Assembly: GCA_030432295.1 (NCBI GenBank)
Contig: JAUIHI010000016.1
Span: 1 to 64,000, forward strand
Direction: 5' to 3'
DNA: 64,000 bases
Source of the DNA: Anaerolineae bacterium
Lineage (GTDB): Bacteria > Chloroflexota > Anaerolineae > Caldilineales > Caldilineaceae
Positions 1 to 64,000 of the stretch are shown piece after piece. Both the position numbers and the translations under genes were made by a program. Position 1 is the stretch's first letter, and every line of letters begins with the position of its first letter. Below the pieces are notes generated by a model that saw nothing but the letters and a program-made list of their open reading frames with translations, searched no databases and had not been told where the DNA came from.

Positions 1-914
1 TTGTACCGGAACTGCTCCAGTTGTTTCGTGCTTTGGTTGATTTCCATGCACTATTTCTGGATCAGTTCCTCTTTTTCGTCAACCTTTCTGTTTCGTCTAT
101 TTCTCTTCTCTCTTGTCCAAAGTCCAATGAAAGTCGTTCTGGCCGCTTCCGGGAAGGTGTAACCCGGCCCTGGCCCATCTGACGAATCTGCGAATAATTC
201 AGTGAAGTGGAGCGAGGGGCGTATTCCCTATTTCCAGCACAGGGGCTGTAGACCGCCCACCACATCTCTATCTTATGCACCGACGCTGTACACCGGGTAC
301 GGCGTCGGTATCATTCGTACAGGTGCTGTACATCCCCCACAGCTTCTGTGCCCGGCGTACAGCACCTGTCTCTTTCACATCGGCTCTGTACAGGGCGTAC
401 CGGCTCTCACGGGGCAATCGCGAAGCGCAGAATCCTACAGGTAAGAAATCAGTCTGGCAGGCGTAGGTGGGCAGGGCAATCGCGAGTAGGTGGTAGTGAG
501 GACCGACGCGGGCTGAGTGCCGCCTTCAGGCGGTATATCGAAGCCCAGTCGGGCCGAACGGTCGCGAATCCTGGATTTCGATACGGCGATGGGATCTGAA
601 CTCTCAGGGAACGTAGCCTTATCGCCTACTCAATCGGCGGATTTGCTCCCTTGCTTCTCTACTCGCGATTGCCCTGCGTAGGTGGGGCATTTTGCCGCAC
701 AATCTGGGGCATAGCGACAATATACGGCTACTTGTGAATTAAGAAAATAACCGGGCAACTGTAGGGGCGCTGCTTGCTGCGCCCGACACCTGCGGGCGCA
801 GCAAGCAGCGCCCCTACGTCATTACCCGATCAATTTTTAATGTCCAACAAGCCGCACCTACAAATGATCCTGCCCAAGTCAACCTGACAGATTCGCCATT
901 CACTATTTCTTTTC
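1..914. other. Non-coding repeat-rich region
   Basis: No convincing gene is visible here; the short open frames have low-complexity translations and no recognisable domain. The stretch holds several inverted repeats: arms at 279-286 and 302-309, and a 13-bp perfect pair at 319-331 and 357-369. The words gggcaatcgcg and gcgtaggtggg recur near 413, 470 and 665 (inverted). A fragment at 575-640 shares 'gatttcgatacggc' and 'cctactcaatc' with 11360-11400, so it belongs to a dispersed repeat family. The 120-bp palindromic element at 730-849 is listed separately. Confidence 0.6.
730..849 (+). repeat. 120-bp palindromic element, copy 1
   Basis: A perfect 24-bp inverted repeat (761-784 and 794-817) with a 9-base loop (785-793, gacacctgc) sits inside about 30 bp of non-palindromic flank on each side. 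The whole 120-bp unit recurs in inverted orientation at 42745-42865, with one extra A in a homopolymer. No protein is encoded, so it looks like a MITE- or REP-like mobile element. The loop is in the opposite sense relative to the flanks in the two copies (see findings). Confidence 0.85.
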
Positions 915-3158
915 CTACTCAAACAACCCCTCCTCGCCCTCACCTTCCTCCTCCTCCTTCAGCAGAACTTCCCGCCCTCTGCCGCCGCCCATATCCGGGC
1001 CGACGACCTTTTTGGCTTCCAGTTGCTCCATCAGTCGGGCCGCTTTGGGATAGCCGATGCCCAGTTTGCGCTGGACAAAGCTGGTGCTGCACGTCTCCTG
1101 GCCGCGGATGGCGTCGATGGCGTCCAGAATCAGTTCGTCCTCGTCCTCCATCCGGTCCATCAGCCCCAGCCAGGGCGCAACTTTGATTTTGGGTCCATCC
1201 GGGTTTTCCTCCGCGTCCCGCTTCTTCCAGAACTGCACCACCTTCTGAATCTCGCCGTCCGAGACCCAGCAGCCCTGGACACGGGCCAGCTTGGCCGAGT
1301 CCGGGCGCATAAAGAGCATATCCCCCCGGCCCAGCAGCCGCTCCGCGCCGGGGCTGTCCAGCACCACCCGGCTGTCGATCTGGCTGGTCACAGCAAAGGC
1401 GATGCGGGTGGGAAAGTTGGCTTTGATCAGCCCCGTCACCACATCCACCGACGGGCGCTGGGTGGCGAGGATTAGATGGATGCCTACGGCTCGCGCCATC
1501 TGGGCCAGGCGCACCAGTTGGCGCTCGATCTCCTCCGGTGCGGTCATCATCAGATCGGCCAGTTCGTCCACTACCAGCACCAGATAGGGCAGGGGGGGCA
1601 GCTCCTTCTGTTTGGCGGCCAGTTCGTTGTAGGAAGTGATGTTGCGGACTTTCAGCTCCCGGAAGGTCTGGTAGCGGTCGTCCATCTGCAGCAGCAACCA
1701 GGCCAGCGCGCCGGTCACCTGGTCCACTTCGGTGATGACATTGCCGATCATATGGGGGATGCCGTTGTAGCCGGGCAGCTCCACCATTTTGGGGTCCACC
1801 ATCACAAAACGCAGGCTCTCCGGGCCGTGATGCATCAGCAGGCTGACGATAATGGCGTTGATGCAGACCGATTTGCCCGACCCGGTGGAACCGGCGATGA
1901 GCAGGTGGGGGGCACGGGTCAGGTCGCTGATCACCGGCGCGCCGGCGGTGTCCCGGCCCAGGGCCAGGGGCAGCAGACCGCCTTTGCTCTGCATCAGCGC
2001 GCTCTCCAGAATGCCCCGCATCCCCACGTCGATTTTGTCTGTGTTGGGGACTTCGATGCCCACATACGGGTAGCCGGGCACAGGGGCTTCGATGCGCACG
2101 GCAGGCGCGGCCAGGGCCAGGGCCAGGTCGTCGGCCAGATTGACAATGCGGCTGACCCGCACTTTGCGCTGCTGGCCGCCCCTCACAATATAGAGGGGTT
2201 TGACGCCAAATTGGGTGACAGTCGGCCCGCTCTCCACATTCACCACCTGCACAGGAATGTCGAAATCGGCCAGGGTATCTTCGATCAGTTTGCCCACATC
2301 TGCCGTGTCCCGGCTGCCATACTGGCCCGAGTCCGCGGTCAAAAAATCGGTGGGTGGTAGATTGCCCGTAGAACGCACGGGCTGGAGTTTGTTGTGGGCC
2401 GCGCTCGGGGTGGGCCGTTTGGGGATGGCCGACCGCTTTGGCTTTTCGGTCGGGGGCGCTTGCGGCATCGGCGGGAGCGCGGCCTGCACGGCTGCTGGGT
2501 CGGGAAGCGCTGGTCGGCTGAGGGCCGGATTTTTGGACAGGGGGGGCATCGCCGCATCGGCACTCTGGCTGGGCGCCACAGGCTGCCGGAGGCCAAAATA
2601 GGTGAGCAGGCTCAGGGGTGTCAGCCAGCGCTGGGCATAGCCGACGGCGTAGATCAGCGGCGTGTGGCGGATGAGCAGATAGAGACCCCCACCGGCCAGG
2701 AGCAGTGCGACCAGTCCCCCCGGCCAGCGTCCCAGCAGGGAGACGAGCAGACTGCCAATGCCCCAGCCGACGACTCCGCCGCTGCTCCCGTCTGCCGGGG
2801 GTGTCCAATCCACAGTGCTGTTGGCCTGTACAAAGGCGAATGCGGCCAGGCCGAGCAGCAGCAGTTCCCCGCCCACAATCGCCTGGGGATTCCAATAGCC
2901 GGCCCGTTCGCCCAGCATCAGCACCGCGCCGAGCAGCAGCAGGCCGACAATCGCCAGGAAAGCCGTGCTGCCCAGCATCCGCTCGATCCACGAAACGCCG
3001 TCGGTGGAGGACAGGAAGGCAAAGCCGAAGTAGCCGCCCAGCAGGAAGAAGACCAGTCCCAGCCCCTCTTTGCTGAAATTGGCGCGCAGCTCAGCGAAGA
3101 ACGCGGTCAGGTCGGTGGTTGATTTTTGGTTGCGTCGTGGGCGACGGGTCTTCGCCAT
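915..3158 (-). CDS. ftsK: DNA translocase FtsK/SpoIIIE
   Basis: This is a membrane-anchored, ATP-driven DNA pump that moves chromosome ends through the closing septum. The 747-residue protein has a basic N-terminus (MAKTRRPRR) and about four hydrophobic helices between residues 30 and 180. A proline/alanine-rich linker follows, then the RecA-like motor with Walker A GSTGSGKS near residue 423 and a Walker B region ending in VVDELADLM. The C-terminal winged-helix gamma domain (from about residue 660) would read polar DNA motifs. The ATG at 3158 is chosen because the 41 codons upstream of it encode no TM or conserved segment. The acidic, Glu-rich tail (about 15 residues) is unremarkable for the family. 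It is transcribed alone, leftward. Confidence 0.93.
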   Translation of the reverse strand: MAKTRRPRRNQKSTTDLTAFFAELRANFSKEGLGLVFFLLGGYFGFAFLSSTDGVSWIERMLGSTAFLAIVGLLLLGAVLMLGERAGYWNPQAIVGGELLLLGLAAFAFVQANSTVDWTPPADGSSGGVVGWGIGSLLVSLLGRWPGGLVALLLAGGGLYLLIRHTPLIYAVGYAQRWLTPLSLLTYFGLRQPVAPSQSADAAMPPLSKNPALSRPALPDPAAVQAALPPMPQAPPTEKPKRSAIPKRPTPSAAHNKLQPVRSTGNLPPTDFLTADSGQYGSRDTADVGKLIEDTLADFDIPVQVVNVESGPTVTQFGVKPLYIVRGGQQRKVRVSRIVNLADDLALALAAPAVRIEAPVPGYPYVGIEVPNTDKIDVGMRGILESALMQSKGGLLPLALGRDTAGAPVISDLTRAPHLLIAGSTGSGKSVCINAIIVSLLMHHGPESLRFVMVDPKMVELPGYNGIPHMIGNVITEVDQVTGALAWLLLQMDDRYQTFRELKVRNITSYNELAAKQKELPPLPYLVLVVDELADLMMTAPEEIERQLVRLAQMARAVGIHLILATQRPSVDVVTGLIKANFPTRIAFAVTSQIDSRVVLDSPGAERLLGRGDMLFMRPDSAKLARVQGCWVSDGEIQKVVQFWKKRDAEENPDGPKIKVAPWLGLMDRMEDEDELILDAIDAIRGQETCSTSFVQRKLGIGYPKAARLMEQLEAKKVVGPDMGGGRGREVLLKEEEEGEGEEGLFE

Positions 3159-3558
3159 TGGTGAGAATGTCCTGTGGTGGGAAAAGTGAGCCACGGGTGA
3201 ACGCGGATAAAACAGATTCTTTGCTTGACATTTCTTGCACTGATTTGGTGGTGCGTAGTGCGTGAACTGACTCCACTGCAAAAAGGCTAAAAACTGTACT
3301 GGTCAACGGGATGGTGGAATGGCTATTTCTTAACGCAAAGATGCAAAGAGGCAAAGGCACAGAGAGAAAAGCGATTTCTTTGCGTCTCTGCTCCTTTGCG
3401 CCATTGCGTTGAAAATTCCACCATCTTCTTGGCTACTACACAATCTGCACAAAAAACTCGGTTTTTGCAGTAGACTCGTGAACTGGTACACGAAACACGC
3501 ACTATATCAGAAATAGTCTCGCTGGTCCCGCCAATCTGTGCTAGAGCAGCAGGCTGTG
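3159..3558. other. Intergenic region with nested dispersed repeats
   Basis: This 400-bp gap between ftsK and ogt holds no gene. It contains the 143-bp repeat copy at 3296-3438. Right after that is a segment (about 3442-3477) with the words atctgcacaaaaaactcgg and tttttgcagtagactc, which recur at about 53370-53393. The ogt 3' end shows a short tandem duplication of 'agcagcaggctg'. Confidence 0.6.
3296..3438 (+). repeat. 143-bp dispersed element, copy 1
   Basis: The unit runs from gtactggtca to cttggctacta and contains the 'cgcaaag' words typical of a widespread non-coding repeat family. An inverted copy of the same length, differing at only a few positions, lies at 33352-33494. A diverged relative lies at about 40088-40219. 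It encodes no protein. This copy seems to be inserted in an older repeat whose parts (ggctaaaaac and the caaaaaactcgg segment) also occur together at 53319-53393. Confidence 0.8.
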
Positions 3559-4026
3559 CTAAAGCAGCAGGCTGCCTTCGTGGCGCAGCAGCCACTCTTT
3601 GCGCCAGAGACCGCCGCCGTAGCCGATAAGTTTGCCGTCGCTGCCGATGATGCGGTGGCAGGGCACGACAACCGAAACCGGATTCTGGCCGTTGGCTGCA
3701 CCCACCGCGCGCACAGCCTGGGGATTTCCCAGGGCCAGGGCGATGTCCAGGTAGGTGGCGGTCTGGCCGAATGGAACCGTCAGTAGTTGCGCCCAGACCC
3801 GGCGCTGGAAGTCCGTGCCGCGCAGGTCCAGGGGCAGGTCGAAGGCGGTGAGGGTTCCGGCAAAATAGGCTGCGATCTGTTCCGCCGCGTCGGTCAGAAT
3901 GGGCGCCGCGGAGACCGGATAGCGGGGTCTCTCCACAAAATTCAATGCGGCCAGCCCCACAGCCGTGCAGCCGATCTCCACCAGCCCCACAGGTGATTCC
4001 CAGCAGGTAAAGAGCAGGTCATCCAT
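3559..4026 (-). CDS. ogt: Methylated-DNA--protein-cysteine methyltransferase
   Basis: The enzyme repairs O6-alkylguanine by irreversible transfer of the alkyl group to its own cysteine. The 155-residue protein has the active-site motif VVPCHRIIG with the acceptor at C123, and the upstream DNA-binding helix region (FQRRVWAQLLTVPFGQTATY) typical of Ogt/AGT. Length is normal for Ogt; there is no Ada-type metal-binding N-terminal domain. The start at 4026 overlaps by eight bases the end of the Nudix remnant on the same strand, so the gene appears to sit where the missing half of that gene used to be. Confidence 0.93.
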   Translation of the reverse strand: MDDLLFTCWESPVGLVEIGCTAVGLAALNFVERPRYPVSAAPILTDAAEQIAAYFAGTLTAFDLPLDLRGTDFQRRVWAQLLTVPFGQTATYLDIALALGNPQAVRAVGAANGQNPVSVVVPCHRIIGSDGKLIGYGGGLWRKEWLLRHEGSLLL

Positions 4027-4306
4027 CAGCGGTTGCCCCTCTCCCGTCTTCTGCTTCGCCTTCTTCGATGCCGCCGCCCGGCAAGAGCCAATAGCTTCTG
4101 CCTGTGTTCTGCGCGCGATGGCGGATTAGGCTTTTCCAAAGAAATAATGCTCCACATATGGCACGGGTTTTCACAGATAACCGAGAATCAGGACTGAAAT
4201 CTGTGTCCATCTGTGAAATCTGTGGATAGATTAAAATCTTGAACGGCCTTAGCAATAGTCGGTCGTCCTGCACAATCGCGCCCTGGTAACGGATGATGCG
4301 GTCCAT
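4019..4306 (-). pseudogene. Nudix hydrolase remnant interrupted by a repeat
   Basis: The frame opens with MDRIIRYQGAIVQDDRLLL, a typical Nudix first strand. It resumes after about 40 unrelated residues with RHRAQNTGRSYWLLPGGG and IEEGE, the start of a Nudix box. The remainder of the box (the REUxEE part) is absent and the frame runs into the ogt start. The intervening segment (about 4130-4248) reads like the dispersed 'acagatttcacagatgg' repeat family also seen near 55490 and 58690. The gene is thus both interrupted and 3'-truncated, and a functional pyrophosphohydrolase is unlikely. Confidence 0.65.
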
Positions 4307-4420
4307 TGGCCTGTCTTCTCATTGATCGTCGATCCTTGAACCGATTGTATGTGATCTTGCGCGGCACTTCAAATTCCAGCAAAACGGGAAGGGGGTCAAG
4401 GCTCTGTATAAAAAGTCGTC

Positions 4421-4449
4421 TTGCGTATCTTTGGGGCCTGAAGGATAAT
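4421..4449 (+). promoter_or_regulatory. Putative sigma-70 promoter for hydrolase operon
   Basis: TTGCGT (4421-4426) and GATAAT (4444-4449) are separated by exactly 17 bases. The predicted start lies about 30 bases before the GTG codon at 4488, which is preceded by AGGAG at 4477-4481. This is by sequence match only. Confidence 0.45.
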
Positions 4450-4487
4450 AGAGACAACCGCTTACCTTCACCCCACAGGAGAATTCG

Positions 4488-5405
4488 GTGACACATCTCA
4501 TCACAACACTTGGCCCTCGCAACACTGGCGAATTGGGACTGATTCTGCCCCACGAACACATTTTTGTCGATCTCGGCCCGATTGAAGAAGAAAACTGGCG
4601 GGCTGCCACAGCCGAGCAGGTCATCCCTGTGATGGCTCCAGAAGTCGAGAAGATTAAGCGGCAGGGCGTGACTGCACTGGTGGAGTGTACGCCGGTGGGT
4701 GTGGGCCGCCGGGCCGACATCGACCGGGCCGTCTCCGAAGCCACCGGGCTGCCCATTCTTGTCCCCACAGGCATCTACCGCCAGCCGTGGATTCCCGGTT
4801 GGGCGCTGGACGCCAGCCAGGACGCCCTGGCCGAATGGATGCTGGGCGAACTGACCGGCGAGATTGAAGGTAGCGGCGTGCAGGCCGCCTGGATCAAAGT
4901 CAGTGCGGGGGATGACGACATCACCGATGCCGAGGCGAAGGTGCTGCGGGCCGCGGCCCAGGCGGGCAAAGAGACGAACGCCATCATCGGCAGCCATACC
5001 ATCCGCGGGCGGGTGGTGCGGGATCAGTTGGATATTCTGGAAGGCGCGGGCTATACAGCCGAACGCTTCATTTGGATCCATACCCAGAACGAACCGGACT
5101 TCGATCTTCATCTGGAGATGGCCCGGCGGGGTGCGTGGCTGGAATACGACGGCATCGGCGGCGGCCAGAGCGACGAAAGTTACATTGAACGCATTCAGCG
5201 GGTGCTGGACGCAGGCTTTGGCCACAAACTGATGCTGAGCCACGACCGGGGCTGGTATGATCCATCGAAACCAGGCGGGGGTATGCCCAAGCCTTTCACT
5301 TATCTGGTGGAGACCTTTTTGCCGAAATTGCAGGCCGCGGGGGTGGACGAAGTGACCGTTCGCCAATTGATGGAGACGAATCCATTCAACGCCTATGCGC
5401 GGTGA
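4488..5405 (+). CDS. Phosphotriesterase-family metal-dependent hydrolase
   Basis: A TIM-barrel amidohydrolase of the phosphotriesterase/lactonase group (305 residues). Binuclear metal ligands are visible: HEH at residues 22-24, a candidate carbamylated lysine in WIKVSAG (K137), histidines in GSHTIRG and WIHTQ, and the terminal aspartate in LSHDRGW. Most relatives act on lactones or related esters rather than organophosphates; the substrate cannot be read from the sequence. The GTG start is supported by AGGAG six bases upstream. It is first of three co-directional genes followed by a dehydrogenase and a beta-propeller protein, so a small catabolic operon is likely. Confidence 0.85.
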
Positions 5406-5478
5406 TGCTTCTAGCGCGAACTGTCAGTTCGCCCAAACCTGACGGACTACCAGTCTGTCCTACAAAGAGGAGGAATAT

Positions 5479-6537
5479 ATGGCACGCACAGGCAGGGCAG
5501 TGGTTACCAGCGGACAATCCTTCGAGATTCGGGAGTATGCGGTTCCCGACCCGGAGCCGGGCAAGATTCTGCTGCGCCAGGAGTTGGCTGGCATCTGCGG
5601 CACGGATTTGCACAACTGGCAGAACGGCATTCAGGGCGAGATGCTGCTCGGCCACGAAAATGTGGGCATCATCGAGGCCATCGGGCCGGGCGGCGCGGAG
5701 GACTATCTGGGCCGTTCCCTGGAAGAGGGGGATCGGGTGATCTTTGCGCCGGGGACTCAGGGCTATGGGGCCTACGGCTTCTACACCACACCCGATGTCG
5801 CGCCCCATTTCTACGGCGGCTTTGCCGATTACATCTACCTGGGCCTGCCCACCACCTGTCTGATGAAGACGACCGCCTCGCCGGAGGTGGCTGTGCTGAC
5901 CGAACCCTTCACCGTCGGCGTCCACGCGGCCATGCGCGGCCAGGTGAAGCTGGGGGATACAGTCGTCGTCCAGGGCAGCGGCGCGATTGGGCTGGTCACA
6001 CTGCTCTGCGCCAAGCTGATGGGCGCGGCCCAGATTATCGTCGTGGGTGGTCCGGCCAAACGGCTGGAACTGGCGAAGAAGTACGGTGCGGATGTGACGA
6101 TCAATATCGAAGAAGTGCGCTCGGTCGAGGAGCGCACAAAGCAGGTGCTCTGGCATACGCCCAAAAAAGAGGGCGCGGATGTGGTCTTCGAGTGTTCGGG
6201 TTTCCTGCCCGCCACCCCGGAAGGGCTGGGCTATGTCAAACGCAGCGGCACATTTGTCGAGGTGGGCCATTTTGTGGATATGGGGTCGATTGAACTCAAC
6301 ATCAACCGGCTGATGATGCGCAAGAATCTGCGTTTCGAGGCCATCTGGGGCAGCCAGTACGAGCATTTTGTGCGGGGGCTGCGCATTCTGGAAAAGAACG
6401 AATACCCCTACGCCGAGATGGTCAGCCACACGTTGCCCCTGGACCGGGTGGCCGAAGGCTTCCACGCCCTGGATGGAACCTATCGACTGGGTGACGAAGA
6501 GGTGATCAAAATTGCAGTCAAGGCATGGGAGGATTGA
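5479..6537 (+). CDS. Zinc-binding alcohol/polyol dehydrogenase (MDR family)
   Basis: A medium-chain NAD(P)-dependent dehydrogenase (352 residues). Catalytic zinc residues are C40 in GICGTD and H59-E60 in GHENVG. The nucleotide-binding Rossmann motif GSGAIG lies near residue 170. The usual cysteine tetrad for the structural zinc is absent, so only the catalytic zinc is expected. A strong ribosome site (AGGAGG) precedes the ATG. It follows the phosphotriesterase-like gene by 73 bp and abuts the NHL gene (three bases), so it probably oxidises a hydroxylated intermediate in the same pathway. The closest general family match is threonine/sorbitol-dehydrogenase-like; the substrate is unknown. Confidence 0.85.
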   Translation: MARTGRAVVTSGQSFEIREYAVPDPEPGKILLRQELAGICGTDLHNWQNGIQGEMLLGHENVGIIEAIGPGGAEDYLGRSLEEGDRVIFAPGTQGYGAYGFYTTPDVAPHFYGGFADYIYLGLPTTCLMKTTASPEVAVLTEPFTVGVHAAMRGQVKLGDTVVVQGSGAIGLVTLLCAKLMGAAQIIVVGGPAKRLELAKKYGADVTINIEEVRSVEERTKQVLWHTPKKEGADVVFECSGFLPATPEGLGYVKRSGTFVEVGHFVDMGSIELNINRLMMRKNLRFEAIWGSQYEHFVRGLRILEKNEYPYAEMVSHTLPLDRVAEGFHALDGTYRLGDEEVIKIAVKAWED

Positions 6538-6540
6538 CAG

Positions 6541-7410
6541 ATGGCATTTGGCACAGGCAAGTACACCTACGAAGTAGTCGAAGGCTGGGGCAAATTGCCC
6601 GACGGCTGGGAATGGGGCTGGATTCCCGGCGTGGGCTGCGACTCGCAAGATCGGGTCTACGTCTACTCCCGCAGCGCCCACCCGCTGGTCATCTTCGACC
6701 GGGAGGGCAACTTTGTCGATTCCTGGGGCGAGGGGATTATCCAAGACGCCCACGGCATTTGGATCGACCCGGAGGACAACGTCTGGTGTGTGGAGCGGGA
6801 CACCCATTGCATCTTCAAATTCAACAACCGGGGCGAGCTGGTACAGACAATCGGCACGCCGGGTGTGGCTGGCGCGCCGGGCGAACCCTTCCGCAAGCCG
6901 ACGGATCTGGCGATCTCTGCCGACGGTTCACTCTTTATCTCCGACGGCTATGAGAATGCCCGGGTTCACAAATACACGCCCGAGGGCGAGCACATTCTCT
7001 CCTGGGGGGAATACGGAGCTGGACCGGGACAGTTCGAGCTATCCCACTGCGTACGCATCGACCGCTTCGACCGGGTGTGGGTCTGTGACCGCACCAACGA
7101 CCGCATTCAGATTTTCGACACGGATGGCAAGTATTTGGAGGAGCGCACGGGGCTACTCAAGCCGGACACGATTTTCTTTGATCCCAACGAAGATGTGGTC
7201 TATGTGGCGGAATTAGAGCAGCAGGTGAGCGTCTGGACGTTGGACGGAGAGTTGTTGTCCAAGTGGGGCGGCGCACAGCCGAGCGATAAGCCCGGCGAAT
7301 TCGCCTACTGTCCCCACGGCATCTGGGCCGACAGCCGGGGTGATCTTTATGTGGGGCAGGTGCAGGGAGACGCGGGGTTGCAGAAGTTTGCGCGGGTGGG
7401 GCAAGTGTAG
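6541..7410 (+). CDS. NHL-repeat beta-propeller protein
   Basis: This 289-residue protein is made of repeated blades with patterns such as DAHGIWIDPEDNVW, PTDLAISADGSLF and CVRIDRFDRVWVCD, typical of six-bladed NHL or peptidylglycine-amidating-lyase-like propellers. There is no signal peptide, so a cytoplasmic location is inferred. Such proteins are often hydrolases or lyases on small cyclic substrates. It starts three bases after the dehydrogenase stop and is very likely translationally coupled to it. The actual reaction cannot be named from the sequence. Confidence 0.8.
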   Translation: MAFGTGKYTYEVVEGWGKLPDGWEWGWIPGVGCDSQDRVYVYSRSAHPLVIFDREGNFVDSWGEGIIQDAHGIWIDPEDNVWCVERDTHCIFKFNNRGELVQTIGTPGVAGAPGEPFRKPTDLAISADGSLFISDGYENARVHKYTPEGEHILSWGEYGAGPGQFELSHCVRIDRFDRVWVCDRTNDRIQIFDTDGKYLEERTGLLKPDTIFFDPNEDVVYVAELEQQVSVWTLDGELLSKWGGAQPSDKPGEFAYCPHGIWADSRGDLYVGQVQGDAGLQKFARVGQV

Positions 7411-7423
7411 TGGAGACGAAATC

Positions 7424-7457
7424 AGAAGTTCGACTTTTTCTAAAAAGTCGAACTTCT
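7424..7457. terminator. Perfect 16-bp hairpin between convergent genes
   Basis: Arms 7424-7439 and 7442-7457 are perfect complements with a 2-base centre and A/T-rich inner ends. It lies between the convergent NHL and chemoreceptor genes and could end transcription both ways. A near-identical hairpin occurs at 50177-50210 upstream of hsdM, so it is also a dispersed repeat. Confidence 0.5.
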
Positions 7458-7459
7458 CC

Positions 7460-9241
7460 TTACTCGTGCCCATTGCGGTGAATGCCGTTGCCTCCGACCG
7501 CCGGGTAGTTGTGTCCATTTGTGGATTGTAGAGCGGGCATCCATTCTGCCTGGGGGTGTGGTTCGGGCGAATAGGCCAGGATCGGCGTAGCAATGGCAGG
7601 CTCTTCTTCGCCATCGCTATGCAGTATGTATTGGCCTATCAGTTCGCTCAGATCGTTTGCCATCTCTCGCAGTGTGTGGGCCGTCGAGGCTGCCAGTTTG
7701 TCGTGGCTGCCCACATCCGCGGTGGACGCGGCCACCTGCTCCGCGGCTGCGCTGTTCTCCTCGGCAATGGCGGAGAGTTCTTCGATGGCCCGCAACAGTC
7801 CGTCGCTGCCGTCGGCCAGTCCCCGGCTGGCGAGGGTGTTCTCTTCGCCAATCGTAGAGACCCGTTGCATGACGGAGAGCAGTGTCTGGTTGCCGTTTGA
7901 GATGGCCGATACCGCGTCGCCCAGACCAGTCATCCGTTTCTCCACATCGGTCACAGCCCGCTGAATCTGGTCCAGACTGCTTTGGGTCTCGTCGGCAGTG
8001 CCCAGGCCCTGCTCCATCTCCCGGTTGCTCTGTTCCATCGCGGCCACGGCCTGGGTGGCCGTCTCCTGCACAGCGTTGATGAGGCTGCCGATCTCCTTGG
8101 CCGATTTGGCAGATCGCTCGGCCAGTTTGCGCACTTCATCCGCCACCACCGCAAAGCCCCGGCCCTGTTCGCCGGCCCGGGCTGCTTCGATGGCTGCATT
8201 CAGGGCCAGCAGATTGGTGCGCTCGGCAATTTCGTCAATCGTTTGCACAATCGCTACAATCTGTTGGGATCGATGGCCCATCTCTACCACCCGCCCAGAA
8301 ACCTGCTCCATAGCACCGGCCATAGCCCGGATGCGGTCGATGGTTTTGCCGACTGCTGCGACCCCCTGTTGGGCGACTTCACCAGCGCCGTAGGCTGCCT
8401 GGCGGCTGGCGTCCAGGCTTTCGCTGACCTGATGCATGGCAACGCCCACCTGATTGGAGAGAACATTTTCTGCTTCTGCCACGGCTTTGCTTTGATGGGT
8501 CGCTCCTTGGGCGATTGTATCGACGGACTTGACCTGAATTTCGATCAGATCACGAATTTGTGCGATGTATTCGGTTTGCAGAACAGTGCTTTTGGCCACC
8601 TGTGTAATTGTGCCGGTAATCTGCTGGGTGGCCTGTTCGCTGTGTTCCGAGGCGAAAAGAACCTGCTGGCTGGCGACAGAGACATCCCGAATACTCCGCT
8701 GCATACGCAAAATCAATTGCCGCTGGGCATCCAGCATCCAGGCAAAAGATTCGGACAACTGGTCGTCGGGAGAGCGTTTGCGGACGTCCATAGAGAGATC
8801 GCCTTCGGTCATCCGCAGGGCCAGATCGGTGAGTTCGACCTGATAGTCGATCCAGGCCTGGATCGACTGGGCAAGTTGCCCCAGTTCGTTCTTACCGATT
8901 GCAGGGATCGTTGGGTTGGGATTTCCCCCAGCCATTGCATCAGCCACCGCCGTGAGTTGGGAGATGGGATCGACAAATTTGCGTTTGAGCGCTATCGTAA
9001 TCGAGGTAGTGCAGACTGTGATGATCGCGGCTCCGATGAGAATCGACGGCCACGAGATGCCAATCCGACCCACTGAAAAAGCGACAATACAGGTCACGTT
9101 TCCCGTCACAAAGACGGCCAATATGCCCCACATAACGAGTCCTTCGCCCCAGATACGACGGAATATCCAAAGTGCGATTGGGGATACAACGACGCAGAGG
9201 CCGATGACGATAGAGATGTCTCTTATAATTGTTTGATCCAA
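7460..9241 (-). CDS. Methyl-accepting chemotaxis protein
   Basis: A membrane chemoreceptor that signals to CheA through a long cytoplasmic coiled coil. Three or four hydrophobic helices occupy the first ~110 residues with little extracytoplasmic domain, so the sensed signal may be membrane- or cytoplasm-derived. A HAMP-like segment follows, then the signalling tip ([18 protein letters not shown] and [18 protein letters not shown]). I chose a TTG start at 9241, preceded by GGAG seven bases upstream and directly before the first TM helix. A longer frame to an ATG at 9394 adds 51 atypical residues without a clear ribosome site. No other che gene is in the window. Confidence 0.88.
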
Positions 9242-9456
9242 AACCGTTCTCCAATAGTGAATGAAGAGGAGATGCCCGCCGCTTGACGCCTTCCAAGAAG
9301 TAATCGATATGCTTACGGCACTAATAATGCATATTGATTTTTGTTCCTGCACAAGTATAGGCGAATAATACGGCCAGTACCCCACGCCATTCATCGGATT
9401 TTTTCTGTCTCCACCTAAATTTCTATCCCTTCACATGCAGATTGAGGAACCGCTTA

Positions 9457-10818
9457 ATGACTTTTGATCCATCTGTCTTTCTCCCTAACCCACCTGTGCG
9501 CAAGAAAATTTCCCGCATTTTGCAGGCTTCGCTCACAGCCGTCGATCCCGCTGCCGCAGTCCAGCGGACGCTCCAACAGGAGGGCGACATTCTCACTGTG
9601 GGCGAGCGACGGTACGATCTGGACAGCTATCAGCGGGTCTTTGTCGTCGGCGCGGGCAAGGCGGGCGCGCCGATGACCCAGGCCGTGGAAGCTGTCCTGG
9701 GCGAGCGGATCAGCGACGGGCTGGTGGTGGTGAAGACGGATCACAGCGGGCCGACCGAACGGGTGCGGGTTGTGGAGGCAAGCCATCCCACGCCGGACGC
9801 GGCGGGTGTGGCGGCTGGCCGGGAGATTCTGGCCCTGGCTGGGGATGCCCGCTCCGACGATCTGGTGATCGCGCTGCTCTCCGGGGGCGGCTCGGCCCTG
9901 CTCGTATCCCCGGCAGAAGGGCTGACTCTGGCCGATTTGCAGGGGTTGACCGCCAGTCTGCTGGCCTGCGGCGCGACGATCAACGAGATGAACTGTCTGC
10001 GCAAACATTGCAGCGGGGTGAAGGGGGGGCAACTGGCCCGGGCCGTCGCACCCGCGGCCCTCATCACCCTCGTCCTCAGCGATGTGATCGGCAGCCCGCT
10101 GGATGTGATTGCCAGCGGGCCGACAGTGCCCGACTCTTCCACCTGGGCCGATGCCTGGGCGCTGGTGGAGAAGTACAATCTGGTGGAAGAATTGCCCCCC
10201 GCGATTGTGGCCCGATTGCAGGCCGGGCTGAAGGGCGAAATTTCTGACACGCCGGATGCTTCTGACCCGGTTTTTGCGCATAGTCAAACGGTGGTGGTGG
10301 CCGACAATTTTCTGGCAGCCCAGGCCGCCAAGGCCGCAGCAGAGGAAGAGGGCTATTGTAGCCTGCTACTGACCACCTTTCTGGATGGGGACGCGGCAGG
10401 CGCGGGGCGTCTGTTGGCTGCCCTGGCAAGGGAAGTGCAGACCAGCGGCAACCCGATTAATGCACCGGCCTGCCTGATTCTGGGCGGGGAGACGACAGTC
10501 CAGTTGGGGAGCAATCCGGGCAAGGGGGGACGCAATCAGGAGGTGGCTCTGGCCGCTGCATTGGCCTTGCAGGGCAGCCAGGGCATCACAGTCGTCTCTC
10601 TGGCAACCGATGGCACAGACGGCCCTACAGACAGCGCAGGGGCAATGGCTGATGGGGGCACAGTGGCACGGGGGGAAGTCGCTGGCCTTTCTGCTGCGGA
10701 TCATTTGGGCCGCCACGACGCCTATCCCTATCTGGTCGCCAGCCAGGATCTGCTGCGCACGGGTCCCACCCAGACGAATGTCAACGATCTTCTGTTCGTT
10801 TTTGTGGAAGAAATGTGA
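9457..10818 (+). CDS. Glycerate 2-kinase (MOFRL family)
   Basis: The enzyme phosphorylates glycerate to 2-phosphoglycerate, feeding glyoxylate, tartrate or serine-cycle carbon to glycolysis. The 453-residue protein has the DUF4147 N-terminal half (VFVVGAGKAGAPM, ALLSGGGSALL) and the C-terminal MOFRL domain (GGETTV, KGGRNQE, SLATDGTDGPTDSAGA). The ATG at 9457 has GAGGAA seven bases upstream; a TTG five codons earlier is less likely. It stands alone between the divergent chemoreceptor gene and the ferredoxin gene. Confidence 0.92.
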   Translation: MTFDPSVFLPNPPVRKKISRILQASLTAVDPAAAVQRTLQQEGDILTVGERRYDLDSYQRVFVVGAGKAGAPMTQAVEAVLGERISDGLVVVKTDHSGPTERVRVVEASHPTPDAAGVAAGREILALAGDARSDDLVIALLSGGGSALLVSPAEGLTLADLQGLTASLLACGATINEMNCLRKHCSGVKGGQLARAVAPAALITLVLSDVIGSPLDVIASGPTVPDSSTWADAWALVEKYNLVEELPPAIVARLQAGLKGEISDTPDASDPVFAHSQTVVVADNFLAAQAAKAAAEEEGYCSLLLTTFLDGDAAGAGRLLAALAREVQTSGNPINAPACLILGGETTVQLGSNPGKGGRNQEVALAAALALQGSQGITVVSLATDGTDGPTDSAGAMADGGTVARGEVAGLSAADHLGRHDAYPYLVASQDLLRTGPTQTNVNDLLFVFVEEM

Positions 10819-10905
10819 TCGTCGGTACACTCGCGGGACGGGCGAATCGGGTAGGCTAAAGTGGTAGTTATTTACCCACATAAAGACAAACAGGAGTGGT
10901 TTGCA

Positions 10906-11265
10906 ATGCCCCAGTTGACAGTAGAAGGATTTGGAACGTTTGACGTGGCCGAAGGCAAGCGGTTAGTCCTCGCTCTGGCGGAAGATGCCGGGGTGGACCA
11001 GTTACACGCGTGTGGCGGCAATTGTCGCTGCACCACCTGCCGGGTGGAGTTTGTGGCCGGTGAGCCGGAGATGATGACCCAGGCCGAGAAGGAAAAATTG
11101 GCCGAACGGGGACTGAGCGGCGTGCGTCTTTCCTGCCAGATTCAGATGAACGGCGATATGAGCGTGCGTGCCATCAGCCGTCTGGAAGGCAGTGGTCGGC
11201 CCGATCCGGGTGGTAAACCAGAGCCGGAGATTCATCCTGAGCCGGTGTGGGTGGCGAAGGGATAA
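10906..11265 (+). CDS. Plant-type [2Fe-2S] ferredoxin
   Basis: A small (119-residue) electron carrier of the beta-grasp ferredoxin fold. The cluster ligands follow C-x5-C-x2-C...C: C36, C42, C45 and C77, in CGGNCRCTTC and LSCQI; an extra cysteine (C40) lies within the loop. The ATG at 10906 has AGGAG nine bases upstream; an earlier in-frame start adds 15 residues before the conserved fold. The C-terminal ~30 residues are proline/glutamate-rich and not part of the fold. No dedicated reductase or oxygenase gene sits next to it, so its partner is unknown. Confidence 0.9.
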   Translation: MPQLTVEGFGTFDVAEGKRLVLALAEDAGVDQLHACGGNCRCTTCRVEFVAGEPEMMTQAEKEKLAERGLSGVRLSCQIQMNGDMSVRAISRLEGSGRPDPGGKPEPEIHPEPVWVAKG

Positions 11266-11282
11266 TCCACCACTTATTACGG

Positions 11283-11325
11283 AAAAAAGAGAGGCCGACA
11301 CATCGATGTGTCGGCCTCTCTTTTT
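11283..11325. terminator. Bidirectional intrinsic terminator
   Basis: A near-perfect palindrome (gagaggccgacaca... with its complement, centred on TCGA near 11304) is flanked by A-tract on the left and T-tract on the right. It sits directly after the ferredoxin gene and downstream of the leftward pcs gene, so it can stop both. Confidence 0.85.
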
Positions 11326-11459
11326 GGCTCAACGGGAATTCAGGTGGCGGCCCGCTTGATTTCGATACGGCTGGAAACAGCCCCAGCCTACTCAATCAGC
11401 GCTGGTCTGTCTGACCACCCGAGATTCCAGAGATACCTCTTTTTCTCGTAACAAGCAGA

Positions 11460-12248
11460 CTACCGCTGCACACGCCTGCGCAGCCCAGCCAAGCGGCTGG
11501 GGTCCCACCCCTCGCCCAGGGGGACAATCTGCCGGTAGATGCTGGCCCCGATGTAAAGAATCATATAGGCGATGAGGAAGATTGTCACCTGATGCTGGGG
11601 GCGGGGATAGTGGAAGAGCAGCCAGGAGGAACCGACGCCCCAGAGCAGAGTCAGCCCCAGCATCCCCGTGCGCAGTATTTGCCTTTCGCTCAGATATTCC
11701 ATGCGCGACGGATAGATATATTTGATTGGCAGAAAGACGAGCACGCAGAGAAACGCCAAAATCAGCGCATTGTAGAGGGGCTGCAACTGCCAGAGGAAGA
11801 GGTAAAAGACGACGATATTCCAATAGCTGGGGAAGCCTTTGAAAAAGTGGTCATCGGTCTTGGCATCCACCTGGCAAAACTGATAGGCTGAGCAGAGGGT
11901 AATCAGCCCAGCCAGGGGCAAGCGCACGAGAGGGGGCAGCAGTTCAGCCTCAATCAGAAAGAAACCGGGCACAATCACATAGTTCAAAAAGTCTACAATG
12001 TTATCCAGCATTGCGCCGTCTACTTTGCTCGCCAGGGTTTTGGTCTTGAAACGGCGGGCCAGTGTCCCGTCGATCCCGTCTACGAGCACCGCTGCACCCA
12101 TCAGCCAGAAAGCGATCAGCCAGCGCTCTTCGTGGATGGCGTGCAGGGCAAAGAGGCCGAAAACCGCGCCAGAAGCTGTGATCAGATGGACTGACCAGGC
12201 CAACACACGCTGGAGCAGCGAGGGACGGGCAGCGGGATAGATGTCCAT
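11460..12248 (-). CDS. pcs: Phosphatidylcholine synthase (CDP-alcohol transferase)
   Basis: An integral membrane enzyme that condenses CDP-diacylglycerol with choline. The 262-residue protein carries the CDP-alcohol phosphotransferase motif with the spacing described for Pcs: D60-G61-x2-A64-R65-x12-G78-x3-D82-x3-D86, where most other family members have eight residues between R and G. The N-terminal WSVHLITASG segment and the NYVIVPGFF stretch after the motif also match Pcs. About eight hydrophobic helices are visible. It lies downstream of the oxidase cluster in the same direction, separated by 127 bp, so it may or may not share its transcript. Confidence 0.8.
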   Translation of the reverse strand: MDIYPAARPSLLQRVLAWSVHLITASGAVFGLFALHAIHEERWLIAFWLMGAAVLVDGIDGTLARRFKTKTLASKVDGAMLDNIVDFLNYVIVPGFFLIEAELLPPLVRLPLAGLITLCSAYQFCQVDAKTDDHFFKGFPSYWNIVVFYLFLWQLQPLYNALILAFLCVLVFLPIKYIYPSRMEYLSERQILRTGMLGLTLLWGVGSSWLLFHYPRPQHQVTIFLIAYMILYIGASIYRQIVPLGEGWDPSRLAGLRRRVQR

Positions 12249-12375
12249 GGGCGTTCCTTATGCTAGATGTCTGAACCGACACGGAGAACAAAATGCCTGC
12301 GTGTAGCACACGAAGGATACCACGATGGCAAGGGGTTGCAAACCCGGTTTTTTCGGTTGATGCCGGGCGGCGGTA

Positions 12376-13356
12376 CTAGAATGGCAGACGCAGGGCGAAA
12401 TAGGCTGCCGTTTCCGGAATGGTGTAGACGAGGCTATCTACCCCCATTGCCAGAAATAGAAGTGTAAGATAGAGCAGGCTGAATTTGTAGAGCCGCCAGA
12501 TGTTGGCGTTGGTCGGGCGGCGCAGAATGTCCACCGCCTGCCAGAAAAAGACCCCATTCAGCGCCAGAGAAAGTACCAGATAGACCGGTCCCAACAGTCC
12601 CAGCAGGACAGGCATTGTGCAGATGAGCAGAAGCAGAACGCTGTAAAGAACAATCTGCCGATGGGTCTCTTTTTCACCGGCCACCACTGGCAGCATCGGC
12701 ACACCCGCGGCCCGGTATTCCTTCTGACGCATCAGTGCCAGCGCCCAGAAATGGGGTGGCGTCCAATAGAAGACAATCAGAAAGAGAAAGATGGGCAGCA
12801 GGGAAACTTCGTTTGCCACCGCGGCCCAGCCCACCAGTGGCGGGATGGCGCCAGCCGCGCCACCGATAACGATATTCTGGGTGCTGCTGCGTTTGAGCAG
12901 ACGGGTGTAGATCCAGACGTAATAGACGATTCCGGCTGTGGACAGTAGGGCGGTGAGCAGATTGGCTCCCAGCCACAGCACCACAAAACTGGCCGCGCTC
13001 GCCAGCAGACTGAATACCAACACCTGGCGCGGCTGCATGCGCTTGCTGGGCAGAGGGCGCAGACGGGTACGCACCATCACGTGGTCGATGTCCCGGTCCA
13101 GGTATTGGTTGAAGGCGTTGGCCCCGCCCGCAGCCAGAAAGCCACCCACCATCACCCACAGAATCAGCCAGCCGCTGGGCGCAACCGGCCCGGCCAGAAA
13201 CATCGGCACCAGGGTGGTGAGCAGGAGCAGGGAAATGATACGGGGCTTTGTCAGCGCCATCAGGTCCCGCCAGGAGATACGACTATAGACCCGAAGCAAA
13301 TCCTGGGGGTTTTCGTTGAGGGCGGCTTCTTCCAACACTGTGCTGCGCAGTTGCAT
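12376..13356 (-). CDS. ctaB: Protoheme IX farnesyltransferase (heme O synthase)
   Basis: This UbiA-family membrane prenyltransferase adds a farnesyl group to heme b to give heme o, the precursor of heme a for the neighbouring oxidase. The 326-residue protein has the polyprenyl-diphosphate motif NAFNQYLDRDIDHVMVRTR and the second Asp-containing loop region (FYWTPPHFWALAL, YRAAGVPMLPV). Eight or nine TM helices are apparent. It is the last gene of the cytochrome oxidase biogenesis block. No heme A synthase (ctaA) gene is present in the window. Confidence 0.93.
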   Translation of the reverse strand: MQLRSTVLEEAALNENPQDLLRVYSRISWRDLMALTKPRIISLLLLTTLVPMFLAGPVAPSGWLILWVMVGGFLAAGGANAFNQYLDRDIDHVMVRTRLRPLPSKRMQPRQVLVFSLLASAASFVVLWLGANLLTALLSTAGIVYYVWIYTRLLKRSSTQNIVIGGAAGAIPPLVGWAAVANEVSLLPIFLFLIVFYWTPPHFWALALMRQKEYRAAGVPMLPVVAGEKETHRQIVLYSVLLLLICTMPVLLGLLGPVYLVLSLALNGVFFWQAVDILRRPTNANIWRLYKFSLLYLTLLFLAMGVDSLVYTIPETAAYFALRLPF

Positions 13357-13429
13357 TCTTTATCCGATCATTTCAAGTAGGACGCGGGTTTTGCGGAAAC
13401 AACAGATCCGCGCCGATATTCTCAGCGTC

Positions 13430-14185
13430 CTAATTTCCATCAGTAGCACCGGCTTCCCGGCGGCGTAGAATCACGACGTAAATAGTTCCAGCGATGAGCG
13501 CGAACGCGTACCATTGAATCGCATAGATCATATGACTGCCTTCGCTCAGGTCAAAATCCACGGCTACCCGGCGGGGCAGCTCATTGCGCGATCGGCTTTC
13601 GTCCGGGGCCACTTGCAAAGCCACGGGCAGCAGGGAGTAGGGCATCTGGCTCTGGATGGACTCAATGTCCAATCGCCACCAACCCTTCGCTCTATCGGCT
13701 GGGACAACCGATGTGCTGCCGTCGGGCATTTTGCGGGACTTTTGCAGATAGCCACGCACTGGCGGATCGGGCGTCTCATCAAAAGCGGACCAGTCGCCCG
13801 CTTCACCCTCCGCGGCTGGAATCCAGCCCCGGTTGACCAGAATAGCAGAGTTGCTGCCTTCGATCTGTAGGGGTGTTACCAACCAATAGCCGGGGGCCTC
13901 TTCGGAAAACTGGCCCTGCACGGCGATCTGCCGGGCAAAGTCATAGGTGCCTGTGACTTCGGCCAGCCGGTCTTCCAGCGCATCCGGGCTTTCGGGCAGG
14001 TCAGCGCCGGTGATCACCAGCGGGTTGCTCTGCAATTTTGCCAGCAACTCTGCATTGGCCGCTCGTCGCTGATCCAGCCGGGCGAACTGCCATTGGCCCA
14101 GCCCAGCCATCACGGCCATCGCCAGCAACACAATCAGCGTCTGCCACCAATAGTGGCGACTAAAAAGAAGTCGGAATGTGCTCAT
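13430..14185 (-). CDS. SURF1-family cytochrome oxidase assembly protein
   Basis: SURF1/Shy1 proteins help insert heme a into subunit I. The 251-residue protein has the expected N- and C-terminal TM helices (HYWWQTLIVLLAMAVMAGLG; IYAIQWYAFALIAGTIYVVI) enclosing a periplasmic domain, plus family motifs GQWQFARLDQR, VNRGWIP and the YAIQWY terminal motif. The ATG at 14185 overlaps the stop of the upstream gene as ATGA. An upstream in-frame extension of 37 residues lies wholly inside that gene and is rejected. Confidence 0.9.
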   Translation of the reverse strand: MSTFRLLFSRHYWWQTLIVLLAMAVMAGLGQWQFARLDQRRAANAELLAKLQSNPLVITGADLPESPDALEDRLAEVTGTYDFARQIAVQGQFSEEAPGYWLVTPLQIEGSNSAILVNRGWIPAAEGEAGDWSAFDETPDPPVRGYLQKSRKMPDGSTSVVPADRAKGWWRLDIESIQSQMPYSLLPVALQVAPDESRSRNELPRRVAVDFDLSEGSHMIYAIQWYAFALIAGTIYVVILRRREAGATDGN

Positions 14186-14757
14186 CGGGCTGGGCGTGGC
14201 TTTTGGGCTACGTCCTTCTCCCCTGTTTTGAGATAGAGAACGGTTCCTGCACCGGCCAACGCCAGGGCCAGCAACCCACCGCCGACGGCCATCCACGGAA
14301 AGATGGGCGACTCGATCTCGTCGCTGTAGCTCGTCTGAACCGGACCGTCCGGCCCCTGAACAATCACACGAATCTCCCAGGTGCCTGTCTGTGGTGGTTC
14401 AAAGATCGCCTCGTAAAAGAGTTTGTTGAGGGCGTCTTCGTGGGTGGCCTGGGCAATCAGTTGCAATCCGCTGGCCTGATGCTCCATTTCTACCACTACA
14501 TCCGCATTCAGAATCGACTTGCCGGCAAAGCCGTTGGGGTCATTGTCCAGCGATTCTGTCAGGGCCACAGCCACGTGGTAGCTCTCCACCGTGGGCGGCT
14601 CCGGGTCCGACCAGACCCATATCCGGTAGGGGCCTATATCCTGGTTGTTGATCTGCTGGGTTCCGACACCGGCGTGGGCCAGAACGGAACGTCCAGAAAA
14701 AATGAGGGGCAGAACAAGCAAGAAAAAGAGCGCCCCTTGCCTACACATTTTGGTCAT
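14182..14757 (-). CDS. Exported membrane-anchored protein of oxidase cluster
   Basis: The 191-residue protein has an N-terminal signal peptide (ALFFLLVLPLIFSGRSVLAHA). An extracytoplasmic beta-rich domain follows, then a C-terminal TM helix (MAVGGGLLALALAGAGTVLY) with a short basic tail. It overlaps ctaG and the SURF1 gene by four bases at each end, so it is translationally coupled to two assembly factors. Position, size and topology suggest a role in copper delivery or oxidase maturation, loosely like FixH or YtkA-type proteins. No copper-binding Met/His motif stands out, so the function is inferred from context only. Confidence 0.7.
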   Translation of the reverse strand: MTKMCRQGALFFLLVLPLIFSGRSVLAHAGVGTQQINNQDIGPYRIWVWSDPEPPTVESYHVAVALTESLDNDPNGFAGKSILNADVVVEMEHQASGLQLIAQATHEDALNKLFYEAIFEPPQTGTWEIRVIVQGPDGPVQTSYSDEIESPIFPWMAVGGGLLALALAGAGTVLYLKTGEKDVAQKPRPAR

Positions 14758-15659
14758 TCTATAACTGCCAGTCGTGGTGGGTGGGGTGTACGTCGGACAT
14801 TCTTCCCCTCCTCGCCCTTGGACAGATCGGGTTTGCGATCTGCATTATTAAAGAGCCGGGCCACCAAAATCAACGCGGCGGCGATATACATCATCGTGCC
14901 CGGAATCCACATAATCAGCCCGGCAATCATCTGGTCGTCCATCAAGCTCACGCTATAGAGCCGGGGCACACCCAAATAGTAGGGATAGATGGGTGACTCT
15001 GCCAGGGAAATTGTTACCCCCAGCAGCATATTGGCGGGCACAACTCCCATCACATAGCCAATGCGAGAGAGCAGGCTGCTCCTGCCGTGGATGTGGGGGG
15101 CGGAGCCTATCACCCGCCACCAGAATAGCATAGCGGTGCCAAAAAAGGTCAGGTGCTCCAGATCGTGGATCCAGCCGTTGCCCTGGGCCAAGCTGTAGGC
15201 GTTGGGATCGTGCCAGAGAAAAAGCGTACCCACAAAGAGCAGCCAGGAAAGGCCCGGTTGTGTCACCAGCCGCAAAAACTCCCGAAAGCGGCTTTCGCGC
15301 TGAAACCAGCCACCGACCTGCAAACGCAGGGGCCGGGGCAAGGCCCACAGCCCGGTGGCGAAGGGTCCGGCCAGCCAGATCAGGGGTGGGGCCACCATCA
15401 CCAGCAACAGATGCTGGATCATATGCAGGGAGAAAAGCTGGCTGGCAAGCACATCGATGGGCGAAAGCAGTGCCACAATCAGCACAACCAGACCAATCAG
15501 GTACGAAGCCAGCCGCCAGCCAGTAGCAAAACGCCCGGCCCCGCGCTGGCGCAACCGTTGCCAGCCTATAAATTGAAGCGCTCCCAGCAGCGTGAGCGGG
15601 AGAAGAATCTCGAACCGTACATCCCACGACAATAGGAGCGCTTTTGTGATTGGATCCAT
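14754..15659 (-). CDS. ctaG: Cytochrome c oxidase assembly factor CtaG
   Basis: A seven-helix membrane protein of the CtaG/caa3-assembly family (301 residues), associated with copper-dependent maturation of caa3-type oxidases. The conserved HMIQHLLLVMVAPPL helix and the later histidine-containing segments (HDLEHLTFFGTAMLFWW) are present. I chose the ATG at 15659; 27 residues upstream of it derive from an intergenic hairpin and lack homology. It overlaps the next gene by four bases. Confidence 0.9.
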   Translation of the reverse strand: MDPITKALLLSWDVRFEILLPLTLLGALQFIGWQRLRQRGAGRFATGWRLASYLIGLVVLIVALLSPIDVLASQLFSLHMIQHLLLVMVAPPLIWLAGPFATGLWALPRPLRLQVGGWFQRESRFREFLRLVTQPGLSWLLFVGTLFLWHDPNAYSLAQGNGWIHDLEHLTFFGTAMLFWWRVIGSAPHIHGRSSLLSRIGYVMGVVPANMLLGVTISLAESPIYPYYLGVPRLYSVSLMDDQMIAGLIMWIPGTMMYIAAALILVARLFNNADRKPDLSKGEEGKNVRRTPHPPRLAVIE

Positions 15660-15707
15660 AAGATGGAAAAGTACACTTTTGAACAGACACCCATTAGGTG
15701 TCAGCGA

Positions 15708-15748
15708 AAGGTGATGTGTGAAACGTGAAGATTGCCACACATCACCTT
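15708..15748. repeat. 13-bp hairpin between ctaE and ctaG
   Basis: Perfect 13-bp arms (15708-15720 and 15736-15748) enclose a 15-base loop containing 'aaacgtgaag'. There is no T-run, so it may act as an mRNA-stabilising intercistronic hairpin rather than a terminator. Confidence 0.5.
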
Positions 15749-15770
15749 CTCAGTACGACCGTCAAAAATC

Positions 15771-16430
15771 TCAGTGACCGACTCCGTAGGCATGGCCGAT
15801 CAGGTAGAGGGCCGGGTAGAAGAAAATCCAGACCAGATCGACGTAGTGCCAGTAGATGGCGGTGGCTTCCACACCCCAATGGCGCTCGGCGGAGAAGTGC
15901 CCCTTGCGCCCCAGCCACCAGACATTGCCGATCAACACAATGCCAGAAAGGACGTGCAGGGCGTGCATCCCCGTCATGCCGAAGACCACCGCACCGAAGA
16001 CGCCGTCAGATGGCTTGAGATGGCCTTCGAAGATGAAAGGCAACATCCCCCATTCAAAGATGATGACACCGACCAGGAAGATCGTGCCCAGAATGGCGGT
16101 GATGACAAGGCTCCACAAGAAGTCGCGCCGGTTGTTGTTGGCGATTGAGACTTCAGCCCGGTTCATAAAATAGCTGCTCAAGAGTAGCACGACGGTAACA
16201 ATCAGGCCCACTACCTGATCTAGCTCAGGGCGCATCATCTGGCCGCCCTCGTCTACCCAGAGATAAAAACGGGCAGCCAGCAGGCCGATGAAGATGAAGG
16301 CTTCCGATGCAAAGAAGAGCCACATACCCAGCCGGTTGCGGCGGGTTCGTTCTAGATAAGCGGCCTGACTGTCGTCGTGACCGTCAGCGTGGCCGTGATC
16401 GGCCTGATGTCCCAGTGTAGCAACGCTCAT
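15771..16430 (-). CDS. ctaE: Cytochrome c oxidase subunit III
   Basis: A core membrane subunit of the heme-copper oxidase (219 residues, about five TM helices, the short form lacking the first two helices). Family signatures include GMWLFFASEAFIFIGLLAA near the N-terminus, GMTGMHALHVLSGI in the middle and the C-terminal AIYWHYVDLVWIFFYPALYL. It starts directly after the ctaF stop and is part of the leftward oxidase operon. Confidence 0.95.
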   Translation of the reverse strand: MSVATLGHQADHGHADGHDDSQAAYLERTRRNRLGMWLFFASEAFIFIGLLAARFYLWVDEGGQMMRPELDQVVGLIVTVVLLLSSYFMNRAEVSIANNNRRDFLWSLVITAILGTIFLVGVIIFEWGMLPFIFEGHLKPSDGVFGAVVFGMTGMHALHVLSGIVLIGNVWWLGRKGHFSAERHWGVEATAIYWHYVDLVWIFFYPALYLIGHAYGVGH

Positions 16431-16661
16431 TTAGTGGCTCTCCTCTTCCGTCCAGAGGGTCTTGATGTGCATAAAGTAGTTGACGACGAAGTACGCCTTC
16501 ACAAGCCCCAACAGCATCATAACTGCAAAGCTGTTGAAATGGGTTGCGATATAGTACTCGACACCGGTCACAACTGCCAGGATAATGGCGACAATATATC
16601 CCGTGCGGTAGATGCCTGCTTTGACTTTGGCTTTGGCGACTGGTTTCTTGCGTTCACTCAT
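16431..16661 (-). CDS. ctaF: Cytochrome c oxidase subunit IV
   Basis: A small 76-residue protein with two TM helices (TGYIVAIILAVVTGVEYYI and MMLLGLVKAYFVVNYFMHI). The VKAYFVVNYFMHI pattern is diagnostic of bacterial caa3-type subunit IV. It lies between ctaD and ctaE and directly abuts the latter. Confidence 0.9.
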   Translation of the reverse strand: MSERKKPVAKAKVKAGIYRTGYIVAIILAVVTGVEYYIATHFNSFAVMMLLGLVKAYFVVNYFMHIKTLWTEEESH

Positions 16662-16683
16662 TGCTCGTCACTCCATAAAACAT

Positions 16684-16737
16684 TGATGATGGGATGACGA
16701 GACGATGGAGATTCTTCATCCCATCATCCCATCATCA
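16684..16737. repeat. Intercistronic hairpin between ctaD and ctaF
   Basis: The arm tgatgatgggatga (16684-16697) can pair with either of two overlapping complements at 16716-16728 and 16724-16737. There is no T-run after it. It could set the relative expression of subunit I and the downstream small subunits. Confidence 0.45.
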
Positions 16738-16748
16738 TCGCTGTATTC

Positions 16749-18623
16749 TTAGTCATCCCCTGCCGCGGCAAAGGCCACATAGGGTTCGGGCAGACCGTAG
16801 TCGTAGGGTTCGCCATGCACCACCATAGGCGAAGCAAAGCTATGCTCAGGAATGGGCGAAGGAATCTGCCATTCGGGGGAGCGGGAGCGCCAGGGATTGT
16901 CACCGGCCAGCACGCCCACTTCCGCACTCTGGAAGAAGTTCCAGAGCATCAGCAGCACGCCAAAACCGATGAGGAAACCGGCAATCGTAATGGACAGTTG
17001 CCAGGCTTCGATTGAGCCTCCGCCCAGCGTCGGGTCGTAGTCGGCAATGCGTCGCCGCATCCCCATCACGCCCACACCCATCTGGCCCAGCGTCTGCACC
17101 CAGAAGGCCGGGGTCATAATCGCAAAGTGGATTTTACCCAGGGTCTCGTTGTACATCCGCCCCGTAACTTTGGGGAACCAGAAGTAGAGAGCCGCAAAGA
17201 AGGGGAAGACAAAGCCGCCAAACATTGTGGCATGGAAATGGCCCACCACAAAGTAGGTGTCGTGCAGGGGCAGGTCCGACGGCACAGTGCCCAGAATCGG
17301 GCCACTGAGACCGCCGATCAGGAAGACGGAGATAGCGCCCAATACAAAGAGCATAGGCGTTTCAAAGGTCAACTTACCGCCCCAGAGCGTGCCCAGCCAG
17401 CTAAAGAATTTGACGCCCGTCGGTACAGCCACCAACAGGCTGGAATACATAAAGGCGTAGCGCAGCACGGGCGCATAGCCAGAGACAAACATATGATGGC
17501 CCCAGACCAGAAAACCGACAATCGCAATCGCCAGACTGGAGAGAGCAATCCATTTGTAACCGAAGAGCGGCTTGCGGCTAAAGACGGGCAGCAGTTCGCT
17601 GATAATCCCCAGCCCAGGCAAAATGAAGATATAGACAGCCGGATGGCTATAGAACCAGAAGAGATGCTGGAAGAGAATCGGGTCACCCAGACCAGTCATC
17701 AGGGTTGCACCCGGCAGACCGGGATCGAAGAATCCCATGCCCAGTGCTCGCTGGGTAGAAACCATCAAAAAGCTGAGGCCGATCAACTGGGTGGCTGTCA
17801 ACTGAATCAGGCTGGTGGCAAAGACAGCCCAGCAGAAGATGGGCATTTTGAAGAGGCTCATACCTTTGGGGCGCATCTGCAAAATAGTGACGAGCAGGTT
17901 GAGCGAGCCTACAATGGAAGAGAGACCGACGGCAAAGACACCCAGAAAGAACAGTTGATAGCCGATTGGCCCACGCGCACTGAGCGGTGGATAGGCAGTC
18001 CAGCCCGCATCCCAGCCGCCGATGAAGAGGCTGGAAAGCAGCAGCAGGCTGCCCGGCACATTGAACCAGAAGCCCAATGCGTTGAGACGGGGGAAGGCCA
18101 TATCCTCGGCGCCCAGCATCAGCGGGACCAGATAGTTGGCCATACCACCGATGCCGAGCAGAATGGCAAAAATCATAATAAAGCCGTGCATGCCGATGAA
18201 GTTGTTGTACAGCTCCAGGCTCAAAAACTGGCGTCCTGATTCGGCCAGTTCTGTGCGAAAAATGAGGGCCATTGTACCACCGACCAGGAGCAGGAAAATC
18301 CCCCAGACAGTGTACTGGACACCGATGACTTTGTGGTTGTAGTCCACCCCAAAGTAGCGGGTCCAGGCTGGTTTGCCCTCGGGCGGGCCGTGGTGCATGG
18401 GCGTTTCCTCGCCCTTCATCCATTTGGCCCAATCAGAGAGCGCACCCACAGCCCAGAGCGCGCCAATAATGCTGAAGATCGCACCCACTGTCCAGGATGG
18501 CTCGGCGGCCCAGGCGGGCAGTCCGAGCATAACCCGAATGAGCATCGTTGTGGCCATACCCGTCAGCATGCCCAATATCTGACCGACGATTGCCCGTACA
18601 AGTCCGAGTGAAAATAGCGACAT
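16749..18623 (-). CDS. ctaD: Cytochrome c oxidase subunit I (A2-type)
   Basis: The catalytic subunit reduces O2 to water and pumps protons, carrying heme a, heme a3 and CuB. The 624-residue protein has the CuB/heme a3 region FYSHPAVYIFILPGLGIISE, WGHHMFVSGY and VGHFHATMFGG. The YS in place of the usual Glu before HP-x-VY marks the A2 subfamily, where Tyr-Ser substitutes for the D-channel glutamate. An N-terminal extension of about 90 residues with two extra TM helices precedes the canonical domain. It follows ctaC by 82 bp. Confidence 0.95.
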   Translation of the reverse strand: MSLFSLGLVRAIVGQILGMLTGMATTMLIRVMLGLPAWAAEPSWTVGAIFSIIGALWAVGALSDWAKWMKGEETPMHHGPPEGKPAWTRYFGVDYNHKVIGVQYTVWGIFLLLVGGTMALIFRTELAESGRQFLSLELYNNFIGMHGFIMIFAILLGIGGMANYLVPLMLGAEDMAFPRLNALGFWFNVPGSLLLLSSLFIGGWDAGWTAYPPLSARGPIGYQLFFLGVFAVGLSSIVGSLNLLVTILQMRPKGMSLFKMPIFCWAVFATSLIQLTATQLIGLSFLMVSTQRALGMGFFDPGLPGATLMTGLGDPILFQHLFWFYSHPAVYIFILPGLGIISELLPVFSRKPLFGYKWIALSSLAIAIVGFLVWGHHMFVSGYAPVLRYAFMYSSLLVAVPTGVKFFSWLGTLWGGKLTFETPMLFVLGAISVFLIGGLSGPILGTVPSDLPLHDTYFVVGHFHATMFGGFVFPFFAALYFWFPKVTGRMYNETLGKIHFAIMTPAFWVQTLGQMGVGVMGMRRRIADYDPTLGGGSIEAWQLSITIAGFLIGFGVLLMLWNFFQSAEVGVLAGDNPWRSRSPEWQIPSPIPEHSFASPMVVHGEPYDYGLPEPYVAFAAAGDD

Positions 18624-18705
18624 AGAAAGAACCCCCTATGCGTTCAGAAAAAACGCGTGAATCAAAAACAAGAAGTGTAGCGACAACTGCTACACCCACT
18701 TGGGA

Positions 18706-19431
18706 TTACTTCGAGCTGGCGGTCTGCACATCCTGATTCCAGAAGGCGGCAAACTCATCCTGGGAAACAACCCGTACAGGGGCAATCATCCCTGTGTGGT
18801 TCAGGCCACACAGCTCGGAACAGATGAGTCTATATTCACCCTCTATAGTCGGTGTAAAGCGTAGGTAGGTGGTACGCCCCGGCACAATGTCCTGCTTCAC
18901 TCGAAATTCGGGAACCCAGAAATTGTGCAACACATCTTTGGATGTCAGGTCCATGCGGATAGGCGTATCCACGGGCAGGACCAGTTCCTGGGTGACAGCA
19001 TCGCTGTTGGGCAGAGAGAAGTTCCAGCCCCACTGATAGCCCTCGGCATTGACGATGATTTCGTTGTCCGGACGTTGGGTAATATCGACCAAAACAACCG
19101 TCGACCAATATCCAAAAGCGATCACAACTACCATCGGCAGCGCAGTCCAAAGAATTTCCAGGGTGGTATTGCCGTGGATGTATTGGCCCTCTTCGGTATC
19201 CCCTTCTCGACGTCGGAAGAGGAAGAGAGAATAGATGGCAATGACAACCACCAAGGAAAAGAGGAATGCGATTATCCAAAGATGGCCCTGGATCAGTGAG
19301 TCAATGGGGCCTGCCTGGGTGGATGCGGCCAGAGGAAATTTCAGAACTGCATCCAGAATCCAAAAGACGACAAAGGTAAAAATGACGACGAGTACACCGA
19401 TTGCTGCAAAGTGCCGTGTATTGTTCTGCAT
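18706..19431 (-). CDS. ctaC: Cytochrome c oxidase subunit II
   Basis: The electron-entry subunit with a binuclear CuA centre. The 241-residue protein has two N-terminal TM helices and an extracytoplasmic cupredoxin domain with the CuA motif CSELCGLNHTGM (C-x3-C-x3-H-x2-M) and the upstream histidine in DVLHNFWVP. No cytochrome c domain is fused to it, unlike classical caa3 subunit II, so a separate electron donor is needed. I chose the ATG at 19431, which has GAGGG upstream; a longer frame to 19458 adds nine residues. Confidence 0.95.
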   Translation of the reverse strand: MQNNTRHFAAIGVLVVIFTFVVFWILDAVLKFPLAASTQAGPIDSLIQGHLWIIAFLFSLVVVIAIYSLFLFRRREGDTEEGQYIHGNTTLEILWTALPMVVVIAFGYWSTVVLVDITQRPDNEIIVNAEGYQWGWNFSLPNSDAVTQELVLPVDTPIRMDLTSKDVLHNFWVPEFRVKQDIVPGRTTYLRFTPTIEGEYRLICSELCGLNHTGMIAPVRVVSQDEFAAFWNQDVQTASSK

Positions 19432-19482
19432 AAAAAATCGCCCTCGTAACGAAAACAACTGCGTTGTGCGGTATTGACAAGC

Positions 19483-19848
19483 CTACATTGACAAAAATTG
19501 CCAGATCACCCAGAAAAAGCCGAGCGAAATGAGGAGTGGTAGTGCTGTCCAGAAATATTCTGCGCCGGGAAGAATGCGGATATCTTTTTCTCCGGGCACC
19601 TGGCCATCTTCCGGGGTGGTTTCGCCTCGGGCAATCCGAGTGGGAAAGGTGCGTACACTGGCGACCAGAATTGTTTGAATGGCGATAAACAGCAATGCAC
19701 TACCCGTAAATAACCAGAGAAAGATCGGTGTGGCTGTCGAACCAAAGGCTATCTCCACACCAGCCAAAGACTGGGGGCGATAGCTCAATACCAGCCAACC
19801 AATACAGACGCCCAATAATAGCAACGTCCAGAAAATTCTTGCGCTCAT
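19483..19848 (-). CDS. Small two-to-three-TM membrane protein, first in oxidase cluster
   Basis: I do not recognise this 121-residue protein. It has hydrophobic segments at about residues 5-23, 42-62 and 100-118 and a hydrophilic loop rich in charged residues between the last two (ETTPEDGQVPGEKD). It precedes ctaC by 51 bp in the same direction, so it may be an accessory oxidase subunit or assembly protein. The loop motif GAEYFWTALPLLI resembles the subunit II stretch around its second helix (LEILWTALPMVVV), hinting at a subunit II-like relative. Confidence 0.6.
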   Translation of the reverse strand: MSARIFWTLLLLGVCIGWLVLSYRPQSLAGVEIAFGSTATPIFLWLFTGSALLFIAIQTILVASVRTFPTRIARGETTPEDGQVPGEKDIRILPGAEYFWTALPLLISLGFFWVIWQFLSM

Positions 19849-20178
19849 TGTCTACTGTCTTTTCTCATCTATTGTCATTCGCCAAGCAATTGTACAAAAA
19901 GGAACAATGGATGTCAAAACCTTCGGCAATAGCAGATTGCATTATGCAGAATTTGCCGGTATAGTATGCGTATAGTCAAAAGTGCTACACGCAATCGGCC
20001 AGCCATCCAACTGGGCCGGGGACAACGACGAACATCATCGGGACGAACGTCATCGGCACCCATCGCCGACACCCACTATCAACACCGGCAACTGTTTAGC
20101 AGTCGTGAGTGTACACGATTCAATGCAACAATACAACTATCACCCTCCTTCCCTGTTGCCCCCGAAAGGAGCATCACA
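19849..20178. other. Divergent intergenic region with promoter
   Basis: This 330-bp gap separates the leftward oxidase cluster and the rightward recombinase-like gene. A short frame running into the recombinase from upstream is not conserved in style. Apart from the promoter match at 19937-19965 and the AAAGGAG ribosome site at 20165-20171, nothing else stands out. Confidence 0.5.
19937..19965 (+). promoter_or_regulatory. Putative sigma-70 promoter
   Basis: TTGCAT (19937-19942) and TATAGT (19960-19965) are spaced by 17 bases, facing the recombinase-like gene. If used, the 5' leader would be about 205 bases long. Confidence 0.4.
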
Positions 20179-21117
20179 ATGAGTGAATCGACGACTGCTA
20201 CTGCTGGTGTGGAGATCGATCCGGCCACAGCAGCCGTACCTGCGCTGCGGGGCAATAGCCTCCTCGGCGCTGCTGTGGCTGAGTTCGAGGAACATATGGT
20301 GCGCAAAGGTTTCAGCGATAACACCATCAAAGCCTTTCGCAACGATCTGAAAATTCTGCGGGTCTTTATGGATGACGGCGCTGTGCTGCGGGAGATCACC
20401 AACGATCACCTGACCGAGTTTCTGCAATGGATGCAGAGCGAACGGGGACGCCCGTGCAGCGCCAAAACATTGGCCCGGCGCATCACCACCCTGAAGGTCT
20501 TTTTTAGCTGGCTGCACGATACAGGCGTCATCGCCAACGACCCGGCCCAGGAGATTGTCCAATTCTCTGTGCGCACGCCCCTACCCACCATCCTGACCAA
20601 AGACGAAGTAGACAGGCTGATCCTGGCCTGCCAGGACTGGGATCGGGATCGGGACAAGCCCGACGCCCGGCCCTATCTGCTGGTCAGCCTGCTGCTGCAA
20701 ACCGGGATGAAGAAGAGCGAATGTGCCAAATTGCTGATCGAAGAGATCGACCGCAGCCAGCCCCATTCGCCCGAAGTGCTGATCCGCTACGACGATCCCC
20801 GCTACAGCCACAAGACCCGTCGTCTGCCCCTGCACCCCAGCATACTGCAACCCCTGGACCGCTATCTGGCCCAATACAAGCCGGAGCGTTTTCTCTTCGA
20901 CTGCACGCCCCGTAATCTGGAATATGTGCTGGACGAAGCAGGCAAGCGGGCCAAAATCCGGCGCACCCAAGTGGGATTCGAGACCCTGCGCTGGACGAGC
21001 GCTGTGCGGGACTATAAGACCGGTATGAAAGAGGAACAATTGCGTCAGAAGATGGGATTGAGCAAAGTCTCCTGGCGGGAGACCAGCGACAAGATTCAGC
21101 GGCTGGCGGGTCAATAA
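20179..21117 (+). CDS. Tyrosine-recombinase homologue lacking catalytic residues
   Basis: The 312-residue protein has the phage-integrase layout: a SAM-like core-binding domain (about 28-125) and a catalytic-fold domain (about 135-308). Aligning by eye to XerC/D-type enzymes, the first catalytic Arg is K178 (TGMKKSE), the H-x-x-R-H box reads E-T-L-R-W (268-272, only R271 kept), and the nucleophilic Tyr position is S303. No tyrosine occurs after residue 279. The lysine region HKTRRLPLH is retained. It therefore probably binds DNA but cannot cleave it. The ATG at 20179 has a good AAAGGAG site; the ~70 codons open upstream are unsupported. Confidence 0.8.
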   Translation: MSESTTATAGVEIDPATAAVPALRGNSLLGAAVAEFEEHMVRKGFSDNTIKAFRNDLKILRVFMDDGAVLREITNDHLTEFLQWMQSERGRPCSAKTLARRITTLKVFFSWLHDTGVIANDPAQEIVQFSVRTPLPTILTKDEVDRLILACQDWDRDRDKPDARPYLLVSLLLQTGMKKSECAKLLIEEIDRSQPHSPEVLIRYDDPRYSHKTRRLPLHPSILQPLDRYLAQYKPERFLFDCTPRNLEYVLDEAGKRAKIRRTQVGFETLRWTSAVRDYKTGMKEEQLRQKMGLSKVSWRETSDKIQRLAGQ

Positions 21118-21216
21118 ACAATCCAGCCTTTACCCGCCACCGGGCGAGCTGTCGACGATGGCAGCGCTCCCAGCCCGAAACGTTACTGCGATCCTTTGTG
21201 GAATTGTTTCGAGTAG

Positions 21217-23181
21217 ATGTCTATGCGACTACCTAAACCACGTGTGCCCAATAATTGGGCGCTTCTATTGCTTATCGTCACCACTGTTCTGCTGGGGACC
21301 CAATTGCTGCGCGCCAACCTCTCCTATTTCCGTTGGCTCTTCGGCGACCGTTTCGGCTGGTCATCCCTTGCCTTGGGCGGGCTGGCATTGGCTCTCTACT
21401 CCCTCCCGATTCTGATCGGTCCCTTTTTACGCCGGATGGGAACCCGCCCCCTCCTCATCCGCACGGCCTTTCTGGTGGGGGCGACCCGTCTGCTGGCCCA
21501 GATGTGGTGGGGCGATCCGCTGGTGGATGCCATCTTCGTTTTTGTCGGTATGCTGGCCTTTTTGATCTTCCTGCCTGTGGCCCTGGGCTGGCTGGTGGGG
21601 GATCGCATCCACAAACCGGAAGCTGGCTGGCATTTTGCCCTGCTTCTCCTCTCCGGCCTGGCGATGGACAGTGCGATTCACAGCCTTTTCCTCACCTACG
21701 ATCCCATCTGGCAGAATACCTGGTATGGCTTTGGTGTCGTGCTGCTGCTGGTGGGCGGACAGTGGGGTCTGTTGCGGGTGATTGTCCGCCGTGTGGCTGT
21801 GCCCCTGCCCTTTCGGGAAGCCTCTGGCCGCAACTCCCTGCCCCTGCTTCTCTTTGGCCCCTTCTTTGTCTACTATCTGATTGTGGGGGGCAATCTGGCT
21901 CGGCTCAACGCATTGACTGGCTGGCCCCTGCCTCTCAGCATCTTCTGGCTGCTGGGGGGACTCTTTGCGGCTGTTCTGCTGGCCTGGCTGTTGCCGCCAG
22001 GCCGGGCTGTGGCGCTTGTCGCCTTTGTGCTGCTGATGACAACCATCAATCCGCCGACCCTTTCCCCGGTCGCGTCGGCCCTCTCGCTTCTGGTCAGCCA
22101 GATCAGCGCGGGGCTGCTGCTCACGACCGCTTGCACCCATCTGGCCCGCTATCGCAGCCGGGTGGGCGTGAGCCACACGGCCTGGCTCTGGTGGGGTTCC
22201 CAGATGCTTTTTGTGCTGCTGATTTTCCTCTATTACGTCAGCTACGATATTCGATTGCCTATCAGCCGGGAATTTATTCTCTATTTGGCTGTCGTGGGTA
22301 TGGGGGGCGGCGCACTTTTTGTCAGCGACCGATGGGCTTCATCCACTCACTTGCGGCCAGCCCTGGACCATTTGGGGTTGCCCTCTTTGCATAGCCTGGC
22401 CCTGGCTCTGGCTCTGGTGTTGGGCCTGACGACTGTCATCTGGCAACAGCCCGCGGTCGCCAGCGCCCAGTCCGATACCCTACGGCTCTTCAACTATAAT
22501 GTGCACAACGGTTTTTCTATGCAGGGGACCCTCGATCTGGAGGGAATGGCCCGGCTGATCGAGAGCCAGCACGCGGATATTCTCACCCTGCAGGAGGTGG
22601 GGCGGGGATGGGTGGTGAATGGGTCCGTGGATATGGTTGTCTGGCTCTCCTGGCGGTTGGGTATGAAAGCCACCTTCACTTCCACATCCGGGCTGGATTG
22701 GGGCCACGCGCTACTCACCCGTTTCCCGGTGATCCGCCACGACGAGTTTGCCCTGCCGCCCCCTGGCCTGCCCCTGAGCCGGGGCTTCGCCTATCACGAG
22801 ATCGATGTGGGAGACGGGCAGTCTCTGCTGCTTATCAACACCCATCTCCATCATCTCTCCATCGACGCCACCATCCGGGAGCAGCAGGTTGCCAGCATTC
22901 TGCACTTTCTCGATGGCAACCCCATGCGCAGGCTGATTCTTACGGGCGATCTGAATTCGCAACCGATGGAGCCTGTCCTGCTCAGTCTGGGCGCGGTGGG
23001 CTTGCGCGACCTGATCGCAGAAGCGGGTCTGCAACCGGGCTTCACCTTCCCCGCGGACGCACCCACCCGGCGCATCGACTATATCCTCGCTTCGCCCGAT
23101 GTCGGATTGCGTGAATTGGCCATTCCGCCCGATGCGATTTCTGATCATTTGGGCATCAGCGCGACGATTCTGCTGCGGTAG
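21217..23181 (+). CDS. Polytopic membrane protein with C-terminal EEP domain
   Basis: The N-terminal ~400 residues of this 654-residue protein form about ten to twelve TM helices. The C-terminal ~230 residues are an endonuclease/exonuclease/phosphatase domain with its usual motifs: FNYNVHNGF, LTLQEVG, INTHLHH, TGDLNSQP, RRIDYIL and SDHLGI. Metal-dependent phosphoester hydrolysis is expected; the substrate may be a lipid, sugar-phosphate or nucleic acid. The N-terminal part has transporter-like features (LRRMGTRPLLIRTAFLVG). The positive-inside cue is too weak to place the EEP domain inside or outside. It is 99 bp after the recombinase-like gene in the same direction. Confidence 0.8.
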   Translation: MSMRLPKPRVPNNWALLLLIVTTVLLGTQLLRANLSYFRWLFGDRFGWSSLALGGLALALYSLPILIGPFLRRMGTRPLLIRTAFLVGATRLLAQMWWGDPLVDAIFVFVGMLAFLIFLPVALGWLVGDRIHKPEAGWHFALLLLSGLAMDSAIHSLFLTYDPIWQNTWYGFGVVLLLVGGQWGLLRVIVRRVAVPLPFREASGRNSLPLLLFGPFFVYYLIVGGNLARLNALTGWPLPLSIFWLLGGLFAAVLLAWLLPPGRAVALVAFVLLMTTINPPTLSPVASALSLLVSQISAGLLLTTACTHLARYRSRVGVSHTAWLWWGSQMLFVLLIFLYYVSYDIRLPISREFILYLAVVGMGGGALFVSDRWASSTHLRPALDHLGLPSLHSLALALALVLGLTTVIWQQPAVASAQSDTLRLFNYNVHNGFSMQGTLDLEGMARLIESQHADILTLQEVGRGWVVNGSVDMVVWLSWRLGMKATFTSTSGLDWGHALLTRFPVIRHDEFALPPPGLPLSRGFAYHEIDVGDGQSLLLINTHLHHLSIDATIREQQVASILHFLDGNPMRRLILTGDLNSQPMEPVLLSLGAVGLRDLIAEAGLQPGFTFPADAPTRRIDYILASPDVGLRELAIPPDAISDHLGISATILLR

Positions 23182-23207
23182 CCTACCGTGTAAATTCACT
23201 GTTGGGC

Positions 23208-23276
23208 TTGTATACACGGATCAAAAGAAACACGGATATTTGAGTGATCCGTGTTTCTTTTGATCCGTGTATACAA
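23208..23276. repeat. Perfect 30-bp inverted repeat
   Basis: Arms 23208-23237 and 23247-23276 are exact complements around a 9-base loop. It contains the word gtatacacggat, which also occurs near 40050, 40241 and 43612, so it is a dispersed repeat family. Lying between convergent genes, it may also terminate transcription, but no clean T-run follows. Confidence 0.75.
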
Positions 23277-23301
23277 AATTTTGGCGCGGTCGATTCCTCA
23301 C

Positions 23302-24774
23302 TTATTCGGGAGGGGCGTCGGGTGTACCGCCGTCCTTTGTTGTGTTGGGGAAAAAGGTGCGGAAGGAGCTTTGGTAGCGGAGATGGACATCCAGATAGCT
23401 GCCTGACCAGCCGCCGACCAGATAGAGTTGGCCGAGGGAGCTGGCCGCGCCGCCCAAATGGCGCCATTCGCCCTGAATCGGTGCCGGGAAATTGCTCCAC
23501 AGCCCGGTGGCCGGGTCGAAGCGTTCGATAGTATCTACCTGATGGCTCCAGCCGCCACCCACAGCAAAAAGAGCCAGCCCATCGTAGAGCAACGAGACCC
23601 CGCCCCGGGGGTCTGCCAGATCGGGCAAGGCCCGCCACTCCCCAGTCTGGGTACTGTAGACAGCCGCGTCGGCCAGTTCCTGTCTGCCATCGTAGCCGCC
23701 CACCACATAGAGATCGTCGGCTATCACCGCGCTACCTGCGAATGCCCGCGCTCTGGGCAGGCGGCTGACTACCTGCCAATCGGTGGGTGCAACATCTGGG
23801 CTGCTCTGCGCGGGGATGCGCCAGACCTCATCGTGCATGGCCTGGCCGTCCCAGCCGCCCAGCAGATAGAGGCCATCGCCCACCAGTTGCAGGGACGCGC
23901 CGGCCAGGGGCGCGGGCAGACGTCCCCATTCGCTCCAGCGCTGGCTGGCGGGGGTAAAAACAAACAGCCGATCGCTCAGTATCTCCCCGTCTTCTCCGTC
24001 GGCCATATTTCCGCCAGCCAGCAGAATGCGGGTAGCGTCGGCTGTGGTGGCCGCGTTTGCCAAAGCCACCGGCAGAGGCACACCGCTTGCCCACTCATTG
24101 ATACGCAGATCGTAGACATCCACCCCGGCCAAGGGCTGCCCCTGGGCCGATTCGCCGCCAATCGCATAGAGAAAAGTATCGTTGAAGGCGACCAGTGCCA
24201 GACGGCTGCGGGCTGTGGCCAGGGGTGTGCGGGATTCCCAGCGGGGCATCTCCGCGATCACCGGGCGGCCCACTGCCAGCACAGTGCCATCGCTGAGCAG
24301 ATTGACGACCGACTGGGCCGGGCGGGTGAAGAAGGGTGTGACCAGAATCCCCAGGCTCAGGAGTAAGACGCCAAGAAGATAGAGGGGCTGCCAGCGGAAT
24401 GGCAGTCCAGACGAGGCTTCCAACGGTTCCGGGTCTGGCAGGGGTTCTTCCTCAGCAGCCCCTCCGCCGGTCTCCACCCCCGGCACATAAATCCAGCCCT
24501 GGCTGACAAGCAGCATAGAGGCTTCGGTGCGGCTGTTCACGCCCAGCTTTTCGTAGATATTGCGCAGGTGAACTTTGACAGTGTGGGGGCTGATGATCAG
24601 TTCCGACGCGATCTCTCCGTTGCTGGCTCCGGTTGCCAGCAGCCGGGCCACATCCATTTCCCGTTCGCTCAATGGGTTTTCGGCCAGGCCAGAAGAGGAC
24701 GTATCCCCAGCCGTGGCTATGGGCGGTTCCGCGGTGGCGGGGATAGAGGGAGCAAGCGTTGTTTGCCGATTCAT
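23302..24774 (-). CDS. LuxR-type regulator fused to TM helix and kelch propeller
   Basis: The 490-residue protein begins with a LuxR/NarL DNA-binding domain (about residues 35-95; LSEREMDVARLLATGASNGE and SPHTVKVHLRNIYEKLGV). An acidic linker and a single TM helix (YLLGVLLLSLGILVTPFF) follow. The C-terminal ~320 residues are kelch repeats with recurring LYLLGGWDG, LYVVGGYDG and LFAVGGGW blades. This places the DNA-binding domain inside and the propeller outside, like ToxR-type one-component regulators but with a different domain pair. The ATG at 24774 is preferred because the 16 residues before it overlap the upstream regulator. Likely co-transcribed with that regulator, 48 bp away. Confidence 0.85.
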   Translation of the reverse strand: MNRQTTLAPSIPATAEPPIATAGDTSSSGLAENPLSEREMDVARLLATGASNGEIASELIISPHTVKVHLRNIYEKLGVNSRTEASMLLVSQGWIYVPGVETGGGAAEEEPLPDPEPLEASSGLPFRWQPLYLLGVLLLSLGILVTPFFTRPAQSVVNLLSDGTVLAVGRPVIAEMPRWESRTPLATARSRLALVAFNDTFLYAIGGESAQGQPLAGVDVYDLRINEWASGVPLPVALANAATTADATRILLAGGNMADGEDGEILSDRLFVFTPASQRWSEWGRLPAPLAGASLQLVGDGLYLLGGWDGQAMHDEVWRIPAQSSPDVAPTDWQVVSRLPRARAFAGSAVIADDLYVVGGYDGRQELADAAVYSTQTGEWRALPDLADPRGGVSLLYDGLALFAVGGGWSHQVDTIERFDPATGLWSNFPAPIQGEWRHLGGAASSLGQLYLVGGWSGSYLDVHLRYQSSFRTFFPNTTKDGGTPDAPPE

Positions 24775-24822
24775 CCCTCTATTATTCCACAGAAAATGGA
24801 CGGAATACAAACAGGGGGGCAA

Positions 24823-25518
24823 TCAACCCGCGGCGAGCCGGAAACCCTGACCGCGCACAGTGAGTAGATGGACCGGGTGGGAAGGGTCCGGCTCGATCTT
24901 TTCGCGCAGCCAACGGACGTGGACATCCAGAGTGCGGGTATCCACCAGATAGTCGGTCTCCCAGACGGTACGCATAATCGTTTGGCGGCTGACGATCTCG
25001 TCCCCATTCGACAGGAGCAGATGGAGCAGGGCACACTGTTTCGGCGGCAGATGGTGGCTGCCCCGGGGACCCTGCACCGTGCGAGTCGCCAGATTCAGGT
25101 GAATCCGGCCAAAACGCAGTTCGGTCTTGTTGTTCTGGTGGAGCAGATGTATGAGATTTTCCACCGCTTTGGGGCGCAGGGGCAGGCGAAGGGTTTCGTC
25201 AAAGGCAAACCGTTTCCTTTTGAGTGGCTCTGGGCAAAGGGAAACGATACGCAGGGCCGGGAAGCGGCGGCGTAGCTCCTGGCAGAAGCGGGTGCGGTGT
25301 CGCCGCTGGTTATCAACTTCCAGCACCAGCGCGTTGAAGTGGTGGACCCGCAGGGCTTCCAGGGCCTGGACCTGGCTGTTGACCCAGAATACGCGCAGGG
25401 CTGGTGGGGTGGAGTCCGGCTCGGCTGCGCGCAATTTCTGCCAAAGGGACTCGAACTCCTGGGAGAGAGTTGGCTGTCGCCCCAGGATGAGGAGGCGGAT
25501 TGTGGTGGACGTAGACAT
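24823..25518 (-). CDS. OmpR-type winged-helix regulator with degenerate receiver
   Basis: The 231-residue protein ends in a typical trans_reg_C winged helix (LPPKQCALLHLLLSNGDEI, DTRTLDVHVRWLREKIEPD, TVRGQGFRL). The N-terminal ~120 residues have a receiver-like alpha/beta rhythm, but the Asp pair of the first strand is missing and the expected phospho-Asp region reads ALVLEVDN. Phosphorylation by a kinase is thus doubtful. I chose the ATG at 25518 (MSTSTTIRLLILG); a frame to 25596 adds 26 residues. It sits between the large histidine kinase gene and the LuxR-kelch gene, all leftward. Confidence 0.8.
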   Translation of the reverse strand: MSTSTTIRLLILGRQPTLSQEFESLWQKLRAAEPDSTPPALRVFWVNSQVQALEALRVHHFNALVLEVDNQRRHRTRFCQELRRRFPALRIVSLCPEPLKRKRFAFDETLRLPLRPKAVENLIHLLHQNNKTELRFGRIHLNLATRTVQGPRGSHHLPPKQCALLHLLLSNGDEIVSRQTIMRTVWETDYLVDTRTLDVHVRWLREKIEPDPSHPVHLLTVRGQGFRLAAG

Positions 25519-25843
25519 AAATGCTTCTCGGCGAGTGGGGTGTGCAGATAAAGCAGAGGGAGAAGACAGTATAGCCAGAAAGGAAAAAAGACGCAAGGAG
25601 GAAAAAACGCGGGCAATTCAGATTTGGGGCGAAGTAGAATCGTCTGTGCCGCCCGGTGCTAAAGACACCGGGCTATCGAGCCACGCCGGATAAATCCGGC
25701 TTATCCGTCCTCTGCTCGGCTCTCTTGCAGCCCCGTTTAGGGGGCGTCGCTCAATAGCTCCGGGTCTTTAGCCCGGAGCGGTCGTCGCAAACCCACTCTG
25801 CCCCGAAATTGAATTACACCCAAAACGAAGTCTACCGGCAAAG
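25519..25843. other. Intergenic region with two GC hairpins
   Basis: No gene is visible. Hairpins at 25651-25673 (gcccggtg / caccgggc) and 25757-25779 (gctccggg / cccggagc) both contain 'taaagac' or 'tcttta' loops and look like halves of one inverted dispersed repeat. They could attenuate or end transcription from the kinase gene. Confidence 0.5.
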
Positions 25844-28498
25844 TCAATCGGCTGGCGCGATCGCGGTGATGGTAGTGCCCATACCGGCAGCACTGTGGAC
25901 CTGGAATTCACCGCCAATGCGCTCCACCCGCTCCCGCATAGAGGTCAGTCCCAGATGGCCGGGGAATTGACCAGATGTGTCAAAGCCCTGGCCGTTGTCC
26001 TGGATGGTGAGGGTGAGGCGGCCATCTGCCACGCCCAGCCCCACGGACACTTGGGAAGCGCCCGCGTGTTTCACAATATTATGCAGCGCTTCTTGCGAGA
26101 CCCGGTAGAACATCTCTTTGACGGGCAGGGGCACATTCGGTTCTGTGCCCAGATCGGTCTGCACTGTCAGGCGGTGGCGGGCGCGCAGGGCGGCGGTCTG
26201 CTTCTCCAGCGCGACGACCAGCCCTTCGCTTTCCAGGGATTCCGGGCGCAGTTCAAAGATCAGCGCGCGCATCTCCGACAGACCCGCCTCTGCCAACTGC
26301 AAAATGTAGGCAACCGGTTCGTCCAGCCGAGCCTGGGTCTCTTGGGGCATAGTGGAGATAATTTTGCTTGCTGTGCGCGTCCCCAGCGCGATACCGTAGA
26401 GCGCCTGGGAGACTGAATCGTGCAGTTCCCGGGCCAGCTTCTGCCGTTCTTCCAGCGCGGCCAGGGATTGGGCCTGCTCGTAGAGACGGGCATTTTCGAT
26501 GGCGATAGCCGCCTGATTGGCAAACGCCAACGCCAGGTCGATGCGCTGGTGGGAGAAGTGGCCGGGCTGGGGATGCTGCAAGGCCAGCATTCCCACAGTT
26601 TGGCCGCGCAGACGCAGGGGAACCGCCAGCCAGGCCCGCAAATAGCTGTTGGCCTGGTACATCTCCTCGGTCACAGCGCTGGGCGACAAAGCCCGATAGG
26701 CGGCAGCAACCGGTGTTTCCTCGTCCAAGTCCTGGATGACAACCGCTTCTCCCCGTTCGAGTTGTGTCCAAATCTGGCCCAAATCTTGCCGGGACGGGCG
26801 AACTGTCAACGCGAGTTCCTCGGCTGCCGGGCCGCGATAGGCCACCTGTTGTAGCAATTCGCCATCGGCAATGGCAATCGAAGCCGCGGCATACTCCACC
26901 ACCTCGCCCAGTTTGCCCAGAATCATTTGCAGTAGTTCCGGCAGGGCCATAATCAGCGTCAGATCGTGGGAAACGTTGAGCAGCGTCACCAGTTCGCGGG
27001 TGCGTTCGGCCACCCTTCCCTCCAACTCGTGGCGATGCTCTACTTCGCTGCGGCGCAAGGCCGTCTCTGCCTGCTGTCGCTCGGCCATTTCACTTTGCAG
27101 TGCTCGATTTTGCTGTTCGAGCGAGGCCCGGCTCTGGCGCAGACCGGAGGTCATACTGTTGAACGAAGCGGCCAACTGTCCGAGTTCATCCCGTGTCGTG
27201 ACCGGAATAGAAACGTCCAGATCACCCGCGGAGACGGCTGCCGTTCCCCGCACCAAATCGGCAATGGGTCGGGTCAGACGGCGATTGGTAAGAACCACCC
27301 CTACCAGCGCGGTCAGGAAGAAGAAGATGACGACTCCCAGAGTCAGACGCAGGATTGCGTTGGCGTTGAGGGCTGTTTCCGCTGCCAGGACGTCGGCAGG
27401 AGCGGTCAGTTCGGCCAGGGGGACGGCAATCCCCAGGCTCCAGCCCAGATCGGGCATGGGCGCGAAAGCCAACAGCACCGCCTCGCCGCCGATGGTCGTC
27501 TGTTCCAGCCCTACGCCGCCCTGCAGCATTGCAGGCAGGATCGTTGCCAGGTCAGAATCAGCCAGAGAAACGCCCAGAATATCGGCCAGGTTTTCTTCGT
27601 CTTCATCCCCGGCCTGATGAAGTAAGTGGGCAATCCCCTGAGTAGCCGCAGCCACGAGTTGACCGTTCCCATCCACAATAAAGGCATAGCTACTCAAAGT
27701 TGGCTGGATGCTCTGCAACTGCTCCACCAACCGCGCCAGGGAGAGGTCAATCGAGACGACGCCCTGATACGCATCCCCAAAATAGACCGGTGTGTTGGCC
27801 GTAATCAGCAGACCCAGCCCGATATTGTCTACATAGGGCGGGTCCCAAACTGTGAGACGCTGGGGGTCTTTGGGCGGCGAAGCGGGAGACTCTTCCAGGA
27901 CATACTGGGCATTTTTCGGTTCAAGCCCCGGCGATCCGGCCAGATTTTCCACCACATTTATCACTGGATAGTAGCGGAAAACCATACTGGCTTCCTGATA
28001 ATAGATGGCAATGGCATCCGGGGCCTGTGGGAGTAGGGATGGGAAGAGATTGTCGAGCGCGGCGGACTGGGCGATCCGCGCCCATTGGGCATCATCCATT
28101 GCCACATAGGAGGGAACGACCAGATCGGTGATGCGGTCGGGGTTGGCGTCGTAGAGCAGGTTGTACGGGGAATAGGTCTGAAACTGGGTTGCGTCCCAGG
28201 CGGTCTGTTCCCCGTTGTGGGCCGCGGCCACCAGATATTCGGCGGCAATGCGGGTCAAACTGGCCGCGCGGGCAAGCTGGTTGTTGCTGATGGCTGCGTC
28301 CAGGACTGCCCGCTGTTGGAGGTCCGCACGTCCCTGCTGGGTAAGGGCGCTGGCGCTGAGCTGGGCAGCATCCCGTTGCAGGCGGGTCAGGCCCAGGCCA
28401 ACAGCCGTCACCACCGTCATCAGAAAGAGCAGCATAAAGAGAGCGACGGCCAACACCAGCTTGCTTGACAGGTGTTCAAAGCGAAACAGGCGACGCAT
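25844..28498 (-). CDS. Membrane sensor histidine kinase (Cache-HAMP-GAF-HisKA_3)
   Basis: An 884-residue NarX/DegS-group kinase. A first TM helix (about 12-33) and a second (about 385-408) bracket a large extracytoplasmic Cache-like sensor. HAMP follows (RRLTRPIADLVRGTAAV), then a coiled coil, a GAF domain (about 510-660), and the HisKA_3 dimerisation helix with the phospho-acceptor in ARELHDSVSQALYGIALG near residue 692. The C-terminal HATPase has N- and G-box motifs (EALHNIVKHAGA, IQDNGQGFD). The response regulator gene starts 27 bp upstream, so the two form a pair. Confidence 0.93.
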   Translation of the reverse strand: MRRLFRFEHLSSKLVLAVALFMLLFLMTVVTAVGLGLTRLQRDAAQLSASALTQQGRADLQQRAVLDAAISNNQLARAASLTRIAAEYLVAAAHNGEQTAWDATQFQTYSPYNLLYDANPDRITDLVVPSYVAMDDAQWARIAQSAALDNLFPSLLPQAPDAIAIYYQEASMVFRYYPVINVVENLAGSPGLEPKNAQYVLEESPASPPKDPQRLTVWDPPYVDNIGLGLLITANTPVYFGDAYQGVVSIDLSLARLVEQLQSIQPTLSSYAFIVDGNGQLVAAATQGIAHLLHQAGDEDEENLADILGVSLADSDLATILPAMLQGGVGLEQTTIGGEAVLLAFAPMPDLGWSLGIAVPLAELTAPADVLAAETALNANAILRLTLGVVIFFFLTALVGVVLTNRRLTRPIADLVRGTAAVSAGDLDVSIPVTTRDELGQLAASFNSMTSGLRQSRASLEQQNRALQSEMAERQQAETALRRSEVEHRHELEGRVAERTRELVTLLNVSHDLTLIMALPELLQMILGKLGEVVEYAAASIAIADGELLQQVAYRGPAAEELALTVRPSRQDLGQIWTQLERGEAVVIQDLDEETPVAAAYRALSPSAVTEEMYQANSYLRAWLAVPLRLRGQTVGMLALQHPQPGHFSHQRIDLALAFANQAAIAIENARLYEQAQSLAALEERQKLARELHDSVSQALYGIALGTRTASKIISTMPQETQARLDEPVAYILQLAEAGLSEMRALIFELRPESLESEGLVVALEKQTAALRARHRLTVQTDLGTEPNVPLPVKEMFYRVSQEALHNIVKHAGASQVSVGLGVADGRLTLTIQDNGQGFDTSGQFPGHLGLTSMRERVERIGGEFQVHSAAGMGTTITAIAPAD

Positions 28499-28525
28499 GG
28501 GCGATCTTCCGTGACTATACCGGGA

Positions 28526-29149
28526 CTAGGCCAGACCGATACGGGCCGCATAGAGCGCGGCCTGGGTGCGGCTGACGACGCCCAATTTGCCCAGGATATT
28601 GCTCACGTGGGTCTTGACCGTCTTTTCACCGATGATCAGTGCCGCGGCGATCTCTTTGTTCGCCATGCCCTGGGCCAGCAGGCGTAGCACCTCTTTCTCC
28701 CGCTCGCTCAACTGCTCTGGGCTGTTGGGGGCGGGAACTTCGCGCAGGAGCCGGGCAGCCGCCTGGGGCGAAAGCTGCACCTGTCCCGCGGCCGCGGCTT
28801 TGATGGCCCGGCACAGTTCGTCGGCTTCCGTATCTTTGAGCAGGTAGCCGGTGGCCCCTGCGCGCATGGCGTTGAAGACCGACGCATCCTCCAGCACACT
28901 GGTCAGCGCGATGATTTCGATGTCGGGCAGGTCCCGGCGCAGGATGCCGATGGCGGTGATACCGTCCATTACCGGCATCATCAGGTCCATCAGAATCACA
29001 TCCGGTTGCAGCTCGTGGGCCTTTTCCAGCGCGTCCGCCCCGTTGACCGCTTCCCCCACAATGGCCAATTCCGGGTCCAGACTCAAAAACATGCGCAATC
29101 CCTGGCGCACGACCGCGTGATCGTCAACCAGCAAAATACGAATGGTCAT
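28526..29149 (-). CDS. NarL/FixJ-family response regulator
   Basis: A two-domain transcriptional regulator (207 residues): receiver domain with acidic pocket D9-D10 and phospho-acceptor D55 ([12 protein letters not shown]), then a LuxR-type HTH ([37 protein letters not shown]). It is the likely partner of the kinase encoded 27 bp downstream. The ATG at 29149 has AGGA seven bases upstream; a TTG two codons earlier is possible. Confidence 0.93.
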
Positions 29150-29336
29150 GGGCAATCCTTTTGCTACAATCAGCCGTGCACGCGACAGAAAGAGTGCCTC
29201 GCACCAGAATCTGCGGTCTACTCTACAGTCTACAAAGACCCGATTTGTCAGGGAGGCTACGCTTAAAATCTTGCCACATCGACGGGTATTTGTATAGTCC
29301 GTCGGGCTGTTTTGTACACAAAAGAATGGGCCTCTG

Positions 29337-29744
29337 TCAGCGGTCTGCTTTCTTCACCTCGCCCACCTGTGAGCGAACCGATTCTGCGCCCAACTGTCTG
29401 ATCAGCACCAGTAGTTCATCGAAGTTGGCCTGTTTGCTGATGAAGGCATCGGCCCCCGCGTGCAGGGCCTGTTCCCGGTTGACTGCGCTGTCGTAGACGG
29501 TAATGATGATAATGGCGCAGTGGGGCGCGGCCTGCCGCAGTCGCTCCATTCCGCTGATCCCGGAGATGTCAGGCAGTTTGATGTCCAGCAGGATGACGTG
29601 GGGCTGGGAATCGGCGGCGACGGCGACGGCGACGGCCAACTCCCCGGCCATACCTACCACCCCAATCTCCGGCTCCAGGGCCAGCCGCATCTGCCAGCCC
29701 CGCCGCACCCGCTCGTCATCATCCACCAATAGAACGCGAATCAT
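29337..29744 (-). CDS. Stand-alone response regulator receiver protein
   Basis: The 135-residue protein is a receiver domain only, with D8-D9-D10 and phospho-acceptor D54 (ILLDIKLPDISG), conserved Thr in IIITVYDS and Lys in FISKQAN. There is no output domain; the last ~15 residues are a charged tail. It may act as a phosphate sink or protein-protein switch in the adjacent kinase system, 187 bp away in the same direction. Confidence 0.88.
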   Translation of the reverse strand: MIRVLLVDDDERVRRGWQMRLALEPEIGVVGMAGELAVAVAVAADSQPHVILLDIKLPDISGISGMERLRQAAPHCAIIIITVYDSAVNREQALHAGADAFISKQANFDELLVLIRQLGAESVRSQVGEVKKADR

Positions 29745-29787
29745 CTTTTTCCTGCTTGTCAGTTGGGCGACTGGTTGGGTCGCTATC

Positions 29788-30459
29788 CTATGCCGGGACT
29801 GTGTAGGCTGACTGCTCCGTCCGTTGCAGAATTGCCACGCTCACCGCGCCAACCCACACCAGCAATAGGGGAAGCGACGCAAACAAAACCGAGAGAAGCG
29901 CAGGACTCTCCAGCAGAAAACTCAGACCGCCGATGAATAGCGCCAAAGAGAGGATTGCACCGAGCCAGCCAAGCCAGCGGGGCAGGGCGTGGGTGCGAAG
30001 GATCAGCGCGGAGGCCGCTCCGCTGAACAGGGCCAGGGCCAACAGTTTGAAGGTATCGGTTGTATTGATCAGCACGAGGATCGTTCGGATCGAGCCATCG
30101 CCCGCGGCCAGCACATCGGGATTGACCAGCACTTCCTGAAGGCCCGCCTGTACAAGCGAGATGCTGGCCGCGGCCACGCCAGCCCCCCACAGGACGCTCG
30201 TGAGTATGGCGTTCTGGCTGTCGTCAAAACTGCGGAAGACATTTGCCAGCGCCCCGGCGAAGATCAGTACGGCCACACCTGCAATCCCGTCGATCAGGTA
30301 GGACCGAATCAGATGGGCAGACCGATGGGCCAGGAAATGGGTGGTCAATTCAGCGGTTGAGGCCGAAGTGCCAGGGCTGCCAGACGCAATCAACAGGCCA
30401 ATTACCCAGACAACCACATAAAGAATCCCCGCGGCCGCAAGCCAATTTCTGCTCTTCAT
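29788..30459 (-). CDS. Six-TM membrane protein (DUF4386-like)
   Basis: A 223-residue polytopic protein with about six hydrophobic helices and conserved short loops (HRSAHLIRSYLIDGIAG, LPRWLGWLGAI). Size and pattern resemble DUF4386-type proteins of unknown function, a tentative match. The start at 30459 has GGAGG five bases upstream; an ATG one codon earlier has less room. It overlaps the stop of the preceding gene, so both are translationally coupled. Confidence 0.7.
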   Translation of the reverse strand: MKSRNWLAAAGILYVVVWVIGLLIASGSPGTSASTAELTTHFLAHRSAHLIRSYLIDGIAGVAVLIFAGALANVFRSFDDSQNAILTSVLWGAGVAAASISLVQAGLQEVLVNPDVLAAGDGSIRTILVLINTTDTFKLLALALFSGAASALILRTHALPRWLGWLGAILSLALFIGGLSFLLESPALLSVLFASLPLLLVWVGAVSVAILQRTEQSAYTVPA

Positions 30460-30797
30460 CATTGCCTCCAAATAACCATCAGAATTTTGTTGATACTGTA
30501 GATCAGCCCGAAACTTAGGGCCAGGAAATGTTGCTGTGTGTTGTATAGGGCTGCCAGGGCCGCCCCAAAGAGAAACAGTTCCAGGAGCAGTAGCCACGGC
30601 TCTGGCAGGCGTCTGTCCGAGGCTGGCGCCAGAAAGATGCCCCACGTCACCGCGGCCACCAGCGGCAGGCCAATGCCCAACCCGACTTTCCCCACCATCT
30701 CCTGACCGGTCTGAAATCCCCAGTATCCCAGCGCCGCCAGGAGGCAGAGTTCCAGCAGGAAGCGGACCAGCAGATTGATGGGTTTGATGACTTCCAT
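30459..30797 (-). CDS. YrdB/DUF2568-family membrane protein
   Basis: A small four-TM protein (112 residues) with the family pattern NLLVRFLLELCLLAALGYWG near the N-terminus and WGIFLAPASDRRLP in the middle. No function is established for the family. It is coupled to the downstream membrane gene through an ATGA-type overlap. A GTG two codons upstream (30803) is an alternative start. Confidence 0.75.
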   Translation of the reverse strand: MEVIKPINLLVRFLLELCLLAALGYWGFQTGQEMVGKVGLGIGLPLVAAVTWGIFLAPASDRRLPEPWLLLLELFLFGAALAALYNTQQHFLALSFGLIYSINKILMVIWRQ

Positions 30798-30836
30798 ACG
30801 CACCGTTCTCCTCTCCTGTTTGGTGGTCCGCCAGTT

Positions 30837-31733
30837 TTAGCGAAGATTGGCCTTCTGAACGAAAGAGTATTGGTCAAGGTCATATTGGAACCGGAAAAAG
30901 GGCGTTGTTGCGGCCTTGTCAGACTGCACCAATTCAGATTTGCCCTTTTCCCCTTCCAAATGAGAATCGCCGTCAGAATGGCTTCCGCCAGCCATCCCCC
31001 GCAGCAGGTAGATGCCGTAGATCAGCAATATCACATCCTGCACCACATTCAGCGGGATGACGGGGAAGACCGTCACGTGCAGAAAGAGGTCGTGGAGCAT
31101 ATGCAGGCCGACCAGAAACCAGATGGTGTTGGTGCGCAGACGCAGGGCCGCAAAGGCGACGCCGAAGCAGAAGGCCCCGACCATTTGGGCCAGCACAATC
31201 GCCGGGTTGCGGAAGAGAAAGTTTGTGCTGTGGAGCAGAGCAAAGAGCAGGGCCGAGAGCAGTACTCCCCGCACCAGACCGACGGGTTGCAGCACCCGCA
31301 ACACCAGCCCACGCATCCAAGCCTCTTCCATAAAGCCGGTAATCAGATAGGCGACGGTGAAATAGAAGGCCGTCCCGGCTGGTAGCCACTGGACCCCGCC
31401 CAGCAGAGGCAGCACAACCGCCACACCCGCGGGCAGCCAAAGCAGCCCCAAACTTCGCCAATCATTCGGTCCATTGAAGCCCACTTCCCGCCACCAGTGC
31501 AGGAGAGTCAGCAGGCCCAAAATGGCGACCGCCACCACACACATCGCAATGAAGGGGGCGTCGGCTTGGGGCAACAGGGCCTGCACAGCCGCGCCGGAGA
31601 GCATCCCCAGCAGCAGGTCGATGGCGAAGAGCGCCACAGCCGACCCAACGGGATGCGTCTGAAATTGGCTGAGAATCGCGGTTGATAGCGGTCGTCTGGG
31701 TTGAGTCTGTGCAACGCTTGCGTGCATATTCAT
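30837..31733 (-). CDS. CPBP-family intramembrane metalloprotease
   Basis: An Abi/CAAX-type glutamic membrane protease homologue (298 residues, about eight TM helices). The three family motifs are present: EEAWMRGLVLRVLQP (EE-x3-R), LFALLHSTNF (H in the second motif) and GLHMLHDLFLH (H in the third). Roles range from prenyl-protein processing to bacteriocin self-immunity; the substrate here is unknown. It is followed by the YrdB-like gene 39 bp downstream. Confidence 0.85.
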   Translation of the reverse strand: MNMHASVAQTQPRRPLSTAILSQFQTHPVGSAVALFAIDLLLGMLSGAAVQALLPQADAPFIAMCVVAVAILGLLTLLHWWREVGFNGPNDWRSLGLLWLPAGVAVVLPLLGGVQWLPAGTAFYFTVAYLITGFMEEAWMRGLVLRVLQPVGLVRGVLLSALLFALLHSTNFLFRNPAIVLAQMVGAFCFGVAFAALRLRTNTIWFLVGLHMLHDLFLHVTVFPVIPLNVVQDVILLIYGIYLLRGMAGGSHSDGDSHLEGEKGKSELVQSDKAATTPFFRFQYDLDQYSFVQKANLR

Positions 31734-31781
31734 ACGGGAACACTCCTTTGCTTTGTGGGACCGGGCGCTTGTTTTTGGCTG

Positions 31782-33320
31782 TTACTTTGCCGTTGAACCG
31801 GCGCTGTTGAGCGTAATTGTGTATACCTGCTGGGCTGGCGTCAGCCCACAGTCGGTGATGATTTTGTCTGCCGGGCAGTTGGCGTCGGTGCTGGGCTGCC
31901 AGCCGACGCTGAGCAGGGCCAGCTTCTGCCCCAGACGCAGACCCGTCGCCGTTCCGGTGGGGCCATCGGCTAGATATGCCGTATCGACCACCCAGCCCCG
32001 TTCCGTCAACACCTCTTGCAGATGCCCCGCCACAGCCAGAAAGCTGTTGAAGTTCTCTCCAGTGCCGGTGGCTGTGACCAGACAGCCGGTTCCGGTCTGG
32101 CCGGTCACAAAATCGCTGAAGTCAGCCGTGCCGACGGTGGCTTCCACGCCCAGGGCGCTGGCGACAGCATCGCGCAGGTCATTGCATTCCTGCTCGGCCA
32201 GAGGCTGATAGGCGGCTGAAATCGGTGTCTCGATCCGGCTGATCTGCCAGACCCCATTTTCCTGTGCCAGATAGAAGGCCAGCCGATAGGGACTGCTGTA
32301 GTCCAAAGTGGCGACGATTACCGCCTCACTACCCGCGCCGCCCCCGTCTGTCTGTCTGAGCGAATAGGCAGGAATCAGATTCTGCACCCCGACGAGCGCC
32401 GCCACCGGTTTGCCCCCGGCCACTTCGGCTTGCAGATCGCTGCTTAGATAGCTCAGGTTCGCCTGCCCCGACGGGTCCGCCTGCAACGCGGCGAGGAAGC
32501 TATCCACAACCGCCATTGCCCCTGCCCGATCAGCGGTGTTTCTCTGCCCAGCATAAAGCGCTGCGGCGAAATCGAGCACCGCCTGCTGTTGATCCGCGTC
32601 GGCCTGCTCTGTCCCCCGGCCACTGAAGCGCAGACTGATGTGCATAGCGTCAGCCGCACCCAGCGGATCGTTCTGGGTGGTATCGAAGGCTTGCAGCGTA
32701 TCCAGCCACGTGTACAACTGGCTCAGTTGGGCGTCGCTCAGCGTAACGACGGGAGCCGTGCCTTTGCAGGAAGTCGCCTCGGCCAGACCGGTGGTGGAAA
32801 TCGCCAGGTCATCACAGAAGCCAGCGATGCCCCCCTCCCGATGCCAGCTCAGGGCCAGATAGTTGGCGGCACTGCTGCGCCCGGCCATCGCCGTTTCGGT
32901 CAGCCAGCGAGCGGTCTCGGCCATCTGGCGCTGCTGGGCCGCCGTGGCCGGGGTTGTGCCTGTGCCCTTCAGATTGAGCGTGCCGATAGGCGTCTCAGTC
33001 GTAGAGGGGGCATAGGTGGTCACAAAGCTGGCGAGCAGAGCAGCCGCGTCCGGCGTGTCGGCGCTGAAGGGATAGGCAGTCTGCTGCCCATCACAGGGGC
33101 CGATCAGCACACCGCTCTCCGGCTGCAGCAGGGCGCTGATGCAGTTGTCGCCCTCCTGCCAGGTGAGAGTCAGCCCGACCGCTGGCGTGTCGTCAGTCGC
33201 GGTCGGTACGACAGTCGGTGCAGCTATCGGCGTAGCTGTGGCCGGGACAGGCGTCCCGGGTACACACGCCCCCAACAGGAGCAAAAACAGGACAAAAATG
33301 AGAATCACTCGGTTTTTCAT
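31782..33320 (-). CDS. Large lipoprotein of unknown function
   Basis: The 512-residue protein begins with a lipoprotein signal (FVLFLLLLGAC, lipid cysteine C19), then a Pro/Thr/Ala-rich tether. I recognise no domain with confidence. The centre has segments such as WLTETAMAGRSSAANYLALS and GVQNLIPAYSLRQTDGGG, and the C-terminal third has a predicted alpha/beta domain with a possible disulfide pair (ANCPADKIITDCG). The C-terminus (TPAQQVYTITLNSAG) is beta-like. It is probably displayed on the outer face of the membrane. Confidence 0.75.
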   Translation of the reverse strand: MKNRVILIFVLFLLLLGACVPGTPVPATATPIAAPTVVPTATDDTPAVGLTLTWQEGDNCISALLQPESGVLIGPCDGQQTAYPFSADTPDAAALLASFVTTYAPSTTETPIGTLNLKGTGTTPATAAQQRQMAETARWLTETAMAGRSSAANYLALSWHREGGIAGFCDDLAISTTGLAEATSCKGTAPVVTLSDAQLSQLYTWLDTLQAFDTTQNDPLGAADAMHISLRFSGRGTEQADADQQQAVLDFAAALYAGQRNTADRAGAMAVVDSFLAALQADPSGQANLSYLSSDLQAEVAGGKPVAALVGVQNLIPAYSLRQTDGGGAGSEAVIVATLDYSSPYRLAFYLAQENGVWQISRIETPISAAYQPLAEQECNDLRDAVASALGVEATVGTADFSDFVTGQTGTGCLVTATGTGENFNSFLAVAGHLQEVLTERGWVVDTAYLADGPTGTATGLRLGQKLALLSVGWQPSTDANCPADKIITDCGLTPAQQVYTITLNSAGSTAK

Positions 33321-33334
33321 TGAAGTTTGCCTAC

Positions 33335-33510
33335 TTTCTTTGTGAAATTTTTAGTAGTCAAGAAGATAGTGGAATTTTCAACGCAATGACGCAAAGGAGC
33401 AGAGACGCAAAGAAATCGCTTTTCTCTCTGTGCCTTTGCCTCTTTGCCCCTTTGCGTTAAGAAATAGCCATTCCACCATCCTGTTGACCAGTACATTTCT
33501 TTGTGAAATT
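33335..33510. mobile_element. 143-bp element copy 2 with 15-bp flanking direct repeats
   Basis: The inverted copy of the 3296-3438 unit occupies 33352-33494. It is bracketed by an exact 15-bp direct repeat, tttctttgtgaaatt, at 33335-33349 and 33496-33510. This looks like a target-site duplication, although 15 bp is long for a transposon. The right repeat ends at the first base of the stop codon of the neighbouring gene. No protein is encoded. Confidence 0.75.
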
Positions 33511-33977
33511 CAGGAAGATATGCGCGCAGAAAGGCTGCGCCTCAAAAGTATGCTTGCGCCGATCCCAATCAGGAAGAAGGGCCAGATGAGCTGCCAACTG
33601 ATATCGAAGAAGAAGGCCCCGGCCAGAATGAGCATAAAAGTGCCCCCAAAGAGCGCTCCGACCGCGGCCTGACGCACGTAGGCTTCGTCGCTGCGGAACA
33701 TCACCCAGGCACTGGAAAGGGCTGTAAGCGCTGGAATCAACAGGAACAGTGCCCACCAGTGATTGGACCATTCCCAGCCGAGGACGTTTCTGGCCAGAAA
33801 GGCCAGACCCACAACGATCAGTGTCATGCCCCCGCTCCAGCCGCCGAGGGGGGAATTGTGGCGCATTTCCTGCCGTTCGGCCCGCCAGGCCGCCTTTTCC
33901 GCACGGCGTTGCGCTCGCCAGTCCGTGGACGGTTCTGTGGCTTGCGATGTGTATAGATCAGACTGTTGTGCCGACAT
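33510..33977 (-). CDS. Membrane protein with four TM segments
   Basis: A 155-residue protein with a charged, Arg/Glu-rich N-terminal cytoplasmic stretch (WRAQRRAEKAAWRAERQE), then four hydrophobic helices (from GMTLIVVGLAFLARNVLGW to WPFFLIGIGASILL). The pattern resembles the LiaF/DUF5668-type or general stress membrane proteins, but no firm family call is possible. The ATG at 33977 has AGGAG eight bases upstream; a longer frame to 34148 lacks homology. Confidence 0.7.
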   Translation of the reverse strand: MSAQQSDLYTSQATEPSTDWRAQRRAEKAAWRAERQEMRHNSPLGGWSGGMTLIVVGLAFLARNVLGWEWSNHWWALFLLIPALTALSSAWVMFRSDEAYVRQAAVGALFGGTFMLILAGAFFFDISWQLIWPFFLIGIGASILLRRSLSARISS

Positions 33978-34185
33978 TTTCTTCTCTCCTGTTGGTTTGA
34001 CGGTTTCTGAGCGGGCCGGTCGCAGAGCCGCTGCCCACACCCAGCAGTATAGAGCGGGTTGGATTCCGGTTGCTCCGTCCAAAGACGGATTGCCACTCCG
34101 CCTTCTGCCCGATTTGAAGGGCGGTGGCCTGGGGTAAAGTAGGGGCACGGGAACTCAAACGCTACCGTCAAAAGGAGCCTGTGGG

Positions 34186-34866
34186 ATGAAACAGAAGCAA
34201 AGTATTCCAGTGAGGAACAGCCGAAACGGTCACACCACCGCCCTCCAACATTCGGTCACAGGGGAAAGGAGCGAGGGGACGCACGAGGACGAGCAGGGGT
34301 TGGAACGAATTGTCTTTTTCAGCGACGCGGTCTTTGCCATTGCCATCACGCTGCTGGCACTGGAAATCCGTCTGCCCTCGCTGCCGGAATCCGCAGGCAA
34401 CGGGGAACTGCTGGCCGCGCTGGCCGGGCTTTGGCCCCGCTATCTCAGCTATATCATCAGCTTCCTGGCCATCGGAATGATGTGGATGGCCCATCACCGG
34501 ACCTTCCGCCATCTGCGCCGTTACGACGAGCGGCTGATGCTGCTCAATATTCTCTTTCTGCTGCTGATCGGCTTTCTGCCCTTTCCCACGGCTGTGATCG
34601 GGGAGTTTGGCAACCGGGTGGGGACTCTCTTTTACGCGGGGGCGATGAGTGGGGCGGGGTTGATGTTTGCGTTGCTCTGGTGGTCGGCCAATAGCCAGGG
34701 GCGGCTGGTGGAACGGCCCTTGCCCAAGGCTGAGTTTCGCCGGGTCTGGCTGCGGGTGCTGTGGACCCCGGCCGTCTTTCTGCTCTCAATGCCTCTGGCT
34801 TTCTGGTCGCCGGACGCGGCCAAATTCAGTTGGCTGCTGATTGTGGGGACAGTCTTCTGGCACTGA
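34186..34866 (+). CDS. TMEM175-family (DUF1211) potassium channel homologue
   Basis: The 226-residue protein has the signature FSDAVFAIAITLLALEIRLP at the first helix, which forms the selectivity pore in bacterial TMEM175 channels, and the MMWMAHHRTFRHL segment after the third helix. About six TM helices are visible. A hydrophilic N-terminal extension of ~40 residues precedes the first helix. It is transcribed divergently from the small membrane protein gene. Confidence 0.8.
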   Translation: MKQKQSIPVRNSRNGHTTALQHSVTGERSEGTHEDEQGLERIVFFSDAVFAIAITLLALEIRLPSLPESAGNGELLAALAGLWPRYLSYIISFLAIGMMWMAHHRTFRHLRRYDERLMLLNILFLLLIGFLPFPTAVIGEFGNRVGTLFYAGAMSGAGLMFALLWWSANSQGRLVERPLPKAEFRRVWLRVLWTPAVFLLSMPLAFWSPDAAKFSWLLIVGTVFWH

Positions 34867-34888
34867 AACGCCGGGGAAGATGGAAAAC

Positions 34889-34934
34889 AAAAAAGGTGGG
34901 TCAGGCGCAACCAATCCGCCCGACCCACCTTTTG
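34889..34934. terminator. Bidirectional intrinsic terminator
   Basis: A GC-rich stem (aaggtgggtcaggcg with its complement ending in cgacccacctt, loop near 34910) is flanked by A- and T-tracts. It separates the converging TMEM175-like and RND pump genes. Confidence 0.85.
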
Positions 34935-34973
34935 TGCTTTTATAGAAAACGCCTTCACCCTATCATCCGCCCG

Positions 34974-37900
34974 TCAATCCCCCGGCTCCATCACCTGCTC
35001 CAGCCCCCGGGGTGAGGCCGGCACACTCGTCGCAGCCCGCCCAGCCCGCTTGTCCTGCCAGCCCACCAGCAGACTGTAGGCCACAGGGACAATAAAGAGG
35101 GTCAGAAAGGTGCTGGTTGTCATCCCGCCGATGATGCCGATGGCCATAGGCGCACGGAAATCGCCACCCGCGCCCAGGCCGAGAGCCACCGGTGTCATTC
35201 CCAAAATCAGGGAAATGGCCGTCATCAGAATCGGGCGCAGACGCACAGGACCGGCAATCTGCATGGCCTCTACTGCGGTGTGGCCCAGCCCCCGCTGACG
35301 GTTGGCGAAGTCCACCAGCAGAATCGAATTTTTCGTCACCAGCCCCATCAGCATAATAAAGCCGATCATCGCCGTCATATCCAACGGGCTGCCCGACGCC
35401 ACCAGTGCCAGAATCGCGCCGACCACCGCCAGGGGCATAGAGAGCATAATCAGCAGAGGCTGGGTGAAGCTGGCGAATTGGCTGGCCAGCACCATATAAA
35501 TGAAGACAATCGACAGCGCCAGCGCCAGGAGCAGATTCGAGAAGGAGTCGGCCTGCAAGGATGCATCGCCGCCCAGGGCCATCTCCACGCCCGCGGGCAG
35601 GGCCATCTCATCCATTACGGCAACCGCCGCGTTCTGGGCAACTACCCCGTCCCCATTCAGAGAGTTGGCGCTGACCGTAATAATCGCCTGGCGATCTTCC
35701 CGTTTGATGGTGCTCGGCCCCGCGGCAATTGTCGTCTCGGCCACATTGCGCAGGGGGACCAACTGACCCGCGGGCGACAGAATGCCCAGTTGCAGAATAT
35801 CCTCCACATTGGCCCGGTCACTGGGCTGCAACTGCACCCGAATATCCGCCTCTGCGCCTTCGCCCCGATAGGTGGAGACCGCTTCGCCGTTGATCAGCGA
35901 ACGCACAGTCGAGCCGATCTGCGCGGTGTTCAGGCCGAACTGGGCAGCCCGGCCCCGGTCCACAGTCACCCGTACCTCTGGCTTGCCCACCTCATAGCTC
36001 ATAGAGACATCGACCAGTTCGGGACGGCTCTTCATTTGGGCCATCAAATCTTCAGCCGCGGCGATCAGTGTCGCCTGGTTGCCGTCCAGGGATTTCACAT
36101 TCACCGCCACATCTGTGCCCGCGGAGAGCGCGCTGTCGGAAATCTGGAAGGCCAGCCCCGGCACACCGGCCAGAGGACCCCGCAACTCATCGATTACCTC
36201 CCGGGTCTCCGGCCCCTCCTTCAGCGTGACCGTAATACGGGCTTTCTCCGGCGTGCCCTGTCCACCAATCGTCGTAAAGACATTGTCGATGATCGGGTGT
36301 TGGGCCACAATCGATTCCACCTGGGCCGCCTCGGCTTTGGTGATGGCAAGGGTCGTGCCTTTGGGCAGTTCCATCAGCACAGAGAATCCCCGCTGGTCCA
36401 GCCCCGGCAGGAAGGCCTGCTGGATGAAGCCTGCGCTGACAATACTCACCACCAACACCACCGCGCTGATCAGCCCGGTCACGCCCCGGTGATGGAGCAC
36501 CCAGCCCAGAATCCGCCCGTAGATGGTATACATCCGCCCTTCGGGCGCCATCTCATCCCCCGCGCTCTCGTCGATCTCCCGCTCCTCGTTCTCGCCTCGG
36601 GCAAAGAAATAGGCGCTCAGCATCGGGGCCATTGTCAGGGCCTCGAAGGTAGAGACGATAATCGCAAAGGCGACGGTCAGGCCGAAATCCCGGAAAATCT
36701 GGCCGATGATGCCGCTGGCATAGGCCACGGGCAGAAAGACGGCCAGAATCGCCGCGCTGGTGGCCAGCACAGGCAGCACCACTTCCTCGGTGGCTTTGCT
36801 GGCCGCGACTTTGGCCGAATAGCCCATATTCATCCAGCGGAATATGTTCTCCCGCACCACAATCGCATCGTCGATCACCAACCCCACGCTCAGGGCCAGG
36901 GCCAGCAGGCTGACCATATTCAGGGAAATGCCGGCCAGGTCCATCAGAAAGAGGGTGCCGAAAACGATCACCGGCAGACCGCTCATTGTGATCAGTGTAT
37001 TGCGCAAGTTGCGGAAGAAGTAGAGGACGACCAGACCAGCCAGCAGCCCACCCAGCAGCAGATCGCTGATGGCGTCGTTGGTGGCGTCCCGCACGAAAAT
37101 GGATGTGTCCTGGGCCTCGGCCAGCGTCAGGTCCGTATGTTCAACCCGAACATTCTCCAACTCGGCCTTTACTTTGTCGGCCACGGCCAGGGCGTTGGAG
37201 CCGCTCTGCCGTTTGACATTGACCACGACCGACTCTTTGCCGTTGAGCAGTGTGAAGGAAGTGCGCTCCACAAAGCCGTCCTGCACCGTCGCCACATCGC
37301 GCAGATAGACCGGCCCGCCCCGATAGGCCACCACCACATCCCCGATCTCCTCCACTGTGCGGAAGTTGCCCGGTGTGCGGATGAGCAGTTCTTTGCCCTG
37401 TTCGATGATGCTGCCGCCGGGGATGTTGAGATTCTCGCCGCGCAGGGCGGCGCTCACCTGTTGGGCCGCAATCCGCCGGGATTGGAGCGCGTCCAGGTCC
37501 AGCAGCACCTGCACCTCCCGCACATCACCGCCGTTCACCTCCACCGAAGCCACCCCGTCGATCCGCTCCAACGGGCTTTGGATCCGATCCTCCACCTCCT
37601 GGCGCAGTTGCGCGGGGGACATTGTGCCTGTGGCGTCGGCCACGCCGATCACCAGCATCGGCTGATCCGCCGGGTCAAAGCGCAGGACCACCGGTGTGAA
37701 GGCGTCGGTGGGCAATTGGTTTTGGATGCGGTTGATCTTTTCCAGCACTTCCCGGCTGGCGTCGCTGACTTCGGTGTCCAGGGAGAATTCGATGATAATC
37801 AGGCTGGAACTCTCGGAGGAGGTGGAACTGACCCCTTCCACACCGGGCAGGGCGTTGAGCGCATCTTCCAGGGGTTTCGTCACCTGATCCGCCACTTCGT

Positions 37901-38069
37901 CCGGCCCCGCGCCGGGATAGATGGTCTGGACCGCAATAATCGGTACTTTGATGTCGGGCAGCAGATCGATGGGCAAGCGGAAATAGGAAGCTGTGCCCAG
38001 CACAATCATCGAAGCCAGAATCATCGTCATAAAGACGGGCTGGCGGATGGAAAGGTCCCAGAGCTTCAT
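34974..38069 (-). CDS. RND-family efflux pump (HAE1-like)
   Basis: A proton-driven tripartite-type exporter subunit (1031 residues), with 12 TM helices and two large extracytoplasmic loops as in AcrB. The proton relay is intact: DD in GLVIDDAIVVREN (near residue 396) and Lys in GLVTKNSILLVDFANRQR (near 913). The C-terminus is hydrophilic and short. It overlaps the membrane fusion protein gene by four bases and completes a tetR-MFP-RND operon. No outer-membrane factor gene accompanies it. Confidence 0.93.
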   Translation of the reverse strand: MKLWDLSIRQPVFMTMILASMIVLGTASYFRLPIDLLPDIKVPIIAVQTIYPGAGPDEVADQVTKPLEDALNALPGVEGVSSTSSESSSLIIIEFSLDTEVSDASREVLEKINRIQNQLPTDAFTPVVLRFDPADQPMLVIGVADATGTMSPAQLRQEVEDRIQSPLERIDGVASVEVNGGDVREVQVLLDLDALQSRRIAAQQVSAALRGENLNIPGGSIIEQGKELLIRTPGNFRTVEEIGDVVVAYRGGPVYLRDVATVQDGFVERTSFTLLNGKESVVVNVKRQSGSNALAVADKVKAELENVRVEHTDLTLAEAQDTSIFVRDATNDAISDLLLGGLLAGLVVLYFFRNLRNTLITMSGLPVIVFGTLFLMDLAGISLNMVSLLALALSVGLVIDDAIVVRENIFRWMNMGYSAKVAASKATEEVVLPVLATSAAILAVFLPVAYASGIIGQIFRDFGLTVAFAIIVSTFEALTMAPMLSAYFFARGENEEREIDESAGDEMAPEGRMYTIYGRILGWVLHHRGVTGLISAVVLVVSIVSAGFIQQAFLPGLDQRGFSVLMELPKGTTLAITKAEAAQVESIVAQHPIIDNVFTTIGGQGTPEKARITVTLKEGPETREVIDELRGPLAGVPGLAFQISDSALSAGTDVAVNVKSLDGNQATLIAAAEDLMAQMKSRPELVDVSMSYEVGKPEVRVTVDRGRAAQFGLNTAQIGSTVRSLINGEAVSTYRGEGAEADIRVQLQPSDRANVEDILQLGILSPAGQLVPLRNVAETTIAAGPSTIKREDRQAIITVSANSLNGDGVVAQNAAVAVMDEMALPAGVEMALGGDASLQADSFSNLLLALALSIVFIYMVLASQFASFTQPLLIMLSMPLAVVGAILALVASGSPLDMTAMIGFIMLMGLVTKNSILLVDFANRQRGLGHTAVEAMQIAGPVRLRPILMTAISLILGMTPVALGLGAGGDFRAPMAIGIIGGMTTSTFLTLFIVPVAYSLLVGWQDKRAGRAATSVPASPRGLEQVMEPGD

Positions 38070-39355
38070 TGGGCGGCCTCCAGAAGGGTAACGGTGGCCG
38101 ACATTCCGGGAGCCAGGCTGCCGTCCGTATCACCTGTGGGGATGATTGTGACCTGCACTGTGCGGGTGGCCGGGTCCAGGGCCGGGGCAATCGTTTTGAC
38201 AGTGCCCTCGAATGTGCGATCCGGCCAGGCGGCCACCTGAATCGATGCGGGCTGGCCCATACGCAGGCTGCCCATGGCCGCCTCTTCCACCCCAATCACC
38301 AGCTTCACCTCTGGGGAAACCAGCGTCAGCAACGACGCACCCGGCCCGGCCATAGAACCGGCGGTAATGCTCATCTGAGAGACAATCCCGTCGATGGGCG
38401 CTTTGACCGTCGCTTTGTCCAGTTGCAGTTGGGTCATATACAGACCAGTCTCGGCCTGTTTCACCTGGGCTTCGGCGGCCTGCACCTGTGCAGCCTTCGG
38501 TCCCCGTTGCAGCCGTTCCAACTGGGCACGGGCATTGGAAACCTGGGCATAGGCCCCGGCGATCACATCGCTGGTTGCGCCCTTGGCCACCTTTTCGTAT
38601 TGGGCACGGGCTGCTTCCAGACCGATGGTGGCCTGTTGTAGCTGCATACTCTGGGGCAGCATTCCGATGCTGGGGTTGCCCTTGACCTGATTGTAGGCGG
38701 CCTGGGCCACATTGACCGCAGCCTCGGCCTGGCGCACCTGGGCCAGGGCCATTGTCAAATCTTCCTCGGTTGCGCCCTCCACCGCCCGCTGATAGCCCGC
38801 GCCAGCCGCATTGAGGGCCGCCTGGGCCGCGGCAATGTCGGCGGCTTCCGGGTCCGAGAGGAGCAGGTCCAGTTGGGATTGGGCCGCCATCAGCCCTGCT
38901 AGGGCCTGTTCCCGCTGGGCTTCCAGAATCGCAGTATCTGTGCGCATCAGCATCTGGCCCATGGACACCCGATCGCCCACATCCACGCTTACTTCCAGCA
39001 CCCGGCCTGCGGTCTCGGCGGTCACCCGCACCTGCTGCTCGGCCACAATCTCGCCGCTGTAGGTCAGCGCGCCCAGCCGGGCCGGTGCGGACACCTGGCT
39101 GGCAGATTCGTCTGCGCTTGCTGACGCTTCTGCTGGCTCCGCGGCTGGGGCAACTTCCTGGACAGTTGGCGCATTCTCGCCCTGGGTGGGCTGGTAGCTG
39201 GGCAAGGCCAGGGGCGCTTCTTCCTCTTGCTGCGCCCAGGGCATCTGCACAGAGCAGCCCTGGGCCGCCAGCGCAGCCACTACCACCAACAGAACGACGA
39301 TCCAGCGGGTCAGCCACGGCCCACGGCGCCGGGTCGATACAGGTGTTTCAGCCAT
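38066..39355 (-). CDS. RND efflux membrane fusion protein
   Basis: The periplasmic adaptor (429 residues) has an N-terminal hydrophobic helix followed by a possible lipid cysteine (LAAQGC, C34; the lipobox is imperfect). An acidic/Pro-rich spacer leads to the lipoyl half (EIVAEQQVRVTAETAGRV), a long alpha-helical coiled coil with repeated Ala/Gln heptads (about 130-290), the second lipoyl half (KAPIDGIVSQMSITAGS) and beta-barrel domains. Start and stop overlap both neighbours, so it is tightly coupled to them. Confidence 0.92.
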   Translation of the reverse strand: MAETPVSTRRRGPWLTRWIVVLLVVVAALAAQGCSVQMPWAQQEEEAPLALPSYQPTQGENAPTVQEVAPAAEPAEASASADESASQVSAPARLGALTYSGEIVAEQQVRVTAETAGRVLEVSVDVGDRVSMGQMLMRTDTAILEAQREQALAGLMAAQSQLDLLLSDPEAADIAAAQAALNAAGAGYQRAVEGATEEDLTMALAQVRQAEAAVNVAQAAYNQVKGNPSIGMLPQSMQLQQATIGLEAARAQYEKVAKGATSDVIAGAYAQVSNARAQLERLQRGPKAAQVQAAEAQVKQAETGLYMTQLQLDKATVKAPIDGIVSQMSITAGSMAGPGASLLTLVSPEVKLVIGVEEAAMGSLRMGQPASIQVAAWPDRTFEGTVKTIAPALDPATRTVQVTIIPTGDTDGSLAPGMSATVTLLEAAQ

Positions 39356-39956
39356 CCGAGTTCTCCTCTTTCATCAGTCCGTACAGAAAAAAATCTATCA
39401 ATGCATCCGCAGCCTGCGCGTCGACGGGGCTATCTTCCACCACCAATTGCCAGGCGACGTATGTATTCATTGCCCCGATCAGGCTCATCACCGCCACCTG
39501 GGGCGGGACGGCCCGAAAGCGGCCCAGGGCAATGCCCTCTTCGATGACCGCCGCTACCTGGCCGCCCACCTGTTCCCGCACCTGCCGGGCAATCTGGAGC
39601 ATCCCGTCTTCCATCGCGCTCAACTCCCGCACCAGCGCGCGGATGTGGCTGCGCCGCTCCTCGGCCTGCTGCAAAAAGGCAGCCACAAAGGCCCGCAGCC
39701 AGACCACCGGGTCATCGGCGTCGGCGTCGGCGATGGCTTCCTGCACCCGGGCCGAAAGCTGGGAGAGGTCCCGGACCATCACACTGCGGTAAATATCCCG
39801 CTTGTCCTGAAAGTGGTGGTAGATCGTCCCTTTGGCCAGTCCGCTCCCCCGGGCCAGGTCGCGGATAGAGAAGCCCGCGTAGCCGTGCTGGGCGATCAAA
39901 TCCTGGGCAGCGTCCAGAATGGCGTCTTTGGAATCAGGTGTGGTTTGTCCGGTCAT
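39348..39956 (-). CDS. TetR-family regulator of efflux operon
   Basis: A one-component repressor (202 residues). The N-terminal HTH is clear (ILDAAQDLIAQHGYAGFSIR, GLAKGTIYHHFQDKRDIYRS); the C-terminal helical domain is ligand-specific. It is first in the operon and overlaps the fusion-protein gene by eight bases, so it most likely represses its own operon and is released by a pump substrate. I chose the ATG at 39956 with GGGAA eight bases upstream; a GTG seven codons earlier is possible. Confidence 0.9.
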   Translation of the reverse strand: MTGQTTPDSKDAILDAAQDLIAQHGYAGFSIRDLARGSGLAKGTIYHHFQDKRDIYRSVMVRDLSQLSARVQEAIADADADDPVVWLRAFVAAFLQQAEERRSHIRALVRELSAMEDGMLQIARQVREQVGGQVAAVIEEGIALGRFRAVPPQVAVMSLIGAMNTYVAWQLVVEDSPVDAQAADALIDFFLYGLMKEENSDG

Positions 39957-40049
39957 TCGCTCGTTTCCCGTAGCCACCGGTAATCAGTGACCAGTGAACT
40001 GTTGTCAGTCATGTGCAATCGGCGAGACTGCTTACTGGCTTGAAAAATT

Positions 40050-40256
40050 GTGTATATACGCGGATTAAAAGGAACACAGTTTTTTGTATTGGTCAGCGAC
40101 ATCTCGGAGTATTGCTTTTCAATGCAAAGCAGCAAAGAAGCAGAGACGCAAAGCGATTCTCTGCGTCTCCCCATCTCTGCAACTCTGCGTTAAAGTTCAA
40201 TAGCTTCCTGACCAGTACCGAACACAGATTTTTTTGGCTGATCCGTGTATACAAAA
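40050..40256. repeat. Composite repeat: dispersed element inserted into an inverted repeat
   Basis: The outer ends (gtgtatatacgcggatt near 40050 and gatccgtgtatac near 40240) match the arms of the 30-bp inverted repeat at 23208-23276. Inside lies a diverged copy (40088-40219) of the 143-bp element. The inner unit is bracketed by near-identical direct repeats gaacacag plus a T-tract at 40072-40087 and 40220-40236. The structure reads as a later insertion into an older palindrome. Confidence 0.65.
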
Positions 40257-40435
40257 TTTCCATCCCCCGCGGCCCACGACAGCGGATGGAGAACTGATTA
40301 CTGGTCACGGCTCACTTGAATTTTTGACACAAAGCGCATTTCTTGGCGATAATGGCCTCTCGGACGAACGTCCGGTCGGCGGCTATTGTACAGAAGAAGG
40401 GCCGGGGTTGTCAATTCCTGGGTAATAGGTAGTCG

Positions 40436-40496
40436 GTAGTGGATATTGGGTAGTGGCGATTGCACGGACCAATCGTCGCTACCCAATATCCACTAC
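40436..40496. repeat. 27-bp stem hairpin upstream of SH3/TolB gene
   Basis: The outer 18 bp (40436-40453 and 40479-40496) are perfect complements and nine more pairs, including two G-U, extend the stem inward, leaving a 7-base loop. It ends 25 bases before the GTG start and may form in the 5' leader. The words ccaatatccactac relate it to repeats at 62520-62555. Confidence 0.6.
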
Positions 40497-40521
40497 CCAA
40501 TATTTCATAAGGGGAACGCTC

Positions 40522-42561
40522 GTGGGAATCGCGTCGAATTGGAAGAAAGCTATTATCGGTCTACTCGGCGCTGCCCTGTTGGCGGCGCTTTTGCCTGTTT
40601 TTTCGACCCAAGCCCAGGGCAACTCGATTCTGGCCCTGGTGCGGGGAAGGGGCGCGACCCTCTATGCCCAGCCCGGCGGCGAAGCCCTGCGCGACCTCGC
40701 GCCCGGCGACCGGTTGGACGCGACCGGGCGCACAGAGGCCGGTGACTGGATCACCGGCACAGCTGGGGATGGAGTGGTGGGCTGGCTGCGGGTCGAGGAT
40801 GTGATCATCTACGATCTGCTCACCCTGCCGGTGGTGGAAGGGGTGGCCGGGCCGGGGCCGTCACCGACCGTTGCGCCGACCGTAGGAGGGGGAGCGCCTG
40901 CGGGTGCAACTGCTCTTCCCACAGCGACGCCGACGCCAACCCCGTCGCCCACGCCCTTACCGTCGCCCACCGCGACGCCCACCCCCACACCCACCCCCAC
41001 ACCCCTGGCCGCGCCCGGCGGCGGCGAAACAGTGACCGCTATTGTGCGGGGCGGCGGCGCTGATCTGCTGACCGGGCCGGGGGGAGAGGTGTTGGCGAAG
41101 GCAGCCACAGGCGCTCCGTTGACGGTTGTCGGGCGCAGCGAGGACGGTGGGTGGCTGCTGGCAACCGATGCCAATGGCATTGTGGGCTGGGTGGGCCGGG
41201 GCCGGGTGGTGGCCTTCGCTGTGGAAAGCGTGCCTGTGCTGGCCCTGCCCGCGATAGATCAAACCGGGGCCGCTATTCAACCCCCAGCCCAAAGCGAGAC
41301 GGGCAGCGCCACAATCGAAGGCGCTCTGGCCGGGACGGTTGTCACCGACGGCTCCCGACTCAACGTGCGTTCGGGTTCTGGCACGACCTATGCGATTGTG
41401 GCAAAAGTGCCGGACGGTGGGGAACTCTCTCTGCTGGCCAGCAACGACGACGGGAGTTGGGTGCAGGTGGCGCTGGAAGCCGGTGGCTTTGGCTGGGTGT
41501 CGGCCCGCTTTGTGACGACGGATGGGGCCATCGACGATCTGCCCATCTCCGACGCCCTCAGCGACGCACCCGCGCTGGCCGTCTCCTCAACGATTGCCTC
41601 TGTTGCGCCTGTCGCTTCCCAACAAACCACCCAATCTCCAGTCTCCAATCCCCAATCCCAATCTCAATCCCAGTCCTCTGCCCTCGGCAAACTGGCCCTG
41701 GCCGCGGCGGATGGCTCGATTGTCCTCTACAATTTTGCCAGCGGTTCCTCCCGCCCATTGACCGGCGGCTTCGACCCGGCCATTAGCCCGGACGGGAGCC
41801 AAATCGCGTTTCTGCGCGGTGGCCAGGGATTGCTGGTCATCGACGCTGACGGCAGCAATGAGCGGCTGCTCTACAGCGGCGGCAGGGAGTTGCGCGCCCC
41901 GGCCTGGTCGCCGGATGGCCAGTACGTCGTCTTCAGCCGGGTCACGGGCCAGGACGTATGCCGCAGTCCCGGCTTTGGCTTCTGCCTGCCCGACATTCCC
42001 CAATTTTCGCAATTTGCGCTGGTGCACAAAGACCTGCGCGCGCTCAGCCGCATTGATTTGAATGGGGAGAATTTTGTTGACATCCCCACTTTGGACACGG
42101 CCACATCGCCCAGTTGGAACGCAGCCGGGATTCTCTACCAGAGCAACAGCGGCTTGCAGATCACCCAGGACGGGCCGGACGTGGACAAAGACGGCCATCT
42201 GGTCAACCGGGAACTGACTCGTGAATATCTGCACCGGGACCCGGACTGGCGGCCCGACGGCGGGCGCGTTGTGCTGATGGACGCTACGGCCAACCACCAG
42301 GAAATCTACGCCCTCAACCCGGACGGCAGCGGACTGACCCCCCTGACCCGGCCCGCGTCCGCGCTGCTGGAAAGTCTGCCCCACAATGTCGCGCCGGCCT
42401 ACAGCCCCGACGGCCAGTCCATCGCCTTCCTGAGCAACCGGGACGGGGATTGGGCGGTCTATCTGATGACTGAGGACGGCAGCGATCAGCGACGGCTGGA
42501 TGTGGGGGTGTCGGTGGAGTACCGGTTCCAGAATGAGCAGGCGATAAGTTGGGGGAAATAG
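40522..42561 (+). CDS. Exported protein with SH3 domains and TolB-like propeller
   Basis: The 679-residue protein has a signal peptide (IIGLLGAALLAALLPVF, then STQAQG) and three bacterial SH3-like domains (about 34-95, 170-235, 265-345; e.g. SRLNVRSGSGTTYAIVAKVP). The first two are separated by a Thr/Pro-rich linker of TPTP repeats. A Ser/Gln-rich spacer (about 375-395) leads to a C-terminal beta-propeller of TolB/PD40 type (AWSPDGQYVVFSR, AYSPDGQSIAFLSNRDGDWA). It is likely to bind cell-wall material on the outer surface. The GTG start has AAGGGGAA eight bases upstream. The Ser/Gln spacer looks derived from a 'ccaatccc' repeat. Confidence 0.85.
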   Translation: MGIASNWKKAIIGLLGAALLAALLPVFSTQAQGNSILALVRGRGATLYAQPGGEALRDLAPGDRLDATGRTEAGDWITGTAGDGVVGWLRVEDVIIYDLLTLPVVEGVAGPGPSPTVAPTVGGGAPAGATALPTATPTPTPSPTPLPSPTATPTPTPTPTPLAAPGGGETVTAIVRGGGADLLTGPGGEVLAKAATGAPLTVVGRSEDGGWLLATDANGIVGWVGRGRVVAFAVESVPVLALPAIDQTGAAIQPPAQSETGSATIEGALAGTVVTDGSRLNVRSGSGTTYAIVAKVPDGGELSLLASNDDGSWVQVALEAGGFGWVSARFVTTDGAIDDLPISDALSDAPALAVSSTIASVAPVASQQTTQSPVSNPQSQSQSQSSALGKLALAAADGSIVLYNFASGSSRPLTGGFDPAISPDGSQIAFLRGGQGLLVIDADGSNERLLYSGGRELRAPAWSPDGQYVVFSRVTGQDVCRSPGFGFCLPDIPQFSQFALVHKDLRALSRIDLNGENFVDIPTLDTATSPSWNAAGILYQSNSGLQITQDGPDVDKDGHLVNRELTREYLHRDPDWRPDGGRVVLMDATANHQEIYALNPDGSGLTPLTRPASALLESLPHNVAPAYSPDGQSIAFLSNRDGDWAVYLMTEDGSDQRRLDVGVSVEYRFQNEQAISWGK

Positions 42562-42970
42562 GGGATTGGGTGATTGGGCGATTGGGGGGGCGCACGGCTC
42601 CGGGTGTAGGTCAGTACTCTTCGATTTATGAGTCCAACGCGATAAAAAAGCCCTTTTCGACAGATGCCTCCCGTGCTATACTATAGCCCTCTACTCGGTA
42701 GAGTCCTCTGCTCAGTAGGCCGCAACCCGTGCTCATAGCCGGTCTGTTGGACATTAAAAAATTGATCGGGTAATGACGTAGGGGCGCTGCTTGCTGCGCC
42801 CGACACCTGCGGGCGCAGCAAGCAGCGCCCCTACAGTTGCCCGGTTATTTTCTTAATTCACAAGTGACCGGCGGGCGGGTCACGGCCACGCCCGGAGTAC
42901 TGCGATCGACTGATGCTGTGGCTCAATGGCATAGCCGTAGACAAAATGATTTGAGGAGGAGACCAGACCC
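42562..42970. other. Intergenic region carrying palindromic element copy 2
   Basis: No gene is visible in this 409-bp stretch. It starts with a 'gggattgggtgattggg' repeat shared with 61195-61225, then an AT-richer segment (42610-42740), then the 120-bp palindromic element (42745-42865). AGGAGGAG at 42953-42960 is the ribosome site for the Uma2 gene. Confidence 0.6.
42745..42865 (-). repeat. 120-bp palindromic element, copy 2 (inverted)
   Basis: This is the reverse complement of the unit at 730-849 with one extra A. Stem arms are 42778-42801 and 42811-42834, loop 42802-42810. The loop reads gacacctgc on the + strand in both copies although the flanks are inverted, so the core has flipped relative to the flanks. 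Confidence 0.85.
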
Positions 42971-43582
42971 ATGCCCATTGCCGAAAGCCTTGTGGCGCCG
43001 CCGGTACGTACGACCGAACCGGCCTGGGACATCGCACGCCTCTTTCCCGATCAGGGCCATTGGAGCGAGGACGATTACCTGGCGCTGGATACAAACCATC
43101 TGATCGAATTCTCCCACGGCATTGTGGCGGTGTTGCCAATGCCCAGCGACAAACACCAGTCCATCGTCGGCTATCTCTACACTGTTCTTTTGGTGTTTGC
43201 GCGGCAGATCCAGGGCAAAGTCCTCTTTTCACCCTTGCGTCTTCGCCTGTGGCCGGGAAAAATCCGGGAACCCGATCTGATCTTTCTGGCATCGGCCACA
43301 GACCCCCGCCGCCAGAATCAGTTGTGGACCGGCGCAGATTTGGTCGTGGAGGTAATCAGCCCGGACGACCCGGACCTGGATTTGGTCACCAAACGTCGGG
43401 AATATGCCCAGGCGGGTATCCCCGAATATTGGATTGTGGACCCCCGCACAGAGACAATTCTTGTATTGCATCTGGACGGCGCATCCTATGGGGAACGACG
43501 GTATGGACGGGGTGAGCAAGCCATCTCCGCCACATTCCCGACTCTGGTGGTCGACGTCTCAGCAACTCTCGACGCTGGATGA
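42971..43582 (+). CDS. Uma2-family (DUF820) putative endonuclease
   Basis: A PD-(D/E)XK-fold protein of 203 residues. Family motifs are present: REPDLIFL (the catalytic Asp), DLVVEVISPDD (the Glu of the active site) and KRREYAQAGIPEYWIVD. Uma2 genes are numerous in Chloroflexota and Cyanobacteria and are thought to be nuclease-derived, often linked to mobile DNA; no function is proven. The gene stands alone between an element copy and the type I restriction operon. Confidence 0.85.
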   Translation: MPIAESLVAPPVRTTEPAWDIARLFPDQGHWSEDDYLALDTNHLIEFSHGIVAVLPMPSDKHQSIVGYLYTVLLVFARQIQGKVLFSPLRLRLWPGKIREPDLIFLASATDPRRQNQLWTGADLVVEVISPDDPDLDLVTKRREYAQAGIPEYWIVDPRTETILVLHLDGASYGERRYGRGEQAISATFPTLVVDVSATLDAG

Positions 43583-43756
43583 GGATTGGTCGATGTGAAA
43601 ATAGCCGGATTGTATACACGGATAGAAAGGAACACGGATTCAATCGCTCGTTCCCATCGCTCCGCGTGGGAACGGTTTGCGGACGCTATGCGTCCCCATT
43701 TTCGTCTTTACCGGTGTCAGCCGGCCGTGTCGCCTGTTCTGAAAATAGCCCTGTAA

Positions 43757-43798
43757 CGCAAGCTGTTAGCTTGCGCCAGCCCGCACTAACAGTGCGGG
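43757..43798. repeat. Twin short hairpins
   Basis: Two adjacent hairpins, cgcaagct-gtt-agcttgcg (43757-43775, one base included in the loop) and cccgcact-aac-agtgcggg (43780-43798), belong to a common dispersed repeat style; a related word lies at 5410-5460. They lie just downstream of hsdR and may end its transcript. Confidence 0.55.
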
Positions 43799-43832
43799 TT
43801 ACAATCGGCAGCGTCCCATTTTCATCCCTGGC

Positions 43833-46800
43833 TCAAAAACCTCGCGCCGCGGACGCCTGATACTTCTTGAAATTCTCCGCCTGCTCGAAAATCTCCTTGT
43901 AGACCTCGTCCCGGTCCACCGGGGGATAGCCGTTCTCCGCCAGGAGGATGATCAGGTCCACCTTCAGTTCGGCTTTGATGTCCTCCCGCCGACTCCAGTC
44001 CGTGTAGCGGGCTTTGTCGTCCACAATAACCTTGACTTTGCGGGCCAGGGCCAGGAGCTTCGCCTCCGGGTAGACAAAATCGTACTTGACGGTCAGGGAT
44101 TTGAGGATGTCGTAGAACGCCTTCTCCTCGAAGTCGATGCCCAATTCGGCGAAGGAGGCCCGCTCCTTTTGGATGGCGTGGTAGAGGTCGATGATCTCCT
44201 CGGTGAAGTCGTCCAGCACTTCGCTGCGCAGGACGTCCTGCTCCCGGCGCTCGTTGTAGCGCTCCACCAGGGCCTTGAACTGGGCGGAAAAGTCGATGCC
44301 CTTCAGCCGGTTGACCCGCCGGAACTCGTCAATCGCTTTGGTCAGCAACTGTTGCAGCAGTTTGATGCGGGTGTGGGGCAGCTTGATTTTGGCAATTTTG
44401 GCCAGATAGTCCGGGTCGAAGATGTCCACCTGGGACGTGTCGCCCTGGCCCAGCTTGAAAATCTCCTCCACCCCGTCGCTCTGCAGGGCCGCGCTGATTA
44501 GCTGCCGGACTTTGGCGTTCATCTGCACCAGGTCCGGGGCGTCGCCTTTGGTGAGCTTGAAGACGATAGAACGCACGGCCAGATAGAAGTGTAGCTGATC
44601 CCGCTCGGCCTGGGTGAAGGCGTCGCTGCCCACGCAGATGTCGTAGGCGGCCTTCATCCGCTTGGCCAGGAACATAAAACGCTTCTCCAACTCGTCGGTG
44701 ATCTGGACATATTCCGCGGCCCGGTTGAGGCAGTCCAGTTGTTGCAGGGGCGTGCCGCGGAAATAGGCCCGGCTGTCGAAGCGGTGGAAGATGGCCCGCA
44801 TCAGGTCCAAATGATCCCGCACCACCACCACCGACTGGCCGATCTCCTCGAAGTTGGCGGTGTCGGCCTGGGCGTAGTGGGCCAGGGCCAGATTCATCTG
44901 CTTTTTGATGCCGATGTAATCGACGATCAGCCCCTTTTCCTTCTGTTGAAATTTGCGGTTGACACGGGAGATCGTCTGGATCAGATTGTGGCGCTGGACC
45001 GGTTTGTCGATGTACATCGTGTCCAGAAAGGGCACGTCGAAGCCGGTGAGCCACATATCCACCACAATCGCGATTTTGAAGTTGGACTTGGCGTTTTTGA
45101 ACTGGCGGTCCAGTTCCTTGCGCTGCTCTTTGCTGCCCAGCATCTCATAGAGCGCGGCTTCGTCGTCCTGGCTGCGGGTCATCACCAGTTGGATGGCCGG
45201 GCTGGGCAAAATCTCCTTCTGCTCCTGGGCGCTGAGTTCCTCCCCCTCGGCGCAGACCCGCACCTCGGCCCAGGCGGGACGCAGGGCGATCACCTCTTTG
45301 TAGAAGGCGTAGGCGATGGGACGGCTGCTGGCGACAAACATCGCCTTGCCCGCCACTGTGGCCCCTTCGGCGACGCGGGCCTCGTAGTGTTCCACAAAAT
45401 CCGCGGCCAATGCCCGCAGCCGCTGGGGATCGCCCAGAATCGTCGTCATTTTCAGGTTGGCCTGTTTGCTGGCCTCGATGGCGTAGTCGTTGGCCCCCTG
45501 CTCCGCGGCCTGGGCGTAGTAGGCTTCAATCTCCTCCAGCTTGTCGTTGTCCAGCAGCACTTTGGCCGCCCGGCCTTCGTAGACAATGCGCACGGTAATC
45601 TCGTCGGCCACGGATTCGGTCATTGTGTAGGCGTCCACCACCGGGCCGAAGACATCCAGGGTAGCGTCGATGGGCGTGCCGGTGAAGCCCACGTAGGTGG
45701 CGTTGGGCAGGCCGTCGTGGAGATATTTGGCAAAGCCGTAGCTGCGCACCACCCCTTCCGCGGTCACCCGCACCTTCTGGTCCAGATTGACCTGGCTGCG
45801 GTGGGCCTCGTCGGAGATGCAGATGATATTTGTGCGTTCGGAGAGCAGTTCCGTGTCTTCGCTGAATTTGTGGATGGTAGTCAGAAAGACGCCGCCGCTG
45901 GCCCGCCCCTTCAGCAGTTCGCGCAGATGTGCCCGGCTCTCCACACTGACCACCGCGTCGTCGCCGATGAAGTTTTTGCCGTTGACAAAGAGGCGGGAAA
46001 GCTGGTCGTCCAGGTCTGTGCGGTCGGTGATGAGGACGATTGTGGGGCTGGCCAGGGCCACGCTGCGCATCAGCAGCCGGGTCAGAAAGAGCATTGTATA
46101 GCTCTTGCCACAGCCGGTCGCGCCAAAATAGGTGCCCCCTTTGCCGTCGCCTGCGGGCTGGCGGTGGGCCAGAATGTGGGCGTAGAGTTTGCTGGCCGCG
46201 TAGTATTGGGGATAGCGGCAGAGAATCTTCTCCTCCTGGCGGGAGCTGTCGGGGAAATAGACAAAGTTGCGGATTACGTCGAGCAGCCGGGTGGGGTGAA
46301 AGAGACCGGCAATCAGCGAGAAAAGGGAGTCGATGCCGTCGGTCTCGACCAGATCGCCGCCGTCGGTCTTGCGCCAGGCATAGTAGAACTCGTAGGGCGC
46401 GAAGAACGACCCGGCTTTGTTGTTCACCCCGTCGCTGATGACGCAGAGGGCGTTGTATTTGAAGAGTTCGGGGATGGCCCGGCGGTAGCGCACGGTCAGT
46501 TGCTCGTAGGCGTTGTGGATGGTGGCCTCTTCGCGGATGGCGCTCTTGAATTCAAAGACGACCAGAGGCAGGCCGTTGATGTAGAGAATGGCATCAGGGA
46601 TGCGCTTCTCCGTGCCGACGATCTCCAGTTGGCTGACGACTTTGCAAATGTTGCCGCCGCTGCGGTAGTCGCCTTTGGCCTCGGCCAGGGCAGGCGGCCC
46701 AATCTGGGGGAGTTGGCCGGGCTGGGGCTGGCGAAAGGCCACCAGCCCGCTGTAGTCGATGAGCTGGACGTAGAGGTCTTTCTGCGTCCGGTCTTCCCGT

Positions 46801-47078
46801 TTGAGCAGCAGGCCATCGGCCACCAGCTTCACAATCTCCCGGTTGCTGGCGTAGAGATCAGCGCTGGAATAGCCCTTCAAACGGCGAATCACCGCCTCGA
46901 TTTCGCCGTCGGTGATGCCGTCGTCCGCGTAGCGCCGGGCCAGATAGGCGCGCAGATCGGCCTCAATCAGTACCTCTTCGGGTGGACGCGCAATTCTTTC
47001 GCCCAGGACGTGGGGGTAGCCCTGGGCTGCGAGCAGTTGGAGGATGGCGGCTTCCAGTTGGGCTTCGGTGAATTTCAT
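43833..47078 (-). CDS. hsdR: Type I restriction enzyme R subunit
   Basis: The motor-nuclease subunit (1081 residues). The N-terminal nuclease domain has the PD-(D/E)XK region (LVVFEFKSAIREEA, near 180). The helicase part shows Walker A FGATGCGKS near residue 320, ISDEAHRSQ near 421, and later motifs such as GFTGTPIDA and TISRVNR. The HsdR C-terminal helical domain (about 850-1081) is complete. It overlaps the hsdS stop as ATGA and is last in the hsdM-hsdS-hsdR operon. The set appears intact and should cleave DNA away from its recognition site. Confidence 0.95.
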   Translation of the reverse strand: MKFTEAQLEAAILQLLAAQGYPHVLGERIARPPEEVLIEADLRAYLARRYADDGITDGEIEAVIRRLKGYSSADLYASNREIVKLVADGLLLKREDRTQKDLYVQLIDYSGLVAFRQPQPGQLPQIGPPALAEAKGDYRSGGNICKVVSQLEIVGTEKRIPDAILYINGLPLVVFEFKSAIREEATIHNAYEQLTVRYRRAIPELFKYNALCVISDGVNNKAGSFFAPYEFYYAWRKTDGGDLVETDGIDSLFSLIAGLFHPTRLLDVIRNFVYFPDSSRQEEKILCRYPQYYAASKLYAHILAHRQPAGDGKGGTYFGATGCGKSYTMLFLTRLLMRSVALASPTIVLITDRTDLDDQLSRLFVNGKNFIGDDAVVSVESRAHLRELLKGRASGGVFLTTIHKFSEDTELLSERTNIICISDEAHRSQVNLDQKVRVTAEGVVRSYGFAKYLHDGLPNATYVGFTGTPIDATLDVFGPVVDAYTMTESVADEITVRIVYEGRAAKVLLDNDKLEEIEAYYAQAAEQGANDYAIEASKQANLKMTTILGDPQRLRALAADFVEHYEARVAEGATVAGKAMFVASSRPIAYAFYKEVIALRPAWAEVRVCAEGEELSAQEQKEILPSPAIQLVMTRSQDDEAALYEMLGSKEQRKELDRQFKNAKSNFKIAIVVDMWLTGFDVPFLDTMYIDKPVQRHNLIQTISRVNRKFQQKEKGLIVDYIGIKKQMNLALAHYAQADTANFEEIGQSVVVVRDHLDLMRAIFHRFDSRAYFRGTPLQQLDCLNRAAEYVQITDELEKRFMFLAKRMKAAYDICVGSDAFTQAERDQLHFYLAVRSIVFKLTKGDAPDLVQMNAKVRQLISAALQSDGVEEIFKLGQGDTSQVDIFDPDYLAKIAKIKLPHTRIKLLQQLLTKAIDEFRRVNRLKGIDFSAQFKALVERYNERREQDVLRSEVLDDFTEEIIDLYHAIQKERASFAELGIDFEEKAFYDILKSLTVKYDFVYPEAKLLALARKVKVIVDDKARYTDWSRREDIKAELKVDLIILLAENGYPPVDRDEVYKEIFEQAENFKKYQASAARGF

Positions 47079-48493
47079 GCCAGGACCTCCTCGGCCAGGG
47101 TTGCGCCGTCGGGGAGGCGCAGGTCGCCGGAGATGAGTTGGGGCAGGAGGGTGTCGCGCAGTGCGGCGAGAGTTTGAGCCTGAACAGTATTGTTACTTAT
47201 GGATTCAAACCAAATTTGTGTTGTTCTTTTGAAATTGTCTAAGCAAGTGCGATTGGGAATGAGGAAGGGCATTCCCTTGATAATTTTTGAATTCACCGCA
47301 GTTGCGATAGATGACGTGCTACCTAAACTCGAGAAATCGAAGCTCGTCAAATAGCAATACAAAAATTCCTTTGTTAGCCCAAATTTCGGATTCACAAAAT
47401 GAGCAATAGCTTCATTTGTCGTCATTTTTCTTTGAGTTATTGCAACTCTGCCTATAGTGAGCTTGAAACTCAAAATGACAGAACCCTCTGGAATCACGTG
47501 AATATTAAATTTGCCAATAGACTCAGGCGTTAGGTATTCGTTGCTGTCACCGATGAATGCGCCACAATTACCCATATCTCGAATCGATGCCCATACAATA
47601 TTGCCGGAGCTATTATCCGAAAACCAATGAGATTCCTTCCGTGGCGGTGTCTTTCCTATTGTAATTTTCGCTATTTCATCAGCTTTTTTTACTGTCCACC
47701 CCTCCGGAATCCAGCCCAATTCTTCGCTGCGTTGAAAAGCGGCGGGGAATGCCTGGGCCGCCTCCCAGTTGGCCGTGCCATCGGCCAGGGCCTGGCTGCG
47801 GACTTCGGCCCGCTCGGCCAGTTCATCGGGGAGGGGGTTGCCCGCGGCCAGGGCGTTGTCGATCACCGGGTCGAAGTCCACAAACCAGCTACGGAAGAGG
47901 GCCTGGGCCATCCCTTCCAGTGTGGCGTTCATGCGCCGGTTCAGCTCGATTTTGTCGTCCAGAGAGCCGAGGATGTGGGCAATCGCTTTTTGTTCGGGGA
48001 GGGGTGGGAGGGTTATTGGAAAGTTTCTGAGATACGCTACGTTTGTTTTGGGAACTCCGGTCGCTTCTGAATCTTGCAAGATTTTGTCTACGCTAGACCG
48101 TGAGGAAACATAGTAATAAACGAAAAGCGGGTACGCAATATTACGCTCCACTGTTAACTTCATCTGATTCGATGAAATCAGATATTGAGCATATTTCCCT
48201 TTTTCCGGAATCAGTCCTGTTTGACCAAGAGTACCCTTTTTCGTAAAAATGATATCCAGAGGACCGCAAAGGCTTCGCTCAAGGCGTTTTGCCGTGTTTG
48301 GAGATACGTATACGAACTCAGTGCTTCGGAAGCGGTCTGTTCCAAGACTAAGGTTACTGCCTCTAATTACTGGTATGCCCGATGGGGTGTAGCAGGAAGC
48401 TGGCAGATTTGACCCAAAAGGGCCGTCAACTAAACCAAACCCGCTCTTACTAGCGATGTCTCCAAGAGTCGTTTCTTGCCACTCACTCCCCAT
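47075..48493 (-). CDS. hsdS: Type I restriction specificity subunit
   Basis: The 472-residue protein has two target-recognition domains (about 5-160 and 265-430) separated by conserved helical spacers (LPPLPEQKAIAHILGSLDDK, IELNRRMNATLEGMAQALFR). The recognition sequence cannot be inferred. The TRD-coding stretches (about 47180-47700 and 48000-48470) are clearly more AT-rich than the spacers, consistent with exchange of TRDs by recombination. It overlaps hsdM by 11 bases and hsdR by four. Confidence 0.93.
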   Translation of the reverse strand: MGSEWQETTLGDIASKSGFGLVDGPFGSNLPASCYTPSGIPVIRGSNLSLGTDRFRSTEFVYVSPNTAKRLERSLCGPLDIIFTKKGTLGQTGLIPEKGKYAQYLISSNQMKLTVERNIAYPLFVYYYVSSRSSVDKILQDSEATGVPKTNVAYLRNFPITLPPLPEQKAIAHILGSLDDKIELNRRMNATLEGMAQALFRSWFVDFDPVIDNALAAGNPLPDELAERAEVRSQALADGTANWEAAQAFPAAFQRSEELGWIPEGWTVKKADEIAKITIGKTPPRKESHWFSDNSSGNIVWASIRDMGNCGAFIGDSNEYLTPESIGKFNIHVIPEGSVILSFKLTIGRVAITQRKMTTNEAIAHFVNPKFGLTKEFLYCYLTSFDFSSLGSTSSIATAVNSKIIKGMPFLIPNRTCLDNFKRTTQIWFESISNNTVQAQTLAALRDTLLPQLISGDLRLPDGATLAEEVLA

Positions 48494-50144
48494 AACCCAA
48501 TCCCTCCAAATTCGCCCGAATCACCCCGTCCAGCCGGGCCGCCTCGGCCATCTGGGCGTAGAGGGTCTGGCTCAACTCCTCCATTTTGCTCTCAAAGGGG
48601 ATGCCGTCGTCCTCCACCGCGGCCGCGCCTACATAGCGCCCCGGGGTCAGCACAAAGTCGTGGCTGGCAATCTCCGCCAGCGTGGCGGCTTTGCAGAAGC
48701 CCGGCTCGTCTACATAGCCCTCACCCCCAGCCCCTCTCCCAGGAGGAGAGGGGAGTTCTTGGCTCCTCTCCCCTTGGGAGAGGCGGGGGTGAGGGCCACT
48801 TCGCCAGGCGTGATACACTCCCGCAATCATTCTAATCTCCGCGTCGGTCAGCTCCTTCTGGGTGCGGCTGATCATCGACCCCATCTTGCGGGCGTCGATA
48901 AAAAGGGTCTCCCCCCTGCGGTCCCGGTAGCCCCGTTCACCGTCCGCCCGCTTGCTTTTGGTCAGAAACCAGAGACAGACCGGAATCTGGGTGGTGTAGA
49001 AGAGCTGGCCGGGCAGGGCAATCATACAGTCCACCAGATCGTTCTCCACCAGCTTGCGGCGGATGGCCCCTTCGCCGCTGGTGTTGGTGGACATAGAGCC
49101 GTTGGCCAGCACAAAGCCCGCCACCCCCTGGGCCGAGAGCTTGGAAACCATATGCAGAATCCAGGCGTAGTTGGCGTTGCCCGTGGGCGGGGTCTCGTAG
49201 CCGTCCCAGCGGGGGTCGTCGGTCAGCTCGTCCGCGGCCCGCCACGCCTTCATATTGAAGGGCGGGTTGGCCAGAATGTAGTCGGCCTTCAGGTCCGGGT
49301 GCTGGTCCCGGAAAAAGGTATCCGCGGGCAGGTCGCCCAGGTTGGCCGACAGCCCCCGCACGGCCAGATTCATCTTGGCCAGTTTGTAGGTGGTGGCCGT
49401 GTACTCCTGGCCGTAGACGGAGATGTCTTTGGTGTTGCCGTGGTGGCTGCGCACAAATTTGAGCGACTGCACAAACATCCCCCCGGAGCCGCAGCAGGGG
49501 TCATAGATTGTGCCCCGGAAGGGTTCGATCATCTCCGCAAGCAGATTGACCACAGATTTGGGGGTGTAGAATTCGCCCCCCAGCTTGCCCTCCGAGGCGG
49601 CAAACTTGCCCAGAAAATACTCGTAGACCCGGCCCACCACATCCTCTTGCGCGTCCGCCCCCCGATCTCCAATCGTGTCGATGTTGTTGATGGCGTCGAT
49701 CAGCGCGGCCAGTTTGCTGCCGTCCAGCCCCAGCCGGGAGAAATAGTTGTCGGGCAGCGCGCCCCGCAAAGAGGCGTTGCTCTTCTCCACATCGGCCAGG
49801 GCTGTGTCGATTTTGATGGCGATGTCCGTCTGCTTGGCCTGCTGCTGGATATAGCGCCAGCGGGAAGTCTCCGGCAGGTAGAAGACGTTGCGCATTGTAT
49901 AGAACTCCACCATCTCCGCGTACTTCTCCCGTCCCTCGGCCAGCAGTTCGGCCCGGCGCTCCTCAAATTTGTCCGAGACAAACTTGAGGAAGATCAGGCT
50001 GAGGACCACGTGCTTATATTCCGACGACTCCACACTGCCCCGCAGCCGGTTGGCCGACTCCCACAGGGATTCCTCGAAGCCTTTGTCCGCAAAGCCTTTG
50101 TCTGTAAAGCCTTTGTCGTTGCTGGTTGTCTGTGGCTGGGCCAT
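48483..50144 (-). CDS. hsdM: Type I restriction modification methyltransferase subunit
   Basis: An N6-adenine methyltransferase (553 residues). The SAM motif lies in YDPCCGSGGMF near residue 215 and the catalytic motif NPPFNMKAW near residue 293. The N-terminal helical HsdM domain (about 15-150) is present. Close to the C-terminus, between GVYHAWRS and DEPGFCKAATLAEI, there are about 26 residues (GPHPRLSQGERSQELPSPPG and onward) encoded by a palindromic dispersed repeat inserted in frame. The flanks match normal HsdM proteins, so activity may be kept. AGGAG lies four bases before the ATG. Confidence 0.95.
   Translation of the reverse strand: MAQPQTTSNDKGFTDKGFADKGFEESLWESANRLRGSVESSEYKHVVLSLIFLKFVSDKFEERRAELLAEGREKYAEMVEFYTMRNVFYLPETSRWRYIQQQAKQTDIAIKIDTALADVEKSNASLRGALPDNYFSRLGLDGSKLAALIDAINNIDTIGDRGADAQEDVVGRVYEYFLGKFAASEGKLGGEFYTPKSVVNLLAEMIEPFRGTIYDPCCGSGGMFVQSLKFVRSHHGNTKDISVYGQEYTATTYKLAKMNLAVRGLSANLGDLPADTFFRDQHPDLKADYILANPPFNMKAWRAADELTDDPRWDGYETPPTGNANYAWILHMVSKLSAQGVAGFVLANGSMSTNTSGEGAIRRKLVENDLVDCMIALPGQLFYTTQIPVCLWFLTKSKRADGERGYRDRRGETLFIDARKMGSMISRTQKELTDAEIRMIAGVYHAWRSGPHPRLSQGERSQELPSPPGRGAGGEGYVDEPGFCKAATLAEIASHDFVLTPGRYVGAAAVEDDGIPFESKMEELSQTLYAQMAEAARLDGVIRANLEGLGYGE
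48717..48796. repeat. Palindromic repeat inserted in frame in hsdM
   Basis: Arms gccctcaccccc (48717-48728) and gggggtgagggc (48785-48796) close an 80-bp palindromic unit with inner complements (cctctccc / gggagagg, ctctcc / ggagag). The words resemble the common genome repeat that translates as LTPSPSPGERG. It sits entirely inside the hsdM coding frame. Confidence 0.8.
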
Positions 50145-50599
50145 GGGTCTCCTGTTCGGGGGGTGGTGGATGTGCTAGAAGTTCGACTTTTCGGAAAAAG
50201 TCGAACTTCTGTGAAGATGTGGAATTTTGTAGTGATCGGGCTGTTGGTGAAGAAAACTGGACGCAGATAAACGCTGAAAACGCAGATCTCGGCGTGGTTC
50301 ATTTGACGGGAAACCGACCTTTACAATTATCGAGGAGTCGAGCACGCCCTCGTGCGGGTTTTGTGGGCACAAGCCGCACGAAGGCATGCTTACTCCTCTC
50401 GAAAGTGGTAAGAACGCAAAAATAGAATCTGAACCGCGCCCAGATTTCGTATTCTGGGTCAGGGCCTATCCGCGAAGGGATGACGATTAGGTAACGCGCG
50501 ACAGCCTTCCGGGAAGCGGCCACGAAATCAGGGAGTGCGAAAGTCGGTTTGGCCGCTTCCCGGAAGGTCGAAACCGACCGGTTTTTTGACCGCCAATCT
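50145..50599. other. Intergenic region with two hairpin repeats
   Basis: No gene is visible in this 455-bp gap upstream of hsdM. It contains the hairpin at 50177-50210, nearly identical to 7424-7457, and an 18-bp perfect inverted repeat at 50505-50522 and 50550-50567 (ccttccgggaagcggcca). A fragment of the latter also occurs near 135-160. The hsdM promoter must lie here, but none is obvious. Confidence 0.6.
50505..50567. repeat. 18-bp perfect inverted repeat
   Basis: Arms 50505-50522 and 50550-50567 are exact complements with a 27-base loop. It lies downstream of the small leftward gene at 50600 and may serve as its terminator, though no T-run is present. Confidence 0.55.
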
Positions 50600-50875
50600 T
50601 TACTGCCCCCACAGCACCTGGGCCACTTTCCCGCTGGTGGCTGCTACATCGACCACAAGATCGCCGCCCCGTCGATTGATATACTCTTTGGGGCCATAGT
50701 TGATACGCCAAATCAGCACGTCGTCTGCCATGCGCTGGGTGAGGGTAAGCAGGCTATTTGTGACATCTACGCCCATCTCGCTGGCGCGTTTGTTGGCTGT
50801 CGCCAGCACATTCGCAAGGGTTACTGCAATATCGTCTTGGTAGACTTCTGCTGTCAGCATTACGGCCATTTTCAA
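50600..50875 (-). CDS. Conserved small protein of unknown function
   Basis: A 91-residue soluble protein. Codon pattern and the segments YQDDIAVTLANVLATANKRA and WRINYGPKEYINRRGGDLVV look like a genuine conserved protein, with an alpha-helix followed by a beta hairpin. I cannot assign a family. It follows the nucleotidyltransferase gene by seven bases, so it is likely the last gene of the toxin-antitoxin-like islet. Confidence 0.6.
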   Translation of the reverse strand: MKMAVMLTAEVYQDDIAVTLANVLATANKRASEMGVDVTNSLLTLTQRMADDVLIWRINYGPKEYINRRGGDLVVDVAATSGKVAQVLWGQ

Positions 50876-50882
50876 TTCTGTC

Positions 50883-51329
50883 CTATGGCAAATGTTCCAG
50901 ATCGCTCAAATCCTTGTAACGACCGCTTGCCTTTTTGTTCTGCTTCAAGTGGTCCAAATTGATGAGGTTGACTTGCACACCATCCATTTTACCCACAATG
51001 CGGGCCGCATAGCATTCATCAAAGATGACACCGGAGATGCTGGTGAGGACTTCAATTCGCATAGGAGGTACACCCATCCGAATGATCTTTTCCTGTTCCA
51101 GGAACAACTCCTTCGATAGCCCCGGAACAGAAAAGCCGAACGCCTGCATCACATTGACCAGTCGTTCAGCGTTGTCGGTGTGGATTGCCACCCACACATC
51201 TATATCGTTTGTGGCCCGCGGGTAGCCGTGGTAGCCAACTGCATAGCCACCAATCAGCAGGTACTCAACCCGATGTGAGTTCAACAACCTCAAGAACTCT
51301 TTGAAGTCGTTCGGTAGCTCGATGTCCAT
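50883..51329 (-). CDS. Nucleotidyltransferase-fold protein (MNT/DUF6036-like)
   Basis: A 148-residue protein of the polymerase-beta nucleotidyltransferase superfamily. The GG...D-x-D motif is seen as LIGGYAVGYHGYPRATNDID followed by VWV, which are the expected active-site residues. Relatives act as toxins or as antitoxin AMPylases in toxin-antitoxin pairs. Its start overlaps the preceding small gene by 65 bases, typical of such pairs. Confidence 0.8.
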   Translation of the reverse strand: MDIELPNDFKEFLRLLNSHRVEYLLIGGYAVGYHGYPRATNDIDVWVAIHTDNAERLVNVMQAFGFSVPGLSKELFLEQEKIIRMGVPPMRIEVLTSISGVIFDECYAARIVGKMDGVQVNLINLDHLKQNKKASGRYKDLSDLEHLP

Positions 51330-51477
51330 AATTGATCCGGCGCAACCGTTCCATGTGAGCGAGGCGTTCCTGGGGGGTCTGGGTCAACCAGAAGGCGCGT
51401 TCATCGGATTCGTCATAGAGCGAAACGACAGAGAATGCCTTGCGGTCCAGTGTGCCTGTAGGGTTTATGGTATCCAT
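51265..51477 (-). CDS. Small partner protein of nucleotidyltransferase
   Basis: A 70-residue protein containing FWLTQTPQERLAHMERLRRI and a basic helix ending TERLQRVLEVVE. Proteins of this pattern commonly precede nucleotidyltransferase genes of the DUF6036 type and may be the cognate partner. The ATG at 51477 is preferred to one six codons upstream. The 65-base overlap with the downstream gene supports coupled expression. Confidence 0.7.
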   Translation of the reverse strand: MDTINPTGTLDRKAFSVVSLYDESDERAFWLTQTPQERLAHMERLRRINYGHRATERLQRVLEVVELTSG

Positions 51478-51512
51478 ACACAGATTATACCACAAGAGAG
51501 GAAAGCGGAGAG

Positions 51513-51860
51513 TCAGTTGATCGGTGGCTGGGGTGTCTGTTTCTTGGCCGCGATCCGTTGCCGGAGCCGGGCGACGACCTCCGGTGTCAGCCCTGGCTCT
51601 GGCTCCACTTCTTCCCGCTCGGCCAGGGTGGCTTCGATCTCGGAAAAGGTAGCCGTTCCCAACGAATTGAGCAGGGCGGTGTAGGAGGCTCGCTGTTCAG
51701 CCACGGCCTGTTCGGAAACGGGCTGCACAGCATAGGCCAATGTGGCCTGACGCGACAGGGCATAGACAATATACTGATTCAGCGAAACACCCTCGGTTTC
51801 GGCCAAACCGGCAAGTTGGGTATGGAGTGTCTGGGGAAGACGCAGTGTCAATCTGCTCAT
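51513..51860 (-). CDS. HicB-like ribbon-helix-helix antitoxin
   Basis: A 115-residue protein whose N-terminus is a ribbon-helix-helix DNA-binding motif (LTLRLPQTLHTQLAGLAETE, then GVSLNQYIVYALS). The C-terminal half is charged and probably disordered until it wraps the toxin. It precedes no large gene other than the PIN-domain gene directly upstream (16 bp), with which it probably forms a toxin-antitoxin pair. Confidence 0.8.
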   Translation of the reverse strand: MSRLTLRLPQTLHTQLAGLAETEGVSLNQYIVYALSRQATLAYAVQPVSEQAVAEQRASYTALLNSLGTATFSEIEATLAEREEVEPEPGLTPEVVARLRQRIAAKKQTPQPPIN

Positions 51861-51876
51861 TGTATCTGAATCCTTT

Positions 51877-52287
51877 CTACCTTTCGGCCAAACGTTGAAC
51901 TGCTTGCACCGGCGTTAACAGGGATAGGCCGAGTTGCGCTTGCGCGGTACGAAAATCTCGCACATTCCAAGTGACGACCGACGCATTGGTGTTCATTGCA
52001 CAATCCACGATGTGATCATCACCCGAATCGTTGGCGATGGGCCGCCATGTGTAATAGACCGGTACGAAATCGGTTGCTGCAAGCAAGCTTTGTAGGACAG
52101 GGGATATTTTCTGCAATCGATGTGGACTCAACTTGCGTGTGAGTACATCTGCATATTCATAGGCCAATGCGTTTGTGGCAAATGGCTGAAACAGATTTGC
52201 CAGCCACGAATCGATCAGCAAGCCCGAAGCGCTTCCCTGTTTGGTCAGCCCCTCGAAGACAACATTTGTATCAATGACAAAGCGCAA
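51877..52287 (-). CDS. PIN-domain ribonuclease toxin
   Basis: A 136-residue PIN-fold nuclease. Acidic residues expected for metal binding are visible in FVIDTNVVFEG (first Asp), ALAYEYADVL (Glu), NDSGDDHIVDCAM (Asp) and TWNVRDF (last Asp). The toxin would cut RNA and be neutralised by the adjacent ribbon-helix-helix protein. Here the toxin gene precedes the antitoxin gene, which is the less usual order. Confidence 0.85.
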   Translation of the reverse strand: MRFVIDTNVVFEGLTKQGSASGLLIDSWLANLFQPFATNALAYEYADVLTRKLSPHRLQKISPVLQSLLAATDFVPVYYTWRPIANDSGDDHIVDCAMNTNASVVTWNVRDFRTAQAQLGLSLLTPVQAVQRLAER

Positions 52288-52455
52288 TCTATCTACAGTA
52301 GTTATGACACCAGTATAGCACCGAATACGACGTCGTTCAAGCCTGGAAATTTCTGCGTGTGTCTCCGTCTTTGGGCAAAATGGAATCGTCCGTACCGGCG
52401 AAAATCTACGGCCATCTGCCCAATCAGCGTTCCTATTATACCCACACCTTCCCCC

Positions 52456-52500
52456 GAAAACAACAGAGCGGGCGACCCCAACCCCGGGATCGCCCGCTCC
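52456..52500 (-). terminator. Putative terminator of selenoperoxiredoxin gene
   Basis: Read on the minus strand, a GC-rich stem (agcgggcga paired with its complement, one bulged base, loop around 52480-52485) is followed by ctgttgtttt. It lies 46 bp after the peroxiredoxin stop. Confidence 0.5.
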
Positions 52501-52545
52501 GCCGAAAAGGAGGAGACCAGCTTGTCGATTGACCTGCCAATCTTT

Positions 52546-53277
52546 TTACTCTTCCATTGAAGGCTTCCACACCTTCCAGACATTGCCCACCAGATCAGGC
52601 CCCGGTTTCAGCGTCATATCACCGGGCATCCAGCCGGCTGGCATGGCTTCGGTTCCTTCGCTGTTGCGGACGTGCTGGAACGCCTGTACCTGCCGAATCG
52701 TTTCCGCGAGGCGGCGGCCCACAGGCGGCGTCAGTACTTCCATCGCCTGGATCACGCCGTCGGGATCGATGATGAAGCGGCCACGCAGTTCAATGCCCTG
52801 GCTTTCGTCCCACACCCCAAAGGCACGGCCCACATTTCCCGCCTGGTCAGAGGCCATGGGAAAAGGCACGCCCCCCTCCACCATTTTCGACAATTCGTGG
52901 TCGTTCCACATCTTATGCACAAAGTGGCTATCCACACTGACTGAGATCACTTCCACATCCAACTCCTGAAGCGCAGAATATTTATCGGCGACCGCCGATA
53001 TTTCTGTCGCTCAGACAAAGGTGAAGTCGCCTGGATAGAAGCAGAGCAGCACCCATTTCCCCAGATAATCGGAAAGTTTTACATTGGTGAACTTCCCCTG
53101 AAAATAGGCAGGTGCCTGAAAATCTGGTGCCTTCGCGCCTACACGTGCAGTCATCGTCGTCTCCTTTATTGCGTCTGTTCTATCGGCTTCTGTTGCGCCA
53201 GTCTGTGGCGCAGCCGAGGCATCTTCTCCTGTCGTAGTGCCAGTCGTACGTGCGCAGCCCAATGGCTCATCGTTCAT
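52546..53277 (-). CDS. Peroxiredoxin with in-frame UGA (probable selenoprotein)
   Basis: A thiol/selenol peroxidase of the AhpC/Prx1 type, 243 residues if UGA (53011-53013) is read as selenocysteine. The N-terminal part has [20 protein letters not shown] and ends FYPGDFTFV; the next codon, where all relatives have the peroxidatic Cys, is TGA. After it the same frame continues [20 protein letters not shown], then [20 protein letters not shown] (with the conserved Arg) and a normal C-terminus. The resolving Cys of the usual VCP motif is absent (EAMPAGW). Two starts have good ribosome sites: ATG 53277 (AAGGAA) and ATG 53154 (AAAGGAG); the former adds 41 residues with one Cys. A SECIS-like hairpin begins right after UGA. 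Confidence 0.85.
52971..53010 (-). promoter_or_regulatory. Putative bacterial SECIS element
   Basis: In RNA sense the 40 bases directly after UGA fold as GCG, CAGAA and UAUCGGC paired with GCCGAUA, UUCUG and CGC: 15 pairs with one bulged A and an A/AAUA internal loop. The apical loop is GGUC, 17 to 21 bases after UGA, matching the G-U loop bases that SelB recognises in the E. coli fdhF element. The codons inside the hairpin also encode the conserved peroxiredoxin sequence. Confidence 0.8.
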
Positions 53278-53650
53278 CGCGGTTCCTTTCCGTCGTATTC
53301 GTGCGCTGAAGGCTAAAAACCGAGTTTTTGAGACCGAATCACTCCTGAAAACCCGGGCGATCTGCACAAAAAACTCGGTTTTTGCAGTAGACTCTTTTCG
53401 TTGTATTCGTGCGCTGGTCGGGGGATGCTGGAATTTAACGGAGAGCCGCAAATGCGGAGAGACGCAGGGTATACCTTTGCCGCTTCCATTCTTTGCCTCT
53501 TTGCGTTGAAAATTCGTACCCGTGGCTCTTTCTGTCCCTGTATGCATATATTCCTGGCGGGTCCGTGACTCGCCAGGAATATATGTCAACAAAATCTAAA
53601 CTGAGCAGCGTTCATAAACCGTTCGTGACACGATTCCCCAAAGGGGACGC
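53278..53650. other. Intergenic region with dispersed repeats
   Basis: No gene is seen in this 373-bp gap. At 53319-53400 there are two copies of an 'aactcgg/ccgagtt' unit in inverted order (ccgagtttttga and aaaaaactcgg), part of which is shared with 3442-3477. A 'cgcaaag'-type fragment lies at about 53445-53512. A 15-bp hairpin (53545-53585) precedes the rhodanese gene's end. Confidence 0.6.
53545..53585. repeat. 15-bp hairpin downstream of rhodanese gene
   Basis: Arms catatattcctggcg (53545-53559) and its complement (53571-53585) are perfect with an 11-base loop. It lies 65 bp after the rhodanese gene stop; the lack of a strong T-run makes terminator function uncertain. Confidence 0.55.
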
Positions 53651-55405
53651 CTATTGGGCCGCGGCCCAGCCCGCATAGCTGGGCGGGAAGGAGCGCACAT
53701 TCGTGTAGCCCATAATTTGCAGAGCGGCGGTAGAAAGAGCCGCCCGGAAACCGCTGGCGCAGTAGACGACTACCGGCTTGTCCGTGGCGATCTGGGCCAG
53801 ATCAGCGCCCAGGCTGCGGATGGGGATATTCAACGCGTCGGTGATGGCCCCGGCCTCGAATTCACTGGGTTCCCGCACGTCAACCAACTGTGCGCCGATG
53901 TCAATGGCCTCTTGCAGTTTTTCTGCTGTGCCCAGAGAGAGCCAGCCCTCAGGAAGATTGGTCAGGAATTCGCTCACCGCGGCCAGGGCCTCGGCGTCGA
54001 CTTCCTTCACCGGATAGGTGGCAGCTTCCACCATCTCTGTGCTGGCCTCTTCTTCGGCTGCTGTCCAACCCTTCCAGCCGGGGGAGTAGGCTTTCACATT
54101 GTCGTAGCCCAGCACCCGCAGGCTGGAGAGTGCCATCCCGGCCCGGTGGCCGCTGGCGCAGTAGACGAAGACCGGCATATCAGACGGAATTTTGTCCAGG
54201 TTTTCGGTGAGGGTGCGCAGGGGCACATTGATGGCGCCGGGGATGTGGCCCGCTTCGTATTCGCTGCCTTCCCGCACGTCGATGATCACCGGGCTGGTAT
54301 TCTCGATGGCAGCCTTGAAGTCATCGATTTTGCCCACATTCATATAGCCTTCGGGGATACCGGCCAGATATTCGCTGACAACTGCCACTACGTCAAAGTC
54401 GGAATCGACCGCCGCGGCCACCTCAGCGGGGACATCACCGCTCTCGCCGTTGGCGGCTTCCCAGCCCGCATAGGAGGGCGGGAAGGAACGCACATTTGTG
54501 TAGCCCATAATTTGCAGGGCCGCGGTGGAAAGAGCCGCCCGGAAACCGCTGGCGCAGTAGACCACCACCGGCGCATCCATCGGAATCTCGCTCAGATTGT
54601 CACCAATCGTGCGGATGGGGATGCTCAGCGCGTTGGGGATGGCCCCGTCCGCGTATTCGCTCATCTCTCGCACATCCACCAGCACGGCACCGGCGGCGAT
54701 AGCGTCGTCCAACGTCTCGGCATCACCAATCGCCAGCCACCCTTCGGGGATGTTCGAGACAAAGCCGTCCACGGCCTCAAAGGTTGCTTCGTCAATAACG
54801 GGCACTTCGTAGCTCTCGCCCGCCACAGCTTCCATACTCACTTCTTCGCCCGCCCCGCTCCAGCCCTTCCAACCGGGCGAGAAGGCTTTCGCATTATCAT
54901 AGCCCAGGGAGCGCAGGGAGGAGAGAGCCATTCCGGCCCGGTGGCCGCTGGCGCAGTAGACAAAGACCGGCATATCGGACGGAATTTTGTCCAGATTCTG
55001 GGTGAGGGTGCGCAGGGGCACATTCACCGCGCCGGGGATATGACCGGCTTCGTACTCGCCGGCCTCCCGCACGTCAATGACCAGTGCGCCTGCATCGATG
55101 GCCTCTTTGAATGTGTCGATTTTGCCCACATTCATAAAGCCATCAGGAATCGCGGCCAAATACTCGGCGACGACAGCCGTGACATCTGTCTCAGCGACCG
55201 CTTCGACGGCAGCTTCGGCGGCAGGCTCGGCGGTGGGCTCTGGCATCGGCTCTTCTGTGGGCATAGCGGTGGGTTCGGCCACAGCTTCCGCCGCAGGGGG
55301 CGCAGAATCCACCGGCACAGGCGGGGGCATAATATTGGCGCAGCCGGAAAGTACCAGCAGCAGCACCAGCAGAATCGAAACGAGCGAACTATTACGTCTT
55401 AGCAT
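53651..55405 (-). CDS. Lipoprotein with four tandem rhodanese domains
   Basis: The 584-residue protein has a lipoprotein signal (LLLVLSGC, lipid cysteine C22), an acidic Pro/Glu/Ala tether, then four rhodanese domains with active-site cysteines C151, C284, C415 and C548. Loops alternate: YCASGHRAGMA (domains 1, 3) and YCASGFRAALS (domains 2, 4). Domains 1-2 and 3-4 are nearly identical pairs, so the gene arose by duplicating a two-domain unit. All four cysteines are kept, so sulfane-sulfur transfer on the outer membrane face is plausible. It lies downstream of a polysulfide/thiosulfate-reductase-like gene pair and upstream of the peroxiredoxin gene. Confidence 0.9.
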   Translation of the reverse strand: MLRRNSSLVSILLVLLLVLSGCANIMPPPVPVDSAPPAAEAVAEPTAMPTEEPMPEPTAEPAAEAAVEAVAETDVTAVVAEYLAAIPDGFMNVGKIDTFKEAIDAGALVIDVREAGEYEAGHIPGAVNVPLRTLTQNLDKIPSDMPVFVYCASGHRAGMALSSLRSLGYDNAKAFSPGWKGWSGAGEEVSMEAVAGESYEVPVIDEATFEAVDGFVSNIPEGWLAIGDAETLDDAIAAGAVLVDVREMSEYADGAIPNALSIPIRTIGDNLSEIPMDAPVVVYCASGFRAALSTAALQIMGYTNVRSFPPSYAGWEAANGESGDVPAEVAAAVDSDFDVVAVVSEYLAGIPEGYMNVGKIDDFKAAIENTSPVIIDVREGSEYEAGHIPGAINVPLRTLTENLDKIPSDMPVFVYCASGHRAGMALSSLRVLGYDNVKAYSPGWKGWTAAEEEASTEMVEAATYPVKEVDAEALAAVSEFLTNLPEGWLSLGTAEKLQEAIDIGAQLVDVREPSEFEAGAITDALNIPIRSLGADLAQIATDKPVVVYCASGFRAALSTAALQIMGYTNVRSFPPSYAGWAAAQ

Positions 55406-55584
55406 TGAAGTAGCTCCTTCAAATAGTTTGGGGTGTGAACAAAACAGCGAAAAGTCAGAGAAGTTCTATCCACAGCTTTGCAGGATTCTATCTGTGAAAT
55501 CTGCGTCATCTGTGGACAAAGACTTCCGTCAATCCTTACATCAGCAATGGGCATTCGTTTGGCCTCTTCTACAATCTCCTGGCC

Positions 55585-56280
55585 TTATTTGAGCCGTAGG
55601 AATTCCCGCAACCAGCCATCCGGGAGGGGGAGGACATTGGGGGCGGGAGACGTATCCGGCTCGTCGGGACTCTCTGGCAATGCCACAGGGAGATTGGGGT
55701 CCAGCGGAATGTCCAGGGTTTCGGGGCTGTCCGGCAGCACCATAATCAGCCCCAGACCGCCGTACTCGTGCTCCCCGTAGACCTGGGCCTTGGGATAGCG
55801 CAGCTTGAGCGCAGCAGCCCGGCTATGGGCCTCGGCCAGTATCTCGTCCCGCTCGCCGTACATCAGGGCGTTGCTGGGGCAAGTCTTGACGCACCAGGGC
55901 GTCCCCCCGGCTTTTACCACCGCCATACAGCCGTCACATTTGCTGGAACGCTTGTCCTCTGCCATAACGGGAACGCCATAGGGGCAGGCCTTCACGCAGC
56001 GGCGGCAACGAATACATTCGTCCCGGTTGAGCCGGGTGAGGCCGTCCTCTTTGTATAGTGCATTGGGCGGGCAGACTTCGACACAGGCCGCTTCGATGCA
56101 GTGAAAGCAGCGATGGTTTTGAAAGGAACCGGCCAGGTCGGGGAAGACACCCCGGGTCTGTTCGGTAATGTGGATGTACTGTCTGCCTTCGGGCAGTTCG
56201 TTGCCGGTTTTGCAGGCGGCCACACAGCCTTGACAGCCGATGCAGCGTCCGATATCCAGTAAGAATGCATAGGTTGTCAC
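55585..56280 (-). CDS. Four-cluster ferredoxin subunit (PsrB/DmsB-like)
   Basis: An electron-transfer subunit (231 residues) with 16 cysteines in four groups: RCIGCQGCVAACKTG, RCFHCIEAACVEVCPPN, ECIRCRRCVKACPYG and KCDGCMAVV...WCVKTC, enough for four [4Fe-4S] clusters. A C-terminal extension (about 175-231) is Pro/Asp-rich and has no TM helix. There is no signal peptide; export would rely on piggyback with the Tat-bearing catalytic subunit encoded one base upstream. No NrfD/PsrC-type membrane subunit gene follows. Confidence 0.92.
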   Translation of the reverse strand: MTTYAFLLDIGRCIGCQGCVAACKTGNELPEGRQYIHITEQTRGVFPDLAGSFQNHRCFHCIEAACVEVCPPNALYKEDGLTRLNRDECIRCRRCVKACPYGVPVMAEDKRSSKCDGCMAVVKAGGTPWCVKTCPSNALMYGERDEILAEAHSRAAALKLRYPKAQVYGEHEYGGLGLIMVLPDSPETLDIPLDPNLPVALPESPDEPDTSPAPNVLPLPDGWLREFLRLK

Positions 56281-56281
56281 G

Positions 56282-58597
56282 TCAGGCCTCCTTCACAATC
56301 CGTACAAAATTGACACGCATCCCCGCGCCGCCGCTGATGGGGTCCAGCTTGTAGCGGGTCTGCAATTTGGTGTCGCTGGCGCCCTTGCCGTTGGCCCGGC
56401 TCAATCCCGGCGACTCCTGGCCGAAGCCGTGGACCATAAATACCGCGTCGTTCCGAATGCGCTGGGTCGCCTTGACTTTGATGGGTTTGCTCAGCACACC
56501 GTCCTGATTTTCCAGGCGTACATATTCACCGTTTTCCACCTCCAACTCCGCGGCTTTGTCGATGTTCAGCCAGACTTCGTTCTCCGGGTAGAGTTCGCTG
56601 AGCAGGGGGGTGTTCTGGGTTTTGGCAAAGGTATGCACCGGGTGGCGGCCATAGAGCAGACGGAAGAAGCCCTCCGGTGGCCCTTCGACGGCCTCGTAGA
56701 CAGGCATTGCGTCCAGCCCGGCCAGCCCCAGCACATCCGAATAGAATTCGATCTTCTTGGAGTGGGTGGGGAAGGGAGATGTATCGCCGAAATCGGACAG
56801 ATAGGGCTTGCCCTTCTGGATGACGACGCCCTCTTCGCCCCGCATCTTTTCAATGTTGCTGCCGATGGACATCAGCCGGGTGTTCAGATATTCCTCCGCG
56901 GTCTCCCATTTGAAATACTTTTCCATACCCAGGCGCATCCCCAACTCCCGCACCATCCACCAGGCCGGTTTGGTGTCGTAGAGAGGCTCGATGGCGGGTT
57001 CGCGCAGGGCGATGTAGGGCGTCTTATGGGCCACTGTCCACAGTTCGTCGTAGCGTTCCAGATTCGTCGCTTCGGGCATCACAATATCGGCCCAGGCTAC
57101 GTGTTCCTGGGGCAGCACATCCACCACCAGAATGAAGTCCAGTTTCTTGAAGGCTTCAATCGTACGCGGCACATTGGGGATGCTGTTCAGGGCGTTGACT
57201 CCGTAGATAATCAGCGCTTTGATGGGGTAAGGCTCGCCGGAGATCATCGGCTCGATCAATTCCTGCATAGCCGTGGCACCGCGCAGGAAAGTCTGGCGTG
57301 CGCCGTCGGCCCTGGCCTTGCCGCTGGGGCCCAGAGGCAATTCGTCGCTCTCTTCGCCCGGCTCCGCCGAACAGCCGCCAGAGCTGCCTGTGACGGCGAA
57401 AGGCGGGTGGGGATAGGCTTCAATGTACGGGCTTTTGTTCAGGTACATCCCGCCTTCCCGGCCATACGCACCCAGCAGCGCGTTGAGGCTGAAAGCGGCC
57501 CGCATCCGTTGGGTGTCGTTGCCATACCAGGTGACATGACGCCCCGGCACAATCGCGGCTTTGGGCAGATTGGCGGCCATCACTCGGGCCGTCTCCCGAA
57601 TCTGCTCCGCGTCCAGTTCGGTGATGGCCGCGGCCCATTCGGGGGAGTAGTCCTGCACGTGGGCGGCCAACTGCTCGAAGCCGTAGGTCCATTCGGCCAC
57701 ATACTCTTTGTCGTAGAGTTCTTCTGTGATAAGGACATTCGTCCAGGCCAGGAGCAGGGCGGTATCGGTTCCCGGTTTGATGGGCAGCCAGTAGTCGGCC
57801 TTGGCCGCCACACTGGAGAAGCGAGGATCGACAACAATCACCTTCGCACCCCGTGCCCAGGCATTGGAAAAGTCCTGCATCAGTGTGTTGCGGGCATCTT
57901 CGCCGATGTGGCTGCCGATGAGGGTAATGCAGCCGATGCTCTCCCAGTCCACCGGCTCGTGGCCGCCGACGGTCAGGCCGTAGGTGTAGAGGGCCGCCTC
58001 TTCCCGTGGGATGGTGCAGAGCGAGGAGGAGGGTTTGGCTGCGTTGGGTGTGCCAAATGCCTGGGCAAAATAGTCGGTGAACCAGAAGTCGCCGCCGGTG
58101 TGGCCGAAGACCGCCACGGATTCCGGGCCGTATTCGTCCCGGATGGCCGCCAGTTTGGCCGCGGTCTCGTCCAGGGCCTCTTCCCAGGTCACTTCCTGGA
58201 ACTTGCCTTCGCCCCGTTCACCTGTGCGCACCATCGGCGACTGGAGCCGGTCCGGGTCGTAGATAAACGAGACGCCCCCCTGGCCTCGGGCGCAGAGTTT
58301 GCCCCGGCTCTTGGGGTCTTTGGGGTTGCCGTCGATCTTGCGTATGACGCCATCGACCGTCTGTACGGTCACCCCGCAGCGCCAGGGACACATATCACAC
58401 ACATTATAGGTGGTCTTGACTTCGCCCTGACTGAACCAGGGCAGGGCCTCGTCCAGTGGTGTGTCCAGCGGCATGCCCAGTGGTGGCGCTGCTCCTGCTG
58501 GTGCGAGGGAATAGCCACTCAGCGCTACACTGCCCGCCCCAACCAGGACGGACTTCAGAAAGGTACGTCGGGTGATCTGCAATTGTACTAGTGCCAT
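56282..58597 (-). CDS. Molybdopterin oxidoreductase, polysulfide/thiosulfate-reductase-like
   Basis: The catalytic subunit of a DMSO-reductase-family enzyme (771 residues). A Tat signal (RRTFLKSVLVGAG, R10-R11) directs it out of the cytoplasm. One [4Fe-4S] cluster is bound by C67, C70, C74 and C102 (CDMCPWRC, GKLCARGQ). C194 (SSSLCTIPRE) is at the molybdenum-ligand position, so cysteine rather than selenocysteine is used here. The nearest group by motif is PsrA/PhsA/SrrA-like; arsenate or tetrathionate enzymes share much of this pattern, so the substrate is open. It is coupled to the ferredoxin subunit one base downstream. Confidence 0.88.
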   Translation of the reverse strand: MALVQLQITRRTFLKSVLVGAGSVALSGYSLAPAGAAPPLGMPLDTPLDEALPWFSQGEVKTTYNVCDMCPWRCGVTVQTVDGVIRKIDGNPKDPKSRGKLCARGQGGVSFIYDPDRLQSPMVRTGERGEGKFQEVTWEEALDETAAKLAAIRDEYGPESVAVFGHTGGDFWFTDYFAQAFGTPNAAKPSSSLCTIPREEAALYTYGLTVGGHEPVDWESIGCITLIGSHIGEDARNTLMQDFSNAWARGAKVIVVDPRFSSVAAKADYWLPIKPGTDTALLLAWTNVLITEELYDKEYVAEWTYGFEQLAAHVQDYSPEWAAAITELDAEQIRETARVMAANLPKAAIVPGRHVTWYGNDTQRMRAAFSLNALLGAYGREGGMYLNKSPYIEAYPHPPFAVTGSSGGCSAEPGEESDELPLGPSGKARADGARQTFLRGATAMQELIEPMISGEPYPIKALIIYGVNALNSIPNVPRTIEAFKKLDFILVVDVLPQEHVAWADIVMPEATNLERYDELWTVAHKTPYIALREPAIEPLYDTKPAWWMVRELGMRLGMEKYFKWETAEEYLNTRLMSIGSNIEKMRGEEGVVIQKGKPYLSDFGDTSPFPTHSKKIEFYSDVLGLAGLDAMPVYEAVEGPPEGFFRLLYGRHPVHTFAKTQNTPLLSELYPENEVWLNIDKAAELEVENGEYVRLENQDGVLSKPIKVKATQRIRNDAVFMVHGFGQESPGLSRANGKGASDTKLQTRYKLDPISGGAGMRVNFVRIVKEA

Positions 58598-58682
58598 TGT
58601 TTTTTCCTTCGTTGCTGCTACCGATTCAGCCAGCTTCAGAATAGGGCGCAGATTGCGCAGAAACCGCAGATGTACGCAGATT

Positions 58683-59144
58683 TTATCTGTGCGAATCCGT
58701 GACCATCTGTGTCAATCCGTGTCCGTTTGTACTCGTCTTCAGAATGCGCGCTTCCCGCTCCATTGCCCGGTGCATCAGGCAGAGGACGGTCGAGAGCCAC
58801 TCCTGGTCCATATACTCTTTGGGGATGCCATTGCACGCGCCCGCGCACCAGACCTGCTGCCGGTATTGGCGATAGGCCAGGGGCAGGAGCGCCACTACCC
58901 GCAATTTCGGGTTGCGGGCCAAAATCTCCTCCACCACCTCCGCGGTGCGGTCGTCGGCCAGCAGCCAATCCAGCAGGACAATATCGTCTGTGTCCGCGTC
59001 CACCCGCGCCATCAAACCGTCCAGCGTCGAGACCTCCGCCACTTCCACCGCCAAGGGGTTGAGCAGCAGGGCCGACTTCAGCAGCGAGTGCATCAGATTG
59101 AGTGTATCGCTTTCAGGAATTGCGAAGATCAGGCGCATTTTCAT
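58683..59144 (-). CDS. Receiver-like protein with repeat-derived tail
   Basis: A 153-residue protein with a response-regulator-like alpha/beta pattern; IVLLDWLLADD contains a possible phospho-Asp, but the conserved Thr and Lys are not obvious, so it may be degenerate. The last ~18 residues (KTSTNGHGLTQMVTDSHR) coincide with a dispersed 'cagatggtcacggatt' repeat, so the C-terminus was probably created by repeat insertion. It precedes the oxidoreductase gene in the same direction, 85 bp away, and may regulate it. Confidence 0.65.
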   Translation of the reverse strand: MKMRLIFAIPESDTLNLMHSLLKSALLLNPLAVEVAEVSTLDGLMARVDADTDDIVLLDWLLADDRTAEVVEEILARNPKLRVVALLPLAYRQYRQQVWCAGACNGIPKEYMDQEWLSTVLCLMHRAMEREARILKTSTNGHGLTQMVTDSHR

Positions 59145-59286
59145 CGGTCGGTTCCTCTGGTAAGTCTATAGGCTGTCTTTGCGAATCAATTCACAATTTA
59201 GCCGTACACAGAGCATAGCAGAGGAGAGAAAAGAGGGGTATCGGGGAAAGTATGATCGGCGTGTAGGGGAAAGTATGACAAAAGAA

Positions 59287-59319
59287 AAATCTGCCAGGCC
59301 TCAAAGACCTGGCAGATTT
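59287..59319. terminator. 12-bp hairpin, possible terminator
   Basis: Arms aaatctgccagg (59287-59298) and cctggcagattt (59308-59319) are perfect, with an A-rich 5' side and 'ccaggcctcaaagacctgg' core. It lies between the VOC gene and the receiver-like gene. A 12-bp direct repeat 'gggaaagtatga' occurs just before it at about 59246 and 59268. Confidence 0.5.
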
Positions 59320-59367
59320 AGGTTAGCGCGTAAGGGATGGTTTCTGGCTTCCATCACCCCTTATTCT

Positions 59368-60162
59368 TCACTCCCACGCGTGATCGGGGTTGAGCAATTG
59401 AATAACTGTAAAAGTCGCGTCCTGTGGGTCCTGAACCACAGCCATTGTGCCCACCCCTGGCGTTTCCATAGGGGGAACCATCACATTGCCGCCGAGTTCC
59501 TGCACTTTGGCAACAGCAGCCGAACAGTCGGCCACTGAGAAGTAGACGCCCCAGTTGGGGGGCACATTGCCCCACTCGGCCTGAATCTTCATCATCCCGC
59601 CGGCCATACGCCCGTTATTGACAAATGTAATGTACGAGCCATCCGGGGTAGTATCTGTTTCCCAGCCGAGCAGCCCTTTGTAGAAGGCAGCAGCAGCAGT
59701 CGTGTCGTGGGTCTGCAATTCATTCCAGGACATCGCGCCCACAGTGTTGATCAGCTCCGCGCCGATGTGATTGCCAGCCTGCCAGAGCGTCACCGCCGCG
59801 CCGGTGGGGTCCTGAATGTCGGCCATACGGCCCGAATCGAAAACGTCGAAGGGAGCTAACAACACTGTACCGCCCAGTCCAGCCACTTTGGCAGTGGTGG
59901 CGTCCACATCATCTACCGAAATGTAATTTTGCCAGTGGGATGGGACGCCCTGGGCCTGCATCTCTTGCATCAAGGGGCTGAGCGCGGCCACATAATGGCC
60001 GTCCTGCTTGAACATTGTGTAGTAGACGCCCTCACCCATTGGACGGTCCTCGAAATTCCAGCCAAAGAGCGCGGTGTAGAAAGCCTTGCCCGCTACAGTG
60101 TCGGTGGTGTTGACATCCGCCCAGCAAAAGGTCGCGTGGGGGTACTTTGTGACAGTAAACAT
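59368..60162 (-). CDS. VOC-family protein with two glyoxalase-like domains
   Basis: A 264-residue protein of two vicinal-oxygen-chelate modules (about 5-125 and 130-262). The pattern CWADVNTTDTVAGKAFYTAL and SWNELQTHDTTAAAAFYKGL is repeated in both halves. Relatives include ring-cleavage and drug-resistance proteins, but no activity can be assigned. I chose the ATG at 60162 with AAGGAGG eight bases upstream; a frame to 60327 adds 55 residues without homology. It is transcribed alone. Confidence 0.85.
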   Translation of the reverse strand: MFTVTKYPHATFCWADVNTTDTVAGKAFYTALFGWNFEDRPMGEGVYYTMFKQDGHYVAALSPLMQEMQAQGVPSHWQNYISVDDVDATTAKVAGLGGTVLLAPFDVFDSGRMADIQDPTGAAVTLWQAGNHIGAELINTVGAMSWNELQTHDTTAAAAFYKGLLGWETDTTPDGSYITFVNNGRMAGGMMKIQAEWGNVPPNWGVYFSVADCSAAVAKVQELGGNVMVPPMETPGVGTMAVVQDPQDATFTVIQLLNPDHAWE

Positions 60163-60531
60163 TGGGGTTTCCTCCTTGGGAAAGAAGCAGCGACAAGAAC
60201 ATTTGTTCTGATCCATTGTACCCCAGAATGCAATAACTACAAAATGAAAATGTAGGGCAATCGCGTACTTCGTGATAGTAGCGGATTTCGAGACAGTTTG
60301 TACGTCAAAAGGGTGTCGATTGCTCAATTTCGAATCCGAAATAGCCGGTTTTGCGTTGAAACACCTGGCTTCCGTGACCGATTTCCCCGAAAAATTTAAG
60401 GTGCGCGATTGCCCTAAATGAAAATGGGATGCTTCGATACTGAAGCGTACTGCCGATTATCCTGAAGAAAGTGAGAAGTGAAACGTGAGATCGCCCGGCG
60501 ATCTCACATTTCACATTTCACTTCTCACTTT
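60163..60531. other. Intergenic region with hairpin repeats
   Basis: No gene is visible in this 369-bp gap. 'gggcaatcgcg' at about 60251 and its inverse at about 60407 bracket a segment also represented at 413-680. A two-part hairpin at 60471-60528 (gtgagaagtgaaa and gtgagatcgcc with their complements) lies right after the response regulator stop and could terminate it. Confidence 0.6.
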
Positions 60532-61230
60532 TTATATGTATTCCTCCAACAGCCCGTGGGCCAGGGCGTACTTCACCAACTCCGCCCGGCTGTGGAGTTC
60601 GAGCTTTTGCATGACCCGCGTGCGATAGGTCTCGACGGTCTTGGGGCTGAGGGCGAGCTGGTCGCCGATCTGGCTGGCCGTGTGGCCCAGCGCGCAGAGG
60701 GTGAGTACCTCCTGCTCCCGCTCGCTGAGGAGGTCGCTGCTGCCGGTTGCTTCGCCGCTCTCCTGCCGGTGGACGTAATCTTCCAGGAGCATCCGGGCCG
60801 CGTTGGGATAGAGAAACGCGCCCCCTTTGGCAACCGTGCGGATGGCGTCGATCAGTTGGGTGTCCACCGTCGATTTGAGGACGTAGCCCGCCGCGCCCGC
60901 CTTCAACACCGGGAAGAGATAGCGCTCCTGGGCGTGGACGGTGAGGATCAGCACGCAGACCTCCGGGTTGCCCGCGCGGATGCGCCGGGTGGCTTCCAGC
61001 CCGTCCATCTCTGGCATGGAAATGTCCATCACCACCACATCGGGCTTTTCTGCCTCCACCAGCGTCACCCCTTCCACGCCGTTGCCCGCCTCCCCCACCA
61101 CCGCCAAATCCGGCTCCATTTCGATGAGGGCGCGCAGACCCACCCGCACGACCGGGTGATCGTCCACGAGGATGACGCGAATGGGAGAGGTGGAGATTGG
61201 GGATTGGGAATTGGGGATTGGGTTCATCAC
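60532..61230 (-). CDS. NarL-family response regulator
   Basis: A 232-residue regulator with a receiver domain (phospho-Asp in VVVMDISMPEMDG) and a LuxR-type HTH (LSEREQEVLTLCALGHTASQ, SPKTVETYRTRVMQKLEL). The first ~15 residues (MNPIPNSQSPISTSP) are not part of the fold and coincide with a 'ccaatccccaattccc' dispersed repeat, so the true start may lie further in. It overlaps the kinase gene by four bases and pairs with it. Confidence 0.9.
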   Translation of the reverse strand: MMNPIPNSQSPISTSPIRVILVDDHPVVRVGLRALIEMEPDLAVVGEAGNGVEGVTLVEAEKPDVVVMDISMPEMDGLEATRRIRAGNPEVCVLILTVHAQERYLFPVLKAGAAGYVLKSTVDTQLIDAIRTVAKGGAFLYPNAARMLLEDYVHRQESGEATGSSDLLSEREQEVLTLCALGHTASQIGDQLALSPKTVETYRTRVMQKLELHSRAELVKYALAHGLLEEYI

Positions 61231-62300
61231 TCCGCGTCTTTGCCTCTCTGCGTTTCTGCGTTGAAATCTGCGTGGCTCTCTTCGACCGGCGCGGAGACAG
61301 CGAGCCGCGTGCCCCGGCCCGGTGCGGATTCGATGACCACCTGCCCGCCGATCATTCCCATCCGCTCCCGGATGCCCAGCAGCCCCAGCCCGCCGTGGCG
61401 GCTGCCGTTATCGTTGGGGACAGCCTGTGGATCGAAGCCCGCGCCGTTATCGGTGATTTCCAAAGAGAGGGTGTTGTTTTGCAGGGCCAGCGCCATCTCT
61501 ACCGATGTGGCGTTGGCGTGGCGGGCCGCGTTGTTCAGCGCTTCCTGGGCCACCCGATAGAAGACCAGTTCCAGTGTGTGGGGCAGGCGGTGATCGATGC
61601 CTTCCGTCCGCACTGTGGCCTGGGCCGCGTTGGCTGCATTGAATTCGTCCGCCCGCCAGCCCAGCGCGGCCACCAGCCCCAGATCGTCCAGAATCTTCGG
61701 GCGCAGGTCCAGGGCCACCCGGCGCACCTCGTCCAGCGCGCCCGCGGTCAACTCTCGCAATTCGCCCACACGGGCCTGGGCTTCCTCCGGTGTACGTGCC
61801 CGTTCCAGCAGGCGCAGACGCACCAGCAATGATGTGAGTGCCTGGGCCGCTTCGTCGTGGAGTTCCCGGGCCACCCGCTGACGTTCGTCCTCCTGGGCCT
61901 GCAAAATGCGCCGGGAAAGGTCGTGGAGGCGGCGGGCGTCTTCCTCCTGCTGGCGCACCATCTGGTTGAAAGTGTCGATGAGCCGGTCGAAGCGTTCGTC
62001 GCTGATGGGCGGGGGGATCACCTGCACATCCCGGCGGCCCCGGCGCACATCGTCCACGCCGGATTGCAGACGATCCAGCGGCGTGAGGGTACGCTTGAGT
62101 ACCCAACTATTCACCGCAAAACTGATCAGCCAGCCGGTCAAAGCAAAGAAGGCGATCAGTTCGTAGTGGAGGTCCTCCGGGTAGCTGAGTACGTGCCAGA
62201 CGGTAATGACTGTGCCCGCGACCGCACCCACCGCCACCAGCAGTGAGTTCGCAAGGAGAATCTTCTGGGATAAGGGTATACGCCACAGCCGGTCAGTCAT
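61227..62300 (-). CDS. Sensor histidine kinase (HAMP-HisKA_3)
   Basis: A 357-residue membrane kinase with two TM helices (about 15-36 and 46-66) and almost no extracytoplasmic loop, HAMP, a coiled coil, the HisKA_3 box with phospho-acceptor in ARELHDEAAQALTSLLVR, and a HATPase domain with N- and G-boxes (EALNNAARHANA, ITDNGAGFDP). The C-terminal ~11 residues (NAETQRGKDAE) are the translation of a 'cgcaaag'-type repeat. I chose the ATG at 62300 (MTDRLWRIP). It overlaps the response regulator by four bases. Confidence 0.9.
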   Translation of the reverse strand: MTDRLWRIPLSQKILLANSLLVAVGAVAGTVITVWHVLSYPEDLHYELIAFFALTGWLISFAVNSWVLKRTLTPLDRLQSGVDDVRRGRRDVQVIPPPISDERFDRLIDTFNQMVRQQEEDARRLHDLSRRILQAQEDERQRVARELHDEAAQALTSLLVRLRLLERARTPEEAQARVGELRELTAGALDEVRRVALDLRPKILDDLGLVAALGWRADEFNAANAAQATVRTEGIDHRLPHTLELVFYRVAQEALNNAARHANATSVEMALALQNNTLSLEITDNGAGFDPQAVPNDNGSRHGGLGLLGIRERMGMIGGQVVIESAPGRGTRLAVSAPVEESHADFNAETQRGKDAE

Positions 62301-62428
62301 TGTTCTGCCTCCACTGCTAATCCTATCCGAATGTGCCGCGTCCGTCCTCCCCCGACTGACCAGTAGCTGTTCTACCCTGCCGACGAGCTTTGACGCAAAG
62401 GGCGGCCTGCCAGATAATAGAGTGAGCG

Positions 62429-62485
62429 GTGAACAGTTATCAGTGGATTCGGGACGACTGACACTGGTCACTGATAACTGTTCAC
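62429..62485. repeat. 17-bp perfect hairpin
   Basis: Arms 62429-62445 (gtgaacagttatcagtg) and 62469-62485 are exact complements with a 23-base loop. It lies in the divergent gap between the kinase and peptidase genes; parts of the words recur near 39983. 'ccaatatccaatat' repeats follow at 62518-62555. Confidence 0.6.
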
Positions 62486-62569
62486 TTCAAAAGCCCGACC
62501 GACACACCCAACGAAATATCCAATATCCAATATCCAATATCTACTATCCAATACCCTCCGGAGAACCCT

Positions 62570-63643
62570 ATGCCCCGTGCCCGCGATCTCGGCGTTCCCT
62601 TTCCTGGCGAGACTGGCCCGCTCAATGCCATCACCGATGTGGCAGGTGTCTGCGTCGGACATACAACACTGATTGAAGGCGCTGATGTGCGTACCGGCGT
62701 CACCGCCATCCTGCCCCGGGGAGCGGTCCACGCGCCGGTCTTTGCAGGCTATCACTCGCTCAACGGCAATGGCGAAATGACCGGCACGATTTGGGTGGAA
62801 GAATCGGGCTTTCTGGAAGGACCGGTGATGATCACCAACACCCACAGCGTCGGCGTTGTGCGAGATGCGGTCATCGCCTGGACCGTCGAACGCAAACTCT
62901 ACCACCCGATTCAGGGGGATGTCTTCTGGAGCCTGCCGGTGGTGGGGGAGACCTACGACGGCACGCTCAACGACGTCAACGGCTTCCACGTCGCACCGGC
63001 CCACGTTTTCGCCGCGCTGGACGCCGCGTCTACGGGTCCGGTGGCCGAGGGCAATGTGGGCGGCGGAACCGGGATGATCTGCCACGGCTTCAAAGGGGGC
63101 ATCGGCACAGCCTCCCGGCGGTTGACAGCGGAGGAGGGCGGCTATACCGTCGGTGTGCTAGTCCAGGCCAACTACGGCGCCCGCCGCCATCTGACGATTG
63201 CCGGTGTCCCGCTGGGGGAGGAAATCCCCGATCTGCTGCCGGAGATTCACAACGGGCCACCGCCGATGGGCGCGGGATCGATTATCGCAGTCGTGGCGAC
63301 GGATGCGCCTCTGCTGCCCCACCAACTCAAACGGATCGCCCAGCGGGCGGGATTGGGCATTGCCCGTTTGGGTGGAATGGGGGCCAACACATCGGGCGAC
63401 ATTTTTCTGGCCTTTTCCACAGCCAATCCCGGCGGCTGGCAGCGGGCCGAGGTGGCCCAGGTCGATCTGCTGCCCAACGACCGCATCACCCCTCTCTTCG
63501 AGGCGACGGTCTTCGCCACCGAAGAGGCGATTGTCAACGCAATGATAGCCGCCCGGACAATGACCGGGCGCAACGGCAATACTGTCCACGCCATCCCCCA
63601 CGACCGGCTGCAAGCCGCACTCAGAAAGTACAACCGGTTATGA
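62570..63643 (+). CDS. P1-family (DmpA-like) aminopeptidase
   Basis: An Ntn-fold serine peptidase homologue of MEROPS family S58/P1 (357 residues). The N-terminus matches DmpA-type proteins (AITDVAGVCVGHTTLIEG) and the autoprocessing/nucleophile region reads GMGANTSGDIFLAF, where the Ser after the cleavage Gly/Thr would be exposed. Gly-rich ligand loops GGGTGMICHGFKGGIG are present. It probably cleaves N-terminal residues from peptides or amides. The stop overlaps the next gene as ATGA. Confidence 0.9.
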   Translation: MPRARDLGVPFPGETGPLNAITDVAGVCVGHTTLIEGADVRTGVTAILPRGAVHAPVFAGYHSLNGNGEMTGTIWVEESGFLEGPVMITNTHSVGVVRDAVIAWTVERKLYHPIQGDVFWSLPVVGETYDGTLNDVNGFHVAPAHVFAALDAASTGPVAEGNVGGGTGMICHGFKGGIGTASRRLTAEEGGYTVGVLVQANYGARRHLTIAGVPLGEEIPDLLPEIHNGPPPMGAGSIIAVVATDAPLLPHQLKRIAQRAGLGIARLGGMGANTSGDIFLAFSTANPGGWQRAEVAQVDLLPNDRITPLFEATVFATEEAIVNAMIAARTMTGRNGNTVHAIPHDRLQAALRKYNRL

Positions 63644-64000
63644 CTTCTATCATTCACAGCGAACGTCTGGACCTGATTCTGATGACGCCGGATTTTTTCA
63701 CTGCCTGCCTGCGCCACGACAACGCCGAAGCGGAGCGGATTCTCGGCGTCCCGCCCCACCCGGAGCTTTTCCTGCGGGAAGACCTGCTGGTGCGGCGGCT
63801 GGCCCAGTGCTACGAAGAACCGGGCTACGCGCCCTGGACGCTGCGCGCGATTGTCCTGCGCGAGACAGGCGAAATGGTGGGTCACATCGGTTTTCACACC
63901 GAGCCAAACCCGGACTATCTGGCCGAGATCGCGCCCCACGCGCTGGAGTTTGGCTATACTGTCTATACAGACTTCCGTCGCCGGGGCATCGCTGCGGAGG
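63640..64000 (+). CDS. GNAT-family acetyltransferase (partial)
   Basis: The first 120 residues of a RimJ/RimL-type N-acetyltransferase; the gene runs off the window. It begins MTSIIHSERLDLILMTPDF and shows the beta-strand pattern MVGHIGFHTEPNPD and EFGYTVYTDFRRRGIAAE, where RRGIA starts the acetyl-CoA-binding loop. It overlaps the peptidase stop by four bases, so they are translationally coupled. Confidence 0.85.
   Translation, partial: MTSIIHSERLDLILMTPDFFTACLRHDNAEAERILGVPPHPELFLREDLLVRRLAQCYEEPGYAPWTLRAIVLRETGEMVGHIGFHTEPNPDYLAEIAPHALEFGYTVYTDFRRRGIAAE

Follow-up and report, generated by a model that had tools for sequence, protein, structure and literature searches.

A class-wide Xer-like protein of Chloroflexota without recombinase catalytic residues, a candidate autorepressor with an operator-like motif at its own promoter

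Why would a bacterium keep an intact gene for a tyrosine recombinase that appears unable to cut DNA? The question is raised by a locus in the window, the whole stretch of 64,000 nucleotides analysed here (Anaerolineae bacterium, family Caldilineaceae, contig JAUIHI010000016.1, positions 1 to 64,000). An earlier note, made from the letters alone, had described an intact frame with a good ribosome site, judged four of six catalytic residues to be missing from its product, and proposed that selection had kept the protein for binding DNA and not for recombination. The frame is indeed open from an ATG start over 312 residues, and a ribosome-binding site precedes it:

20179 to 21117, + strand: dead tyrosine-recombinase homologue gene, 312 aa (ORF, Pfam, relatives, alignment)
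20165 to 20171, + strand: its ribosome-binding site, AAAGGAG (sequence)
20263 to 20523, + strand: core-binding (SAM-like) domain, residues 29-115 (Pfam, model)
20578 to 21114, + strand: catalytic-type domain without catalytic residues, residues 134-312 (Pfam, model, alignment)

Both Phage_int_SAM_1 (3e-12) and Phage_integrase (8e-8) match the protein above their Pfam cut-offs, and these matches, together with the structural ones described at the end, place it by fold and descent in the tyrosine recombinase superfamily. Residues K96, R100, R101 and T103 in the last helix of the core-binding domain are invariant. The C-terminal tail that follows the GH/GL motif is about 21 residues long, where most active Xer controls have about 30.

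The catalytic columns were read from an alignment of 125 distinct class orthologues, the window protein included, with 20 canonical Xer proteins of the same class. The altered positions in the window (all from the alignment) are:

20710 to 20715, + strand: K178-K179, Arg-I replaced by Lys
20980 to 20994, + strand: E268-x-x-R271-W272, His-II lost, Arg-II kept, next His replaced by Trp
21058 to 21060, + strand: L294, His/Trp-III lost
21085 to 21087, + strand: S303, nucleophile Tyr lost

All 20 controls carry the full R, H, R, H, Y series. Among the orthologues, Arg-I, His-II, His-III and Tyr each score 0/125: K178 is found in 125/125 and K179 in 124/125, the His-II column (E268) contains E in 101 and D in 19 but never H, the His-III column (L294) is occupied by L, V or I, and the Tyr column (S303), most commonly S, F, R, L, G, V, E or H (118/125), is never Y. 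Arg-II (R271, 125/125) is all that the window protein retains of the R-K-H-R-H/W-Y set of active enzymes; it also keeps the acidic residue E181, as Xer recombinases do. The beta-hairpin Lys column (Y209 in the window protein) varies between Y, M, N, H and R in the class, next to a conserved K212. Since this column is unconserved as well, the count of four losses in six is a lower bound. Three of the four losses first noted, at K178, E268 and S303, hold; W272, taken for the third His, stands in place of the second His of HxxRH, which is conserved but not catalytic; the third His proper belongs to the GH motif, and at that position (L294) it is lost too. The window protein has no Tyr after residue 279, just as had been noted. 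Being fixed in 125/125 distinct orthologues, the losses lie far beyond chance.

One could envision an unusual active enzyme in which another residue, for instance Y249 or Y229, serves as nucleophile. These are the only tyrosines conserved in both groups A and B of the family (groups described below), and within the class they are kept in 124/125 and 122/125 sequences, respectively, R271 and K178 being conserved likewise. However, Arg-I and both catalytic His are absent from these proteins. Moreover, Y229 is a structural Tyr present in all 20 active controls without being their nucleophile, and Y249 falls in the helix before HxxR, at a position that is Leu in most controls. We regard such an enzyme as highly improbable; the alternative active site of different Tyr and Arg residues, which the earlier note had named as the finding that would overturn its reading, does not seem to exist.

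Loss of catalytic residues is the one observation that speaks for a decaying integrase or prophage remnant. The gene behaves otherwise. Comparison with genus- and family-level relatives gives a dN/dS of 0.06-0.11, indicative of strong purifying selection. Of 61 relatives, 53 have a clear orthologue (170 bits or more), as a rule one per genome; in a phylum-wide sample it is present in 30 of the 31 class members. The homologue search proposed in the earlier note reveals replacement residues that are themselves fixed in the class: K178 (125/125), R245 (125/125) and W299 (120/125). The losses are shared by two more groups in the phylum: group B (12 loci in four other families), with K at Arg-I, Q at His-II and L at His-III, and the divergent group C. 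In a quick tree with some long branches, groups A and B form one branch (SH-aLRT 96), C adjoins it, and canonical Xer proteins occupy another (97). K96, R101, K178, K179, R245, Y249, K291 and W299 are fixed, or nearly so, in A and B and different in the controls; this near-complete fixation argues that the pocket was remodelled rather than eroded. Finally, no relatives of the dead family were found on viral contigs, and phages and plasmids carry distant integrases only, for which reasons a mobile-element origin was rejected. The family is a deep, mostly single-copy orthologous one and is not decaying; purifying selection and class-wide orthology refute the decay scenario, to which we attach next to no probability. 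A second, divergent copy, intermediate between groups A and B and with QVLRDT in place of FExLRWT, is present in one genome (G053, L073, about 6989-7900).

If the gene is not decaying, what is it kept for? The region upstream provides a clue:

19937 to 19965, + strand: promoter of the dead-recombinase gene, TTGCAT - 17 nt - TATAGT, conserved in the genus (aligned upstream regions)
19967 to 19993, + strand: operator-like inverted repeat TGCGTATAG-N9-CTACACGCA, two copies of a class-wide motif, one base after the -10
19889 to 19917, - strand: divergent promoter of cytochrome oxidase genes, TTGACA-N17-TACAAT (neighbour, outside the unit)

The inverted repeat at 19967-19993 is the only perfect copy in the window's genome. 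Of 41 genomes, only three have exact matches; all three belong to the genus, and in each the match lies immediately upstream of the dead-recombinase gene. Cross-genus comparison revealed an element common to the upstream regions of several genera: CTATACGAA-type words rank at the top of unbiased k-mer counts, beside the -35 hexamer, and expectation maximisation (EM) yields the motif CTA(Y)(R)CG(A/c)A with a log-likelihood of 230, against 45-61 in shuffles. Upstream of the dead gene, 62 of the 87 class loci left after strict dereplication carry CTA(Y)(R)CG(A/C)A, a regular expression selected from the same data in which it was counted; shuffled sequences contain it in 1.45 loci on average (maximum 5), and canonical Xer genes in 1 case of 18. 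Its density upstream is 2.30 per kb, 46-fold the 0.050 per kb found in 1.09 Mb of flanking DNA. Seeds drawn from random halves of the data return the same words, and the fixed pattern recurs in 27-35 of the 55 regions of the other half. As to position, 54 of 61 forward sites lie within -2 to +22 nt of the point where a sigma-70-like -10 hexamer ends, a placement reached by 9% of random positions. The motif is a new DNA element that marks the dead gene's own promoter across the class. Most genomes have a single half-site. No copy was found upstream of the gene in 25 of the 87 class loci, nor in the upstream regions of group B (0/12) or group C (0/8). A supposed tie between residue 246 and motif loss was rejected: the search region had been too short, and the subclade has the motif once the region is extended. 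Two other features of this intergenic region were noted. The cytochrome oxidase promoter is near-consensus and strongly conserved in the genus, and an inverted repeat GCAAT-N5-ATTGC (19925-19941) covers the -35 of the dead-recombinase promoter in genus-level relatives only; as a class-wide element it was rejected, conservation stopping at the genus.

The genes on the other side offer no comparable constancy:

21217 to 23181, + strand: multi-helix membrane protein with a C-terminal endonuclease/exonuclease/phosphatase domain (Pfam, neighbourhood comparison)
23302 to 24822, - strand: protein with LuxR-type DNA-binding domain, hydrophobic segment and Kelch propeller (neighbourhood comparison)

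The membrane nuclease gene, to which the earlier note had drawn attention as following the recombinase homologue, is not among the neighbours conserved across the class and was rejected as a functional partner. The convergent LuxR-Kelch gene lies downstream in 9 families; its product looks like a membrane-bound transcription regulator. Other families have TilS downstream with LytR upstream, and group B has GH113 genes. Comparison of neighbourhoods between families disclosed no constant neighbour, and none of these candidates (LuxR-Kelch, TilS with LytR, GH113) was accepted as an operon partner.

In autorepression the usual arrangement is a site that lies across the transcription start and stays with one gene while its neighbours change. 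Because the motif has just this position and constancy, autorepression suggests itself, and the simplest reader of the site would be the gene's own product. We therefore favour, as the somewhat better than even choice, the view that an Xer-like recombinase became an autorepressor that binds DNA sequence-specifically, presumably with a few other targets. According to this model, a chromosomal Xer-like tyrosine recombinase would have lost strand cleavage early in Chloroflexota evolution and been retained to bind DNA at specific sequences, clamping it with the core-binding domain and the remodelled catalytic-type domain. The dead protein would bind CTA(Y)(R)CG(A/C)A half-sites at the transcription start of its own gene (in the window, two of them arranged as an inverted repeat) and thereby repress the promoter. 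It would presumably bind a few other chromosomal targets as well, as a regulator or an architectural protein. Three parts of this model are inferred: the dead protein as the reader of the site, repression as the effect of binding, and the existence of other targets. Still, an intact copy kept class-wide and a conserved site at its own transcription start make a DNA-binding control protein probable, and the notion of selection for putative DNA binding, not recombination, gains from the purifying selection, the fold, the fixed basic residues and the operator-like site.

Some observations fit the autorepressor model less well. Recombinases usually bind paired arms, and the half-sites are mostly single; the motif is missing from 25 of 87 class loci, and groups B and C lack it throughout (20 loci). 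Another regulator could be the reader of the promoter site. The analysis turned up no second target, and a protein regulating only itself would be odd. If the site belonged to another regulator, the dead protein might be a nucleoid-associated or DNA-structure binder (of Holliday junctions, for example) devoid of sequence preference. Its basic character (pI 8.9) and its housekeeping-like distribution, near-universal and mostly single-copy in a stand-alone gene with variable neighbours, would suit such a role. However, the motif follows the dead gene whatever the neighbours and is unenriched in the 1.09 Mb of flanking DNA, which autoregulation accommodates better than an outside regulator does. 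A binder of this kind is in our estimation unlikely, if the least unlikely of the alternatives.

It is also conceivable that the protein is an accessory, architecture-only subunit that pairs with a catalytic Xer partner at a dif-like site. In favour are its Xer-like fold and relatives, and the promoter motif appears to resemble the reverse complement of the XerC arm of E. coli dif. Against this, no canonical Xer (NF001399, more than 200 bits) turned up in genera g1, g8 and g16, a result that depends on the score threshold and includes some incomplete genomes, and 18 of their 19 genomes have the dead protein; a Xer partner seems accordingly to be unneeded, which suggests that the dead protein is independent of one. 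Furthermore, the tail falls some 10 residues short of its length in most Xer controls, which in a Xer protein would mean a shorter helix for docking on the neighbouring subunit, and a search for a second chromosomal inverted-repeat site in 61 genomes returned only one, a dif-like repeat inside a transporter gene (G033) that was rejected as probably due to chance. We consider the accessory role a rather remote prospect, less probable still than the structure binder. A separate observation concerns the window's genus, in three genomes of which a second Xer-like protein also lacks the C-terminal HxxRH, GH and Tyr motifs (L035, 1129-1995, in the window's own genome G000:C49 at about 169.5-170.3 kb; L269, 109-969; L270, 96-1001). 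Given this lost catalytic end, the genus may, to judge from sequence, hold no active canonical Xer.

The autorepressor model can be drawn more broadly. It is about an even bet that we are dealing with a class-wide, essentially housekeeping regulator or chromosome organiser, derived from Xer, using Xer-like half-sites, autoregulated and independent of active Xer. Recombinase-fold repressors were previously known from single phages; the dead family is a chromosomal candidate for such a repressor, fixed in a large class and in two more of the phylum's groups. Since the operator-like sequence is concrete, the DNA target can be tested directly. The family also serves as a warning that Chloroflexota genes matching integrase models may not encode recombinases.

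How does this protein compare with known systems? Its best sequence matches in the PDB are XerD (1a0p) and XerA (5hxy), and the NCBIfam equivalog cut-offs lie far above its scores (96.9 vs 329.6 bits for XerD, 83.2 vs 335.2 for XerC). A side product of these comparisons is PDB 9i5v chain 14, a ribosome-associated chain of 401 aa named RaiA, which matches the recombinase profile (E 9e-11); this suggests a recombinase-like protein, a fusion or a naming error. The structure-based alignment that the earlier note had called for was made with an AlphaFold2 model of the window protein (53 sequences, pLDDT 90). Matches extending over 249-279 residues link the model to XerH, Tn1549 Int, lambda Int and Cre, with Z 17.5-20 for the first three; for XerH, VIA-align gives Z 20.4 and 3.6 A over 279 residues. 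With XerC, XerD and XerA the window protein shares the two-domain fold over its whole length, Arg-II and E181. Unlike them, the dead family is without Arg-I, His-II, His-III and Tyr in every class member, and has the shorter C-terminal tail. A parallel for K178 exists in the R225K mutant of Tn1549 Int, which likewise has Lys for Arg-I and is inactive, with cleavage blocked, yet was crystallised on DNA, which it still binds (PMC5871717); that protein, however, is a laboratory mutant of a transposon recombinase whose remaining catalytic residues are intact.

A further comparison is with phage repressors. MrpR (YopR), the master repressor of prophage SPbeta, is proven to repress by binding DNA; it has a recombinase fold but does not act as a recombinase, and its authors proposed that such repressors might be more widespread (PMC10516654). 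MrpR and SroF, the phi3T repressor, have the tyrosine-recombinase fold and match our model with Z 12.7-14.4, at a sequence identity of about 10-13%. The window protein resembles MrpR in combining this fold with an incomplete catalytic set, although the residues kept differ: MrpR retains Tyr and Lys and has lost others, whereas the window protein has lost Tyr and retains Arg-II. Sequence-specific binding to a repeated operator is a further trait of MrpR-type repressors; at the dead gene's own promoter there is a conserved operator-like motif, where binding is putative. The genetic setting is where the two part ways. MrpR and SroF are phage-encoded, MrpR being specific to prophage elements, and MrpR-type repressors of SPbeta-like phages control lysogeny; the dead family, in contrast, is chromosomal, class-wide, without viral relatives and linked to its own promoter.
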